Source of the DNA: Thiomicrorhabdus xiamenensis
Lineage (GTDB): Bacteria > Pseudomonadota > Gammaproteobacteria > Thiomicrospirales > Thiomicrospiraceae
Reading direction: 5' to 3'
Assembly: GCF_013282625.1 (NCBI RefSeq)
Contig: NZ_CP054020.1
Span: forward strand, 1,178,001 to 1,242,000
Length of the DNA: 64,000 nt
Below, piece by piece: positions 1 through 64,000 of this stretch; position 1 is the first letter of the stretch, and each line of letters begins with the position of its first letter. The position numbers and the translations under genes are program-made. The notes under the pieces were generated by a model that saw nothing but the letters and a program-made list of their open reading frames with translations, was not told the origin of the DNA and did no database searches.

Positions 1-233
1 GTCATTGATGTATACATTCTGTTGTCAGGAGAAGTGCTACTCCAAGAGGCATGAGTGCCGTGCCCCTTGTCTCCAATTATAAAATTAGAGACAGCTTCTA
101 GTTGCTTCAAACATCGTTTAACACCACTTTTCTTAGCCATATCGACGACTGATGTAGTATTTTCAGCTAAAGCACTACCAGAAAACACAGATAAAACTAG
201 TGCAGTACTAGTAATAATTAAACCTAACTTCAT
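1..233 (-). CDS. Secreted small protein, 3' end cut by window edge
   Basis: I do not recognise the family. The minus strand is open from an ATG at 233 to the window edge, 77 codons with no stop. The product starts with a clear Sec signal peptide: Lys at 2, hydrophobic core at 4-18, and an Ala-Leu-Ala cleavage site at 21-23. A strong ribosome site, AAGGAG at 241-246, lies seven bases before the ATG and fixes the start. The mature part has one cysteine (Cys41) in the visible portion and is polar, so it is probably periplasmic or exported. The start is separated by an AT-rich gap from the rnhA remnant on its right. The missing 3' end prevents a family call. That it is a real gene is fairly sure; its function is unknown. 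Confidence 0.75.
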   Translation of the reverse strand, partial: MKLGLIITSTALVLSVFSGSALAENTTSVVDMAKKSGVKRCLKQLEAVSNFIIGDKGHGTHASWSSTSPDNRMYTSM

Positions 234-694
234 GTTTACTCCTTTTTTAGTTTTTAAGCATAACTATTATTAGACATCCTAATACTTATAAAAAGTGTAT
301 TTGAAGCAGTAATAAAACTGCCGTTTTATATCCGTATTTAGGATGTGTTTGCTGTGAAAATTATTTGATTTATAACGGGTTATGGGATTTAGGTGCGATT
401 TTATTTGACCTAAATAGCATTGCCGTAAATCTGTAAACTGCATCCATAATAGTTTTTTAAGTGGATTAAATCCAGTACTTAATGGGTTATTTAGTTAGGC
501 TGAATGCGCATTTAGAATGGTTTCATGAGTCAGTTGATCGGCCAGTTGATTTTGCTTGTTGGCGGTATGGCCGCAAATCTGCCCGATGATGCTGATTGCG
601 CTCTTTCCCCTTGCGTTTGCGTCTTGGTTATTTCGACATAGAACCGTATAGAAGGGCATCAACGCTTTTTACAAAAGGGGGGGGCTGTCTTTTG
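234..694. other. AT-rich intergenic stretch containing an rnhA remnant
   Basis: Between the truncated secreted-protein gene and the DUF4260 gene there is no intact gene. The left part (250-490) is strongly AT-rich and presumably holds the promoter of the secreted-protein gene. The right part contains the 3' end of a second RNase HI gene (495-572), then about 120 bases I cannot assign. A run of eight or nine G residues occurs near 678. I see no tRNA, insertion-sequence end or recombinase gene here. Confidence 0.6.
495..572 (-). pseudogene. Remnant of a second RNase HI gene (C-terminal end only)
   Basis: Read on the minus strand this encodes the last 25 residues of an RNase HI, starting at the GHTANKQNQLADQL motif and ending in its own TAA. 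The first 14 residues are identical to the C-terminal region of the intact rnhA at 3751-4257. At DNA level 511-572 matches 3770-3831 at about 52 of 62 positions, and most differences inside the shared motif are silent. Homology stops abruptly upstream of the GHTAN motif, so the N-terminal catalytic part (Asp, Glu, Asp) is absent and no protein is expected. The largely silent divergence suggests the fragment descends from a functional relative of rnhA rather than from a recent copy. See findings for the possibility that it marks one edge of an insertion. Confidence 0.8.
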
Positions 695-695
695 T

Positions 696-1079
696 TCAAG
701 TATCTCTTTTGGAACCGATTTTCCCCAAATGAGTGTCGGTAAAACCACTGCCATACTTCAAGCCATAACCTAAGGCGCGGTCAAAACCTATGTGTGCAAA
801 ACAGATAAGGGCCATGGAAATGGCTAAATCAGCATCGCTTAGCAGTCCTGAGGCTAGCAACAGGGCCGGTCCAATCATCGAGTGGGTCGTGTTGTATAAG
901 ATTGCCCCGAATTTGGAATTGAATACATAGCCTAAAAAAGCTAAATCCGGCACCAGAAACAGCCAGGCAAACAGTATCCAGTCTGCGCTGTACTGATGGA
1001 AAATCAGCGCCGAGAGCAGCAGAATCGATAAGCCTTCAAGTCGTAAAACGGTTCTTAAATTTCCTGTTACAAAAGACAT
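696..1079 (-). CDS. DUF4260 family small membrane protein
   Basis: The 127-residue product matches the DUF4260 pattern. It has LRLEGL at 12-17, PDLAFLGY at 44-51, the signature HIGFDRALGYGLKY at 96-109 and DTHLG at 115-119. Three to four hydrophobic segments (about 15-30, 33-50, 66-80, 84-98) place it in the inner membrane. No biochemical role is established for this family. The length is normal, so the gene looks intact. The ribosome site upstream of the ATG is weak, but no better in-frame start exists. It stands alone on the minus strand between the rnhA remnant and the divergently transcribed lipoprotein gene, in a segment that looks accessory. Confidence 0.85.
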   Translation of the reverse strand: MSFVTGNLRTVLRLEGLSILLLSALIFHQYSADWILFAWLFLVPDLAFLGYVFNSKFGAILYNTTHSMIGPALLLASGLLSDADLAISMALICFAHIGFDRALGYGLKYGSGFTDTHLGKIGSKRDT

Positions 1080-1172
1080 TGGTTTTTCTTTTGGAAAAGT
1101 TGATTTTCTCTTTTTCCTTCAAATGAAAATGCTTAGTTGCAAGCATAAAATTACTTGAAATATATCATTTAA

Positions 1173-1200
1173 TTAAAACATGAGTGGATTTTTGTATAAT
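1173..1200 (+). promoter_or_regulatory. Candidate sigma70 promoter for the lipoprotein-protease pair
   Basis: A perfect TATAAT at 1195-1200 is preceded at 16 bases by TTAAAA (1173-1178), a poor -35 element. Transcription would begin near 1207, about 40 bases before the GTG start at 1246. The region is AT-rich, so a chance match is possible. Confidence 0.45.
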
Positions 1201-1245
1201 TTATTTCGGCTATAAAAAATTAATAGGCAAATAAAAGGAATTATT

Positions 1246-2034
1246 GTGATTAAACGAACAGCCCCATTTCTATTAACTTCAACTTTACTGACCGCCTGTG
1301 GTGGTGGTGGCGGTGGCGGCGGTGATTCAACCGACGACAATCAAATCATTTCTGGCGGCACAATCGAGCCGACATTCAATTTGACGGATTATCGTTATAT
1401 GCCAGAATCAAGTGGTGTGGCATACACTTACACGGTTGACGGATATGTTGATATTAACGGGATTTCTTCTCCGGCATCTATGATGCGATCAGTTGAAGCC
1501 TCTGAGCCATTAAATGTTAAAGATACGCCGTGGATGCGAACTGTCCGCACCGACTGGACGATTGACAGCAACGGTCAGACAGCCACACAAAGCGACGAGA
1601 AAATTGTCTTTGTGAATAAAACGACCGGCAAGATCGCTTCACTGACAGACCAGTTTTCTTATAAAGCAGGATCGTCAGAACAATACATTCCGGCTGATAG
1701 TTTGGATAAGGTTATGACGCACAACCCAATGCCTGCTACAGCGAACTATGGCGACGGTGGAACGCTTTTAATCAACCCAACACTACTTGGGTACACAACA
1801 ACGGTTACATGGTCACTAATCGACTCTGGTGTTGAATCCGAAGCGATTCTTCAATTCGACACGCAGACAGTTGATGACAACGGACTAACCGTTTTTACAG
1901 AACAGCAAAAGCTGACGATCAATGAGAGCGGAACACTGCTTTCAGTCGAAACATCAGGCACTTCTGAGGTGGTCGGAAATGTCTCTTCCGGAACGGCGAT
2001 GACGGTTGCATGGCAACTATCTGGACAGCAATAA
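1246..2034 (+). CDS. Putative secreted lipoprotein with polyglycine tether
   Basis: This 262-residue protein has a lipoprotein signal: basic N-terminus (IKR), hydrophobic core, and lipobox L-T-A-C ending at Cys18. Eight glycines follow immediately, a usual flexible tether in surface or periplasmic lipoproteins. The rest is Thr/Ser/Gly-rich and beta-strand-like, with no domain I recognise. The start is GTG at 1246, supported by AAAAGGA about seven bases upstream; no ATG fits before the lipobox. The gene ends 23 bases before the subtilisin-like protease start, so the two are almost certainly cotranscribed and may work together, for example as substrate, anchor, chaperone or inhibitor. That partnership is inference. 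Function unknown. Confidence 0.8.
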   Translation: MIKRTAPFLLTSTLLTACGGGGGGGGDSTDDNQIISGGTIEPTFNLTDYRYMPESSGVAYTYTVDGYVDINGISSPASMMRSVEASEPLNVKDTPWMRTVRTDWTIDSNGQTATQSDEKIVFVNKTTGKIASLTDQFSYKAGSSEQYIPADSLDKVMTHNPMPATANYGDGGTLLINPTLLGYTTTVTWSLIDSGVESEAILQFDTQTVDDNGLTVFTEQQKLTINESGTLLSVETSGTSEVVGNVSSGTAMTVAWQLSGQQ

Positions 2035-2057
2035 CAAGGCGAATAAGGAGAAAGGAT

Positions 2058-3617
2058 ATGAAAAAGACTATTTTAGCACTAGCAATCGCGGCAATCGCAT
2101 CACCCGTTATTGCAGGATCAGACATGCCGACCCCTGTAAAAGCGCAGGCGGCTTCTGCTCCTAAAGCACAAAACTTGGAATCAGATATTTCACTAACCAC
2201 GCTGAACGTGAAATTCCATGAAGCGCCGACAGAAGAGCAGATTCAAGCGGTGCTTGACGTAGCGGGTGCGACCGTTAAATCGAATCATTCACGATTCAAG
2301 ATGATTACAATTGAATTCGACGGCAACCCTGACGAAATCAAAACGGCAATCGAAACCCTGCCTTTTGTAAAACAGGTTATGTTCGATAAGGCGATTAAAT
2401 CGCAAGCTTTGACAACTACAGCCCTACCAGAAGAAGACTTGTTTTCTCAAATGTGGAACTGGCATAACGGCGGCGGATTTATTGAATCGACCGACCGACC
2501 AAACGACACCAACCCTTACCTATACGTGAACGGTGTTGACTTGGGGGCGCTTGAAGCACGACGCCTGCTTGAAGATCGCGTAAACAGCATGGAAGACATT
2601 ATCATCGCTGTATTTGACTCAGGCGTGAATTATAACGATCCCGCGTTAAAAGATATGATGTGGGTTAATGCTGACGAAATTCCTGATAACGGAATTGATG
2701 ATGACGGTGATTCATACATCGACAACATTTATGGAATCGCACCAAACAAAACAGTATCAGGCGATCCGATCGCAACAACCTCAACACATGGAACGCAAGT
2801 GGCTGGCGTTATCTGCGAAAAGATCAATAATGCCTATGCAGGTGCAGGTTTAACCCCACGATGCAAAATCATGGCAATCAATATTGAAGACGATAACGGA
2901 ATTCAGTGGGAAAACGCGACTATTAGCGGCATTGACTTTGTTTTGAACGAGGGGGTGAAGATCTCTAATTTCAGCAATAGCATGTCTGGTTCTGCGGATG
3001 AAACGTTAATGGCCTCTTATGATGCCTTTGTTGCGCTAAAAGACGGCGGGCATCTGGTTGTTGCGGCTTCTGGGAACGATTCCCAAAGCATCGACGACAC
3101 CCCTTTGTATCCAGCCTCTTATTCTATGGATAACGTCATCACGGTAAACGGTATCACTGGCACAGGGGGTCGCGCCACCTATTCAAATTACGGGGCCATT
3201 TCGACGGACATTGCCGCTCCAACAAACGGCATTGTGACGACTTCATTCACCAGTGACGGAAGTGTATTAACCCCTGTGGAAAGCACCTCGTTCAACGGCA
3301 CCTCTGCGGCCACTCCGGAAGTGGCGGCAGTGGCCGCGGCGCTTTGGTCACTTTCACCTAGCCTAACCTACACCCAAGTACGCGATTATGTCTTAAACAA
3401 TGCTCAAGTTATTCCGAATTACACGGATGTTCGTGACATTGAGGACGGCGGTTCAGTGCTTGAGAACGTTACGCTATCATCGACAGGTGGAATGCTGGAC
3501 TTTACCGCGTCGGTTAAAGCTCTGATCGCTGATATTGAGGGGAATTCAACAAAACTTGGTGTACCAGCCAACAAAGTTTTTGAATCCCTGAATTTCGGGT
3601 CGGCACATACGCCTTAA
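2058..3617 (+). CDS. Secreted subtilisin-like serine protease (S8 family)
   Basis: A 519-residue exported serine protease. The ATG at 2058 follows AAGGAGAAAGG and begins a Sec signal peptide (hydrophobic 5-18, cleavage after about Ala19). An upstream in-frame ATG at 2010 lies inside the lipoprotein gene and is less likely. Residues about 45-115 form a propeptide-like alpha/beta region of the inhibitor I9 type. The catalytic triad is visible: Asp187 in VFDSG, His244 in THGT, Ser416 in NGTSAATP, with the oxyanion Asn340 in ASGN. The segment at 211-226 (NGIDDDGDSYIDN) is typical of calcium-binding S8 proteases. A terminator follows at once. All active-site residues are intact, so activity is expected; the substrate is unknown, and the paired upstream lipoprotein is an obvious candidate partner. 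Confidence 0.93.
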   Translation: MKKTILALAIAAIASPVIAGSDMPTPVKAQAASAPKAQNLESDISLTTLNVKFHEAPTEEQIQAVLDVAGATVKSNHSRFKMITIEFDGNPDEIKTAIETLPFVKQVMFDKAIKSQALTTTALPEEDLFSQMWNWHNGGGFIESTDRPNDTNPYLYVNGVDLGALEARRLLEDRVNSMEDIIIAVFDSGVNYNDPALKDMMWVNADEIPDNGIDDDGDSYIDNIYGIAPNKTVSGDPIATTSTHGTQVAGVICEKINNAYAGAGLTPRCKIMAINIEDDNGIQWENATISGIDFVLNEGVKISNFSNSMSGSADETLMASYDAFVALKDGGHLVVAASGNDSQSIDDTPLYPASYSMDNVITVNGITGTGGRATYSNYGAISTDIAAPTNGIVTTSFTSDGSVLTPVESTSFNGTSAATPEVAAVAAALWSLSPSLTYTQVRDYVLNNAQVIPNYTDVRDIEDGGSVLENVTLSSTGGMLDFTASVKALIADIEGNSTKLGVPANKVFESLNFGSAHTP

Positions 3618-3631
3618 ACCATCAAAACGAA

Positions 3632-3655
3632 AACCGGTGCAATGCCGGTTTTTTT
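3632..3655 (+). terminator. Rho-independent terminator after the protease gene
   Basis: AACCGG and CCGGTT form a stem around a short loop, followed by seven T residues. It lies 15 bases after the protease stop codon and closes the lipoprotein-protease unit. Confidence 0.85.
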
Positions 3656-3750
3656 AATAAAAAATAATAAGAAAGCTCCATTTTGTAAAAAGATAATGGC
3701 ACTAATTTCATTTTCGGGGGGAACAATATAAATATAATTTTTATATTCGA

Positions 3751-4257
3751 TTAACTGGAAATTTGGCTTTTTAGAATGTTTTCTCTAGCGAGTTGATCGG
3801 CAAGCTGGTTTTGTTTGTTGGCGGTATGGCCTTTGATCCAGTAAAAATCGACGGGGGCGTTTTGTGCTAGAGAGTAGAGTTGTTGCCAGAGTTCGGCATA
3901 CACGACTGGGTTGCCGTTGGCCGAATGCCAGTTGTTTTCCTGCCATTTCGGGTATTTATCAAACAGGCCTTCAAGTAGAATCTGTGCGTCGGTGAAAAGG
4001 GCGATCGGGCTGTCGGGGTGTTGCTGTAGTTGCCACTGTAATGCCTTAATCGCTGCGATCAGTTCCATTTCCAGGCTGGAATGGGAAATCTGTACGCCAG
4101 AAAGGCTGTCGATGAGCTGTCCGGTTTTGTTATAGATGGCGAAACCCCAGCCGCCGAGCTGGCATTGCTTGAAGTAGGCTCCGTCGCTATAAAGTTGAAA
4201 TTCATATTCGGATTGCGGTTCGCGCAAAGCATAGGGGGTGTGCTGCCGGAAATCCAA
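3751..4257 (-). CDS. rnhA: Ribonuclease HI
   Basis: RNase HI cleaves the RNA strand of RNA-DNA hybrids (primers, R-loops). The 168-residue product carries the DEDD active site: Asp25 (YSDGA), Glu65 (MELIAAI), Asp90 (FTDAQ) and Asp154 (QLADQLA), with the catalytic-loop His144 in GHTANK. The start is TTG at 4257, eight bases after a TAAGG ribosome site that overlaps the stop of the DUF1841 gene. No ATG is available before the first catalytic residue. It is the last gene of the nth-DUF1841-rnhA run. A diverged copy of its 3' end sits at 495-572, about 3.2 kb away on the same strand. Many RNase HI proteins are 150-155 residues, so the length is ordinary. Confidence 0.9.
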   Translation of the reverse strand: MDFRQHTPYALREPQSEYEFQLYSDGAYFKQCQLGGWGFAIYNKTGQLIDSLSGVQISHSSLEMELIAAIKALQWQLQQHPDSPIALFTDAQILLEGLFDKYPKWQENNWHSANGNPVVYAELWQQLYSLAQNAPVDFYWIKGHTANKQNQLADQLARENILKSQISS

Positions 4258-4267
4258 GAAATGCGCC

Positions 4268-4699
4268 TTAATATTTAAGCAGCAGGTCTTGCAGGCACTT
4301 GAGGTAGGCCATTTCGTCCGGCTCGGACTGCGAGCGTTGCGCCTGCCACATCATTTCGCCGAGACAGTCCATCATAGCGTGTTCGGTCTGCATCACATCA
4401 CCGATCTTTTCCCCCAGTTGCTGATAGACCGCTTTGATGCCGGCCGGACGATCCATAACCACCTGTTCCTGCAGGCCGAGGTGCATGCCCATGTGCAGAA
4501 ACGGATTGGTTTCGCCGTCTTCCGGCTTGTACTCGTTGCCGAGTTTTTCGTTTTCCAGCATGGCGTGATATTCCGGGTGCATTTCGATCACGCGCGCGAC
4601 CATCTGCTCCATCGGGTCCATCGGCAGGCCGTTGCGTGCCTTTTTCCAGCATTCGACATAGAACAGGCGTAATTTGTCTCTTTCGGATGTATATAGCAT
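4268..4699 (-). CDS. DUF1841 family protein
   Basis: A 143-residue soluble protein matching DUF1841. It shows the aromatic and charged N-terminus, a HPEYHAML segment near 41-48, and the characteristic NPFLHMGMHLGLQEQ run at about 65-79 followed by DRPAGI. The family has no known biochemical activity. It lies between nth and rnhA on the same strand, 15 bases after nth, and its stop overlaps the ribosome site of rnhA, so the three probably share a transcript. That arrangement suggests a link to nucleic-acid repair, but nothing in the sequence shows a catalytic site. Confidence 0.85.
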   Translation of the reverse strand: MLYTSERDKLRLFYVECWKKARNGLPMDPMEQMVARVIEMHPEYHAMLENEKLGNEYKPEDGETNPFLHMGMHLGLQEQVVMDRPAGIKAVYQQLGEKIGDVMQTEHAMMDCLGEMMWQAQRSQSEPDEMAYLKCLQDLLLKY

Positions 4700-4714
4700 G
4701 AGATTATCCGGTTA

Positions 4715-5347
4715 TTACTCGGTTTTTTCTTTGTATTCGCACAAATCGTAGATACAGCAGGCGCCGCAGCGCGGTTTACGAGCGGTGCAGGTATAACGGC
4801 CGTGCAGAATCAGCAGGTGATGTGCCGGGATCAGATACTCTTTCGGTACATTTTTGAGCAGTTTCTTTTCCACTTCAAGCACGGTTTTACCCGGCGCCAG
4901 TTTAGTGCGGTTGGAGACGCGAAAGATATGTGTATCGACTGCCATGGTTGGCTGACCGAAAGCGGTATTGAGAACGACATTCGCCGTCTTGCGGCCGACA
5001 CCCGGCAGAGCTTCAAGATCTTTACGATTGTCCGGAACCACCGAGCCGTGCAGTTCGACCAGCATTTTGCAGGCTTTGATAATGTTTTCCGCTTTGGAGT
5101 TAAACAGACCGATGGTTTTGATGTACTCTTTAAGACCGTCTACGCCCAAGGCATAGATCGCTTGCGGCGTATTGGCTACCGGAAACAGCTTGCGGGTGGC
5201 GATATTGACGCCTTTGTCGGTTGCCTGGGCGGAAAGAATCACCGCGATCAGCAGTTCAAAAGTACTGGAATACTCCAGCTCGGTTTCCGGTTCCGGAATC
5301 GCTTCGCTGAGGCGTTGGAATATTTCTAATCGTTTCTGTTTATTCAT
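4715..5347 (-). CDS. nth: Endonuclease III (DNA glycosylase/AP lyase)
   Basis: Base-excision repair enzyme that removes oxidised pyrimidines and nicks abasic sites. The 210-residue length and numbering match Escherichia coli Nth. The helix-hairpin-helix is LPGVGRKTA at 114-122 with the catalytic Lys120, and Asp138 lies in VDTHIFRV. The [4Fe-4S] ligands are Cys187, Cys194, Cys197 and Cys203. In many gammaproteobacteria nth directly follows rnfE; here it is separated from rnfE by an opposite-strand sialidase-like gene. It leads the nth-DUF1841-rnhA group. Confidence 0.97.
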   Translation of the reverse strand: MNKQKRLEIFQRLSEAIPEPETELEYSSTFELLIAVILSAQATDKGVNIATRKLFPVANTPQAIYALGVDGLKEYIKTIGLFNSKAENIIKACKMLVELHGSVVPDNRKDLEALPGVGRKTANVVLNTAFGQPTMAVDTHIFRVSNRTKLAPGKTVLEVEKKLLKNVPKEYLIPAHHLLILHGRYTCTARKPRCGACCIYDLCEYKEKTE

Positions 5348-5487
5348 AAGACGGTGTTTTCACGGAATTTTATCAATCGTAGCTCGGTGGCAGAATCATA
5401 GCGGATTTGTCGGTCGAGTCCAAATTATCTTGATAAATTTCCTGTTTGACATACTTGCTTGTCCGGCCGGAAATTCTTTTGCGATGA

Positions 5488-5517
5488 TTGAACGTCAGGA
5501 TACGGATGCGCCATAAT
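5488..5517 (+). promoter_or_regulatory. Candidate promoter for the sialidase-like gene
   Basis: TTGAAC (5488-5493) and CATAAT (5512-5517) are spaced by 18 bases, giving a moderate sigma70-type match about 95 bases before the ATG at 5613. A second -35-like TTGACA at 5553 lacks a good -10 partner. Weak evidence only. Confidence 0.35.
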
Positions 5518-5612
5518 TCATACATAAGTGAGATAAGAATTTATCGAAGCGTTTGACAACCTATTGCAGCAACCTATCGCAACCTAGGGCGACGACAGCA
5601 AGAGAGATACGA

Positions 5613-6701
5613 ATGCAGAAAATGATCGAGTACCCGCAGATAAAACTGAATTTTTCCAAAGCGCCGAAAACCGATGCGCCGGTTTTCTTGGCGGAGGGTA
5701 TTCGTCCGTTGAGCATCGAGCATAACGGGCCTTTTATCCGCAACTGCGACGGGGATCTGCTCTGTATCCACGGGAAAACCGCTTATCTGTCCGCGAACGA
5801 CGGCAAAGATTGGCAGACATTTGAGCTATTTTCCGAGCAGATGCTATTCAAAGCGACCGATGCGCACAGCTTGCTCTGTACTCGGGATGGTACGGTTATT
5901 CTCTCTTTTCTGAATGCCGAGGAGTACCATTTCAACTGGGTTAAAAAGCGCAATGCGCCGACAAAGAATTCCCGTTTATATCACTATGTTGTGCGCAGTG
6001 AAGACGGAGGACGGAGTTGGCAGGAGCCGATACGAATTCAGACCGGTTATGCGGCGGTCAGTTCGACCATTATTCAGCTTGAATCCGGGGCGATCGTGCT
6101 TTCGGCGCAGAATCTGGATTATCAGCAGGCGCGCCATTACAGTTTGAGTTTCCGTTCCGACGATGACGGCTTGAGTTGGCATGCGAGCAACAAACTTGAT
6201 ATCGGCGGACGCGGCCATCACGGTGGCTGCTATGAAGGGACGCTGGTTGAATTGCCTGACAGGGTTTGGTATTGCATTAGAACCAATCAGGATTACTTCT
6301 GGCACGCCTATTCCTATGATGACGGGCGCAGTTGGACGCAGATTCATCCGGGTATCGAGGCGAGCAGTTCACCGGCGATGTTGAAACGTCTGGCAAGCGG
6401 GCGTCTGTTAATGGTCTATAACACGCTTTATCCGCGGGGCAAAACGGAGTTTCCGCGACGTGGCGGGCAGTTTTCGGAGGTGGCCGCTTCGTGGCACCGC
6501 GAGGAGTTGGCAGTGTGTTATTCGGAAGATGATGGAGAGAGCTGGAGTGATCCGTTAATTGTGGCGCAATGCAAAGGGGCCTGGCTGGCTTATCCCTATT
6601 TGTTTGAAGTCTCGCCGGGCAAAATCTGGCTGACGACCATGCAGTCCGAATTACGTCTTGAGTTTTACGAAGATTGGCTGCTGCAACAGACCGGATCGTA
6701 A
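5613..6701 (+). CDS. Sialidase-like BNR-repeat (Asp-box) protein
   Basis: A 362-residue beta-propeller protein of the sialidase/neuraminidase superfamily. Five Asp-boxes are visible: SANDGKDW (60-67), SEDGGRSW (129-136), SDDDGLSW (182-189), SYDDGRSW (234-241) and SEDDGESW (304-311). Segments such as GHHGGCYEG (201-209) and CIRTNQ (221-226) resemble the BNR_2 subgroup. No signal peptide is present from the chosen ATG, so it is probably cytoplasmic; an upstream in-frame TTG at 5553 would add 20 non-hydrophobic residues. The true substrate is unknown and need not be sialic acid. The stop is only one base from the convergent rnfE stop, so the gene fits tightly into a normally conserved rnf-nth junction. 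Confidence 0.85.
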   Translation: MQKMIEYPQIKLNFSKAPKTDAPVFLAEGIRPLSIEHNGPFIRNCDGDLLCIHGKTAYLSANDGKDWQTFELFSEQMLFKATDAHSLLCTRDGTVILSFLNAEEYHFNWVKKRNAPTKNSRLYHYVVRSEDGGRSWQEPIRIQTGYAAVSSTIIQLESGAIVLSAQNLDYQQARHYSLSFRSDDDGLSWHASNKLDIGGRGHHGGCYEGTLVELPDRVWYCIRTNQDYFWHAYSYDDGRSWTQIHPGIEASSSPAMLKRLASGRLLMVYNTLYPRGKTEFPRRGGQFSEVAASWHREELAVCYSEDDGESWSDPLIVAQCKGAWLAYPYLFEVSPGKIWLTTMQSELRLEFYEDWLLQQTGS

Positions 6702-6702
6702 A

Positions 6703-7467
6703 CTATTTGATAGCGATCTTAATGCCGAGGTCGTTCTGCAGTTTGGCGGCTTTTTTCTGGTCGATATAGTTTTTGGCCGCGATCAGCAGACCCAGTCCGA
6801 TAAAAGCTCCCGGCGGCAGAATTGCCAGCAGAACACCTTGATAGTCGTCGCTGAAGGTGATGGTCCAGTTGCTTGCTGTTTCTCCGAACATCAAATAGGC
6901 CTGATCAAAAAGGGTTCCGGAACCGATAATCTCGCGCAAGGCGCCCAGCAGCACCAGAACCACCAAAAAGCCCAGTCCCATAAAGAAACCGTCAACGATG
7001 GCTTTATCGACGCTGTTTTTCGAGGCATAGGCTTCGGCGCGACCGAGAATCGCACAGTTGGTCACGATCAGGGGGATAAAGATGCCCAGTATGCCGTGTA
7101 AGGTATGGAAATACGCGTTCATCAGCAGGTCGATCATGGTGACGGCCGTCGCGATAATGGCGATATACACCGGAATACGGATTTCATCGGAGACGTGACT
7201 GCGAATCAGGGAAACCAGCGTATTGGAAACCAGTAATACCGCCAGCGTTGCCAGCCCGAGCCCCAAACCGTTAACGGCGTTGTTGGATACTGCCAGCAGC
7301 GGACACAGACCCAGCAGGGCGACCATGGCCTGGTTGTTCTGCCACAGGCCGTTGAGCATAATCTTTTTGTATTCGGCTTTTTTTGCCTGCCAGACGCTCG
7401 GCGTTGTTTCAATGGCATCGGCGGCGGTAGAATTCGGAGTATCCGCCAGAGTATTGGTATCAGTCAT
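6703..7467 (-). CDS. rnfE: Rnf electron transport complex subunit E
   Basis: Membrane subunit of the Rnf complex, which couples electron flow between ferredoxin and NAD to ion movement across the inner membrane (called Rsx in E. coli). At 254 residues it has about 25 extra polar N-terminal residues, then six hydrophobic segments. Family hallmarks are [18 protein letters not shown] and the loop [14 protein letters not shown]. The start overlaps the rnfG stop by 8 bases. It is the last gene of rnfABCDGE and converges on the sialidase-like gene with one base between stops; no terminator is visible there. Confidence 0.95.
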
Positions 7468-8116
7468 ACAGCTTATCTCCTAACTCGTTGACCACTTCAA
7501 GCGCATGTTTAACGGCTCCGACGACAGCGCGCGGGGTAATAGTCGCACCGGTGAACTGGTCGAAATCACCGCCGTCTTTCTTCACTGCCCAGTCATACTG
7601 GTTGCCGGGGGTCAGGATGCGGCGGTCGAAAGAGAGTATCCAATCATGTTTCTGCAATTCGATTTTATCGCCGAGTCCGGGGGTTTCCGCATGTTTGAGA
7701 ACACGTACGCCGGAAACCTGACCATCAGGAAAGATGCCGATCAGAATATAGATGTTACCACTGTAACCATTTGGCGCAATGGCTTGAAAAATGGCACCGG
7801 TCGGTTCAATTCCCTTGCGTGCCCGATAGACCGTTACCGGCTCTTTGGCACCGAGACGAGCCAGAATTTTAGGGTCTTTGAGCAATTTAGTATCTGCCAG
7901 AGGATCGTTATCATAGTATTCCGCCGGCAAAACTTCATTGAAGCGATCCAGTAGATTCTGCCGTTCGGCGGCATCGATTTTTGGTCCGGTCAGGGCGCGA
8001 ACGCCAAGCAGCAGAATAATGCAGATCACCACGAAGGCGCTGAGTTTTCCTGCCGAGTTGCCCATCGCACGAAACAGGGCAGAATTAAACATCGGTTTTT
8101 GCGATTTCTGGCTCAC
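7460..8116 (-). CDS. rnfG: Rnf complex subunit G, covalent flavoprotein
   Basis: Membrane-anchored FMN-binding subunit with its domain outside the cytoplasm. One N-terminal helix (about 25-43) is followed by an FMN-binding domain. The covalent FMN attachment motif is TGAT at 189-192, so Thr192 is the expected phosphoester site, followed by the family ITPRAVV. The 218-residue length is normal. It starts nine bases after rnfD and overlaps rnfE. Confidence 0.95.
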
Positions 8117-8125
8117 GACTCTCTC

Positions 8126-9187
8126 CTATCGCTTATGTCCGAACACGCGCGGCTGGGTGTACTGGTCGATCAGAGGAACAGCGATATTCATCAGCAGTAT
8201 GGCAAAAGCCAATCCATCGGGGAAAGTTCCCCAGGAACGGATGACATACACCAGAACGCCGATACCGCAGGCGTAGATAAAGCGTCCGACAGGGGTTGTG
8301 CTGGCGGAGACCGGGTCGGTAATGATGAAAAATGCCGCCAGCATGGTTCCACCGCTCAACAGAACAAAGCTTGCCGGCGGGTACATTTCCGGGTTATAGC
8401 CGTGGAAAATCCACGCCATCAGAAACAGCGAACCTAAAAAACCGACCGGAAACTGCCAGCGGATAGTACGTTTATACAGCAGATAGATGCCGCCGACCAG
8501 AAAGGCGATATTGATCCAGGCCCAACTGTTCAGGCCGAGCCAGTAATGGGTTTGGCTGGTATGGCCGGCGATCGGAGCCAGTGTATCGGCAACGGTTACC
8601 CCTTGAGCGATACCGATACGCATTTCGTTCAGCGGCGTCGCACCGGTGAGCATGTCAAAATCGGCCGAACTTAAAGCACCGGTGAAAATGACCTGAACCG
8701 CATCCATAAAGCCGAGGTAGTGACCACTGATTTCTGACGGCATAATCCAGGTGGTCATCTGCACCGGGAAAGAGATAATCAAGAAAGCGTAACCGAGCAT
8801 TGCCGGGTTAAACGGGTTGTAACCCAGCCCGCCATAGATGTGTTTTCCGAAGATCAGCGCAAAGGCCGAGCCGGTGACAACCACCCACCAGGGAGCCGTG
8901 GGCGGAATACAGAACACCAGACCGGTGACGGTAATCAGCGCGCTGAGATCGGTTAGAAATGGCATGACCGGACGGCCACGCAGTTTGAGCATGCTGTATT
9001 CAACGACCAGGTAGGTAACGACCGCCAGCAGCCATTGAACGACAATACCGAAACCGAACAGGTAGATGTGCATCAGCAGTGCCGGCATGGCAGCGAGCTG
9101 AACCTGCAGCATCACCTTGCGCACGGTCTGATCGTTGTGCGCATAAGGTGAGGAAGGGGGGATAGGCATGCTTGCCGGATTCATCAA
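8126..9187 (-). CDS. rnfD: Rnf complex subunit D, covalent flavoprotein
   Basis: Integral membrane subunit of Rnf, related to NqrB, 353 residues with multiple transmembrane helices. It carries the second covalent FMN site, TGATPL at 181-186 with Thr184, and the family signature GYNPFNPAMLGY at 122-133. The start overlaps the rnfC stop by four bases (ATGA), showing translational coupling. Together with RnfG it is thought to carry electrons across the membrane. Confidence 0.95.
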   Translation of the reverse strand: MMNPASMPIPPSSPYAHNDQTVRKVMLQVQLAAMPALLMHIYLFGFGIVVQWLLAVVTYLVVEYSMLKLRGRPVMPFLTDLSALITVTGLVFCIPPTAPWWVVVTGSAFALIFGKHIYGGLGYNPFNPAMLGYAFLIISFPVQMTTWIMPSEISGHYLGFMDAVQVIFTGALSSADFDMLTGATPLNEMRIGIAQGVTVADTLAPIAGHTSQTHYWLGLNSWAWINIAFLVGGIYLLYKRTIRWQFPVGFLGSLFLMAWIFHGYNPEMYPPASFVLLSGGTMLAAFFIITDPVSASTTPVGRFIYACGIGVLVYVIRSWGTFPDGLAFAILLMNIAVPLIDQYTQPRVFGHKR

Positions 9188-11700
9188 TGCGTTTCCTCTT
9201 CTTGTTTTTTTCCATCGCCGGCTTTGCTCTCGGCCAGTTTTTGTTCAGCACGCTGTTGAGCGCGTTTTTCGGCTGCACGTTTTGCGGCAGCCATGGCCGC
9301 CTTTTTAGCCGCCGATTTGGCTTTGTCTTTGCTCTTTTCCTGATCGCTTTGCTGTACGGACGCTTTTTCAGGTGCTTCTGCATTGCGTGCCGTAGACGGT
9401 GTTTGTTCCGATGCAGGTTTTTCAGCGTTTTCGACTGGTTCCTGTTTTCTTTGTGCCAGTTTGCGCGATTGAGCCGCAGCTTTGGCTTTTTCGATAGCGG
9501 CACGCCGCGCCTGCTCTTTTTCCAGTGCCGGCGAAGTCTCCTGAGACGCCTCCGTTAAATCGGTTGTTTGCGTTTCAACTGGTTCGGAAGATGCGTTTTT
9601 GGCTTCTTGCGCTTTTTTTCGGGCAGCTGCCGCTTTGGCTGCGGCAATCGCTTTGTCGCGAGCGCTGTTTTTTGGCATCTTATTTTGATCAAGCTTCTGC
9701 TCGGAAGCCTGATCCGTTTTGTGGATGGTTGCGGTTTCAGTGATTTCCGCAGATGCCTTTTCTTCGCCACGTTTTTGCGCCGCTTTTTTGGCTGCGGCCG
9801 CTTTAGCCGCGGCGATCGCTTTATCTCGAGCACTTAACGGCTTGCTCTCTTTCGGGGTCTCTTTTTCCGCTGTCTGTTTTTTAGCAGCAGCCGCTTTAGC
9901 CGCGGCCATGGCGCGTTTTTTGGCCGCCTCGGCCTGCGCTTCCTTGTCTTTGCCGGTCGTAAGGCTCTGACCTTTGACTTTCTTGTCTTTGTCGGTCTGT
10001 CCCTGTTTGTTAGCGGCGGCTTTCTGTGCCGCCAATATCGCTTTTTCGCGGGCGCTTAAAGGTTTGTCGCCAGCGGCTGAAGACGCCTTTTTCGATGCGG
10101 CTGCTTTTGCGGCGGCCGCACGGGCAGCGGCAGCGGATTTGGCAGATGAATCCGAGTCGGTTTTCGGGTTTTCGGCACTCTGTTTTTTAACCGCTTCTTT
10201 CTTCGCTTTGAGACGCGCTTCGCGTTCGGCTTTTTCGCGTTCGATGCGCGCCAGCTTGAATTCATGACGTTTTTTAGCCACTTCCGCCGCTTCTTTCTCG
10301 GCATTCAGCAGTTTGATTTCGGCTTTGGCATGTCGGTAGTACTGCACCAGCGGGATATGGCTCGGACAGACATAGCTGCAACAGCCGCATTCGATACAGT
10401 CGAAAACATTCAGTTTTTCAACTTTTTCGTATTCATGACCTTGAGCGTGCCAATACATCTGTTGCGGCAGTAGATTAACCGGGCAGGCGTCCATACACTC
10501 GCCGCAACGGATGCACGGCATCTGCATTTCTCGCGGTTCTGGCGGATTGGCGAGAATACAGTTTGTGGTTTTTATCACCGGCACCGCGTTATCCGGCATC
10601 TGTACGCCCATCATCGGACCACCCATGATAAGCGGATAATCAAGGGGCGATTTCGGTTCGGCAAGTTCGGCCAGAGCATTGAAAGGCGTTCCGATCAATG
10701 CATCGATATTAAATCCTTTTTGCAGTCCTTGACCGCTGACCGTCACCAGACGCGAAGTCAGGGGTTCTCCGAAGGCGACGGCGCGGTACAGGGCGCGCAG
10801 GGTCGCGACATTCATCATTAGAATGCCCTGGTCAATCGCATGGCCGCGCGCAGCCAGTTCCACTCCGGTAATTTCATATACCAGCTGTTTCTGTCCGCCC
10901 ATCGGATAAACGGTAGCGACTTCGTGGATGCGGCTGGCAACCGGAGTTGGTTGCGAGCCGGAGAGCTGTTCGATGGCCGTTTGCATCTGATGAATCGCTT
11001 GCGGTTTATTGTTTTCGATACCGCAAACGATTTCGTCGATCCCCAGAGCATGAGCCGTGATCTGCGCGCCGAGCAAAATTTCCTCAGCATGGGTTTGCAT
11101 CAACAGGTCGTCGCAGCTGATAAAAGGTTCGCATTCGGCGCCGTTGATAATCAGCGTACGGATTTTGCCTTTTTCCCGAGGCAGTTTGGCGTAAGTCGGG
11201 AAGCCGGCGCCGCCCATACCGATAATACCGGAATCGGCGAGGATATCTTTCAGCGGTTGAGGTTCTGCCGGCCATTCGCCGTTGCTGTTCAAAGCGTTGT
11301 CGATGGCGTCATCGCGACCATCCGGCTTGATTACGATACACAGCGATTGCAATCCGGACGCGTGCGGCAGAGTGCGCGGTTCGATGGCGGCGATCACTCC
11401 GGATGTCGGGGCATGCACCGGAACCACCAGTTTCTTGTCGGCGCTGCTGTCGGCGCGGGCGATCAACTGGTTTTTACGGACTTGTTCGCCGACTTCTACC
11501 AGAGGTTTGGCTTCTTCACCGACCGGCTGGGCCAGCGGAAGAATCAACTCTTGTGGAATGAAGCGGGCATGAATCGGATTACGTGCACTGAGCGATTTAT
11601 GGTATTGCGGAAAGACGCCGCCGTGAAAGCGGTACAGCAAGCGTTTTGCCATCGGATAGATCGGTGCCAGGGTGTTCGCCAGTGATTGCAGCAGACTCAT
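9184..11700 (-). CDS. rnfC: Rnf complex subunit C with long Ala/Lys repeat tail
   Basis: NADH- and FMN-binding peripheral subunit. Residues 1-380 hold the NuoF-like core (GMGGAGFPTYAKLP at 161-174, INGAECEP at 185-192). Two [4Fe-4S] clusters are ligated by Cys396/399/402/406 and Cys435/438/441/445. From about 470 to 838 the protein becomes a very Ala/Lys/Glu-rich tail with a recurring unit like SARDKAIAAAKAAAAKK (at about 539, 613, 670 and degenerate copies), probably helical or coiled coil. Total length 838 exceeds E. coli RsxC (about 740), mainly through extra tail repeats. The ATG abuts the rnfB stop directly. Confidence 0.95.
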   Translation of the reverse strand: MSLLQSLANTLAPIYPMAKRLLYRFHGGVFPQYHKSLSARNPIHARFIPQELILPLAQPVGEEAKPLVEVGEQVRKNQLIARADSSADKKLVVPVHAPTSGVIAAIEPRTLPHASGLQSLCIVIKPDGRDDAIDNALNSNGEWPAEPQPLKDILADSGIIGMGGAGFPTYAKLPREKGKIRTLIINGAECEPFISCDDLLMQTHAEEILLGAQITAHALGIDEIVCGIENNKPQAIHQMQTAIEQLSGSQPTPVASRIHEVATVYPMGGQKQLVYEITGVELAARGHAIDQGILMMNVATLRALYRAVAFGEPLTSRLVTVSGQGLQKGFNIDALIGTPFNALAELAEPKSPLDYPLIMGGPMMGVQMPDNAVPVIKTTNCILANPPEPREMQMPCIRCGECMDACPVNLLPQQMYWHAQGHEYEKVEKLNVFDCIECGCCSYVCPSHIPLVQYYRHAKAEIKLLNAEKEAAEVAKKRHEFKLARIEREKAEREARLKAKKEAVKKQSAENPKTDSDSSAKSAAAARAAAAKAAASKKASSAAGDKPLSAREKAILAAQKAAANKQGQTDKDKKVKGQSLTTGKDKEAQAEAAKKRAMAAAKAAAAKKQTAEKETPKESKPLSARDKAIAAAKAAAAKKAAQKRGEEKASAEITETATIHKTDQASEQKLDQNKMPKNSARDKAIAAAKAAAARKKAQEAKNASSEPVETQTTDLTEASQETSPALEKEQARRAAIEKAKAAAQSRKLAQRKQEPVENAEKPASEQTPSTARNAEAPEKASVQQSDQEKSKDKAKSAAKKAAMAAAKRAAEKRAQQRAEQKLAESKAGDGKKQEEETH

Positions 11701-12309
11701 TTACGAATTCTCCTGCAACAGATTTGCCAGAGGCTTGGAGTCGTTCGGCAGGGCGCTTTTAGGTTCGTTCGGTGCCGGCCATTGCCAGTTTTTCAGATTG
11801 ACTTCCTGCGGACGCATTTCGATGCAATCCACCGGACAAACCGGAACGCACAGTTCACAGCCGGTGCACTCCTGCTGGATCACGGTATGCATCATTTTCG
11901 TGGCCCCGAGAATCGCATCGACCGGACACTCTTTAATGCACAGAACGCAACCGATACAAAGGTCTTCGTCGATAAAGGCGGTTTCCTTCGCTTTTTCATC
12001 CGCCGAGGTGTCTTCCATCGCTTTCTGCTCGCGTCCGGTGATTTCGGAAATCTTGATCATGACTTCGGTCCCGCCGGGAACGCACAGATTGACTTCGGAT
12101 TCGCCGTTGGCCAACGCTTCCGCATAAGGACGGCAGCCCGGAAAACCGCACTGGCCGCATTGTGTTTGCGGCAGTTCCTTGTCGATCTGATCGGCCATAG
12201 GGTTGCCTTCGACTTTGAAACGCACAGCCGCATAGCCAAGCGCCAGCCCGAACAGCAGTGCCAGCGCAAGAAAAATTCCCAGCGCTTCAAGCCCGTGAAT
12301 CCAATCCAT
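11701..12309 (-). CDS. rnfB: Rnf complex subunit B, ferredoxin-type iron-sulfur protein
   Basis: Electron-entry subunit on the cytoplasmic face. An N-terminal membrane helix (about 5-27) is followed by a [4Fe-4S] domain with Cys51, Cys54, Cys59 and Cys76, then two ferredoxin clusters with Cys118/121/124/128 and Cys148/151/154/158. The 202-residue length is normal for a gammaproteobacterial RnfB with two ferredoxin clusters. Its ATG overlaps the rnfA stop by one base (TGATG). Confidence 0.96.
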
Positions 12310-12884
12310 CAGACCAGACCTCCGAAGCCCATAAAGGCCATCGACATCAGGCCGGCGGTAATCAAGGCAATCGGCGCTCCTTTGAAAGGACCGGGGATAT
12401 CCGCTACTTCAAGACGTTCACGGATTGAGGCGAACAGCACCATGACCAGAGTAAAGCCAATCGCCGCGCCCATACCGTAAAAAGCCGATTCGATAAAGTC
12501 GTTCTGTTCTCCGACATTCAACAAAGCAACCCCGAGAACGGCGCAGTTGGTGGTAATCAGCGGCAGATAAATACCCAGCACCTGATACAGTACCGGCGAA
12601 GTCTTGTGAATCGCCATTTCGGTAAAGCCGACGACCGCCGCGATGGCCAGTATAAAGGCAATTGTTTGCAGGTATTCAAGCCCGAAAGGCTGTAGAAGAT
12701 AGGTGTAGATAATGTAACTGAGAACAGACGACAGCGTCAGTACGAAGGTTGTCGCCAGACCCATGCCCAGAGCGGCATCGGTTTTTTTGGAAACCCCCAT
12801 AAAAGGACACAGACCGAGGAATTTGACCAATACAAAGTTATTGACCAAAACGGTACTAATCAAAATGATTGCGTAATCCTGCAT
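12309..12884 (-). CDS. rnfA: Rnf complex subunit A
   Basis: Membrane subunit related to RnfE and NqrE, 191 residues with six hydrophobic helices. Signatures are [15 protein letters not shown] near the N-terminus and [16 protein letters not shown] in the middle. The start is the ATG at 12884, preceded by TTTAGGGAT; a longer in-frame extension to 12935 lacks a ribosome site and would be unusual for the family. It is the first gene of the operon, 85 bases downstream of metG, with a strong inverted repeat in that gap. Confidence 0.95.
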
Positions 12885-12915
12885 CTGTATCCCTAAAGTG
12901 TTTTGAATGTTCGAG

Positions 12916-12947
12916 GCTGAATGTCTGATCGGCAAGGATCATTCAGC
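12916..12947 (-). promoter_or_regulatory. Inverted repeat in the metG-rnfA gap
   Basis: GCTGAAT (12916-12922) pairs with ATTCAGC (12941-12947), and inside it GATC (12927-12930) pairs with GATC (12937-12940) around GGCAAG. There is no T run in either direction, so it is not a normal terminator. It could be an operator, an RNA stability element or a translational control hairpin for rnfA. Confidence 0.5.
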
Positions 12948-12969
12948 GCTCAACATCCGTAATGAAACA

Positions 12970-15078
12970 TTATTTGACACGCATACCCGGTTTAGCGCCG
13001 TCATCCGGGTTCAGAATATAAAGATCCGATCCGCCCGGGCCGGCGGCCAGAACCATTCCTTCGGACAGCCCGAAACGCATTTTACGTGGCGCCAGATTGG
13101 CGACCATGACCGTCAGTTTACCGATCAGGTCTTCCGGGTTGTAGGCGGCCTTGATGCCGGCAAATACCTGACGCTGTTCAAAACCGATATCCAGAGTCAG
13201 TTTGATCAGTTTGTCTGCTTCCGGAACCGCTTCGGCGTTGACGATTTTGGCAATGCGCAGATCGATTTTAGCAAAGTCGTCAATAGTGATGGTTTCCGCC
13301 AGTGGGTCGAATTCGCCGGTTTCGGCCGTTTGCTTGTTTTCGCTCATCTTTTTCTCTTGGGATTGTTTCTTAGGTTTACTGTCGTCTTTTTTGCCGTCCG
13401 GAACTGATTTAGCCGTCAGAGATTGGGCTGAGGCTTCAACCATTTTCTCGATAGCCGGCATTTCCAGACGCGTCATCAAAGCTTTGAATTTGTTGATTTC
13501 ATGACCCATCAACGGCTGATGCACTGCTTCCCATTGCCATGAATCCAGGTTGAGGAATGCCAGTGATTTTTCTGCCGTTGCCGGAATAACCGGCGCCAGA
13601 TAGCTCATCAGAACACGGAAAAGGTTGATCCCGACCGAAACGGATTCGTACAACTCGGCTTCTTTCCCTTCTTCTTTAGCCAGAACCCAAGGGGCGGTTT
13701 CGGCAATATATTCATTGGCGCGATCGGCCAGCGCCATAATTTCGCGCATGGCGTGTCCGTACTCGCGTTTTTCGTACAGACCGGCGATCTCTTCGGAAGC
13801 ATTAGCGAACTGCAGGTACAGCTCGTTAGCAGAATCCGACCAGCTTTCGGCCAGTTTGCCGTCGAATTTTTTCTTGACGAAACCGGCGCAACGACTGGCG
13901 ATATTGATGACTTTACCGACTAGATCCGAGTTCACGCGCTGGGCAAAATCTTCCAGGTTAAGGTCGATATCGTCGATACGGCTGGTCAGCTTGGCTGCGA
14001 AGTAATAACGCAGATATTCCGGATTCAGATGTTCCAGATACGTCTTGGCCATAATGAAGGTACCGCGCGACTTGGACATCTTCTGACCGTCAACGGTCAG
14101 GAAGCCATGCGCCCAGACCGCATCCGGGGTACGGAAATCGGCTCCGGAAAGCATTGCCGGCCAGAAAAGGGCGTGGAAGTTAATAATGTCCTTACCGATG
14201 AAGTGATACAACTCGGCCTTGGAGTCTTTAGCCCAATATTCGTCAAAATCCAATCCGGATTTTTCGCAATAGGCTTTGAAGCTCGACATATAGCCGATCG
14301 GCGCATCCAGCCAGACATAGAAGTATTTATCTTTCTCGCCCGGAATTTCAAAACCGAAGTAAGGTGCGTCGCGGGAGATATCCCAGCCGCGCAGACCGCT
14401 ATCCAGCCATTCATCAATTTTGTTGGCGATCTGAGTCTGCAGGTGACCTTCGCGGGTCCAGCTTTTCAGCATGTCGGCAAACTGATCCAGTTCGAAGAAC
14501 AGGTGGTCGGAGTCTTTTTCAATCGGCGTAGCACCGGAAACCGCGGATTTCGGATTGACCAGATCGGTCGGTGCATAGGTTGCGCCACAGGCTTCACAGT
14601 TATCGCCATACTGATCCTCGGCCCCGCACTTCGGACAGGTTCCCTTGACGAAACGGTCCGGAAGGAACATGGATTTTTCCGGATCATAGAACTGCGAGAT
14701 CGATTTGCGTGCAATATAACCTTTCTCTTTAAGACGGTTATAGATCAACTCGGCGTAATATTTGTTTTCCGGAGAGTTGGTGCTGTGATAATGGTCGAAT
14801 GCGACGTTAAATCCGGCAAAATCGGCCTGGTGCTCTTCGGATGATTTGGCAATTAAGGCTTCCGGGGTAATGCCTTCGGCTTCGGCACGCAACATAATCG
14901 GAGTCCCGTGCGCATCGTCGGCACAGACATAGACGCAGTCATGACCGCGCATTTTCTGAAAACGTGACCAGATATCGGTTTGGATATATTCAACCATATG
15001 CCCAAGATGGATCGGTCCATTGGCATACGGAAGGGCACTGGTAATCAAGATTTTGCGAGGATGTGGAGGCGTTGCCAT
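12970..15078 (-). CDS. metG: Methionyl-tRNA synthetase
   Basis: Charges initiator and elongator tRNA-Met. The 702-residue protein has the HIGH-type motif IHLGH at 23-27, a zinc knuckle with Cys148/151/161/164, and KMSKS at 333-337. After the anticodon-binding domain comes a Lys-rich linker (about 555-590), then a C-terminal EMAP/Trbp111-type tRNA-binding domain (about 595-702) that normally mediates dimerisation. The length is slightly above E. coli MetG. It follows apbC on the same strand after a 212-base gap, and precedes the rnf operon. Confidence 0.97.
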
Positions 15079-15290
15079 AGTCTGCTGCAGTCCTTATTAA
15101 TTATTTGCTGTGCGTGAAAACGTTTAAACGCTAATACGTCGCCGAATCCAGATGCTTGGAAAGGGCGGTCCGACGAACGTGAATTGATGCGGTCGGTTTA
15201 GCGCAAAATAGCCGTGTATTGTAATGGCTTTTTCAGATTTTTGCTGGAGTTTGTCCGCCTCTAAAGCGGTGCAAAAGAGGCGGGCGTCGA

Positions 15291-16421
15291 TCAGGTGTTT
15301 TGGATCACGATTTCCGGGAATACGCCGGCGTAGTTGCGTTTTTTGACCCCGATCTGCGCGCCGATCTGGTGTGCGATATTACGGTATTTACCGGCAATTT
15401 CGCTCCCCGGTTCGGCTGTGACCGTTGGAGCCCCTTGATCGGCTTCTTCGCGGATGCGTTTATCCAGAGGCAAGGCGCCGAGGAAATCGACATGATATTT
15501 TTTAGCCATCTCTTCGCCGCCGTTCGAACCGAAGATCGCTTCTTCGTGGCCACATTGCGAACAGATATGTGTACTCATGTTTTCGATAATGCCGAGAATC
15601 GGAATTTCAACCTTCTGGAACATCTTCAGGCCTTTTTTGGCGTCAATCAGCGAGATCTGTTGCGGGGTGGTGACGATCACCGCACCGGTAACCGGAATCT
15701 GCTGCGCAAGCGTCAATTGAACATCACCGGTCCCCGGAGGCAGGTCAATAACCAGATAATCCAGCTCGTCCCAGTTGGTTTCTTTGAGTAGTTGAGTCAG
15801 TGTCTGGGTGACGATCGGGCCGCGCCAGATCATCGGGGAATCTTCGTCGATCAGCGCGCCGATCGACATCGCCTGCAGTCCGTAAGCTTCCAGTGGTTGC
15901 ATGCTTTTACCGTCTTTGGTCTGCGGTTTATCCTTGATGTTGAGCATGGTCGGGATACTTGGGCCGTAGATATCGGCATCCAGAATGCCGACCTGTGCGC
16001 CTTCCTGTTGCAGGGCCAGAGCGAGATTGACTGCCGTTGTCGATTTGCCGACACCGCCTTTACCGGAGGCGACCGCGATAATGTTTTTGACGTTCGGCAT
16101 TGGCGTAGTGCCTTTCTGCACGTCATGAGCAACGATTTCGGTTTTGAATTCGATGCTCACCGTCGAAATGTCGTTCAATTGTTTCAGACAGTGACTCAGG
16201 TTCTGTTCGATGGAAGGCCACAAACTCTTGCACGGATAAGGCAGGCTGATTTCGAGTGTGATTGCATCGCCTTTAAGATGCATGGCTTTAAGGGCTTTTA
16301 ACTCGATCAGGTTTTGCTCTGTGTGCGGTAGATTATAGGTTTTGATCTGTGCTTCGATCGCTTCCTGGAGTTCTTCGCTGATTTTGGATGCGCCACCAAA
16401 CAGTTTGCCTAAAAATCCCAT
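15291..16421 (-). CDS. apbC: Mrp/ApbC iron-sulfur cluster carrier ATPase
   Basis: P-loop ATPase that carries and delivers Fe-S clusters. An N-terminal DUF59-like region (about 15-95) is followed by the deviant Walker A GKGGVGKST at 120-128, IDLPPGTGD at 225-233, and the cluster-binding CxxC pair Cys287/Cys290. The 376-residue length is normal. AAAGGAT lies before the ATG. In E. coli apbC lies next to metG; here both are on the minus strand. The neighbouring Rnf and SDH complexes are cluster-rich, a plausible but unproven client group. Confidence 0.95.
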   Translation of the reverse strand: MGFLGKLFGGASKISEELQEAIEAQIKTYNLPHTEQNLIELKALKAMHLKGDAITLEISLPYPCKSLWPSIEQNLSHCLKQLNDISTVSIEFKTEIVAHDVQKGTTPMPNVKNIIAVASGKGGVGKSTTAVNLALALQQEGAQVGILDADIYGPSIPTMLNIKDKPQTKDGKSMQPLEAYGLQAMSIGALIDEDSPMIWRGPIVTQTLTQLLKETNWDELDYLVIDLPPGTGDVQLTLAQQIPVTGAVIVTTPQQISLIDAKKGLKMFQKVEIPILGIIENMSTHICSQCGHEEAIFGSNGGEEMAKKYHVDFLGALPLDKRIREEADQGAPTVTAEPGSEIAGKYRNIAHQIGAQIGVKKRNYAGVFPEIVIQNT

Positions 16422-16650
16422 GTCTGTATCCTTTTGTTACCCTGCGTCTAAGCGTTTGTCCGCTGACTGAAGTACCTGAAATATCGGTCGATTAGAAAAC
16501 TGCGTATTTTATCAGTTTCCGGCAACGAATGCTTTATGCATTCTATGGGATGTGGCGCTTTCTCCGAGGAAAAGGACGTTATAATAAGCCGCTTTGAAAA
16601 TGGAAAATCTTCCGAGAAGAATCAGCGGCAAAGTTTTTGAGAGTGGATAT

Positions 16651-18591
16651 ATGAGTTTATTAGCCTGGCTGGCAGAATATCAGACCCATGCACCGATCCG
16701 TGCGATTGAAACCCTGCCGGGAAATCTCGCCGACCAGATCGCCGCCGGAGAAGTGGTGGAAAGGCCGGCGTCGGCAGTGAAGGAATTGCTGGAAAATGCA
16801 TTGGACTCCGGTGCGGATCAGATTGAGATACACCTTCAGGAGGGCGGGAATCAGTCGATCGAAGTAATTGATAACGGCCGGGGGATTCCAAAGGAAGAAC
16901 TACTGCTGGCGGTAAGCCGACATGCAACCAGTAAAATCTATTCGATGCAGGAGTTGGTTGCGGTCAGATCGCTCGGTTTTCGCGGGGAGGCGCTGGCCAG
17001 TATCAGTTCCGTCTCGGACTTTACGTTGCGCAGTCGTACGGTACACGACAAGAGTGCTTGGCAGATCAGTGCGCGCGGCGACGGAAATTGGCATGGACCG
17101 GAGCCATCGGCCGGTCAGCAGGGGACATCGGTAAAGGTCAATAATCTGTTTTTTAATACCCCGGCGCGCAAAAAGTTTCTCAGAGCGCCGCGTACCGAGT
17201 TTCTGCAAATTGAACAGCTGGTGAAACGCATTATTCTCAGTCACCCGCAAGTCGGCTTTAAGTTGATTCATAACGGCAAGATGGTGCGACACCTTCCTGC
17301 CTGTCAGGATGAGCTGAGCTTGCAGAATCGATTGAAGAATCTCCTGGGACAAGAGTTCGTCGAGCACTCACTGGAAATCGAGTTCAATACCGATGATTGG
17401 CATTTGACCGGCTGGGTCGGCTTGCCGACATTCAACCGGTCGCAGACCGATATGCAGTACCTGTTCGTTAACGGACGTGTCGTCAAGGACCGCAATCTCT
17501 CATTTGCTTTGAAGCAGGCGTATGCCGATGTGTTGTATCACGGACGTCATGCCGCCTATGTTCTGTTTCTGAATGTGCCGCCTGAGCAATTGGATGTTAA
17601 TGTGCATCCGGCCAAGCATGAAGTGCGCTTTGCCCGTAACCGTGAAGTGTATGATTTTCTGCGGCGCTCGGTGCGCGATGCGGTCGGCAAACCGCTGGCG
17701 GCGTCGGAAAGTCTTCAGCCCGGCAGCGGGAAATCGCTGGATGGTGCGCAGGATTTGGATCTCAAGTCCGAAGCCAAGCCGATGCATTTGAACTTTACGC
17801 AACGGTATGACAGCGTTTCAGCGGACGAACTTGAAGCGGCTCGACAGTTTCAGCAGCCGTTTGCTTCTTCTTTCGGGGGGCGTACCGAGCAGGCGAGGGA
17901 TCTTTCCAGGCTGATCGAAGAGCGGCGTTTCCACGGAGAAAGTCAGGTTCAGGAAGCCGAAGCACCGGTTTATCAGAGTGAGCGGGGTGAAAACGATGAC
18001 AGTCCGGTGCCGCCACTGGGCTTTGCCAAGGCGCAGCTGCATGGCGTGTTTATTTTGTCGGAAAACCGGCATGGACTGGTATTGGTCGATATGCATGCGG
18101 CACACGAAAGAGTCGTCTATGAGCGTTTTAAACAGCAGTGGAAGCAGCTCAGATTGCAAAGTCAGCCGCTGCTGGTTCCGATGGCGGTAACGTTGGATGT
18201 TTCACAGATTCTGGTGTGGGAAGAGTTTGAAAAAACGTTTAGTGATCTGGGATTCGAGCTCGAAGCAATGGGCCCGGAACAGTTGAAGGTTACCGCAGTT
18301 CCCGCACTGTTGATCAAGTCGGATGTGGTACGTCTGCTTAAGGATATGTTGGCGGATTTTGCCGAATTCGGCGAGTCCAGTGTCGTTGAAGAACGCATCG
18401 ACAGCATTCTTTCCACTATGGCCTGTCACGGGTCAGTCCGAGCCAATCGCAAATTAACGGTCCCGGAAATGAACGAGTTGCTGCGTCAGATGGAGCAGAC
18501 CGACAAGATTGATCAATGTAACCATGGGCGCCCGACCTGGGTTCAGTTGTCTATGGATCAACTCGATAAACTGTTTATGCGCGGACAATAG
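16651..18591 (+). CDS. mutL: DNA mismatch repair protein MutL, endonuclease type
   Basis: The 646-residue protein has the GHKL ATPase N-terminus: the general base Glu45 in KELLENA, DNGRGI at 74-79 and GFRGEALASIS at 109-119. The C-terminal domain carries the metal-dependent nicking motif as DMHAAHERVVYE at 480-491 (consensus DQHA-x2-E-x4-E with Met for Gln), plus ACHG at 591-594 and CNHGRP at 623-628. E. coli-type MutL lacks these, so this enzyme probably cuts DNA itself and no MutH would be needed. I chose the ATG at 16651 behind GAGAGTGGAT; an in-frame start at 16594 would add 19 residues. miaA follows by 15 bases. Confidence 0.96.
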   Translation: MSLLAWLAEYQTHAPIRAIETLPGNLADQIAAGEVVERPASAVKELLENALDSGADQIEIHLQEGGNQSIEVIDNGRGIPKEELLLAVSRHATSKIYSMQELVAVRSLGFRGEALASISSVSDFTLRSRTVHDKSAWQISARGDGNWHGPEPSAGQQGTSVKVNNLFFNTPARKKFLRAPRTEFLQIEQLVKRIILSHPQVGFKLIHNGKMVRHLPACQDELSLQNRLKNLLGQEFVEHSLEIEFNTDDWHLTGWVGLPTFNRSQTDMQYLFVNGRVVKDRNLSFALKQAYADVLYHGRHAAYVLFLNVPPEQLDVNVHPAKHEVRFARNREVYDFLRRSVRDAVGKPLAASESLQPGSGKSLDGAQDLDLKSEAKPMHLNFTQRYDSVSADELEAARQFQQPFASSFGGRTEQARDLSRLIEERRFHGESQVQEAEAPVYQSERGENDDSPVPPLGFAKAQLHGVFILSENRHGLVLVDMHAAHERVVYERFKQQWKQLRLQSQPLLVPMAVTLDVSQILVWEEFEKTFSDLGFELEAMGPEQLKVTAVPALLIKSDVVRLLKDMLADFAEFGESSVVEERIDSILSTMACHGSVRANRKLTVPEMNELLRQMEQTDKIDQCNHGRPTWVQLSMDQLDKLFMRGQ

Positions 18592-18606
18592 GTTGGATAG
18601 CTGAAG

Positions 18607-19605
18607 ATGAGTGAATTCAAAGAGTTGGATTGTAATAGTTGTAGTGACTCTCAGGAAATGGTATCCCGTTTGATTGCCGAGAAAAAAGCCTTGGCCTTAA
18701 TGGGGCCGACGGCTTCCGGTAAGAGTCAATTGTCGATGGCGCTGGCGCATTGTCTGGATATTGAAATTATCAGTGTCGATTCTGCACTGATCTACCGGGG
18801 GATGGATATCGGATCGGCCAAGCCTTCAGTCGAGGAACTCGCACAGGTTCCACATTACCTGATCGATATTGTTGATCCGGCCGATTCATATTCCGCATCG
18901 GAATTTGTCGAAGATGTTCATCGGCTTGTTGCAGAAATATTCAGTCGCGGGCGTCTGCCGGTTATGGTCGGTGGAACTATGATGTATTTCAATGCGTTAC
19001 AGCAGGGTATGAATGAACTGCCTCAGGCGGATTCGGCCATTCGTGAAGATTTACAGCGGCAGTGGCGCGAGAACCCGCAGAGTTTGCATGCACAATTAGC
19101 GGAGATCGATCCGGTTTCAGCTCAGCGCATCCATCCGAACGATCCGCAGCGCCTGATCCGCGCGCTGGAAGTTTACCGTGCTTCAGGAAAAACGCTGACC
19201 GAACTGCGGGCCGAACCGACCAAAAAAGCCTTGAGTGCATTCACTTTGCTGAAAGTGGGGCTGATTCCGGAAAATCGTGCGCAGTTGCACCGGCAAATTG
19301 AAACGCGTTTTATGCAAATGTTGGATGCAGGCTTTATCAAAGAAGTCGAATCCTTGCGTGAAAACCCGCAGCTGCATGAAGAGTTGCCATCCATTCGCTG
19401 TGTCGGTTATCGTCAGGCTTGGAGCTATCTTGAAGGCGAATACGATTACGAGACGTTTGTGCATAAGGGGGTGGTGGCGACGCGCCAGTTAGCCAAGCGT
19501 CAGCTGACCTGGTTGCGCAAGGAGGAGGGTATGCTGGTAATCGATCCGTTTACAACCACCTTGCAGCAGCGTTTAGACCGTGTTTGCCAATTTTTATCCC
19601 TGTGA
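18607..19605 (+). CDS. miaA: tRNA dimethylallyltransferase
   Basis: Adds the isopentenyl group to A37 of tRNAs reading UNN codons. The P-loop GPTASGKS is at 33-40, followed by [18 protein letters not shown] and PHYLIDI, all family hallmarks. At 332 residues it is slightly long, with about 20 polar N-terminal residues before the usual start; an in-frame ATG at 18658 is an alternative. It sits between mutL and hfq, the order common in gammaproteobacteria. Confidence 0.95.
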
Positions 19606-19935
19606 GGTCGAGGTTTACGGTTATCTGATATGGCGTTGATTGGATTTCTACAGTCCTGGAGAAGGTGTTGCAACCCTTAACTGGTAGGGGTATCAGATTT
19701 ATTAATAAAATTTTTAATAGCGTATGTTATCCTCTTGCTGTTTAATACGTAAAAATATCGCGAAAACACCTTAACTACGGTTTTTTACAGGGTTAAATCC
19801 TTAAAAAACAGTCAGTTTTCGGTTTTTACAGGTTAAACTAGACTCGGGTTGCGAAGAATGGATTCGTGACGGCGTTCTTTCAGTGAAAATGTGACTGAAA
19901 AAAAACAATAAAAAATAACAATAATAGGAATCAGG
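19606..19935. other. hfq upstream region, no gene
   Basis: This 330-base stretch separates miaA from hfq. It is AT-rich and contains no credible ORF. Its most obvious feature is an imperfect direct repeat at 19778-19798 and 19820-19838. I could not identify one convincing -35/-10 pair, although several AT-rich boxes exist. It presumably carries an hfq promoter. Confidence 0.6.
19778..19839. repeat. Imperfect direct repeat upstream of hfq
   Basis: Two copies of a CGG-T5/6-ACAG-G2/3-TTAAA element occur at 19778-19797 and 19820-19838, 42 bases apart start to start, about four helical turns. They differ only by one T and one G in run lengths. The spacing suggests binding sites for a regulator on one face of the helix, but chance in AT-rich DNA cannot be excluded. 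Confidence 0.5.
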
Positions 19936-20208
19936 ATGGAGAATAAAAAAGTGACTAAGGCACTGCCGATTCAGGACCCTTATCTAAATGCGCTTCGTAA
20001 AGAGCGTATCAACGTTTCGATCTATTTGGTCAATGGCGTCAAGCTTCAGGGTAAAGTGGATTCGTTCGACCAGTTTGTAGTGCTTCTTCGATCTAATGTT
20101 ACTCAGATGGTGTACAAACATGCCATCTCTACGATTGTGCCAATGCGTGATCCGAAACCTTATGAGTTCGGTCATGAGCAGAACGCCAATAACTCTGAAG
20201 GCGAATAA
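19936..20208 (+). CDS. hfq: RNA chaperone Hfq
   Basis: Hexameric Sm-like protein that pairs small RNAs with mRNAs. The 90-residue sequence has the [13 protein letters not shown] opening, the Sm1 segment [16 protein letters not shown], and the Sm2 motif [10 protein letters not shown] at 60-69. The N-terminus is five residues longer than in E. coli ([10 protein letters not shown] in front of QDP), and the acidic C-tail is short. AGGAATCAGG precedes the ATG. hflX follows after about 110 bases, as in E. coli. Confidence 0.97.
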
Positions 20209-20246
20209 GCCGATCCCACGCGATTTGATTCCCTTAATTCTCCGAG

Positions 20247-20275
20247 TGTTCAACAAGTTTCGGTTGCTTTATAAT
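20247..20275 (+). promoter_or_regulatory. Candidate promoter in front of hflX
   Basis: A perfect TATAAT (20270-20275) is preceded at 17 bases by TGTTCA (20247-20252), a weak -35. Transcription would start about 40 bases before the hflX ATG. Confidence 0.45.
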
Positions 20276-20319
20276 AGCCGCCCTCTAAAGGCTAGGATTC
20301 AGCCAGCAACGGAAACTTA

Positions 20320-21660
20320 ATGGAATTATTTGATCGTCTAGAAAGACGTGAACTGGAACGAGCGGTTCTGGTTCACGTTGACTTCCACAATGAAGCCGAC
20401 CGTGAAGAAGTCGATGAACTCTACGAGTTAGTCGAATCTGCCGGTGCGGAAATCTGTACTCTGGTGACAACCAAACGCAGTCACCCCGACCCTAAGTATT
20501 TTATCGGTAAAGGTAAGGCCGAAGAGATTAAGGATGCTGTCGAGCTTTTTGATGCCGATGTCGTCATCGTCAATCATGCCTTGACCCCGGCTCAGGAACG
20601 TAATCTCAGCGACTATCTCGAATGTCAGGTGTTGGATCGTATCGGCCTGATTCTGGATATCTTTGCGCAAAGAGCGCGTTCGCATGAAGGGAAGTTGCAG
20701 GTCGAGCTGGCACAGCTGAAACGCATGGCTACACGTCTTGTACGTGGTTGGAGTCACTTGGACCGTCAGGGCGGTATCGGCGCGCGAGGTCCGGGGGAAA
20801 CTCAGCTGGAAACAGACCGCCGTCTGGTTCAGGGGCGAATCAAGCAGCTCGAAGCGAAAATCGAAAAAGTTCGTAAACAGCGAGATCTTGGGCGTCGCTC
20901 ACGTAAACGTTCGGAATTACCGACGGTCACGATTGTCGGTTATACCAATGCCGGTAAATCAACGCTCTTCAATTATCTGACGTCGGCCGGCGTCTATGCG
21001 GAAGACCGTCTGTTTGCGACGCTGGATTCGACTTTGCGTAAAGTTCGTCTGCCGGGTGCCGGTGAAGTGATTTTTGCCGACACGGTTGGTTTTATCCGCC
21101 ATATCCCGCACGATCTGGTCACTGCTTTTCGGTCGACGCTCGAAGAAACCCGTGAAGCCAGTCTGTTGATTCATCTGATTGATGCAGCAGATCCACATCG
21201 CGAAGAGAAAATTGCCGATGTCGTCGAGGTAATCGCCGAGGTCGGTGCGCAGGATGTACCGCAGCTGATGATCTTTAATAAGATTGATGCACTTGAGCCG
21301 TCTATGGAACCAAAGGTCGATTACGACGAAGACGGCTATACACCGAAAAGGGTTTGGATTTCCGCCAAAGAGGGGCAGGGAATCGAGCTGATGATGGACG
21401 CGGTTGCCTCTTTTTTCAAGGGGCGCTTCTATACGGTAGAACTGGTGCTGGATGTAACGGCCGGTAAGCAGCGTGCTCAGTTGTACCAGCTGGGCACTAT
21501 TCTTGAAGAAGGTTTTGATGAGCAGGGGAACAGTCTGTTTAAAATGAGCCTGACAGAGCAGGAATGGAATACTATTAAAGAGTGGCCGCAGTTTATAAAA
21601 GCTGAGGTCCTTGAGGAGCAGGAGTCATCGGAGGGTAACCTTGAGTTAACGGCCTTATAA
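20320..21660 (+). CDS. hflX: GTPase HflX, ribosome-associated
   Basis: GTPase that splits stalled or idle ribosomes. The 446-residue protein has the HflX N-terminal domain with the glycine-rich GPGETQLETDRR segment, and a G domain with P-loop GYTNAGKST at 207-215, DTVGFI as G3 and NKID as G4. It has its own candidate promoter, and follows hfq in conserved order. The ATG context has no strong ribosome site, but the N-terminal family match fixes the start within a few residues. Confidence 0.95.
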   Translation: MELFDRLERRELERAVLVHVDFHNEADREEVDELYELVESAGAEICTLVTTKRSHPDPKYFIGKGKAEEIKDAVELFDADVVIVNHALTPAQERNLSDYLECQVLDRIGLILDIFAQRARSHEGKLQVELAQLKRMATRLVRGWSHLDRQGGIGARGPGETQLETDRRLVQGRIKQLEAKIEKVRKQRDLGRRSRKRSELPTVTIVGYTNAGKSTLFNYLTSAGVYAEDRLFATLDSTLRKVRLPGAGEVIFADTVGFIRHIPHDLVTAFRSTLEETREASLLIHLIDAADPHREEKIADVVEVIAEVGAQDVPQLMIFNKIDALEPSMEPKVDYDEDGYTPKRVWISAKEGQGIELMMDAVASFFKGRFYTVELVLDVTAGKQRAQLYQLGTILEEGFDEQGNSLFKMSLTEQEWNTIKEWPQFIKAEVLEEQESSEGNLELTAL

Positions 21661-21710
21661 GGAGGTTGTGAGTCTTAATAAAATTCCTTAATAGATGACT
21701 TTTGCTTTTA

Positions 21711-21727
21711 GACTATCTACAATAGTC
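21711..21727. promoter_or_regulatory. Inverted repeat upstream of hflK
   Basis: GACTAT and ATAGTC are separated by CTACA, forming a perfect 6-base inverted repeat about 93 bases before hflK. It overlaps a TACAAT (21718-21723) that could be a -10 element. It could be an operator, but it is short. Confidence 0.35.
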
Positions 21728-21819
21728 GAACTCTTGTCGAAATTTGCTCAAAAGTACTTAATGATAAGTCGTGAGCAGAAGGGCAAACGATTTAAATGCT
21801 AACGCATGGAGAAGGTTGA

Positions 21820-23025
21820 ATGGCTTGGAATGAACCAGGTAAACCAGGACAAGATCCCTGGGGTAATTCAGGAAATAATGGCGGCGGTAACCGTAAACCG
21901 AATCGTGGCGGAGACGACGATCTGACAAAGCTGCTGAAAAAGGCGGCGGAGAAACTGAACGGCGGCGGCTCTTCAGGTGGAATCGGCGGAATCGGCGGAA
22001 CAGCTATTTTCGCAGTTATTGTTGTTGTCTGGTTGCTTTCCGGTATTTACATTGTCGATCCTGCTGAACGCGGTGTTGTCACACGCTTCGGTGCTTATGT
22101 TGATGAAACCAAAGCGGGGCCGCACTGGCATCTGCCGTATCCGATTGAGAACGTGACTATTGTCAACGTGGATCAGATCCGTACCGCTGAAATCGGTTAC
22201 CGTTCCGATGTCCGTAACCGCGCCGGCAATGTTCCGAATGAGTCTTTGATGCTGACAAAAGACGAAAATATTGTCGATCTTAAGATCGCCGTGCAGTATC
22301 AGGTACGCAGTGCCAACCAATATCTTTTCGAAACAGCTGATCCGGATCCAACACTGCGTATGGTTGTCGAAAGTGCCTTGCGTGAAGTGGTCGGTCAAAG
22401 CCGTATGGACTTTGTCTTGACCGAAGGGCGTAACGAAGTGGTTGCTCGTGTACAGGAATTGGCGCAAGAGCGATTGGATGCCTATACTACCGGGTTGCTG
22501 ATTACCTCGGTCAACCTGCAGGATGCACAGCCACCGGAACAGGTTCAGGCGGCATTTGCCGATGTGGTCAAGGCGCGTGAGGACCGTGAACGTCTGATTA
22601 ACGAAGCTGAAGCCTACTCTAACGAAATTCTGCCGATTGCCCGCGGTAAGGCGGCACGTCAGTTGGAAGAAGCCAGCGCGTATCACGATCAGGTGATTGC
22701 ACAGGCAAAAGGTGAATCATCACGCTTTACCAGCATTGTCAGCGAATATAAGAAAGCGCCGGAAGTTACCCGTAACCGCTTGTATATTGATGCGGTATCA
22801 AACGTACTGGGCTCGACTTCGAAGATTTATGTCGGTTCTTCGGATGCCAACAATCTGCTCTATCTTCCGCTGGATAAAATGGTTGGCTCACAGCAGATGA
22901 GAATTCAGCCGAATATGGATACCACTGCTGCGCAAACTCAGAGTTCGAACAGCAGCAGTACGAATACAACCAGCAAACCGACTTCGAATATACGCGATTA
23001 CCTAAGAAATAGGGAGCTACGTTAA
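21820..23025 (+). CDS. hflK: HflK, membrane protease modulator subunit
   Basis: SPFH/band-7 membrane protein that forms the periplasmic HflKC cage around the FtsH protease. The 401-residue protein has a Gly/Asn-rich cytoplasmic N-terminus (1-60), one transmembrane helix at about 61-79, then the band-7 domain (VDPAERGVVTRFG start at about 79). A Ser/Thr/Asn-rich tail (about 365-390) precedes the end. It overlaps hflC by one base, so the two are coupled. Confidence 0.95.
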   Translation: MAWNEPGKPGQDPWGNSGNNGGGNRKPNRGGDDDLTKLLKKAAEKLNGGGSSGGIGGIGGTAIFAVIVVVWLLSGIYIVDPAERGVVTRFGAYVDETKAGPHWHLPYPIENVTIVNVDQIRTAEIGYRSDVRNRAGNVPNESLMLTKDENIVDLKIAVQYQVRSANQYLFETADPDPTLRMVVESALREVVGQSRMDFVLTEGRNEVVARVQELAQERLDAYTTGLLITSVNLQDAQPPEQVQAAFADVVKAREDRERLINEAEAYSNEILPIARGKAARQLEEASAYHDQVIAQAKGESSRFTSIVSEYKKAPEVTRNRLYIDAVSNVLGSTSKIYVGSSDANNLLYLPLDKMVGSQQMRIQPNMDTTAAQTQSSNSSSTNTTSKPTSNIRDYLRNRELR

Positions 23026-23894
23026 TGAAAGCAGTCTTATCGATTTTAGTTGCCGTAGTGTTGTTTATCGGCAGTAGTTCCGTTTATATCGTTAATCAAT
23101 GGGAAACCGCGGTCGTTCTACGTCTGGGGGAAATTGTTAAAGCGGATGTTAAACCTGGTCTGCATTTCAAAATGCCGTTCGTCAACAACGTTCGCCGCTT
23201 CGATTCGCGTTTGCAGACACTGGATTCTGCGCCTGAACGTTTCCTGACCAGCGAGAAGAAAAACCTTGAGGTTGATTCTTTCGTACGTTGGAAGATCCAG
23301 GATGTTGCCAAGTTCTATACCACTATGAACGGAGATTTCCGTTTGGCGGGTATGCGTCTTGGACAGATCGTTAAGGACGGCTTGCGTGCCGAGTTCGGTA
23401 ACCGTACCGTTAAGGAAGTGATTTCCGGAGAGCGTGTCGAGATTGCTCAGAAGATCAAAACCGCTACCGCGAAAACCGCTGAGTCTTTCGGGATCGAGAT
23501 CGAAGACGTTCGTATTAAACGTATCGATCTGGCGCAGGATATTTCCGAGTCGGTTTACCGTCGTATGGAAGCCGAGCGTAAGCGTGTTGCCAAGGATTTA
23601 CGTTCCAAGGGTGCTGAGGCTGCGGAAAAAATTCGCGCCGATGCGGATCGTCAGCGATCGGTTATTCTTGCCGAAGCATATTCCCAGGCTGAGATTATTC
23701 GAGGTGAGGGGGATGCTCAAGCCGCGGATATTTACGCCAAGGCGTATAACCTAGATCCTGAGTTCTACTCTTTCTATCACAGCATCAATGCTTATCAGAA
23801 GTCGTTTAAGGATAAGTCCGATGTGATGGTGGTTGATCCGAACTCGGATTTCTTCAAATACTTTAATAACCGTGCTCAGCCATCCGCTGAGTAA
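23025..23894 (+). CDS. hflC: HflC, membrane protease modulator subunit
   Basis: Partner of HflK in the complex that regulates FtsH. The 289-residue protein begins with a signal-anchor helix (about 4-24), followed by the band-7 domain, and contains the RMEAERKRVAKDLRSKGAEA helix typical of HflC near 183-202. The ATG overlaps the hflK stop (TAATG). A terminator follows six bases after the stop. Confidence 0.95.
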   Translation: MKAVLSILVAVVLFIGSSSVYIVNQWETAVVLRLGEIVKADVKPGLHFKMPFVNNVRRFDSRLQTLDSAPERFLTSEKKNLEVDSFVRWKIQDVAKFYTTMNGDFRLAGMRLGQIVKDGLRAEFGNRTVKEVISGERVEIAQKIKTATAKTAESFGIEIEDVRIKRIDLAQDISESVYRRMEAERKRVAKDLRSKGAEAAEKIRADADRQRSVILAEAYSQAEIIRGEGDAQAADIYAKAYNLDPEFYSFYHSINAYQKSFKDKSDVMVVDPNSDFFKYFNNRAQPSAE

Positions 23895-23900
23895 TATCGA

Positions 23901-23926
23901 GAAGGTGGGGTAACCCACCTTTTTTA
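23901..23926 (+). terminator. Terminator after hflC
   Basis: AAGGTGGG and CCCACCTT form an eight-base stem around GTAA, followed by six T residues. The next gene starts eight bases later, so some readthrough or a separate promoter is implied for it. Confidence 0.85.
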
Positions 23927-23933
23927 TGGAATC

Positions 23934-24119
23934 ATGTTAGAGACGTTACTGGCCGCCATTGCTCTGGTCTTCATTCTGGAAGGCCTGATGCCGTTTGCCT
24001 TTCCGCATTTCTGGAAAAAGGTTATGAGTGAAGCGGTTATGCAGCCTGAAAATGTCTTGCGGATAATGGGTTTGATCTCCATTGCCATCGGCATGATTCT
24101 GCTACTAATTTTTAGTTAA
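23934..24119 (+). CDS. DUF2065 (YjeT-like) small membrane protein
   Basis: A 61-residue inner-membrane protein of the DUF2065 family. It has two hydrophobic helices (about 3-23 and 44-60) around a short loop containing FPHFWKKV. In E. coli yjeT lies between hflC and purA, and the same order is kept here with hisZ added. No function is known. The ATG follows the hflC terminator directly with a poor ribosome site, so expression may be low. Confidence 0.85.
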   Translation: MLETLLAAIALVFILEGLMPFAFPHFWKKVMSEAVMQPENVLRIMGLISIAIGMILLLIFS

Positions 24120-24184
24120 GCGGACGAAATTGTTTTACAATACGTCGGCTCAGACAAATTTAAGAGATTTAAAAGAAGTTCACA

Positions 24185-25351
24185 ATGCAACAATCGACGT
24201 GGTTCACGCCTGAAGGCCTGGAAGACCTGTTACCGCCTCAAGCACAAAAGCTTGAATTTTACCGCCGCCAGTTAATCGATGGCTTTCACCTGTCCGGTTA
24301 TGATCTGGTGTTGCCTCCGCTAGCGGAATTTACCGATTCTCTATTGACCGGTACGGCTCGCCATATGGCGATTGATACGTGCCGTTTCACCGATCAGGAA
24401 AGCGGTCGTATGATGGGGGTTCGTGCGGATATGACTCCTCAGGTTGCGCGTATTGTTTCCAACCGTCTGAAGGCGCAGGGAGAAATTTCACGCCTGTGCT
24501 ATGTCGGTGAGGTTCTGAAAACCCGCAATAATAAAGCCAAAGGTTCACGCAGCCCGATTCAGGTCGGTGCGGAAATTTTCGGTCACAGTGGCCTGGACAG
24601 TGATATCGAAATTGTCGAGTTGATGCTGGAAAGCATGAGTCGCATGAAACTGGATGTCAAGCTGAGTCTGGGGCATGTAGGCATTGTGGATGAATTGATT
24701 GCGTTGGCGTGTCTGAATGCTAACCAGTCCAAAGATTTGATTGATATTCTTGAGCGCAAAGCGATTCCGGAATTCAACGCTTTTGTCGCAGAGCATTTGG
24801 GTGACAGCGAATGGGCGCAGCGTTTCAATCAGCTATTGGCCTACTGCGGCAACGCACAGGATGTGATCGGTCAGGCTAATGCAGGTTTTGCCGGTCTTTC
24901 GTCGGCAATGGATGATTATCTGAATCACTTGCAGGGCATGATTGATCATCTGGGCAAAATGCATTCCGTTGATATTCATTTGGATCTGGCCGACATTCGC
25001 GGTTACCAGTATCACACCGGAATTATTTTTGCGGCCTACAGCGCCTGCGGTTTCCTGCAGCCGATTGCCAAGGGCGGTCGATATGATGATATCGGTGCTG
25101 ATTTCGGCCTGGCTCTGCCGGCGACCGGTTTCAGTCTGGATTTGCGCGGGGCGCTGGATCTGTTGGAAGACACGGATGAAACGGCTACACAAACCGTCTA
25201 TGCTCCTTGCGATTCGGATGTTGATCTGCAAGTCGCCATCCGTCAGTTGAAACAGCAGGGCATCAAAGTAATCAAATCTTATGATGCCGGACAAGTACCG
25301 GCCGGAAGCCAGCAACTTGTCAAAGAGAATGATGCCTGGACGGTGAAGTAA
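24185..25351 (+). CDS. hisZ: ATP phosphoribosyltransferase regulatory subunit HisZ
   Basis: Catalytically inactive histidyl-tRNA-synthetase paralogue that activates short-form HisG, the first step of histidine synthesis. The 388-residue protein has the class II synthetase fold: LLPPQAQKLEFYRR start, MGVRADMTPQVARI motif 2 region, and GGRYDDIGADFG near 299-310. It lacks the C-terminal anticodon-binding domain of HisS. The gene order hflC-hisZ-purA is common in gammaproteobacteria that have HisZ. The histidine operon itself is not in this window. Confidence 0.95.
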   Translation: MQQSTWFTPEGLEDLLPPQAQKLEFYRRQLIDGFHLSGYDLVLPPLAEFTDSLLTGTARHMAIDTCRFTDQESGRMMGVRADMTPQVARIVSNRLKAQGEISRLCYVGEVLKTRNNKAKGSRSPIQVGAEIFGHSGLDSDIEIVELMLESMSRMKLDVKLSLGHVGIVDELIALACLNANQSKDLIDILERKAIPEFNAFVAEHLGDSEWAQRFNQLLAYCGNAQDVIGQANAGFAGLSSAMDDYLNHLQGMIDHLGKMHSVDIHLDLADIRGYQYHTGIIFAAYSACGFLQPIAKGGRYDDIGADFGLALPATGFSLDLRGALDLLEDTDETATQTVYAPCDSDVDLQVAIRQLKQQGIKVIKSYDAGQVPAGSQQLVKENDAWTVK

Positions 25352-25404
25352 GGTTTCAGGTAATTAATGCTACTGCTGTAAAGCAGCCTTGCAACAGAAT
25401 TTGA

Positions 25405-26793
<1,389 letters not shown>

Positions 26794-26820
26794 TTCAAAT
26801 CCCAACAGATTTTCGATCTC

Positions 26821-26855
26821 AAAAACCCAGGTTTATGCCTGGGTTTTTTGTTTTT
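26821..26855 (+). terminator. Terminator after purA
   Basis: AAACCCAGG and CCTGGGTTT form a nine-base stem around a five-base loop, followed by a T-rich run. A run of A residues precedes it. Confidence 0.92.
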
Positions 26856-27012
26856 GGCCGTAATTTTTATATGGATTTCGGCAAAGTCATTTTATCTGTA
26901 CTCTTTTGCGCAGAAAGCCGCTCCGTTTGGCGTAAATATAATGAAACGCCGCGCTGAGATTGGTATCATAGCAGGACTTTATTTTGTGTATTTTGCTAAC
27001 GAAGGAAAGCGC

Positions 27013-28914
27013 ATGTTACAAGCAATTCGAGATCGTGCCCAAGGCTGGATCGCTTGGGTGATTATCGGAATTATTATCTTGGTTTTTGCTCTATTTGGTA
27101 TTGAACAATACGCTCAGGGAGACAAAAGTGTCGATGTCGCCGAAGTCAACGGAGAAAGTATCGGTAGTGGTGAGTTTCTGACGCTATACAATGCGCAAAA
27201 ACAGCGCCTTCAACAGCAGTTCGGTGATATGTACGACACCGTCGTTAAGGATGAAGATCTGCGTAACCAGGTACTGGATGCGTTGATCGAATCGAAGTTG
27301 ATCGAGCAGTGGGCCGATTCCCAAAAGATGGTCATTTCCGATCCTCAGCTTGCGGCAGCAATTCAATCCGCTCCGGTGTTTCAGGAAGAAGGCAAGTTTT
27401 CCGATAAGGTTTATAAGGAAATTTTGAGTCGCAACGGTTTCAGCGTCGCGCGTTTCGAACATGAACAGCGTCAGTTCCTTCTGGAAAACCAGTTCAATAA
27501 TCTGCTGATGAGCTCAAGTTTTGCAACCGATGCGGAAGTGTCTCAGCTTGCTGAATTACAAGCGCAACAGCGTGAAATTAATTACATTCGTGTTGATCAG
27601 CGTCCGTTTATGGATCAGGTGACTGTCAGTGAACAGCAGGTCGCCGAGTATTTCGAAGCCCATAAAGCCGATTACATTGAATCTGAGAAGGTTAAAGTTG
27701 ATTACATTGACCTTTCCCAGCAGCAGATCGCCAAAAATATTGCAGTCACCGACGATGCGATTGAAGCGTTCTACAATCAGAACAAATCACTGTTTACCAC
27801 ACCTGAAAAACGTCAGGCCAGTCATATTCTGATTCGTACTCAGGAAGGTGAAGAATCCGAGCAGAAAGCGTTGGAGAAGATTAATGAGATCAAGACCAAG
27901 CTGGATGCAGGCGAAGATTTTGCCGAGCTGGCAAAAACCTATTCCGAAGACCCTGGCTCGGCTTTATCCGGTGGTGAATTGGGCAGTTTTGAACAGGGAA
28001 TGATGGTTCCGGAGTTTGATCAGGCGGTCTTCTCGATGCAAGCCGGTACGATTTCCGAACCGATTAAAACCGAATTCGGTTACCATCTGATCAAACTGGA
28101 AAAAATTCAGCCTCAATCGGTTAAGCCGTTGGCTGATATCCGCGATCAGGTTGTAGCGGAATACCGTAATCAGGAAGCAGAAAAGAAATATTACGATCTT
28201 CTTGATCAGATGAACACGATGGTTTACGAACAGCCTGATACGTTGCAGCCTGCGGCAGATGCATTGGGACTTAAGGTTCAGAGCAGTGAATTCTTCGGAC
28301 GTCACGGCGGAGTGGATGAGCTAACGTCCAATCCGAAGGTTTCTCAGGCGGCGTTTTCTGACGATGTCCTGAAATCAAAACTGAATTCTACAGCCATTGA
28401 ATTGGGTGATAACCGTGCGGTGGTCCTTCGTATCAACACTTATCAGGAAGAGCGTCAAAAGGCTCTGTCTGAAGTGGCTGACGAAATCAAACAGCAGTTG
28501 TTGCGCGAGGCGGCGGTTGCAGAATCGTCCAAGCTGGCGGATTCTCTATTGGCTAAAGTGCAACAGGGTGAATCGCCTGAGTCATTGATGAATAGTGGTG
28601 TTGAATGGCATACCGTCGGCTGGGTTGGCCGTGATTCGAAAAATATTCTGCCGCAGATGCTGGCTGAAGTTTTCAAAATCAAGAAACCGCAGAAGGGTGA
28701 ATCGGTATGGCATAAATATCAGCTTCAGACCGGGGATAGCGTTCTGATTCAGTTGAAAGGCGTGAAGTCACAAGAGCTTACTGCTCAACAGCGTGACAAC
28801 CTTAAGAACGCATATTTGGAGTTAAACGGTAACGCTGAATTAGCAGCACGGTTGAATGCGCTTAAAGCGACTGCCGATATTGAGAAGTTGAAGGTCTATC
28901 AGACACTGAAGTAA
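27013..28914 (+). CDS. ppiD: PpiD-like periplasmic folding chaperone
   Basis: Membrane-anchored periplasmic chaperone with a parvulin domain. The 633-residue protein has one N-terminal helix (about 12-32), a SurA/PpiD-type N-domain, and a parvulin-type segment at about 265-365 with QASHILIRT, SEDPGSALSGGELG and MVPEFDQAVFSM. The start is the ATG at 27013 behind GAAGGAAAG; a longer frame back to 26848 runs into the purA terminator and is rejected. A perfect TATAAT at 26937-26942 could be part of its promoter, but a matching -35 is not clear. A terminator follows. Confidence 0.93.
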   Translation: MLQAIRDRAQGWIAWVIIGIIILVFALFGIEQYAQGDKSVDVAEVNGESIGSGEFLTLYNAQKQRLQQQFGDMYDTVVKDEDLRNQVLDALIESKLIEQWADSQKMVISDPQLAAAIQSAPVFQEEGKFSDKVYKEILSRNGFSVARFEHEQRQFLLENQFNNLLMSSSFATDAEVSQLAELQAQQREINYIRVDQRPFMDQVTVSEQQVAEYFEAHKADYIESEKVKVDYIDLSQQQIAKNIAVTDDAIEAFYNQNKSLFTTPEKRQASHILIRTQEGEESEQKALEKINEIKTKLDAGEDFAELAKTYSEDPGSALSGGELGSFEQGMMVPEFDQAVFSMQAGTISEPIKTEFGYHLIKLEKIQPQSVKPLADIRDQVVAEYRNQEAEKKYYDLLDQMNTMVYEQPDTLQPAADALGLKVQSSEFFGRHGGVDELTSNPKVSQAAFSDDVLKSKLNSTAIELGDNRAVVLRINTYQEERQKALSEVADEIKQQLLREAAVAESSKLADSLLAKVQQGESPESLMNSGVEWHTVGWVGRDSKNILPQMLAEVFKIKKPQKGESVWHKYQLQTGDSVLIQLKGVKSQELTAQQRDNLKNAYLELNGNAELAARLNALKATADIEKLKVYQTLK

Positions 28915-28935
28915 GCTTGTCTCAGCTCTAAAACG

Positions 28936-28962
28936 AAAAAACCCGCTTATGCGGGTTTTTTT
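28936..28962 (+). terminator. Terminator after ppiD
   Basis: AAACCCGC and GCGGGTTT form a stem around TTAT, followed by T residues. It lies between the convergent ppiD and cupin genes and could serve both directions. Confidence 0.9.
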
Positions 28963-29007
28963 ATATCCTGAAAACAGGATTGTAACGAGAATAGAGCGCT
29001 ACAGGAA

Positions 29008-29292
29008 TTAGTAAAAATTGTAATGTTTGCGGATCGGCTTGGTTACATTCCATTCGCAGGACATGCCTTCAGGAAAGGTGACCAGATCGCCGGCTCGTAT
29101 GATGACGGCATCGCCGTTTTGCGGGGTAACGGTGACTTCACCTTCCAAGACCAGGCAGACTTCTTTGGCGTCATAGGTCCAAGGAAAACGCGAGATTTCT
29201 TTTTCCCAGATCGGCCAGCTTCCACAGCCATATTGATCCAGGGTTGCCTGATCCGGGTTATGGATGATTTCAATTTTCATATCTGTTTGCAT
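29008..29292 (-). CDS. Cupin-domain protein (Cupin_3 type)
   Basis: A small single-domain cupin of 94 residues. It has the WPIWEKEISRFPWTYDAKE entry, a EGEVTVTPQNGDAVIIRAGD beta region, and FPEGMSCEW, which match the Cupin_3/DUF861 group. The classical metal-binding histidines of motif 1 are not present, so enzymatic activity is uncertain; these proteins often bind small ligands. I chose the ATG at 29292 behind CAGGTACC; an ATG at 29280 is also possible, and an upstream extension to 29346 has no support. It sits just downstream of hflD on the same strand. Confidence 0.82.
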   Translation of the reverse strand: MQTDMKIEIIHNPDQATLDQYGCGSWPIWEKEISRFPWTYDAKEVCLVLEGEVTVTPQNGDAVIIRAGDLVTFPEGMSCEWNVTKPIRKHYNFY

Positions 29293-29346
29293 ATAAGGTA
29301 CCTGTTTTCTTACTGGGTTAATGCATGCCGTAAACGAACTTAACAA

Positions 29347-30042
29347 TTAGCGCGGATCGTCTTCACGATCCGAGAATAGGTTGGTAACCTTCTCGCTGCT
29401 AGATGCAGTCTGCGGACGATATAGACTCTTGGCATTCTGCAAATACTTTTTACGTGACCAGATAAGGTTCCAACGCGTGCCGCCGACCTGATACCACAGC
29501 AGTGCAGAGCGAATACCGGCCAGAAGAAGAGCACGTATCTTATTGGCGATGCGCTGGTTGCCGAGATAGTTATGGTGTCCATTGACCATGATTCTCGGCT
29601 GAACGTTACTGACATTTTCCGTATAGGCTCGGGCAATGGTGGCAATCATGTTTTCATGCAGATCGCCGAAGTGTTCCTGTTGCGCTTTGGCTGTATCCAG
29701 TACCGTGGCAATCTGGCTTAAAGGTGTTCCTTGCTGTTTGAGTTTCTTGGCCAGAATCATCAGGTTTAAAACGTAGCGGGTGATTACCAGATTACGGTTT
29801 TCAGAGGCCGTATCCGCTTTCATCTGAGCGAGCAAGGTTTCGACGCCGAGTTGAAGGTTGTCGACCGTATCGCCGAAAACATTCAAGGTACTGTTTGGAT
29901 TCTCTACAAAGAGCGACTGGATGCTGGTGGCAAAAGCATTGTCATCGGTTTCCCCTGTACTTGCCAGATCGTGAACCATTTTGGCACATTGATAGATTCC
30001 GACTAATGCCAGAGTCCGATCCTGTTGGCTGTAATCGCTCAT
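29347..30042 (-). CDS. hflD: High frequency lysogenization protein HflD homologue
   Basis: Helical peripheral membrane protein; in E. coli it binds the lambda CII protein. Its normal cellular role is unclear. The 231-residue protein matches over the family length (about 210), with DRTLALVGIYQCAKMVHDLA at 8-27, TRYVLNLMILAKKL in the middle, and IMVNGHHNYLGN plus IRALLLAGIRSALLWYQ near 150-185. A polar C-terminal extension of about 20 residues follows. It is downstream of mnmA on the same strand, as in E. coli. Confidence 0.93.
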   Translation of the reverse strand: MSDYSQQDRTLALVGIYQCAKMVHDLASTGETDDNAFATSIQSLFVENPNSTLNVFGDTVDNLQLGVETLLAQMKADTASENRNLVITRYVLNLMILAKKLKQQGTPLSQIATVLDTAKAQQEHFGDLHENMIATIARAYTENVSNVQPRIMVNGHHNYLGNQRIANKIRALLLAGIRSALLWYQVGGTRWNLIWSRKKYLQNAKSLYRPQTASSSEKVTNLFSDREDDPR

Positions 30043-30099
30043 AAGTCTCCTTTGCCTGTGTTTTTGTGCGTGCTGATTTTTATAGCGGATCTTGCCGTT

Positions 30100-31221
30100 T
30101 TAGTCCAGCGTAGCCGTGTCTACCTGATGCAGCCGTTGTTCGATTACGCCGCCGCCGAGACACTCATCTCCGTTATAAAACACCACGGATTGTCCAGGGG
30201 CAATCGCAGTCTGATTCTCGTCGAACTCGACCAGAAGACGGCCGTTTTTTTCTTCGATAATCTGGCATGGCTGTTCCGGTTGACGATAACGGATTTTTGC
30301 CTTCAACGGTTGCTTGATCGGCGGCGTTTCACCGCTGACCCAGTCAAGCGTACCTGCGACCAGATAGCGGTGCTGAAGCAGCGGGTGTTCTTTGCCTTGT
30401 ACCGCTATCAGTCGGTTGTTCTGTAGATCCTTGTCCGCGGCATACCAGGGATCATTGCCGTGTCCGTGACCTCCGCCGATGCCCAAACCTTTACGTTGGC
30501 CGAGCGTATGGTACATCAAGCCGTCGTGCTTACCGATTACATTCCCCTGATCGTCGACGATGTCGCCGGGTTGTGCAGGAAGGAAACGCTGCAGGAAGTC
30601 TTTGAATTTACGTTCGCCGATAAAACAGATTCCGGTACTGTCTTTTTTATCATGGGTGATCAGACCGGCTTCTTCCGCTAATCGGCGAACGTCCGGTTTA
30701 TTCAGTTCGCCGACCGGGAACAGTGATTTTTGCAGCTGGTGTTGTTGCAGGGTATATAAGAAGTAGGTCTGATCTTTGTTGTCGTCCAGCCCCTTAAGCA
30801 TATGGCATTGGCCGTCCTCATCGCGGGCGATGCGTGCATAATGCCCGGTGGCGATGTAGTCCGCCCCCAGCTCCATGGCGTGCTGCAGAAAGGCTTTGAA
30901 TTTAACTTCTTTGTTGCACAGAATATCCGGGTTGGGTGTACGCCCGGCGGCATATTCGCTTAAAAAGTGTTCGAAGACATTGTCCCAATAAGCTTTGGAA
31001 AAATTCTCGACATGCACCGGAATATCCAATTTTTCGGCGATGGCCAGTACATCTTTAAGATCTTCAGCCGCTGGACAGTAGTCTTCGGTATCGTCGCCTT
31101 CCCAGTTTTTCATAAACAGGCCTTCAACCTGATAACCCTGCTGTTTGAGGAGCAGTGCCGCAACGGACGAATCGACGCCGCCCGATAATCCGACAATGAC
31201 TTTGGTTGCTGAGTTATCCAT
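30100..31221 (-). CDS. mnmA: tRNA-specific 2-thiouridylase
   Basis: Thiolates the wobble uridine of tRNA-Lys, -Glu and -Gln. The 373-residue enzyme has the PP-loop GLSGGVDSS at 11-19 and catalytic cysteines Cys102 (LCNKEVKF) and Cys199 (STGICFIG), the same numbering as E. coli. Upstream of hflD by 57 bases and probably cotranscribed with it. In E. coli nudJ lies next to mnmA; no nudJ gene is present here. Confidence 0.97.
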
Positions 31222-31326
31222 GTTTTGATCCTGTTGCTGATAGAGTTAATAAAAGTGCGCTTATTTTAACAGATGCGGCAAACAGCAAAATACTGTGCTG
31301 AAAAAATTCCCGGGCGATTGTGTAAT

Positions 31327-32061
31327 TTAAGACTTGCGACGGCGTTGTTTATTATTTGACCGATTGCCGGGCGGCTTACGCCGCGCTTGGGTGTTTGCAG
31401 TCGAGCGCTTTTTATCGGGACGACGGCTCGATGCGGTCTTGCGTTCGGAAACTTTTTTTACGTTGTTTGTCAGAAAACCCGGTGGCAGGGTGCTTTTGAC
31501 CTCGTCAAGATTTAACGCTTGCGTTTCTCCGGGATTAAGATTGCCTAGTTTCCATGGACCTATAGCGATACGGATCAGGCGCAAGGTCGGAAAGCCAACC
31601 GCAGCGGTCATTCTTCTCACCTGACGGTTCTTTCCTTCCTTGATCGTCAATTCCAGCCAGGAAGTCGGGATGTTCTTACGCTCTCTTATCGGAGGGTTTC
31701 TCGGCCAGAGCCATTTCGGGTCATTGACCTTTTTTGCTTGCGCGGGCTGGGTTGTGCCGTCTTTCAAATCAACGCCGGACTGGAGTCGGGAAAGCGCCTG
31801 GGCGTCGATTTCTCCTTCGACCTGAACCAGATAGGTTTTGGGCAGTTTAAATTCCGGATCGGCGATTCGCTGTTGCAGTTTGCCGTTATCGGTCAGTAGT
31901 AGAAGCCCTTCGGAATCCCGGTCGAGACGTCCGGCGGCATAAAAGTTTTTCTGGTCGATAAATTCTGCCAGTGTCTGACGTTGCTCGGCCAAGTCGCTGT
32001 GATCGGTAAACTGGCATAGCACATTATAGGGCTTGTTAAAAAGCAGGATGGATATCGGCAT
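31327..32061 (-). CDS. rluE: 23S rRNA pseudouridine synthase, RluE type
   Basis: RsuA-family pseudouridine synthase, with RluE (U2457 of 23S rRNA) as the closest match by sequence and position. The catalytic Asp47 is in [14 protein letters not shown], followed by [12 protein letters not shown] and [21 protein letters not shown]. There is no N-terminal S4 domain, as in RluE. The C-terminal 40 residues are very basic (many Arg/Lys/Ser), longer than usual and likely RNA-binding. It is divergent from icd, the same arrangement as rluE and icd in E. coli. Confidence 0.9.
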
Positions 32062-32194
32062 GAGTAAGGGCGATTTTAAGCGTTAAATTAAACTGGAGAT
32101 GAAATTATAAAGCTTCCTAGGATTAAGCTTAAATTTCTTTAAGATGAAAGATTGCAACCGCTCGCTGCAAAGACGCATTTAATGGGGACTTTGA

Positions 32195-34540
<2,346 letters not shown>

Positions 34541-34585
34541 TTTTTAGCGACTCTATTTCGGGCTGATGTCTGAAACACGTCCAAT

Positions 34586-34610
34586 AAAGCGGCCTTGAGC
34601 CGCTTTTTTT
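34586..34610 (+). terminator. Terminator after icd
   Basis: AAGCGGC and GCCGCTT form a stem around a short loop, followed by seven T residues, 46 bases after the icd stop. Confidence 0.9.
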
Positions 34611-34684
34611 ATCGGTGTATTTTGGGCTGTCGATAAAACGCCGATAATTCGCCGAATAAAGAGATAAATTAAAAACAATCAAAA

Positions 34685-34715
34685 CAAAAAAGCCGGGATA
34701 ATTCCCGGCTTTTTT
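34685..34715 (-). terminator. Bidirectional terminator between icd and the hns-like gene
   Basis: AAAAAAGCCGGG and CCCGGCTTTTTT form a near-perfect 12-base palindrome around ATAATT. The A and T runs on both sides let it act in either direction; it would end the H-NS-like transcript on the minus strand and back up the icd terminator on the plus strand. Confidence 0.9.
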
Positions 34716-34742
34716 GCATTGGCTGTACGCGATTAGTGCATT

Positions 34743-35156
34743 TTATTTAATCAGACAACTCTCTTTTGAATTACCCTGGTCGAAGTATTTTTGGAATACC
34801 TTTGGCGCACGACCACGGCCGGTCCACAGATGCTCCTGTCCGTTTTCATCAAGGATACGATATTTCGGTTCAACGGTTCGCGTAGCAGGCTTTTTCGTTG
34901 TAGTTTCAACCGTATCCATATCCATAAGGTCTTCAATCGATAGCCCCTGAGCATTGAGTAGGCTCTTCATCTCTTCGATTTTGGCGAGTTTCTGCTGTTG
35001 TTCTGCTTTTTGTTGTTCGATTTCCTGTTCACGTTCGGCAAGCAATTCATTGATATCGCTGGCCAGCTTCTGCAAATCATTCAATCCAAGGCTTTTTATC
35101 GCTGCACGCAGGCGTTTACGGTGCAGAGCGATTTTGACAAATTCGTTTGAATCCAT
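34743..35156 (-). CDS. H-NS family nucleoid protein
   Basis: A 137-residue DNA-binding protein. The N-terminal half (about 5-75) is a helical dimerisation region with coiled-coil character, Glu/Gln-rich at 38-62. The C-terminal DNA-binding part has the H-NS-type core WTGRGRAPKVF at 111-121, with the GRGR minor-groove loop. The family binds AT-rich DNA and silences horizontally acquired genes. It sits alone, and its upstream region is very AT-rich, which would suit autoregulation. The symbol hns is likely but paralogues (MvaT-like or BpH3-like) are common. Confidence 0.88.
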   Translation of the reverse strand: MDSNEFVKIALHRKRLRAAIKSLGLNDLQKLASDINELLAEREQEIEQQKAEQQQKLAKIEEMKSLLNAQGLSIEDLMDMDTVETTTKKPATRTVEPKYRILDENGQEHLWTGRGRAPKVFQKYFDQGNSKESCLIK

Positions 35157-35429
35157 TTGTTTACTCCCAAAACGGTTTATTTGTTATTCCAGAATTTATT
35201 ATTTATTTTTATTTACTTTTTCGTTTTACAGTACGAAAAGTTGAAGTTTATTCTAACGAATAATTGAAACAAAATAAAAGCGATTTAAATCAATTTAATT
35301 ACCGTTTTTAATGATTAATATTAGTTTGGTTTAAGCCTTATATTATGAGCATTCCGCTACCGGTCCCCATTTATTTAAATGCAGTAATTTTATAAGCGAA
35401 TAGTTTTTACAGAAAAGGACAAATTTAAT

Positions 35430-35640
35430 TAGGCCGGGCACAACAAACGGATAGCGGTTTTCCAGTAAGCTGTTGTTATGGCTATAACCAGTGGTATGCC
35501 ACTGTAAAAGTGCTTACCAGCACAACAAAAAGGCTTTCGCTTTATAAGATGACGGTTAAGAGGGTGGGTAATTCCGCTAGGAGAAACGGTTCTGGTCACG
35601 GACAATCTTTTGAATTGATTACCGTGTGAGTGGGGAAATT
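35430..35640 (+). ncRNA. Candidate structured RNA with repeated elements
   Basis: I cannot assign this to a known RNA family. It contains two identical GCACAACAAA elements (35438-35447 and 35520-35529) on either side of a TGTTGT core (35471-35476), which could pair with either copy. A hairpin CAGTGG-TATG-CCACTG (35489-35504) and a 6-base pair GTAAGC (35465-35470) with GCTTAC (35512-35517) lie between. On the plus strand the bidirectional terminator at 35644-35678 would end the transcript. No clear promoter was found, and the plus strand is only an assumption. It could also be a decayed gene or the remains of a mobile element. Confidence 0.35.
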
Positions 35641-35643
35641 TAG

Positions 35644-35678
35644 AGATAAAAAAACCCGGATAACCGGGTTTTATTTTA
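35644..35678 (-). terminator. Terminator between yebC and the noncoding region
   Basis: AAAACCCGG and CCGGGTTTT form a stem around ATAA. In the minus direction, downstream of the YebC-family gene, it is followed by about seven T residues; in the plus direction by TTTTATTTT. It probably ends the yebC transcript and may also end a plus-strand RNA. Confidence 0.88.
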
Positions 35679-35691
35679 CTGTCTGCGAATT

Positions 35692-36408
35692 TTAAAATTC
35701 GGCATCGTAATAGATATTTTGAACGTCGTCGACATTTTCCAGAAGATCGATGAATTTCTCGAATAGCTCAAGATCTTCGCCTTCGATCTGTTTGGTCATT
35801 TTCGGAATGAATTGAATTTCATCGACCTCAAACTCGATACCGTCGAAGTTTTCCATCAGCGCTTTTTTGGCGTTGTTATATTCGTTCTGAGGTACGAATA
35901 CGGTGATTTTGCCATCTTCGGCTTCAACGTCGCTGACATCGACATCAGCCATTAACAGCGCTTCAAGAACCGCTTCGTCATCTTCACCGGCAAAAGAGAG
36001 AATTGCCGAATGGTCGAACATATGGCTTACCGATCCCTGAGTACCGATTTTGGCTTTGACTTTGGTAAAGCAGCCGCGTACATCTCCGAAAGTACGGTTC
36101 GGGTTATCGGTCAGACATTCGACAATTACCATCGTGTTGGCCGGACCATAACCTTCATAGCGTGCTACCGCAAAGTCTTCACCGCCGCCGCCTTTGGCTT
36201 TATCCAGTGCCTTGTCGATAACATGCGCCGGGACCTGTTCTTTTTTAGCGCGATCGATCAGGCCGGCAAGCGCAAGGTTGCTTTCAGGTTCGACACCGCC
36301 GTTTTTGGCGCACATATAAATCTCTTTCGAGTATTTACTGTAAACCTTGGCTTTCTGGTCCGAGGTTTTGGCCATTGACTCTTTGCGGTTTTGATATGCT
36401 CTTCCCAT
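35692..36408 (-). CDS. YebC/PmpR family protein (YeeN-like)
   Basis: A 238-residue protein of the YebC/TACO1 family, thought to act as a transcriptional regulator or translation factor. It shows the family opening [16 protein letters not shown], the segment [19 protein letters not shown], and the acidic tail. The opening differs from E. coli YebC (GHSKWAN) and matches the YeeN-like branch. A terminator follows and the upstream gene yjdM is 77 bases away on the same strand. Confidence 0.92.
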
Positions 36409-36484
36409 AGGGTTCTCCGATGAAGTTTTTGAATTCTGCAGATTTTACACTTTCGGCGTTATAAAACGAAAGACGTTTTATGCC

Positions 36485-37051
36485 TTAAGCTTTTTTGGTA
36501 AAGGCTGCGACAATGACGATCTGGCTGCCGTTGATTTTTCCTTCGATGTGCTTCGGATTGTCGGTAAGGTGGATGTTTTTGACCAGAGTTCCGCGTTTTG
36601 CGGTAAAGCCGGCACCTTTAACGTCCAGATCTTTGATCAGGGTTACGTCATCGCCTTCATTCAACTGATTACCGTTGCTGTCAACGATTTTGATCTGATC
36701 TTCCGCCGCTACGATACCTTTAAGGGCCCATTCGCGGGTGGCGTCTTCCATGTACATCATGTCCATCAGTTCTTGCGGCCAGCCTTCGGAAGCCAGCTGA
36801 TGCAGCATGCGGTAGGCAACGACCTGAACGGCAGGGTTCGGGTTCCAGATGGCATCATTTAAACAGCGCCAGTGGTTGGTGTCGACAGAATCCAGGTTTT
36901 CAATCTGGCTACGACAGGTATCGCAAACCAGAATTGACTCGTCTGCCGAACCGTCTGAAGGTTCAACAGCCATGACCGATAAATTTTCAGTTGCGCCGCA
37001 AAGTTCGCATTTTCCTTCGCTGCGCTGCATTAATTGTTGTTCGATGCTCAT
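36485..37051 (-). CDS. yjdM: PhnA/YjdM-like zinc-ribbon protein
   Basis: A 188-residue protein with an N-terminal zinc ribbon, Cys15/Cys18 and Cys43/Cys46, and a C-terminal PhnA domain with GDDVTLIKDLDVKG and the GSQIVIVAAFTKK end. The family name comes from phosphonate studies, but it is not needed for phosphonate use and its role is unknown. The start is the ATG at 37051 behind TTGGAGAA; a longer frame to 37099 is not supported. The 254-base gap to the divergent DnaJ-like gene is AT-rich with nothing else recognised. Confidence 0.88.
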   Translation of the reverse strand: MSIEQQLMQRSEGKCELCGATENLSVMAVEPSDGSADESILVCDTCRSQIENLDSVDTNHWRCLNDAIWNPNPAVQVVAYRMLHQLASEGWPQELMDMMYMEDATREWALKGIVAAEDQIKIVDSNGNQLNEGDDVTLIKDLDVKGAGFTAKRGTLVKNIHLTDNPKHIEGKINGSQIVIVAAFTKKA

Positions 37052-37305
37052 TATTTTTCTCCAACTTACCTCAAAAAATAAAGCCAATATTATGCACAAT
37101 TCACGGTACTTCCGCAGGCTAATTAAACCGAGATATGTTTATTGTCAGTAATTAAAGAGGCTTTTTAAGCATTTGTACGGTTGGTAAAGCCGATTGGTTA
37201 AAAAAGAAAATCGCCTTAGAAACTGAGTGTAGAATTTATTCTTGCTATAAAATACGGTGTAGCTATGGCTCGTTCCGCAAATTATTTCAACGGTCGGATT
37301 TCGTT

Positions 37306-38214
37306 TTGATTAACCATTTTGATTCCAGTGTCGATTATTTTGCCATTTTAGGTGTGCATTATGGTGCCTGTCCCAAAGCGGTTAAGCAGGCTTACCGGAA
37401 AATGGCACGGCGATTTCACCCCGACGTTTCAAAAATTCACAATGCGCAAGCCCGTTTTCAGCAGGTCGCAGAAGCTTACGAGGTGCTTGACCGTTATCGC
37501 GAGGACTATTGCCGGGCATACGAGCAGCATTCCCGTCGTCAGTCGAATTTGTGGGGCGCGTCCGTCAGGCCGGATAGAGCGCATGATTTCACTCGCGATT
37601 CAGCGCAGTCTAGCCAGGGTTCCAGAGAACAGAAGGATTTCGTTTATCGGCAAAAGCAGAATGCATATGCCGATGGTCAAAACGGCAAGTCTCAGCGCGC
37701 TTCCGAACAGGGGGATAAGCATGAGTACCGGTTTCATTTCGATAGTTACGGCCAGCGGCCCGTAGATGGAAAGCATCGTGAAGTGGTCTATCCGATGACT
37801 TTGCGTTACGCGATACGTCTGTTACGTCTGGGAAGTTTCTATATTCCGGGACTTAAACTGCAAATGAAATTTACCCGTCAGGCGTTCGAGGGCAAAACTT
37901 TCCGCTTGCGCGGCAAAGGGTATAAAGGCCTTTTTGGCGGCAAGCCCGGTGATTATCTGGTCCGTTTCAATATCAAAATTGATGAAAAGCGTTTCCGGCT
38001 CGACGGTGATGATATTTATGCGCAATTTGAGGTTTCTACGTTGTTTTTACAGCCTGGAAAAGCGCTGTATCTCGACAGTCCGAGCGGCCGGGTGGAATGG
38101 ATGGTGCCTGCGGATGCGGATTTCAGCGATTACATTCGTTTCCGTGGTATGGGGTTGCCGGCGGATGAGGTCAACCCGCCTGGTGACCTGTATGCCAAAG
38201 TCATTCCGGTTTGA
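37306..38214 (+). CDS. DnaJ-family cochaperone, CbpA-like
   Basis: A class B J-protein of 302 residues. The J domain occupies about 9-72 with the essential HPD at 38-40 and YFAILGV at 11-17. There is no zinc-finger domain. The C-terminal substrate-binding region (about 155-300) has LRLRGKGYKG-like segments (here FRLRGKGYKGLFGGKPGDYL) and GDLYAKVI at the end, as in CbpA and DnaJ. The linker is Gln/Ser/Arg-rich. The start is TTG at 37306 with a poor ribosome site, but the J domain begins at residue 9 and no other start fits. It lies 87 bases before clpS. Confidence 0.85.
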   Translation: MINHFDSSVDYFAILGVHYGACPKAVKQAYRKMARRFHPDVSKIHNAQARFQQVAEAYEVLDRYREDYCRAYEQHSRRQSNLWGASVRPDRAHDFTRDSAQSSQGSREQKDFVYRQKQNAYADGQNGKSQRASEQGDKHEYRFHFDSYGQRPVDGKHREVVYPMTLRYAIRLLRLGSFYIPGLKLQMKFTRQAFEGKTFRLRGKGYKGLFGGKPGDYLVRFNIKIDEKRFRLDGDDIYAQFEVSTLFLQPGKALYLDSPSGRVEWMVPADADFSDYIRFRGMGLPADEVNPPGDLYAKVIPV

Positions 38215-38301
38215 ACAAGGCGGCAACCGGCTTGAATTTTTCAATTTTGCATCCATAAAATGAGTCAAACGCATTACGCATTACAATTAAAGAGAATTTA
38301 A

Positions 38302-38618
38302 ATGTCTGAATCGCACGATTATGATGATGGCAATCTATTGCTGGATCGAGCAAAACCCAAAACCAAACCACCGCGTCGTTATCAGGTTGTCTTGTTGAAC
38401 GACGACTACACGACCATGGAATTCGTTATTGAAGTACTGCAGCGATTTTTCGGTATGGACGAATTACGCGCGCAGGCCGTGATGCTTAAGGTGCATCATG
38501 AAGGTAAAGGTGTTTGCGGTGTTTACAGCCGGGAAGTCGCCGAGATGAAAGTGCGTCAGGTTAACGCCTACGCCCGTGAACACGAATTCCCGCTCAGATG
38601 CCAGATGGAGGTGGCGTG

Positions 38619-38619
<1 letters not shown>
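38302..38619 (+). CDS. clpS: ClpS, adaptor for the ClpAP N-degron pathway
   Basis: Adaptor that delivers proteins with destabilising N-termini to ClpA. The 105-residue protein has an acidic N-terminus, the [18 protein letters not shown] segment with the ligand-binding Asn-Asp-Asp, and the [19 protein letters not shown] segment. The stop overlaps the clpA ATG by one base. The Aat transferase encoded at 45270-46049 makes N-degrons recognised by ClpS, so both parts of the pathway are present. Confidence 0.97.
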
Positions 38620-40871
<2,252 letters not shown>

Positions 40872-40949
40872 GGTGTGTTATAGAGGGCGCGTATGCGTCC
40901 GCTAGCGCCGAACCCTGTTAAGTAACCTTGGTAGAAGCAGGTACGAAAA

Positions 40950-40987
40950 TAAAAACCCCGAGCAGAAATTCTGCTCGGGGTTTTTTA
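40950..40987 (+). terminator. Bidirectional terminator between clpA and infA
   Basis: AACCCCGAGCAG and CTGCTCGGGGTT form a 12-base perfect stem around AAATT, with A and T runs on the two sides. It separates the convergent clpA and infA genes. Confidence 0.95.
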
Positions 40988-41029
40988 CTAAGGGTTTTGC
41001 AAAGATCTGATAATGGTCTGGGAGACCGA

Positions 41030-41248
41030 TTATTTTCCGCGGTAGGTGATACGACCTTTAGTCAGATCGTAAGGCGTCAATTCTACTTTAACGGAATCAC
41101 CTGCAAGAATACGGATGTAGTTCTTACGCATGCGGCCGGAAATGTGCGCCAGTACCTGGTGCCCGTTTTCCAATTCTACACGGAACATGGTGTTTGGAAG
41201 TGTTTCAATCACAACACCATCAAATTCAATAACGTCTTGTTTTGCCAT
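41030..41248 (-). CDS. infA: Translation initiation factor IF-1
   Basis: A 72-residue S1-like OB-fold protein that binds the ribosomal A site during initiation. It has the [15 protein letters not shown] start, the [17 protein letters not shown] segment, and the LTKGRITYR end of the family. The ATG at 41248 matches the usual IF-1 start; a frame extended to 41293 is not credible. It is 55 bases after sdhE, and convergent with clpA, keeping the clpS-clpA-infA cluster. Confidence 0.97.
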
Positions 41249-41303
41249 ATTTTTAAAATAACCCTTAGTTGAAATCGGGCGGGATTTTAACAAAAAAAAC
41301 GTT

Positions 41304-41597
41304 TTAACTCAAATAAACTGTCTTAATCTGTTGGATCAGGGAACGAAACTGAGCAGGAATCGAATCGTCGCATGCGGGATCGACGTGCTCAGATGCCTGA
41401 AGTAACCAGCAAAACAGGTCTTGATCACTTTGAGCCAGCAATTGTTGCAGGTGTTGTCGATCTTCCTGCGGATAGAATTGCAACTGATTAATGAACTTCA
41501 CCAGAAGTAACTCCGTTTCCAGATTTCCGCGCTTGGCGGCAAAGCGCATCTGTTTTTTCCAGATTTCAAAGCTCTGCTGTGATTCCATATCGTTCAT
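41304..41597 (-). CDS. sdhE: SdhE, FAD assembly factor
   Basis: Small protein that helps attach FAD to succinate dehydrogenase. The 97-residue sequence has the RGxxE motif as KRGNLETEL, with the surrounding helical bundle typical of SdhE/YgfY. It begins just after the sdhB stop (ATG at 41597; a GTG at 41600 overlaps the sdhB TAG), so it belongs to the sdh operon rather than to a separate locus as in E. coli. Confidence 0.92.
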
Positions 41598-41599
41598 CA

Positions 41600-42310
41600 C
41601 TAAGACCGGTTTTTGACAATTTTGTGTTTCAAGCCTTGAATGGCGCGGCTTGGATTTAAACCTTTCGGACAGGCGGCGGTACAGTTCTGAATATGTCGGC
41701 AGCGGAATGTTTTCTCTGCCTTGTCCAGGGATTTCAGTCGATCAATTGTGGTGATATCGCGCGAATCGATGACAAAACGGTTGGCCGCCAGCAATGCCGC
41801 AGGGCCGGGGAACAGGTCCGGGTTCCACCAAAAGGAGGGACAGCTACTCGAGCAGCAGGCGCACAGAATGCATTCGTAGCTGCCGTCGAGTTTTTCGCGT
41901 TCTTCGGGCGATTGCAGTATTTCGTGTTCCGGGTCACTGGACAGTTTTTCATCACTTTTCAGGTAAGGGTCAACGTTTTTATATTGATCGTAGAACAGCT
42001 GCATATCGACGATAAGGTCTTTAATTACCGGAAAGCCGGGAAGCGGGCGGATATGAATTCTATTGCCGAGCGGTTTGGCCAGCGTAATGCAACTCAAGCA
42101 GTTATTGCCGTTGACGTTCATGCCGTCCGAACCGCACACGCCTTCCTGACAGCTGGAACGGAATCCGAGTGTTGGGTCTTGGATGCGAAGCCGTTGCAGC
42201 AGCTCCAGAAGCATGGTGTCTTCGCCAATCTCATCGTCGATAAGGTGGTACGACTGGGTGTAGGGGGCGGAATCGCTCTGCGGGTTGTAACGGTCGATAA
42301 GAATCTGCAT
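41600..42310 (-). CDS. sdhB: Succinate dehydrogenase iron-sulfur subunit
   Basis: Electron-transfer subunit of complex II, 236 residues. The [2Fe-2S] ligands are Cys54, Cys59, Asp62 and Cys74, keeping the unusual Asp as in E. coli. The [4Fe-4S] and [3Fe-4S] clusters are served by CILCACCSSSCP and CRHIQNCTAACPKG. I chose the ATG at 42310 behind ACAGGTACC; a TTG at 42334 overlapping the sdhA stop is also in frame. Confidence 0.96.
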   Translation of the reverse strand: MQILIDRYNPQSDSAPYTQSYHLIDDEIGEDTMLLELLQRLRIQDPTLGFRSSCQEGVCGSDGMNVNGNNCLSCITLAKPLGNRIHIRPLPGFPVIKDLIVDMQLFYDQYKNVDPYLKSDEKLSSDPEHEILQSPEEREKLDGSYECILCACCSSSCPSFWWNPDLFPGPAALLAANRFVIDSRDITTIDRLKSLDKAEKTFRCRHIQNCTAACPKGLNPSRAIQGLKHKIVKNRS

Positions 42311-42330
42311 AGTCGGTACCTGTTGGCGTT

Positions 42331-44151
42331 TCAATAGACCCGTTTCTGGGGCTCAAACGGCGCATGTTGTGTGGGTTGTCGGTTGACCGGTTTGAAAAGT
42401 ATGCTTTCGTTTTGCGGATAGAAAAGGCTGTGCTTTAACCAGTTCTCGTCGTCGCGTTCGGCAAAGTCGACCCGGGTGTGGGCTCCGCGGCTCTCTTCGC
42501 GGGCCAGCGCGCTGCAGGCGGTCGCCTTGGCGACAGCCAGAAGGTTTTCCAGTTCCAGCGCGCTACAGCGTTCGAAATTGAACACAGAGCTGTCATCCTG
42601 AATTTGTACTTGAGCAAAACGCTGTTCCAGTTGACGCAATTGCTCGACGGTCTGTTGCATGTGTTTGCGGTCGCGAAAAACGCCGCATCCGCTTTCCATT
42701 ATTTTCTGCATTTCGGAGGCGATCGCAAACACCGAATCTTCCAACGACGCTGACGACGGAGTTTGCAACCATCGTTGGTAGCGTTGCATCAGGGTATCCA
42801 GATTATGATGAGAGGCTCTTGCCGCTGTTTCTTGACTGTTTTGCAGTTGTTTGCTGATCTCTTGAGCCGCTTTGCGTCCGAAGACGATAATGTCGAGGAG
42901 GGAGTTTCCGCCGAGTCGGTTTGCACCGTGAACTGACACGCAGGCACATTCGCCGATCGCATACAGGCCCGGAACCGCTACCTGAGACTCCACGTTTTGC
43001 CCCGAACGGTTTTCAGGAGCCGGGATATCCGGTTTGACGACTTGTCCGTTAAGGTTTGTTGGAATACCGCCCATCATATAGTGACAGGTTGGAAAGATCG
43101 GGATCGGGGCTTCGATAGGGTCGATTCCAAGAAACGTCCGGCTGATGTCGCGGATTCCGGGTAGACGGTTTTCAATGACTTCGTGCGGCAGGTGCGTCAG
43201 GTCAAGCAGTACATGGTCTTTTTGCGGCCCGCAGCCGCGTCCTTCCTCGACTTCGATGGCAATGGCACGCGCAACCACGTCCCGTGAAGCCAGATCTTTC
43301 ACTTTTGGTGCGTAGCGAACCATAAAGGCTTCACCGTCTGCGTTGCGCAAAATCCCGCCTTCGCCGCGAGTGGCTTCGGAAATCAGCATTCCTTTACCGG
43401 CCACACCGGTTGGGTGGAACTGCCAGAATTCCATATCCTGCAGAGGAATCCCGGCGCGCTGAACCATGCCTAAACCGTCGCCGGTATTGATACTGGCATT
43501 GGAGTTGGTTCGAAAGATTTGCCCGGCCCCCCCGGTTGCCAGCAGAACATGTTTGGCCCATACAGCCTTGAGGGTGGAGTCGTGCAGGTTTTGTATCAGT
43601 ACGCCGCAGACGGCTTCGTTGTCTTCGAGAATAAGATCCAAGGCAAAATGTTCAACGAACATTTCCGTGCCGGCGCGCAGGTTCTGCTGATATAGCGAGT
43701 GCAGAATCGCATGTCCGGTCCGGTCGGCTGCAGCGCATGTGCGTTTGGCCTGTTTTTCTCCGTAATTCTGGGATTGGCCGCCAAAGGCGCGCTGGTAGAT
43801 CTTGCCGTTTTCAAGACGTGAAAAAGGTACCCCGAAATGCTCCAGTTCACGAACGATCTGACTTGCTTCCTGACACATAAACTCGATTGCGTCCTGATCG
43901 CCAAGGTAATCGCTTCCCTTGATGGTGTCATACATATGCCATTGCCACTTATCCTCGGTGACATTACCCAGTGCGGCATTAATTCCGCCTTGAGCTGCGA
44001 CCGTGTGCGACCGGGTTGGAAATACCTTGCTGATCATGGCAACCTTATGTCCGGCTTCGGTAAGCTGGAGTGCGGCACGCATGCCGGCACCTCCGGCTCC
44101 GATGACGACGGCGTCAAACTCATATTCCTGAAGGGTGGTTTCTTGCGACAT
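42331..44151 (-). CDS. sdhA: Succinate dehydrogenase flavoprotein subunit
   Basis: Catalytic subunit, oxidises succinate to fumarate. The 606-residue protein has the FAD motif GAGGAGMRAA at 18-27, the covalent FAD histidine His49 in RSHTVAAQGG, and the active-site region HGANRLGGNSLLD. The length is normal. It lies between sdhD and sdhB in the usual sdhCDAB order on the minus strand. Confidence 0.97.
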   Translation of the reverse strand: MSQETTLQEYEFDAVVIGAGGAGMRAALQLTEAGHKVAMISKVFPTRSHTVAAQGGINAALGNVTEDKWQWHMYDTIKGSDYLGDQDAIEFMCQEASQIVRELEHFGVPFSRLENGKIYQRAFGGQSQNYGEKQAKRTCAAADRTGHAILHSLYQQNLRAGTEMFVEHFALDLILEDNEAVCGVLIQNLHDSTLKAVWAKHVLLATGGAGQIFRTNSNASINTGDGLGMVQRAGIPLQDMEFWQFHPTGVAGKGMLISEATRGEGGILRNADGEAFMVRYAPKVKDLASRDVVARAIAIEVEEGRGCGPQKDHVLLDLTHLPHEVIENRLPGIRDISRTFLGIDPIEAPIPIFPTCHYMMGGIPTNLNGQVVKPDIPAPENRSGQNVESQVAVPGLYAIGECACVSVHGANRLGGNSLLDIIVFGRKAAQEISKQLQNSQETAARASHHNLDTLMQRYQRWLQTPSSASLEDSVFAIASEMQKIMESGCGVFRDRKHMQQTVEQLRQLEQRFAQVQIQDDSSVFNFERCSALELENLLAVAKATACSALAREESRGAHTRVDFAERDDENWLKHSLFYPQNESILFKPVNRQPTQHAPFEPQKRVY

Positions 44152-44165
44152 AAAAGATCCCGTGT

Positions 44166-44519
44166 TTATAGGTAAGGGTTAACCGAAACGATCAAAGCAA
44201 GCAGGTCGGCGGTAACGACGATCAGTAACAGATAGTACAGGTTGAGCCAAAGGGTTAATCGATTACGCGGAATATAGTCGATAAGAATGTCTCTGCCACC
44301 GATCCAGACATGCACCAGAAGCAGCAGGTAGGCAACGATACTTAAATATCCGAAAAAACAGTAGTACAAAAGGTTTCCTACAATGTTTTCCAGAGAATTG
44401 GTTTCCGGCAAAAAAGCGATATAGAGCGCCATTAGAGGAATGTACAACAGCAGATAAATGGCGCTGATTCGTTGCCAGAGGTGTGCTTTGGAACCGGTGA
44501 GTCGCTTAAGTGACAGCAT
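44166..44519 (-). CDS. sdhD: Succinate dehydrogenase membrane anchor subunit D
   Basis: One of two membrane anchors of complex II, 117 residues from the ATG at 44519 with three hydrophobic helices. The likely haem-ligand histidine is in LVHVWIGGRDILIDYI, the pattern of SdhD. An AAGGAG directly abuts an earlier ATG at 44531, leaving no spacing, so the second ATG, 12 bases downstream of it, is preferred. Longer frames reach into sdhC and are rejected. It starts 31 bases after sdhC ends. Confidence 0.88.
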   Translation of the reverse strand: MLSLKRLTGSKAHLWQRISAIYLLLYIPLMALYIAFLPETNSLENIVGNLLYYCFFGYLSIVAYLLLLVHVWIGGRDILIDYIPRNRLTLWLNLYYLLLIVVTADLLALIVSVNPYL

Positions 44520-44550
44520 TTTAATCGGCATCTCCTTAACTTGGGCGGTC

Positions 44551-44940
44551 TCAGTTCCAGATCGTATGCCAGCTGAACAGGCAGACCAGTAACCAGACAA
44601 GAAGTAATAGGGAATTGAATAGAGGGCTTGCCAGTCTGGCATACCAGGCCGTGTCATAAAGCTTCTCGGCCAGGAGATGACGCAGTCCAGTTAGCCAGTG
44701 GAAGCTGATCGCAGCCCAAAAGGCGCTGTGCATACATAATGGTATCCAGTGCTGGTTGATCGCGCTCAGGCGGACGTCGGGGTGTAGCCAGATCAGATTG
44801 GCCAGTGCGAGATAGCCGATAAAGCTGACAATCAGCAGCAGGCCGGTAATTCGGTGCAGAACCGAGAGCCAGGCGTTGAGCGGGAAATGGAAGGCTAGCA
44901 GATTCAGTGATCTTGGACGGGGGTCATTGCTTTGATACAT
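44551..44940 (-). CDS. sdhC: Succinate dehydrogenase cytochrome b556 subunit C
   Basis: Membrane anchor with haem b and quinone-site residues. The 129-residue protein has the family hallmarks RPRSLNLLAFHFPLNAWLSV near the N-terminus, SVLHRITG at 26-33, and HWLTGLRHLL, where the first His is the haem-ligand candidate. It has three hydrophobic helices. First gene of sdhCDABE. Confidence 0.93.
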   Translation of the reverse strand: MYQSNDPRPRSLNLLAFHFPLNAWLSVLHRITGLLLIVSFIGYLALANLIWLHPDVRLSAINQHWIPLCMHSAFWAAISFHWLTGLRHLLAEKLYDTAWYARLASPLFNSLLLLVWLLVCLFSWHTIWN

Positions 44941-45269
44941 GGCATGGGATCCTGAAATTTAGTCCTGAAACAGTTAAGCCATTGCTACTCAATGGGTAAA
45001 CGGCTGGCTGCGGAATTTCTGAAACATTGGTTCCATTCTACTGAACTCTACGCACGGGTAAACCATTTGTTTGTGTTCAAGTTATGTTTAGGATAGTGTT
45101 TTTATCTAAATAAATGCATTTAAAATAAATAGTTACCTTAATATTTTAAGTCTAAATATTAGGTGTATTTATGCAGAGTTTACGCGGTTTTTTGGTGATA
45201 ATGCCAGGTGCGCGACAGTCCCTTGCCTTCGGTGAAGGCAGGGAGTTCATTAAATAACGCAGCGGGAGA
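44941..45269. other. Gap between sdhC and aat
   Basis: This 329-base stretch contains no credible gene. It has a perfect inverted repeat TAATATTT/AAATATTA with a 7-base spacer at 45139-45161, in an AT-rich region that probably includes the sdh promoter. A hairpin GCCTTC/GAAGGC extended by CCCT/AGGG lies at 45220-45243 just downstream of aat; it lacks a T run. Confidence 0.55.
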
Positions 45270-46049
45270 TTAGGCGTCGGAATGACGGTTGCGAAAAGCA
45301 TCCAGTACGGACGGCCAGTCGAGCTCGAAATCCCAGCTTTTGGGCGGGAAAGGCTGGCGGGTAAAATAACGCAGACCGACCTCGAAGGCATCGCGAGCGA
45401 GTAATGTTGCCCCCATGCTACTAAGGTGCGACGTCTCGACTTGGGTATCGATCCACTCAAAGCCCCATTCTTCAAGCTGAAAACAGATTGCAATCAAGGC
45501 CAGTTTGGAGGCGTCGGTTTTATGGGCGAACATCGATTCACCAAAGAAGATCTTGCCGATGGCGAGACCGTACAATCCGCCGATTAACTGGTCGCCGTCC
45601 CAGACTTCAACCGAATGAGCATAACCGTGAAGGTGCAATTGCAGATAGGACGAGATCATTTTGTGATTAATCCAGGTTCCGTCCTGATCTTTACGCGGGA
45701 TCGAAGCACAATTGTGCATGACCGATTGAAACGCTGTGTCGAGCGTGATTTTATACTTGCCGCTTAGCACTTTGTCACGCCAGCTCTTACGCAGACTGCG
45801 ACTGATTTTCAGGTTTTTGATCTTAAGAACGCTACGCGGATTCGGGGTCCACCAGAGAATCGGATCATCGGCGTTGAACCACGGAAAGATTCCGTTTTTG
45901 TAGGCATGCAACAGCCACTGCGGGGTCAGGTCGCCGCCTATTGCCAGAAGTCCGTCCGGCTCATCCAGAGCGAGTTCGCTCGGAGGGAAGGCAATGTTTT
46001 CGGGGGAAAGCCAGAAAGGGGCCTGTCCGATTTCAATGGAATCGTTCAT
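45270..46049 (-). CDS. aat: Leucyl/phenylalanyl-tRNA-protein transferase
   Basis: Adds Leu or Phe to proteins with N-terminal Lys or Arg, marking them for ClpAPS. The 259-residue enzyme has FPPSELALDEPDGLLAIGGD, the motif YKNGIFPWF, WWTPNPRSVL, the GLYGLAIGKIFFGESMF region and the VETSHLSSMGA segment, all family hallmarks. It is separated from infA by the sdh operon; in other gammaproteobacteria aat is close to clpA-infA. Confidence 0.96.
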   Translation of the reverse strand: MNDSIEIGQAPFWLSPENIAFPPSELALDEPDGLLAIGGDLTPQWLLHAYKNGIFPWFNADDPILWWTPNPRSVLKIKNLKISRSLRKSWRDKVLSGKYKITLDTAFQSVMHNCASIPRKDQDGTWINHKMISSYLQLHLHGYAHSVEVWDGDQLIGGLYGLAIGKIFFGESMFAHKTDASKLALIAICFQLEEWGFEWIDTQVETSHLSSMGATLLARDAFEVGLRYFTRQPFPPKSWDFELDWPSVLDAFRNRHSDA

Positions 46050-46249
46050 TTACTGTTATGTCCATAATCGGGTGAATGGAAGATCGAATTATTTTACGTT
46101 ATTAACGGTCGTTAGTTAAGTGCAAGCGGAATTATGCCAAAACAAAGCGACGCTTTATTGCACTTTTACTCCAGCATCTTGGAGGACTAAGGTTTACAAT
46201 AGGTGCTCAAATCAATTCTGACCGACATAAGAAAAAACGCCCTTAAGTT

Positions 46250-49200
46250 ATGCCTCAATTTGTTCATCTTCATCTTCATTCCGAATATTCCGTCATCGAC
46301 GGAACGCTTGGCATTAAGCCGCTTGTTTCTCTAGCGCAAACCGATAATCAGCCGGCAGTGGCATTGACCGATATAAATAATATGTTCGCGTTGGTGAAAT
46401 TCTACGGCGCGGCAATGGGGGCGGGGATCAAACCGGTTCTCGGTGCCGAGGTTCTGATTGAAGATGAACAGGGTGCGGTTTTTCCGGTGGTTCTTCTGGT
46501 TCAGAACGAGCAAGGGTATCTCAACCTGTCACATATGATTTCTCAGTCTAATCTGCACCATCAGAAAACCTATCAGTACGCGGAACTCGGCATGATTCCG
46601 AAAACGATGCTTGCCGAGTTGAATGAGGGCCTGATTGCGTTGTCGGCCGGTCGATTGGGGGATGTGGGCAGTGCATTGCTGTCACAGAATCAGGAACTGA
46701 TTGAAGAACGCCTTAACTGGTGGCGCGAGTATTTTCCGGATCGTTATTATCTGGAGTTGATCCGTACCGACCGTGAACATGAAGAGGCTTATATTCAGCT
46801 GGCGTTGCAAACTGCCGAGCAGTGGCAGCTGCCTGTAGTGGCAACCAACGACGTGCGTTTTGCAAGAGAGGAAGATTTCGAAGCGCACGAAGTCCGCACC
46901 TGTATTCACGACGGTTTTGTTCTGGAAGACCCGAAACGGCCGAAACGTTACTCTCCGCAACAGTATTTCCGTACTTCGGAAGAGATGGTTGCACTTTTTG
47001 CGGACATTCCGGAAGCGATTGCCAATACGGTCGAAATTGCAAAACGCTGTAGCCTGAATCTGACCTTGGGGACCTATTTCCTTCCGGACTTCCCGATTCC
47101 CGAGGGGATGACAATGGACGAGTTCTTTGTTCAGGAAAGTCATAAGGGATTGGACGAACGTCTGGCTTTTCTGTTTGGTGGAGAACCCGTCGAAATTCAA
47201 CAGCAAAAAAGGCAGGAGTACTACGACCGGATTAAATTCGAACTGGATATTATTCTGCAGATGGGATTCCCGGGGTACTTCCTGATCGTTGCCGACTTCA
47301 TCCAGTGGGCCAAGAATCATCAGATTCCGGTTGGGCCGGGACGGGGTTCCGGTGCCGGTTCCCTCGTCGCCTATGCACTGAAAATCACCGATCTGGATCC
47401 GATTGAATATGACCTGCTTTTTGAGCGTTTCCTGAACCCGGAACGTGTTTCCATGCCCGATTTCGACGTTGACTTCTGTATGGATCGACGCGACGAGGTG
47501 ATTGATTATGTTTCGCGACATTACGGACGCGATCACGTTTCACAGATCGTCACTTTCGGAACCATGGCCGCCAAGGCGGTGGTGCGTGATGTCGGGCGTG
47601 TACTGGGACTTGGCTACGGAGCGGTCGACGGGATCGCCAAACTGATTCCGAATGAACTGGGAATCAAGCTCAAGGACGCCATCGAGCAAGAACCGGATAT
47701 GCAGGCCAAGCGCGATTCCGACGAAGATGCGGCGCAGCTGTTGGAGTTGGCGCTCAAGTTGGAAGGAACCGTGCGAAATACCGGTAAGCACGCCGGGGGC
47801 GTCGTAATCGGGCCGAAGCCGCTGGATCATTTCTGTCCGCTGTCGTGTGAAGTGGACGGAAGCGGGGTGGTAACTCAGTTGGACAAAAACGACGTCGAAT
47901 ATGCTGGTCTGGTTAAGTTCGACTTCTTGGGGCTGCGTACGCTGACCATTATTGATTGGGCCTTGCAGTCCATCAACGGCAACAAACAACCGGGTGATGA
48001 AGGCTTTCTGGATATTGCACGTATTCCGATCGACGATGAACCGACTTTCGATCTGATCAAGACCGGTAAGACCACCGGGATTTTCCAGCTGGAATCTTCC
48101 GGGATGCAGAATCTGATCGTTAAATTACGTCCCGACTGTTTCGAAGACATTATCGCTTTGGTCGCGCTTTTCCGTCCGGGGCCGCTGGATTCAGGGATGG
48201 TGGATAACTTCATCAACCGTAAACACGGTAAAGAGGCGGTCGCTTATCCTGATCCACAATATCAGCACGAAAGTCTGCAACCGATTCTGGAACCGACCTA
48301 TGGGGTTATCCTCTATCAGGAGCAGGTTATGCAGATCGCTCAGGTGCTGGCCGGTTACTCTCTTGGTGGGGCGGATTTGCTGCGCCGTGCGATGGGTAAA
48401 AAGAAACCGGAAGAGATGGCGAAGCAGCGCTCGGTCTTTAAAGAGGGTGCCATCGGTATCGGTGTGGACGGCGACCTTGCGATGAAGATCTTCGACCTGG
48501 TGGAGAAGTTTGCCGGTTACGGTTTCAATAAATCCCACTCCGCCGCTTATGCATTGGTTTCTTATCAGTCGGCGTGGTTAAAAACCCATTACCCGGCCGA
48601 ATTCATGGCCGCGCAGATTTCCTCGGATATGGATAACACTGAAAAAGTGGTTCATATGGTGAATGAATGTCTGGCAATGACCTTGACGGTGCTGCCGCCG
48701 AACATCAATACCGGCGAAATTCATTTCAAACCTTATGGCGATCGCACCGTTAATTACGGTCTGGGGGCGATTAAAGGCGTCGGCGGCGCGGCACTCGAAG
48801 GTGTGATTGCCGAACGCCGCGAAAACGGTCCTTTCAAGGATCTGTTTGATTTCTGTTTGCGAGCCGGTAAAAAGGTTAATAAACGTGTGGTCGAAGCGCT
48901 GGTGCGATCCGGGGCGATGGATGTCTTGCACGGAAACCGCCAGGCCATGCTGGAAACCATTCCGACTGCGATGAAGCAGGCCGAGCAGCAGCTTAAAAAC
49001 AACGAAACAGGACAGAACGATCTGTTTGGCGACATGTTTGCTGAGGAGCAAGAGAGTACTTCGCAGCTGGCCGATGTTGCCGAGATGTCGCAGAAGTTAC
49101 GTCTCAAAGGCGAGAAGGAAACACTGGGTCTGTACATGACCGGTCACCCGATTGATATCTATCAGGATGAAATTAACGGTTTGGTGGATTCGCCGCTTAT

Positions 49201-49723
49201 TCAGATGAAACCGGAGCGCTGGAAAAAACGTTGGGGTGCCGGACTGGTGGTTGACTTAAGAGTCAAAATCACCAAAAAAGGTACAAAAATGGCGATCGTC
49301 ACCATTGATGATAAAACTTCGCGAATGGACGTAACCATGCGTCCGGCGATTTACGAACAGATTCAAAATGAACTGGCGGTCGATAAGGTGATTATGGTTT
49401 ACGGTGAAGTTCGCGAAGATACCTTTAACGGCGGTGTGAAATTCGAAGCCGAACAGATCGTTAGTCTGGCGGAAGCCCGTGTCGAGAAAGGGCTGGCCCT
49501 GGAGCTGAATGTGACGGTAGAAGAGCTTGACGAACAGCGTATGCAGACGTTGCAGCAGATGGTTTCGCCATTCTGCAACGAGATCGGACTGCCGTTGCAG
49601 ATACAGTATCGCAATCAGCAGGCACAGGCGCTTCTGAAGACTAGGCAGCTGTATTACCCGGATGACGATCTGCTTGAAGTGCTCAACGCACAAGGCTGGC
49701 AACCGAAGGTACTTTCCCGATAA
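46250..49723 (+). CDS. dnaE: DNA polymerase III alpha subunit
   Basis: Replicative polymerase, 1157 residues. The N-terminal PHP domain starts with FVHLHLHSEYSVIDG at 4-18. The polymerase active site includes PDFDVDF at 403-409, so Asp404 and Asp406 are the metal-binding aspartates. GPGRGSGAGSLVAY and the GYGFNKSHSAAYA segment follow the family. The C-terminal OB fold and tau-binding region are present. Single gene with no partner; flanked by aat (divergent) and acs. Confidence 0.97.
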   Translation: MPQFVHLHLHSEYSVIDGTLGIKPLVSLAQTDNQPAVALTDINNMFALVKFYGAAMGAGIKPVLGAEVLIEDEQGAVFPVVLLVQNEQGYLNLSHMISQSNLHHQKTYQYAELGMIPKTMLAELNEGLIALSAGRLGDVGSALLSQNQELIEERLNWWREYFPDRYYLELIRTDREHEEAYIQLALQTAEQWQLPVVATNDVRFAREEDFEAHEVRTCIHDGFVLEDPKRPKRYSPQQYFRTSEEMVALFADIPEAIANTVEIAKRCSLNLTLGTYFLPDFPIPEGMTMDEFFVQESHKGLDERLAFLFGGEPVEIQQQKRQEYYDRIKFELDIILQMGFPGYFLIVADFIQWAKNHQIPVGPGRGSGAGSLVAYALKITDLDPIEYDLLFERFLNPERVSMPDFDVDFCMDRRDEVIDYVSRHYGRDHVSQIVTFGTMAAKAVVRDVGRVLGLGYGAVDGIAKLIPNELGIKLKDAIEQEPDMQAKRDSDEDAAQLLELALKLEGTVRNTGKHAGGVVIGPKPLDHFCPLSCEVDGSGVVTQLDKNDVEYAGLVKFDFLGLRTLTIIDWALQSINGNKQPGDEGFLDIARIPIDDEPTFDLIKTGKTTGIFQLESSGMQNLIVKLRPDCFEDIIALVALFRPGPLDSGMVDNFINRKHGKEAVAYPDPQYQHESLQPILEPTYGVILYQEQVMQIAQVLAGYSLGGADLLRRAMGKKKPEEMAKQRSVFKEGAIGIGVDGDLAMKIFDLVEKFAGYGFNKSHSAAYALVSYQSAWLKTHYPAEFMAAQISSDMDNTEKVVHMVNECLAMTLTVLPPNINTGEIHFKPYGDRTVNYGLGAIKGVGGAALEGVIAERRENGPFKDLFDFCLRAGKKVNKRVVEALVRSGAMDVLHGNRQAMLETIPTAMKQAEQQLKNNETGQNDLFGDMFAEEQESTSQLADVAEMSQKLRLKGEKETLGLYMTGHPIDIYQDEINGLVDSPLIQMKPERWKKRWGAGLVVDLRVKITKKGTKMAIVTIDDKTSRMDVTMRPAIYEQIQNELAVDKVIMVYGEVREDTFNGGVKFEAEQIVSLAEARVEKGLALELNVTVEELDEQRMQTLQQMVSPFCNEIGLPLQIQYRNQQAQALLKTRQLYYPDDDLLEVLNAQGWQPKVLSR

Positions 49724-49915
49724 AGTCGGTAAAATGACGGTCAACGGACACTTTCAGTCCGATTTTTATTGAAGAATTGCCTCTTTTTGGTCAATTGGGG
49801 TTTTATCTCCTTTTTCAAGTGATAAACTTGCACTACTTTTTCTTTGTATTACCGGTCAGGACCTTTTTGCGGCCGGTATTCCTGTTTACTTAATCAGAAT
49901 AGATGCGGAGTATTC

Positions 49916-51865
49916 ATGTCGAATATTGAATCAATCCTAACGGAAAATCGCGTATTTGAAGTCAGCGATGAAATTAAAAAGACGTTTTCTGTCAGTGAAG
50001 AAAAACTGGCAGAAATGCGTGCCAAGGCTGCCGAAGACCATGTGGGTTTTTGGTCTGATCTGGCGCGAGAGAAACTGAGCTGGAGTAAACCCTTCACCGT
50101 TGGTCTGGATGACTCTAAAGCCCCGCACTACAAATGGTTCACCGACGGTGAATTGAATGTTTCCTATAACTGTATCGATCGTCACCTGCAGGATAAAAGC
50201 GACAAAACAGCGATTATCTTCGAAGGTGATCGCGGTGATATCGAACGCTACACCTATAAAGAACTGCATGATCAGGTATGTCGTTTTGCCAATACACTGA
50301 CGGCTCAAGGCGTAGAGAAAGGCGATCGCGTTATTATCTATATGCCGATGATCCCGCAGGCGGTCATTGCCATGCAAGCGTGTGCCCGTATCGGTGCCAT
50401 TCACTCTGTTGTGTTCGGTGGCTTCTCGGCCGAGGCATTGCGTGACCGTATTGTCGATGCCGGTGCCAAAATGGTGATCACTACCAACGGCAGTCGCCGT
50501 GGTGGTAAGACCATTCCTTTGAAGCACGCAGTGGACACGGCTCTGGAAAAAGGGTGTGAACAGGTTAAGAAGGTAATTGTTTATCGTCGTACCGACGATG
50601 AAGTGGAAATGCAGGAAGGGCGTGATATCGACTGGTTGGAAGCCGAAGCCGGTATGAGTAACTATCATGATCCAGTCGCAGTGGATTCTGAACATCCTCT
50701 GTTTCTTCTGTATACCTCCGGTTCTACCGGTAAGCCGAAAGGGGTGCAACACAGCTCAGGCGGTTATCTGCTGAACGCGCATGTAACCAATGAGTGGATG
50801 TTTGACCTTAATGATAACGACGTTTTCTGGTGTACTGCCGATGTGGGCTGGATTACCGGACACTCTTATGTCGCTTACGGGCCGCTTTCGGTCGGTGCGA
50901 CTATGGTCATGTTTGAAGGGGTTCCGACCTATCCGGATGCAGGGCGTTTCTGGCAGGTCTGTCAGGATCACGGTGTAACCGTTTTCTATACTGCGCCGAC
51001 GGCAATTCGTGCATTGATGAAATTCGGTGCCGACCTTCCTAAGCAATATGATCTTGAAAAACTTCGCCTGCTTGGTACGGTTGGTGAGCCGATTAACCCG
51101 GAAGCCTGGATGTGGTATCACGATGTTATCGGTCAAGGTCGTTGCCCGATTATCGATACCTGGTGGCAGACAGAAACCGGTGCGCATATGATTGCACCTT
51201 TCCCGGTAACGCCTTTGAAGCCGGGTTCTTGTACTCAGCCACTGCCGGGTATTGACGCGGTTATTCTGGATGAAGAAGGGAATGAGCTGATCGGTAACGA
51301 AGGTGGTCTGCTGGCGATTAAGCAACCGTGGCCGTCGATGATTCGCAATGTATGGGGTGACGAAGAACGTTATCGCAATACTTACTTCCCTCTGGAAGGC
51401 AAGCCTTACTATGTCGTTGGTGACAGCGCGCACCGCGATGCTGACGGTTATTTCTGGATTCTGGGTCGTGTTGACGACGTTCTTAACGTTTCCGGTCACC
51501 GTTTGGGAACCATGGAAATCGAATCTGCGCTGGTATCGCACGCCAAAGTGGCCGAGGCTGCGGTTGTCGGCCGTCCGCACGATGTTAAAGGGGAAGCGGT
51601 TGCCGCTTTCGTGGTACTGAATGTCGATCTTCCTGAAGGCGATGAACGTGATGCGCTGGTTCAGGAACTGCGCAACTGGGTCTCGCAGGAGATCGGGCCG
51701 ATCGCCAAGCCGGACGATATTCGTTTTGGTACTAACCTGCCGAAGACCCGTTCTGGTAAGATCATGCGCCGTCTTCTGCGTGCGATTGCCAAAGGCGAAG
51801 AGATTACTCAAGATACTTCGACTTTGGAAGATCCGACCATTCTGGATCAATTCCAGAAGAAGTAA
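49916..51865 (+). CDS. acs: Acetyl-CoA synthetase
   Basis: Activates acetate to acetyl-CoA through acetyl-AMP. The 649-residue enzyme has the AMP-binding motif [20 protein letters not shown], and the C-terminal Lys615 in [11 protein letters not shown], the lysine that is acetylated to control activity. The ATG at 49916 follows GCGGAG; a longer frame back to 49844 lacks support. A terminator separates it from the DUF485-actP genes. Confidence 0.97.
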
Positions 51866-51938
51866 TCGGCTTTTACAGGCTTCTGCCTGGTTCGCGCCTA
51901 CATCGGGCCGAATCGGTAAAAGCCTTTATAAACAACTG

Positions 51939-51976
51939 GCCCTCGATTGAATTCCACTTTAATCGAGGGCTTTTTG
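51939..51976 (+). terminator. Terminator after acs
   Basis: GCCCTCGATT and AATCGAGGGC form a perfect 10-base stem around a 12-base loop, followed by five T residues. Downstream genes therefore need readthrough or their own promoter. Confidence 0.9.
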
Positions 51977-52141
51977 TCGTTAAGTACAGACTCTCGTTGG
52001 CATCTAAAAAAACTGTAAGTTAATAAAAAATACTTATTTCTAAGAGTCCGCTTAGCAAGGGATAATCCCAATCATCAGCGCCAAAGAGTGTCTGTTTTAA
52101 TAAAAAAATTTAAATCTCACCAAAAACCGAGGAGACTGATT

Positions 52142-52447
52142 TTGGATCAAGAGAAAATCGAGAAGATTAAAAATCTTCCAGAGTATCAACAACTGGTCAA
52201 GGAGCGTACGAGCCTTGCCTGGATTCTGTCCGGAGCAATGCTGGTCGTATACTACGGCTTTATTTTGTTATTGGCGTTCAATCCTGAGTTCTTTACCACC
52301 ATTGTTTCCGGCGAACATATTTCCATCGGATTCCCGTTGGGTGTGGCGATCATCGTATTTGCCTTCCTGTTAACCGGTTACTATGTCAAAAAAGCGAATG
52401 CGGATTTTGACGAGCTGACTGCAAAAATCAAGAAAGAGGTGGAGTAA
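52142..52447 (+). CDS. DUF485 membrane protein (YjcH-like)
   Basis: A 101-residue protein with two transmembrane helices (about 27-48 and 63-82) and charged ends, matching the DUF485/YjcH family encoded next to acetate permease. The start is TTG at 52142, seven bases after GAGGAG; a GTG at 52088 would add 18 basic residues and lacks such a site. The stop overlaps the actP ATG (TAATG), so translation is coupled. It is thought to support ActP, but its role is not established. Confidence 0.87.
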
Positions 52448-54102
52448 TGGCACAAGTCTTTAAATACTTAGGTGCTTTTATTGCACTGGCTTTATTGCCT
52501 GTGGCTGCGATGGCGGCCGGAGCGATTGAAGGTGGCGAAAAGCAGCCGATTAACTGGCCTGCGATTACCATGTTCGTTATTTTTGTTGGCGGTACTCTTT
52601 ATATCACCTATTGGGCGGCACAGCGTACCAAATCCGCTAAGGATTTCTATGCGGCCGGTGGTGGTATTACCGGTTTCCAGAACGGTCTGGCACTGGCGGG
52701 TGACTATATGTCAGCGGCGTCCTTCCTGGGTATTACCGGGATGGTATACCTTAAAGGGTATGACGGTCTGATTTTCGCAATCGGTTTCCTGGTTGGTTGG
52801 CCGATTATGCTGTTCTTGATGTCCGAGCGTCTGCGTAACCTTGGTAAGTTTACCTTTGCCGACGTTGCCGCTTACCGCTTTAAGCAAACCCCGATTCGTG
52901 TCCTTGCGGCTTTCGGTGGTATTGCCGTTGTTATCCTGTATCTGATTGCTCAGATGGTGGGTGCCGGTAAACTGATCGAGCTATTGTTCGGTCTGGACTT
53001 CAACTATGCGGTTCTATTGGTGGGTGCGCTGATCATTGCTTATGTTACCTTCGGTGGTATGTTGGCGACGACTTGGGTACAGATCATTAAAGCGGTTCTG
53101 CTGCTTGCCGGTGCGACCTTCATCGCTATTATGGTTATGTACTACATGGACTTCAGCTTCGAAACACTGTTTAAGACGGCTGTTGAAAACCGTAATGGTG
53201 ATATGAATATCCTGTTCTCCGGTGGTTTTGTCTCCGATCCGGTTAATGCGATTTCACTGGGTATTGCTCTGATGTTCGGTACTGCGGGTCTGCCGCACAT
53301 CCTGATGCGATTCTTTACCGTTCCGGATGCAAAGGAAGCCCGTAAATCTGTGTTCTTCGCAACTGGTTTCATCGGTTACTTCTATATCCTGGCGTTCATT
53401 ATCGGTTTCGGTGCCGTTGCTCTGGTCGTCGGTTCTGAATATTTTGCCGGTGATAAGCTGGTTGGCGGTAACAATATGGCTGCTATCCACTTGTCGCATG
53501 TTGTCGGTGGAGACTTCTTCCTAGGCTTTATCTCGGCGGTTGCATTTGCCACCATTCTTGCCGTGGTTTCAGGTCTGACTCTGGCAGGGGCTTCGGCGCT
53601 ATCGCATGATATTTATGCGAACGTAATCAATAAAAACGCGACGGAAGCGCAGGAAACCAAGGTTGCCCGTATTTCGACGCTGGTTATCGGTGCTCTGGCA
53701 ATTCTGTTCGGTATCGGGTTTAAAGATCAGAACATCGCATTCGTGGTTGCTCTGGCCTTTACCATTGCGGCATCGGCAAACTTCCCAGTATTGATTATGT
53801 CCATGTTCTGGTCGGGTATGACCACTCGTGGGGCGGTTATCGGTGGTTGGCTGGGTCTGATCTCGGCCGTTGTCATGGTTGTTCTAGGTCCGGTTGTCTG
53901 GACGCAGATCCTGCAAATGGGTGAAGCGGTTGTTCCATACAAATTCCCGGCTCTGTTTACTGTTGCGATCGCTTTTGTTTCGATCTGGTTCTTCTCGATT
54001 ACCGATAAGTCCGCTCGTGCAAAAGAAGATAAAGAAGGTTTCGAGGCGCAGTTCATTCGCTCGCAAACCGGTATTGGTGCAGAATCTGCATCCGAGCACT
54101 AA
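52447..54102 (+). CDS. actP: Cation/acetate symporter
   Basis: Sodium:solute symporter family permease for acetate and similar acids. The 551-residue protein has a signal-like N-terminus (cleavage near 23), then about 13 helices. SSS-family landmarks are the [20 protein letters not shown] segment near 76-95 and [10 protein letters not shown]. It follows DUF485 with a one-base overlap. acs, DUF485 and actP together form an acetate uptake and activation module. Confidence 0.95.
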
Positions 54103-54124
54103 TTAACTCAGGTTAATTTCGCTT

Positions 54125-54164
54125 GAAAAAAGGGAGGCTGGTTAAAACCAGCCTCCCTTTTTTT
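54125..54164 (+). terminator. Terminator after actP
   Basis: AAAAAGGGAGGCTGGTT pairs with AACCAGCCTCCCTTTTT, a very long perfect stem with a two-base loop region, followed by T residues. Confidence 0.95.
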
Positions 54165-54219
54165 ATTGCCGAAGCAAACAGAGTTGTTATATTAAAATTT
54201 CTTCAACAGGGAACTTTGT

Positions 54220-56133
54220 ATGGCCATAGAGCAGCATTACCAGTTTTTACAGAATGTGACGCCGTTTGACCGTCTGCCAGAATCGCAATTGATGGCGATT
54301 GCACAGACATTCGATGTGCTTTATTACCCGAAAGGCGAAGTTGTCGAGCTGTCCGAACCTTGTTTACTGCTGGTGATAAAGGGTGTGATCCAGGAAGCTC
54401 AAGATGCTAAAGTCATGGCTAAATATGCAAACGGAGCCTACTTTAACGAAGCTTCTCTGCTCCAGAGTGAAACGAATCGGTCTGCCGTGATCCAGTATAA
54501 AGTGCTGGAAGAGGCGATCTTATACCGCGTTCCGCAAGCGGTGTTCCTTGAAACCATTCAATCCTTTGCTGACTTCAAGGCGCATTTTTATTCCAATATC
54601 GTCGATAAACTCAATGCGTGGCATCAGCAGCGACAACAGGTGGCCGCAACCGAAGTGATGATGGAGGCAGTCTGCTCTGCACCGATTCAGCCGTTGGTTG
54701 TGGTTAATGCGGACGCCAGTGTGTCCGAAGCGGCGCGGAAAATGGTAGAGAATAAGACAGACTGTTGCCTGATTGATTTGGGTGATTTACAGGAGAGTCA
54801 GGATACGCGCTGGGCAATTTTAACCTCGACTGATATCTTGCGTTTTACGGCACATCAGTGCGAGCGGGATTCCATTTCTTCGGCAGTCGAGTTCAGAGCG
54901 CGTGATTTGGCTAATAAGCCATTACAGACAGTCCATGAACTGGAATATCTATTTAATGCGTTATTGAAAATGACCCGGTTTCAGATTGATCGTCTGGTTG
55001 TCCGCCGTGAAAAAAACAACGGCGAAATCGAATATTCGGGTTTTCTGCACCTTAAGGATCTGATGGGAGTGTTTGCCAATCAATCTGCTCTGGTGTTGCT
55101 TAAGATCGAACAGGCAAACTCTGTCGACGACCTGGCCGAACTTTCCAATCAGTTGGACGATTTGGTCGTTACCTTGCATCTCAAAGGGATTAAGGTGCAC
55201 TATATCGCCAAGCTAATTAACGAACTGCACCGGAAAATTATCCAACGGCTGATTTCACTTCTACTGCCGAACGATCTGCATTCCAAGGTGGCGGTGATGC
55301 TGCTGGGTTCGGAGGGACGTTCCGAGCAGCTGCTGAGAACGGATCAGGATAATGCATTGTTGTTTGTCGATGATCTCAGTGCCGAGGAAAAAACGCAGTT
55401 GTTAGATTTCTCCGTAGCCTTTAATCAGGCAATGCTGCAACTCGGTTTTCCGCCTTGTCCGGGAGGGATAATGCTCAATCAACCGACATGGCGCCAGTCG
55501 CAAAGCGGTTTTAAGGCGCAATTGCGAGACTGGCTGGATAGACCTTCAATGGAAAGCTTTATGCGCTTGGCTATTTTTGCCGATGCACAAATTGTTTTCG
55601 GTCAGGCGACTCTGCTTGAGATACAACGTAAATTTATGGCGCAGCGTCTGGCAGATACGCCGCTTTTTTTGCGCCATTTCGCCAAGGTTGCGTTGCAGTT
55701 CGAAACCCCGGTGAGTTTTTTCGGCGGCTTTATCACTCGACAATCGGAACAAGGCGCTGTCATCGACATCAAGAAGGGCGCTATTTTCCCCATTGTTCAC
55801 GGCGTCCGGGTTCTGGCGTTGGAACACGGAATCCAAGAGTGCAATACGCATTGGCGAATCAAGGGGCTAATGGATCTTGGTGTTTTTGAAGCGGCGCAAG
55901 GAATCGAGCTGGGAGAGACGCTGAATTACTTCAACGGACTGCGTCTTGACGCTATGCTGCGGCAAAAGGACAATGCCGCACCGGGTGAAGACGGTGATGG
56001 CGCTCTGAACAATGACGTGGCGTTGGATGATTTAACGCATTTACAACAGGATATTCTCAAACAGGCGCTGCAGGTCGTCAATCAGTTCAAGAGTTTTCTT
56101 CAACAGCATTTCAAACTGCGTGAATTGATGTAA
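54220..56133 (+). CDS. CNB-CBS-DUF294 nucleotidyltransferase-like signalling protein
   Basis: A 637-residue multidomain protein. Order: cyclic-nucleotide-binding-like domain (about 12-125), a pair of CBS domains (about 155-290), a DUF294 putative nucleotidyltransferase (about 315-455), and its helical C-terminal domain (about 470-630). The nucleotidyltransferase motif is GSEGRSEQ at 363-370 with the metal-binding pair Asp375 and Asp377. The substrate is unknown; related GlnD-type domains modify proteins. It lies between actP and a DnaQ-like exonuclease gene, a common neighbourhood, and probably senses nucleotides and regulates acetate uptake or use (inference). Confidence 0.88.
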   Translation: MAIEQHYQFLQNVTPFDRLPESQLMAIAQTFDVLYYPKGEVVELSEPCLLLVIKGVIQEAQDAKVMAKYANGAYFNEASLLQSETNRSAVIQYKVLEEAILYRVPQAVFLETIQSFADFKAHFYSNIVDKLNAWHQQRQQVAATEVMMEAVCSAPIQPLVVVNADASVSEAARKMVENKTDCCLIDLGDLQESQDTRWAILTSTDILRFTAHQCERDSISSAVEFRARDLANKPLQTVHELEYLFNALLKMTRFQIDRLVVRREKNNGEIEYSGFLHLKDLMGVFANQSALVLLKIEQANSVDDLAELSNQLDDLVVTLHLKGIKVHYIAKLINELHRKIIQRLISLLLPNDLHSKVAVMLLGSEGRSEQLLRTDQDNALLFVDDLSAEEKTQLLDFSVAFNQAMLQLGFPPCPGGIMLNQPTWRQSQSGFKAQLRDWLDRPSMESFMRLAIFADAQIVFGQATLLEIQRKFMAQRLADTPLFLRHFAKVALQFETPVSFFGGFITRQSEQGAVIDIKKGAIFPIVHGVRVLALEHGIQECNTHWRIKGLMDLGVFEAAQGIELGETLNYFNGLRLDAMLRQKDNAAPGEDGDGALNNDVALDDLTHLQQDILKQALQVVNQFKSFLQQHFKLRELM

Positions 56134-56145
56134 AGAGGCGAGTGG

Positions 56146-56802
56146 ATGAGCTGGTTGAAGAAAAAAATTGCACAGCATCGCCGGGAGCGCAACCGACGCA
56201 GCCTTAAGGATTCAACGTACCAGTTTCTCTTCGACGAAACGAAAGAGGAATATGTCTGTTTTGATTGTGAAACAACCGGGCTGAATCCAGCCAAGGATCG
56301 CATCGTTTCTCTGAGTGCGGTCAGAATTTCGGGAGATCGCATTCTGACCAGTCAGGGAATTAATTTTCTAGTCGCGCAAACCGATTCGATCAGCGAAGAA
56401 AGTATCAAGGTGCACCAAATCCGTAATCAGGATCTGCAACAGCAACAGGGCAGTCTGTTGAGCGAAGAGGAAGCGGTCAGGCGTTTTCTGCATTTTATCC
56501 GTGGCGCAACTCTGGTCGGTTACTATCTGGAATTTGATGTTGCTATGGTCAATCGCATCTTAAAACAATGGTTGGGGATTGAATTGCCGAATCCAAGGAT
56601 TGAGGTTTCCGAGCTATATTATGACTTGCGCGCTAAAGAACATTTGTATGGGGTCTATCAGCCGGCAGTGGATTTGTCTTTCGAGGAAATTCTCAAGCAT
56701 TTGCAGTTACCGAATTTCGGACAGCATAACGCCTTTAATGATGCGCTGATGACGGCACTGATTTTTGTTAAGCTGCGCAAATTGCAGCAAACATCGTTCT
56801 AA
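56146..56802 (+). CDS. DnaQ-like 3'-5' exonuclease (DEDDh)
   Basis: A 218-residue exonuclease of the DnaQ/RNase T superfamily. The DEDDh residues are visible: Asp40 and Glu42 (FDCETTGLN), Asp131 (YLEFDVAMV), His194 and Asp199 (HNAFNDA). It lacks the extra helicase- or polymerase-binding parts of DnaQ, so it is not clearly the replicative proofreader. Starts 12 bases after the CNB-CBS-DUF294 gene behind AGAGGCGAG, so the pair is cotranscribed. In related genomes it is often found with that gene near actP; the functional link is unknown. Confidence 0.9.
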   Translation: MSWLKKKIAQHRRERNRRSLKDSTYQFLFDETKEEYVCFDCETTGLNPAKDRIVSLSAVRISGDRILTSQGINFLVAQTDSISEESIKVHQIRNQDLQQQQGSLLSEEEAVRRFLHFIRGATLVGYYLEFDVAMVNRILKQWLGIELPNPRIEVSELYYDLRAKEHLYGVYQPAVDLSFEEILKHLQLPNFGQHNAFNDALMTALIFVKLRKLQQTSF

Positions 56803-56857
56803 TGACTCTGAAGGAGCTATTGTCATGTTGAACTACGCAATATATGGCACGCGAATC

Positions 56858-56886
56858 TTGACATTTAAGCGCCTTGTCATTATTAT
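56858..56886 (+). promoter_or_regulatory. Strong sigma70 promoter upstream of rimP
   Basis: A consensus TTGACA (56858-56863) and TATTAT (56881-56886) are spaced by exactly 17 bases, the best promoter match I see in the window. Transcription would begin near 56893. The only clear downstream signals before rimP are a hairpin and an intrinsic terminator, so this promoter drives a short leader RNA and, by readthrough, the rimP-nusA-infB operon. Confidence 0.8.
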
Positions 56887-56892
56887 CCCCGT

Positions 56893-56985
56893 ATTCTTTT
56901 TAAAAATTCTTAAGCGTTGTGGTTTTTATAATCCTCGCAGCGGCTTAAATGATAAAAGAACCCCGTTTTTACGGGGTTTTTTGTT
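56893..56985 (+). ncRNA. Candidate leader RNA or small RNA before rimP
   Basis: The predicted transcript from the promoter at 56858 is about 93 bases long and ends at an intrinsic terminator. A first hairpin pairs TTAAGC-GTTG (56910-56919) with CAGC-G-GCTTAA (56938-56948), ten base pairs with one bulged G; the terminator hairpin follows. There is no tRNA here, unlike the metY-rimP operon of E. coli. It could be an attenuator for the operon, or an independent small RNA. A 71-codon frame from 56825 runs through the terminator and is not credible as a gene. Confidence 0.5.
56957..56985 (+). terminator. Intrinsic terminator in front of rimP
   Basis: AACCCCGT and ACGGGGTT form an eight-base stem around TTTT, followed by six T residues, 33 bases before the rimP start codon. 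It must be read through or bypassed for operon expression from the upstream promoter. Confidence 0.9.
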
Positions 56986-57017
56986 ATTTGAATTCACGAA
57001 ACCTTGGAATAACATCG

Positions 57018-57470
57018 GTGAGATTAGAAGAGAAACTTGAAAATGCTTTAAAGCCAACGATTGAGTCGATGGGCTTTGAATTTTGGGGATTGGAATATAT
57101 CTCTGCGGGTCGGCACTCGACTCTGCGCCTTTTTGTTGATCGGGAAGGCGGCATTAATGTTGACGACTGTGCCGATATCAGTCATCAGGTCAGCGCGATT
57201 ATGGATGTCGAAGATCCGATCTCCGGTGCCTATAATCTTGAGGTCTCTTCACCGGGTCTGGATCGTCAGCTGTTCAAACCGGAACAGTTTGCCCGTTATC
57301 AGGGACAGACGGTTCAGATTCGCAGCGCGGTCGATATTCTCGGGCGCAAGCGTTTTAAAGGGAAAATGCTTAAGGTTGATGATCAAGGTGTCGAGATTGA
57401 AGTGGACGGTGAAATTTATCCGATTCCATTCGACGAGATTGAAAAAGCCAATCTGGTACCGGAATTTTAA
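57018..57470 (+). CDS. rimP: Ribosome maturation factor RimP
   Basis: Needed for 30S subunit maturation. The 150-residue protein has LEEKLENALKPTIESMGFEF at the N-terminus, LRLFVDREGGINVDDC, and the SSPGLDRQLF signature in the middle. The start is GTG at 57018, with GGAA about ten bases upstream; a longer frame to 56949 crosses the terminator. First gene of the operon rimP-nusA-infB-rbfA-truB. Confidence 0.95.
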   Translation: MRLEEKLENALKPTIESMGFEFWGLEYISAGRHSTLRLFVDREGGINVDDCADISHQVSAIMDVEDPISGAYNLEVSSPGLDRQLFKPEQFARYQGQTVQIRSAVDILGRKRFKGKMLKVDDQGVEIEVDGEIYPIPFDEIEKANLVPEF

Positions 57471-57531
57471 GTTAACCGAATAAGTTTACGTTTTTTATCA
57501 GTTTTTACAGTTTTAGGTAAGGCGAACGAGA

Positions 57532-59019
57532 ATGAGCAAGGAAGTATTAGCCGTTGTTGAAATTATGGCCAATGAAAAGGGCGTTGAAAAAGAAATTATC
57601 TTTGACGCTATCGAAACCGCTTTGGCAACAGCAACCCGACGCAGCTACGATGATGAAATCGATGCACGCGTGGAAATCAACCGTATTACGGGTGACTATA
57701 AAACCTACCGTCGTTGGGAAGTTATCGAAGACGATGTCTATATCGAAGATAAAGTGGGCTGGTACATCCGTCACATGGACGCTGTCGATGAAAAGCCGGG
57801 TGCTGAAGTCGGTGAATACATCGAAGAAGAAATTGAATCAATCGATTTCGGTCGTATCGGTGCGCAGACTGCCAAACAGGTCATTATCCAAAAAGTTCGT
57901 GAAGCCGAGCGTAAGAAGATTGTAGAAGTCTACGAAAAACGCGTAGGTGAAATCCTGACCGGTCAGGTCAAGCGAATCGACCGCGGTGACGTTATTCTGG
58001 ACATGGGCGACAATGTTGACGCGATTATTCCACGCAGCGAATTGGTTGGCCGCGAAACTTTCCGTATGGGCGACCGTGTCCGCGGATATCTGCAGACGGT
58101 TGAATTCCGTCCTCGCGGTCCGCAGTTGTTTATGTCACGTGGCTGTAAAGAAATGCTGATTGAATTATTCAAGATCGAAGTGCCGGAAATTTCCGACGAG
58201 TTGATCGATGTAATGAGCGCTGCGCGTGATGTTGGCTTCCGTGCCAAAATTGCCGTTCGTGCTAACGATCCGCGTCTTGATCCGATCGGTGCTTGTGTCG
58301 GTATGCGCGGCGGTCGTGTTCAGGCGGTCACCAACGAACTGAACGGTGAACGTATCGATATCATTATGTGGGATGCTAATGATGCCCAGTTTGTTATCAA
58401 TGCGATGGCGCCTGCTGAAGTCACCTCGATTATGGTCGACGAAGATAAGCACACGATGGATCTGGCGGTTGAAGACGAACAGCTGTCACAGGCGATTGGT
58501 AAAAACGGCCAGAATATCCGTCTTGCTTCGGAATTGACCGGTTGGGAATTGAATGTAATGACCCAATCCGAAATGAACGAGAAGCATGAGCTTGAATCTA
58601 AAGGTCAGATTGATATCTTTGTGAACAGTTTGGATGTCGATGAAGAAATTGCCGAAGTACTGGTTGCCGAAGGCTTTACTACTTTGGAAGAAGTCGCCTA
58701 TGTTCCGGCGGGTGAAATGCTGGAAATCGACGGCTTTGATGAAGAGATCGTTACCGAACTGAAGCAGCGTGCGAAAGATGCGCTGCTGACAATGGCAATC
58801 GCTGAAGAAGAAAAACAAGCGCTGGCTGAACCGGCGCAGGACTTGATCGACCTTGAAGGGATGAATCTGGACATGGCGAAGAAACTCGCTTCGAACGGTG
58901 TCATTACTCAGGAAGATCTGGCAGAACTAGGTACTGACGAGGTATTGGAAATTCTGGAAATAGATGAAAAAGAGGCGGCGGAGTTGATTCTTAAAGCTCG
59001 TGCGCCTTGGTTCGAATAA
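57532..59019 (+). CDS. nusA: Transcription elongation factor NusA
   Basis: RNA-polymerase-associated termination/antitermination factor. The 495-residue protein has the N-terminal polymerase-binding domain, S1 (about 135-200, with [18 protein letters not shown]), two KH domains ([14 protein letters not shown] and [16 protein letters not shown]), and two C-terminal acidic repeats, as in gammaproteobacterial NusA. It follows rimP by 61 bases, with AAGGCGAACGAG before the ATG. NusA often regulates its own operon; the upstream terminator offers a site. Confidence 0.97.
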
Positions 59020-59036
59020 CAAAAAGGGAGAGGTTA

Positions 59037-61535
59037 ATGGCTGAAGTTACAATTAAGAAGTTTGCAGAAACGCTCAACCTTTCTGTTGAAAAGCTACTGA
59101 CTCAGTTGGCTGATTCAGGTGTCAAAGGTAAAAGTGAGGATGACTCCATTACCGAAGAAGAGAAGCTGACACTATTGAATTATCTGAAGAGTCTGCACGG
59201 AGAAAAGGCAGAAGGTGCACCGAAAAAAGTAACTCTGCGTCGTAAGCAGACATTGAATCTGTCAACCGGCTCGGGCAGCGGAAAGCGTACCGTCAATGTA
59301 GAAGTTCGTAAAAAACGAACCTACGTTAAGAAGGAAGAGCCGACTATGGTCGACGAATCTGAAGAGGTGATCGAGGAGACGCAACTGGAAACAGCGGCGC
59401 CGGAAATCGAAGCGCAATCGGTTGAACAGACCGTTGAAACGACGACTGTAGAGTCTGCTAAAGCGGATGAAAATGCTCCGGTTGCAGCCGTATCGGAAGA
59501 TCCTGCTCAGGAAGGTGGGGTTGCGCCTCTGCCTCCGAAGGAAGATCATTCGAAAGCGGCCAAAAAGAAAAAAGATAAAAAACATCAGGAAAATCGCGAA
59601 ATGGGCCAGGCCAAAGATGGTGGCAAAGGTAAAAAAACGGCTGCACCGAAGAAAAAAGCCGGTAAGCGTATTGATCTGGATGATGAGAACAAACCTTCTC
59701 GACTTGGCGCCCGTGGTTCCAAACGTAATAGCAAGTCCAAGGTAAATGAACACGCCTTCCAAAAACCGACTGCTCCGGTAATTCGTGAAGTTAAAGTTCC
59801 GGAAAGCATTACTCTGGCCGCACTGGCGGATGCTATGTCGGTCAAGTCCGGTGAAATCATCAAATATATGATGATGGAACTGGGTACTATGGCGACCATT
59901 AACCAGGTGTTGGATCAGGAAACTGCGATGTTGATCGTAGAGGAAATGGGCCACAAGGCGGTTGCCTTTACCGAAACAACAATCGAAGACGAAGTTGCTT
60001 CACAGGAATACCACGGTGCGACGGTTAAACGTTCTCCGGTTGTGACCATCATGGGTCACGTTGACCATGGTAAGACGTCTTTGCTGGATTATATCCGTAA
60101 CGCTAAAGTCGCTCACGGCGAAGCCGGTGGAATTACTCAGCATATCGGTGCTTACCATGTTGATACCTCTATGGGTGGTTTGACCTTTATCGATACTCCG
60201 GGTCACGCGGCTTTCACCGCCATGCGTGCGCGTGGTGCTAAGGTAACGGATGTGGTAGTTATCGTGGTGGCTGCCGATGACGGTGTTATGCCGCAGACAA
60301 AAGAGGCGATCCAGCACGCCAAAGCGTCTGGTGTCGGTATTGTGGTTGCCGTCAACAAGATGGATAAAGAATCCGCTAACCCTGAGCGTGTAAAACAAGA
60401 GTTGGTTGCGGAAGAAGTTGTTCCGGAAGATTGGGGCGGTGACGTTCAGTTTATTCCGGTTTCAGCGAAAACCGGTATGGGAATCGACGATCTTCTGGAT
60501 GCGATTTCGTTGCAGGCGGAAATCCTTGAGCTGGAAGCACCGACCGAAGGTCACGCTAAAGGTGTCGTTATCGAATCACGTCTGGATAAAGGGCGCGGTC
60601 CGGTTGCCACGGTTCTGGTACAGTCCGGTACACTGAAAAAAGGTGATATCGCACTCTGTGGTATGGAATACGGTCGCGTGCGTGCCTTAGTCAGTGATAC
60701 TGGTGAAAGTGTTGACGAAGCGGGTCCTTCGATTCCGGTAGAAATTCTTGGGCTTTCCGGAGTTCCGGTTGCCGGGGATGAGATGATTACCGTTGATACT
60801 GAACGTAAAGCGCGTGAAGCGGCTATGTACCGTCAGGCGAAGCATAAAGAGTTGAAGATTGCCCGTCAGCAGAAAGCGAAGCTGGATAATATGTTCAACA
60901 AGATGGCCGAAGGGGATATCCAGAATATCAACATTATCCTTAAGGCGGACGTTCAAGGTTCGATCGAAGCGATTACCGATGCATTGGTTAAACTGTCCAA
61001 CGATGAAGTTAAGGTTAACGTCATCGCTTCCGGCGTGGGTGGTATTTCCGAAACGGATGCCAACCTGGCTCTAGCTTCCGAAGCTCTGGTTGTCGGTTTC
61101 AACGTTCGTGCCGATGCCTCTGCCAAACGTATTATCGATAGCGAAGGCATCAGTCTGAAATACTACAGTGTTATCTATGAAATCGTTGACGAAGTGAAAC
61201 GTGCGGTTGAAGGTAAACTGGCTCCGGACTTCCGTGAAGATATCGTCGGTGTTGCAGACGTCCGTGACGTCTTTAAAGCGCCTAAGATCGGAGCAATTGC
61301 TGGTTGTATGGTTACTGAAGGTAACGTTAAGCGTAATAATCCGATTCGCGTACTGCGTGATAATGTGGTTATCTACGAGGGCGTTCTGGAGTCGCTACGT
61401 CGCTTTAAAGACGATGTCAACGAAGTGCAGAAAGGCATGGAGTGTGGTATCGGCGTTAAAGATTATAATGACGTTAGGGTCGGTGACCAGATCGAATGTT
61501 ATGAACGAGTAGAAGTTAAGCGTACACTTGATTAA
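59037..61535 (+). CDS. infB: Translation initiation factor IF-2
   Basis: GTPase that places initiator tRNA on the ribosome. The 832-residue protein has the IF2 N-terminal domain (1-60), a long Lys/Glu/Ala-rich linker (about 60-245), a second N-domain and the GTP-binding domain with GHVDHGKTS at 340-348, DTPGHAAFT and NKMDK. The C-terminal fMet-tRNA-binding domain is complete. The ATG at 59037 lies behind GGGAGAGG, 17 bases after nusA; a frame starting at 59007 overlaps nusA and is rejected. Confidence 0.97.
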
Positions 61536-61563
61536 TTCGAGACGAGACAATTAATTTCCGATC

Positions 61564-61595
61564 AATGCCTCGTTTACTGTAAACGGGGCATTTTA
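61564..61595 (+). terminator. Terminator-like hairpin between infB and rbfA
   Basis: AATGCCTCGTTTAC and GTAAACGGGGCATT pair with one G-T, around a single-base loop region, followed by a short TTTTAG run. The T run is weak, so it may be an attenuator or an mRNA processing site within the operon rather than a full stop. Confidence 0.6.
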
Positions 61596-61625
61596 GTATT
61601 CACATCGTTTAAAAGGATTACATAG

Positions 61626-61991
61626 ATGGCAAACTCTACTGTCAGTCGCCCGGTTCGTGTTGCGCAGGAAGTTCGCAGAACTCTAGCGACTTTGTTATTA
61701 CAGGAAGCGAAAGACCCGCGCTTTCAAAATATTACGATTACCGATTGTCAGGTTTCCAAAGACCTGAGTATCGCAAAAATCCATTTTTCCCTGATCGGTC
61801 ATAATTCGACGGATCCGGAAGTTGAGCAGACCCTAAAAGCACTGGATAAAGCCAAGGGATTCCTGCGTTCCGAAATCGGCAAGCGCCTGAAATTGCGTAT
61901 TGTCCCGGATCTGCGTTTCTATTTCGATACGGTTCCGGAAAATGTTCAGTACATGGAAGACCTGATCAACAAGGCGCTCAATAAGAAATAA
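61626..61991 (+). CDS. rbfA: Ribosome-binding factor A
   Basis: Late 30S maturation factor with a KH-like fold. The 121-residue protein has RPVRVAQEVRRTLATLLLQE near the N-terminus, DPRFQNITITDCQVSKDLS, and PDLRFYFDTVPE. AAAGGA precedes the ATG. It follows infB and precedes truB by 16 bases, in conserved order. Confidence 0.96.
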   Translation: MANSTVSRPVRVAQEVRRTLATLLLQEAKDPRFQNITITDCQVSKDLSIAKIHFSLIGHNSTDPEVEQTLKALDKAKGFLRSEIGKRLKLRIVPDLRFYFDTVPENVQYMEDLINKALNKK

Positions 61992-62007
61992 GATAAGCAC
62001 GGAATTC

Positions 62008-62904
62008 ATGGCTCAATATCGCAACCCTCCAAAACAAAAGGTGAACGGTATCGTTCTTCTTAATAAGCCGGCCGGAGTCTCATCCAACGGCATTATGCAG
62101 CAGGTCAGACGTATTTTTAATGCGGAAAAGGCCGGACATACCGGTGCCTTGGACCCATTCGCAACCGGTTTGTTGCCGGTCTGTCTCGGAGAGGCAACCA
62201 AAGTTTCCGGACTGCTTCTCGATTCCAATAAGCGCTATACGGCGACGTTAAAACTCGGCGAACAGAGCGATACCGGTGACACCGAAGGCGAGATCATCGC
62301 CACCGCTGAAGTTCCTGAACTGAATGAGCAAAAGGTTGATCAGGTTTTGCAGCAGTTTAAGGGCGAAATCGAACAGATCCCTCCGATGTATTCGGCTCTG
62401 AAACATCAGGGCAAACCGCTGTACTGGTATGCACGTCAGGGCATCGAAATCGAAAGGCCGGCGAGAAAAATCACCGTCTTTGACATCCAACTCAAGCAGT
62501 TGCAAGAACGGGAGTTGGTATTTGATGTTCTTTGCTCAAAGGGAACTTATGTCCGTACCCTAGGTGAAGATATTGCCAAAGCGTTGGGAACGCTCGGTCA
62601 CTTGACGGCATTGCACCGTACGCAAACAGGCAGTCTTAGTGGTGATGACATGCTAACGCTTGAAGAAATTGAACAACAGAAAGAAGCGTGTCTGAAACCG
62701 ATTGATATTGCGCTGCAGCATCTGCCGGCGATTCATTTAAATGCGGAACAGAGCAAGCATCTGTTGCATGGCGGTATGCTGCGTCTGCCGCAGCCGGACA
62801 GTGAACTGGTGCGTTTTTATAACGAGCAGAATGTCTGTATCGGCGTCGGCGAGTGGCACGAAACAAAACAACTCCTCAAACCCAAGCGTTTGTTTAACCT
62901 TTAA
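62008..62904 (+). CDS. truB: tRNA pseudouridine-55 synthase
   Basis: Makes pseudouridine 55 in the T-loop of tRNAs. The 298-residue enzyme has GIVLLNKPAGVSSN near the N-terminus and the catalytic Asp49 in GHTGALDPFATGLLP, followed by YTATLKLGEQSDTGDTEG. Its C-terminal domain is of the gammaproteobacterial type. Usually rpsO and pnp follow truB; here a rhodanese-methyltransferase fusion gene follows instead. Confidence 0.96.
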   Translation: MAQYRNPPKQKVNGIVLLNKPAGVSSNGIMQQVRRIFNAEKAGHTGALDPFATGLLPVCLGEATKVSGLLLDSNKRYTATLKLGEQSDTGDTEGEIIATAEVPELNEQKVDQVLQQFKGEIEQIPPMYSALKHQGKPLYWYARQGIEIERPARKITVFDIQLKQLQERELVFDVLCSKGTYVRTLGEDIAKALGTLGHLTALHRTQTGSLSGDDMLTLEEIEQQKEACLKPIDIALQHLPAIHLNAEQSKHLLHGGMLRLPQPDSELVRFYNEQNVCIGVGEWHETKQLLKPKRLFNL

Positions 62905-62926
62905 ATACTAGATTGACGGCCCAGGC

Positions 62927-63808
62927 ATGGAACAGATGCGTTTTATTACCGCCGACGGCATTTTGGATTTGCGCTCGGCAGCGGATTATCAGGCGGGACA
63001 CCTTAAAGAATCGACTTTGCTTCCCTTCGAATCCCTTTTCGAAAGTCTCAACCAGCTTCCGGCGGCACCCGCCGAACTGTTTCTGGTTGGCGATAAGGAT
63101 CAAATCGATACCGCCACACTTTTTCTCGATGCCAAAGGGTATGAGGTTAAAGGCTCTCTGGTTTTTCAGAATCATGAAGATATTGAGTTCTGGTCACAAC
63201 AGCTGGCTGATTTCTGGTGTACCGGTAAAGAATCGAAAATCCTCTGGAAACCGAGTACGCTGGTACAGGAATTTGCCGATAACTGGCTTCCTGAACTGCA
63301 GGGAAGAATGCCGGAAAAGCAACGTCCATTGGCTCTGGATATTGGCTGCGGCGGGGGACGTGATGCGGTTTTTCTCGCCAAACAACGTACTCAGGTGCTG
63401 GCGATCGATAAGGAACGTCGGGTATTAAAGCGCGCTAAAGAACTGGCTCATGCCAGTGGCGCTCAGCTGCAGTTTAAATGCTGTGACCTTAAGCAGGAAA
63501 GTTGTATTCCAGAAGAGGTTAAAGGACGACCTTTCGACATCATTTTGGGGGTTCGCTATCTGAACCGTGAACTTTTGCCGCAGCTGAAAAATCAGCTGGC
63601 ACCCGGCGGTTATTTTTTATGGCAGACCTTTGTTGATATCGGCGAGCCGATTGAATCCCCTAAAAACCCGAATTTTTTACTGAAACAAGGCGAGCTGCAG
63701 CAAGTTTTTTCAGGTTTTGAAATGATTGTTGATAGAATACAGCGGTTGGACGATGGACGACCACTAAATACTTTTATCGCTCGCAAACCGCTCGGTGATG
63801 ACAAATAA
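62927..63808 (+). CDS. Rhodanese-like domain fused to a SAM methyltransferase
   Basis: A 293-residue two-domain protein. Residues 1-85 look like a rhodanese: DLRSAADYQAGHLKEST at 14-30 and a LFLVGDK strand at 51-57. The place of the catalytic cysteine (after the strand) is taken by GDKD, so sulfurtransferase activity is unlikely. Residues about 120-290 form a class I methyltransferase with LDIGCGGGRD at 137-146 and LAPGGYFLWQTF near the end, related to TehB/UbiG-type enzymes. Substrate unknown. It begins 22 bases after truB and could be cotranscribed. Confidence 0.85.
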   Translation: MEQMRFITADGILDLRSAADYQAGHLKESTLLPFESLFESLNQLPAAPAELFLVGDKDQIDTATLFLDAKGYEVKGSLVFQNHEDIEFWSQQLADFWCTGKESKILWKPSTLVQEFADNWLPELQGRMPEKQRPLALDIGCGGGRDAVFLAKQRTQVLAIDKERRVLKRAKELAHASGAQLQFKCCDLKQESCIPEEVKGRPFDIILGVRYLNRELLPQLKNQLAPGGYFLWQTFVDIGEPIESPKNPNFLLKQGELQQVFSGFEMIVDRIQRLDDGRPLNTFIARKPLGDDK

Positions 63809-63832
63809 AAAAAGACAAGAAAAGGAGTGCCT

Positions 63833-64000
63833 ATGTTATCGATGACTGCCAAAGAGTTGTTCCGTTTTTTCCAGAATCACTTGATCTGTGAATCTTTGAC
63901 CCTTGAGGAAGTAGAAAAGCTGATGGCTTATCTGCAGGAAAGAGATTTCACAAAAGACGAAGTGATTTTTGATATCGGAGAAGTCGGAGATGCACTTGGT
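63833..64000 (+). CDS. Cyclic-nucleotide-binding domain protein, cut by window edge
   Basis: The first 56 codons are visible, open to the window end. AAGGAG lies five bases before the ATG. The visible part has a helical N-terminus (LTLEEVEKLMAYLQ) and then DEVIFDIGEVGDALG, the entry of a cyclic-nucleotide-binding domain (compare the usual GE-V-I-F-x-x-G-D-x-G-D-x-L). It could be a CRP/FNR regulator or a stand-alone CNB domain; the rest is missing. Confidence 0.75.
   Translation, partial: MLSMTAKELFRFFQNHLICESLTLEEVEKLMAYLQERDFTKDEVIFDIGEVGDALG

Follow-up and report, generated by a model that had tools for sequence, protein, structure and literature searches.

Gene content of the locus

We analyzed a stretch of 64,000 nucleotides (the window, G000:C1:1178001-1242000) from the complete 2.59-Mb genome of Thiomicrorhabdus xiamenensis, comparing it with the closest relative in our set, Thiomicrorhabdus sp. 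6S3-12 (G026); coordinates prefixed L045 and L046 belong to the loci of these two genomes, respectively (Table 1). The minus strand carries two 3' ends of an RNase HI gene, one belonging to an intact rnhA and the other to a remnant, R3', with its own stop codon. Both ends had been described in the first-pass annotation, and the description holds: the frame of R3' closes with a stop at 495, and a recount of window 511-572 against 3770-3831, the end of the intact gene, again gives 52/62 identical bases (BLAST E = 8e-12, with the set of loci as search space). Compared as protein, R3' has a 72% match to rnhA residues 140-164 (E = 2.1e-4, whole genome searched). The rnhA of the window is the second RNase HI gene of this genome, the canonical one lying at G000:C1:1557192-1557596; it is the more divergent of the two (94 vs 172 bits to PF00075), and genes of its type stand near DUF1841 and nth in the nine relatives examined.

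The duplicated end had been taken to be that of rnhA only. The rnhA end is real, but it is directly adjoined by a second gene end, that of an ABC-2 permease (P3'). When the DNA of the segment was searched against its own genome, the sole place matched besides the segment itself was G000:C1:1177019-1177083, to which a 65-bp core of P3' has an 85% match (E = 7e-13); the alignment runs ungapped through to the permease stop codon, at window 649-651. The parent permease, P, is intact at L045:7981-9102 (ABC-2 permease, PF12698, E = 2e-39) and is the final gene of an HlyD-ABC-permease-permease run, with its stop codon 898 bp left of the window. Along this run (L045:3279-9103 against L046) the two species share 69-89% identity, rising to 94-96% from about L045:7758, which suggests recombination inside the operon.

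Table 1. Features of the rnhA-permease locus (window coordinates unless prefixed)
Feature	Position	Strand	Remarks
First gene cassette of array	1-233, continues to window -276	-	Array ends at permease, window -898
attI site and flank	262-377 (core 262-282)	-	21/21 core identity in four genomes
R3'	495-572	-	Second rnhA copy, 3' end, last ~25 codons, truncated at junction; also in 6S3-12
P3'	567-651	+	3' end of ABC-2 permease gene to stop codon, 5'-truncated; 64/85 ungapped to L045:9018-9102
Junction word TGGCC	568-572		Common to rnhA (3827-3831) and permease (L045:9019-9023), by alignment with both parents
DUF4260 protein	696-1079	-	PF14079, E = 2e-39; same place in 6S3-12, 90% aa
Lipoprotein-like ORF	1246-2034	+	No Pfam match; absent at same place in 6S3-12
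Secreted subtilase	2058-3617	+	Peptidase_S8, PF00082, E = 2e-38; absent at same place in 6S3-12
R, intact second RNase HI gene, parent of R3'	3751-4257	-	PF00075, 94.6 bits; 95% aa in 6S3-12
6S3-12 array genes	L046:7263-8249 and 8361-8939; ORF beside attI about 6890-7250	+ (first two)	

The two remnants meet at TGGCC: the permease match begins at 567/568, just where the rnhA match stops (572). R3' reads left and P3' reads right, both lacking their 5' parts and both keeping the orientation of the parent, and the present order is P, region 1, the rnhA end joined to the P end, region 2, and rnhA. Over the best-matching stretches the two pieces are equally diverged from their parents, at 10/62 positions for R3' and 10/65 for P3'. 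The arrangement has the form of a tandem-duplication scar, in which an inner joint unites the 3' parts of the right and left genes and the parents stand whole at the edges. An intact tandem duplication would have the intervening sequence twice; here, regions 1 and 2 share nothing detectable beyond the gene ends.

Contents of the two intergenic regions

Region 1, which spans from the permease stop (L045:9102) to R3', contains two minus-strand ORFs with an attC site behind each. One attC site, at L045:9625-9723, scores 52.8 bits and the other, at L045:9154-9205, 26 bits; these scores show only likeness to the other sites because both were picked by eye and are in the training set of the model, whose structure was set by hand. 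The 21-base core of the attI site, TTAGGATGTCTAATAATAGTT, is identical in T. xiamenensis, 6S3-12 and the genomes G014 and G009, and its flank matches at 74% over 119 bp with G014 and at 77% over 69 bp with the attI of G009. In G009 this attI heads an array and lies upstream of an intact intI, at a distance of roughly 130-155 bp; that intI scores 474.8 bits against TIGR02249, for which the cut-off is 265 bits. The genomes of T. xiamenensis and 6S3-12 gave no TIGR02249 match over the cut-off, the best reaching about 76 bits. Of the parts of a complete integron, the locus thus has an attI adjoining the first cassette and lacks the intI gene; with two attC sites in L045, it falls into the class of CALINs (at least two attC, no intI).

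The genes of region 2 had been described as accessory only (DUF4260, a lipoprotein, a secreted protease) and as including no integrase. The domain search of these genes agrees on both counts (Table 1), and neither a recombinase nor an integrase was found among the region 2 genes of T. xiamenensis or 6S3-12, so that region 2 does not qualify as a site-specific element. The subtilase has no close relative in the genus, the best strong matches being 32-37% identical. Besides DUF4260, region 2 of 6S3-12 holds an ORF of 128 aa that matches no Pfam family, and a NYN-LOTUS protein; homology between the two species breaks off a little upstream of where DUF4260 starts, near window 1090, and restarts at 3773, in the last rnhA codons. 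No attC site was found in region 2; with E = 1 as the limit, the window yields a single site, weak (16.9 bits) and far off, at 56723-56773. We also considered DUF4260 as a fossil cassette, which is unproven: a hairpin-like stretch behind it (40 bp in 6S3-12) is without the TAACAA...GTTA marks common to all 14 collected attC sites (14/14).

Distribution among relatives

On the right side of the locus, T. xiamenensis and 6S3-12 share 95% identity in the core over 19 kb, and 6S3-12 has the orthologous scar together with DUF4260, but other genes replace the lipoprotein and subtilase, which occur at this place only in T. xiamenensis among the genomes compared. The rnhA 3'-end duplication is therefore not confined to one species, but neither remnant has a match in the 30 other genomes of the genus (32 in total), among which so short a remnant could escape in a distant genome. 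In G014 about 260 bp separate an intact rnhA (72% aa) from the attI core, and 119 bp of attI flank are homologous; we found no P end and no remnant there, this permease having no copy beside rnhA. The bases immediately flanking the rnhA stop gave no confident match between the remnant and G014 (p about 0.1). From the rnhA-attI arrangement of G014 we infer that the remnant side is the older neighbourhood of the rnhA end.

The first-pass annotation proposed that a segment had inserted at the rnhA 3' end, and expected some relatives to lack both segment and remnant. Neither was found in G014, but 6S3-12 keeps the remnant without the lipoprotein and subtilase. Presence of the lipoprotein-protease segment in all relatives, which would have spoken against that proposal, is not what we observed, 6S3-12 having other genes between the two ends and G014 none of this kind. 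Over 85 bp, P3' differs from P by about 25%, compared with 8% between the P3' copies of the two species and 9.5% between their P genes. Judged by these distances, the putative duplication clearly predates the divergence of T. xiamenensis and 6S3-12, and the short pieces permit nothing finer.

Origin of the remnant

We consider it probable (roughly 80%) from these comparisons that the remnant is half of a scar left when an interval containing an integron cassette array was duplicated in tandem long ago. In the common ancestor with 6S3-12, a cassette array with attI would have lain between P on the plus strand and rnhA on the minus strand. Illegitimate recombination between two TGGCC copies, near the P end and near the rnhA end, possibly by unequal exchange between sister chromosomes, would have doubled the interval from P end through array and attI to rnhA end in tandem, leaving the parent genes whole at the outer edges and joining two truncated ends at a new inner junction. 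The two intergenic regions would later have diverged, region 1 retaining attI and cassettes, and region 2 losing attI and attC and being filled or replaced, with DUF4260 and then either the lipoprotein-subtilase pair (T. xiamenensis) or a NYN/LOTUS gene and another gene (6S3-12). The duplication event and this divergence we infer from the order, orientation, junction and present contents of the parts. Because only the gene ends remain double, the locus is an old scar and not an intact duplication, and the scar is without visible function of its own.

Tandem duplication is favoured because two neighbouring gene ends are doubled, in parental orientations and in the predicted order, and because the remnants meet at a 5-bp word found in both parents. 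The equal divergence of remnants from parents, the orthologous scar in 6S3-12, and the proximity in G014 of rnhA to an attI whose flank adjoins the remnant here argue in the same direction. Three points count against it. As no attC was found in region 2 and the regions share no other detectable sequence, the duplicated array must have been lost; the flank of the rnhA stop has no confident counterpart in G014; and the intermediate state, P beside rnhA with no scar, occurs in none of the genomes searched. An old duplication had been named earlier as the alternative to insertion, and it proves the better reading, in a more exact form that specifies two gene ends, their orientation and their order.

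The same order and junction would result if the interval from P end to rnhA end had been excised at TGGCC as a circle, from a sister chromosome or within a related cell, and reintegrated by homologous recombination. Sequence alone cannot separate this route from tandem duplication, but it needs two events instead of one, and searches found neither a plasmid resembling the segment nor the exact junction in a viral contig; we regard it as improbable. Less probable still is the insertion, site-specific or other, of a 3.2-kb segment at the rnhA 3' end that brought along a foreign rnhA end. Its accessory character stands, as the content between the rnhA ends varies among relatives (it differs in 6S3-12, and G014 has no such genes), but the foreign end does not. 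Insertion accounts for the rnhA piece only and does not predict a remnant fused to the neighbouring permease end in parental orientation; no recombinase is present among the interval genes here or in 6S3-12; and the exchanged content and the repeat have different limits, the shared DUF4260 lying inside. That a foreign end replaced or restored the original is further disfavoured because the older neighbourhood, namely the attI flank, has stayed with the remnant and not with the intact rnhA, and because the latter matches 6S3-12 as far as its final codons. That the similarity arose by chance, or that 495-662, with its open frame of 55 codons, is a functional short gene, can be set aside almost entirely: the two pieces have E values near 1e-11 and 1e-12 and, for the short gene, there are two in-frame TGA stops in the permease piece of 6S3-12.

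A joint of this kind is an already known, ordinary type of event, and it is the history that is unusually legible here. Like tandem duplications between short homologies in bacteria, the locus has a novel joint between two same-strand sites with a short shared word (PMC3411829). It differs in that the joint is old (present in two species), one array copy has been replaced, and the 5-bp word is shorter than the verified joints in Salmonella, which have 11 bp or more (PMC3411829). For a remnant that resembles an island boundary, it is the second, neighbouring gene end that exposes the tandem duplication behind it, and the duplication would have made two variable regions from one cassette region, with separate contents in two species.

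An attI-bearing array without an integrase

The locus also suggests that an array bearing an attI has lost its integrase. It shares with CALINs, attC clusters without an integrase (PMC8618304), its attC cassettes and the lack of a recognisable intI genome-wide, but unlike them it retains an attI (core 21/21) beside the first cassette, and it has only two attC sites. With the chromosomal integron of G009 it has the attI sequence and cassettes with attC in common; there an intact intI stands beside attI, whereas here the scar with the rnhA end occupies that position.

The stretch in which the array contents of T. xiamenensis and 6S3-12 differ has the attI core and an attC core as its exact limits; past the attC core the two species have the last cassette in common at 94%. 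It is conceivable, though we think it rather doubtful, that the attI beside rnhA may serve as a platform that operates without its own integrase, its cassettes being exchanged by an integrase acting in trans or transiently present. Pointing to this are three species that are without intI in cis but have differing cassettes beside attI, and the exchange from attI core to attC core. Later or independent losses of intI, or deletions made by the integrase from a longer array before its loss, would explain the same facts.

We found no paper on integrons in Thiomicrorhabdus in the literature searched. Twelve of the 32 Thiomicrorhabdus genomes encode integron integrases over the TIGR02249 cut-off. 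At loci L055-L064, the region upstream of nine integrases other than that of G009 was inspected and the G009 attI core was not detected, so there seem to be at least two kinds of integron in the genus. The part of the 6S3-12 array that lies between attI and the last shared cassette encodes a ThsB-like TIR protein (a weak match, E about 1e-4) together with a caspase-domain protein and an ion-channel protein, which may form a Thoeris-like defence set carried by the integron array.
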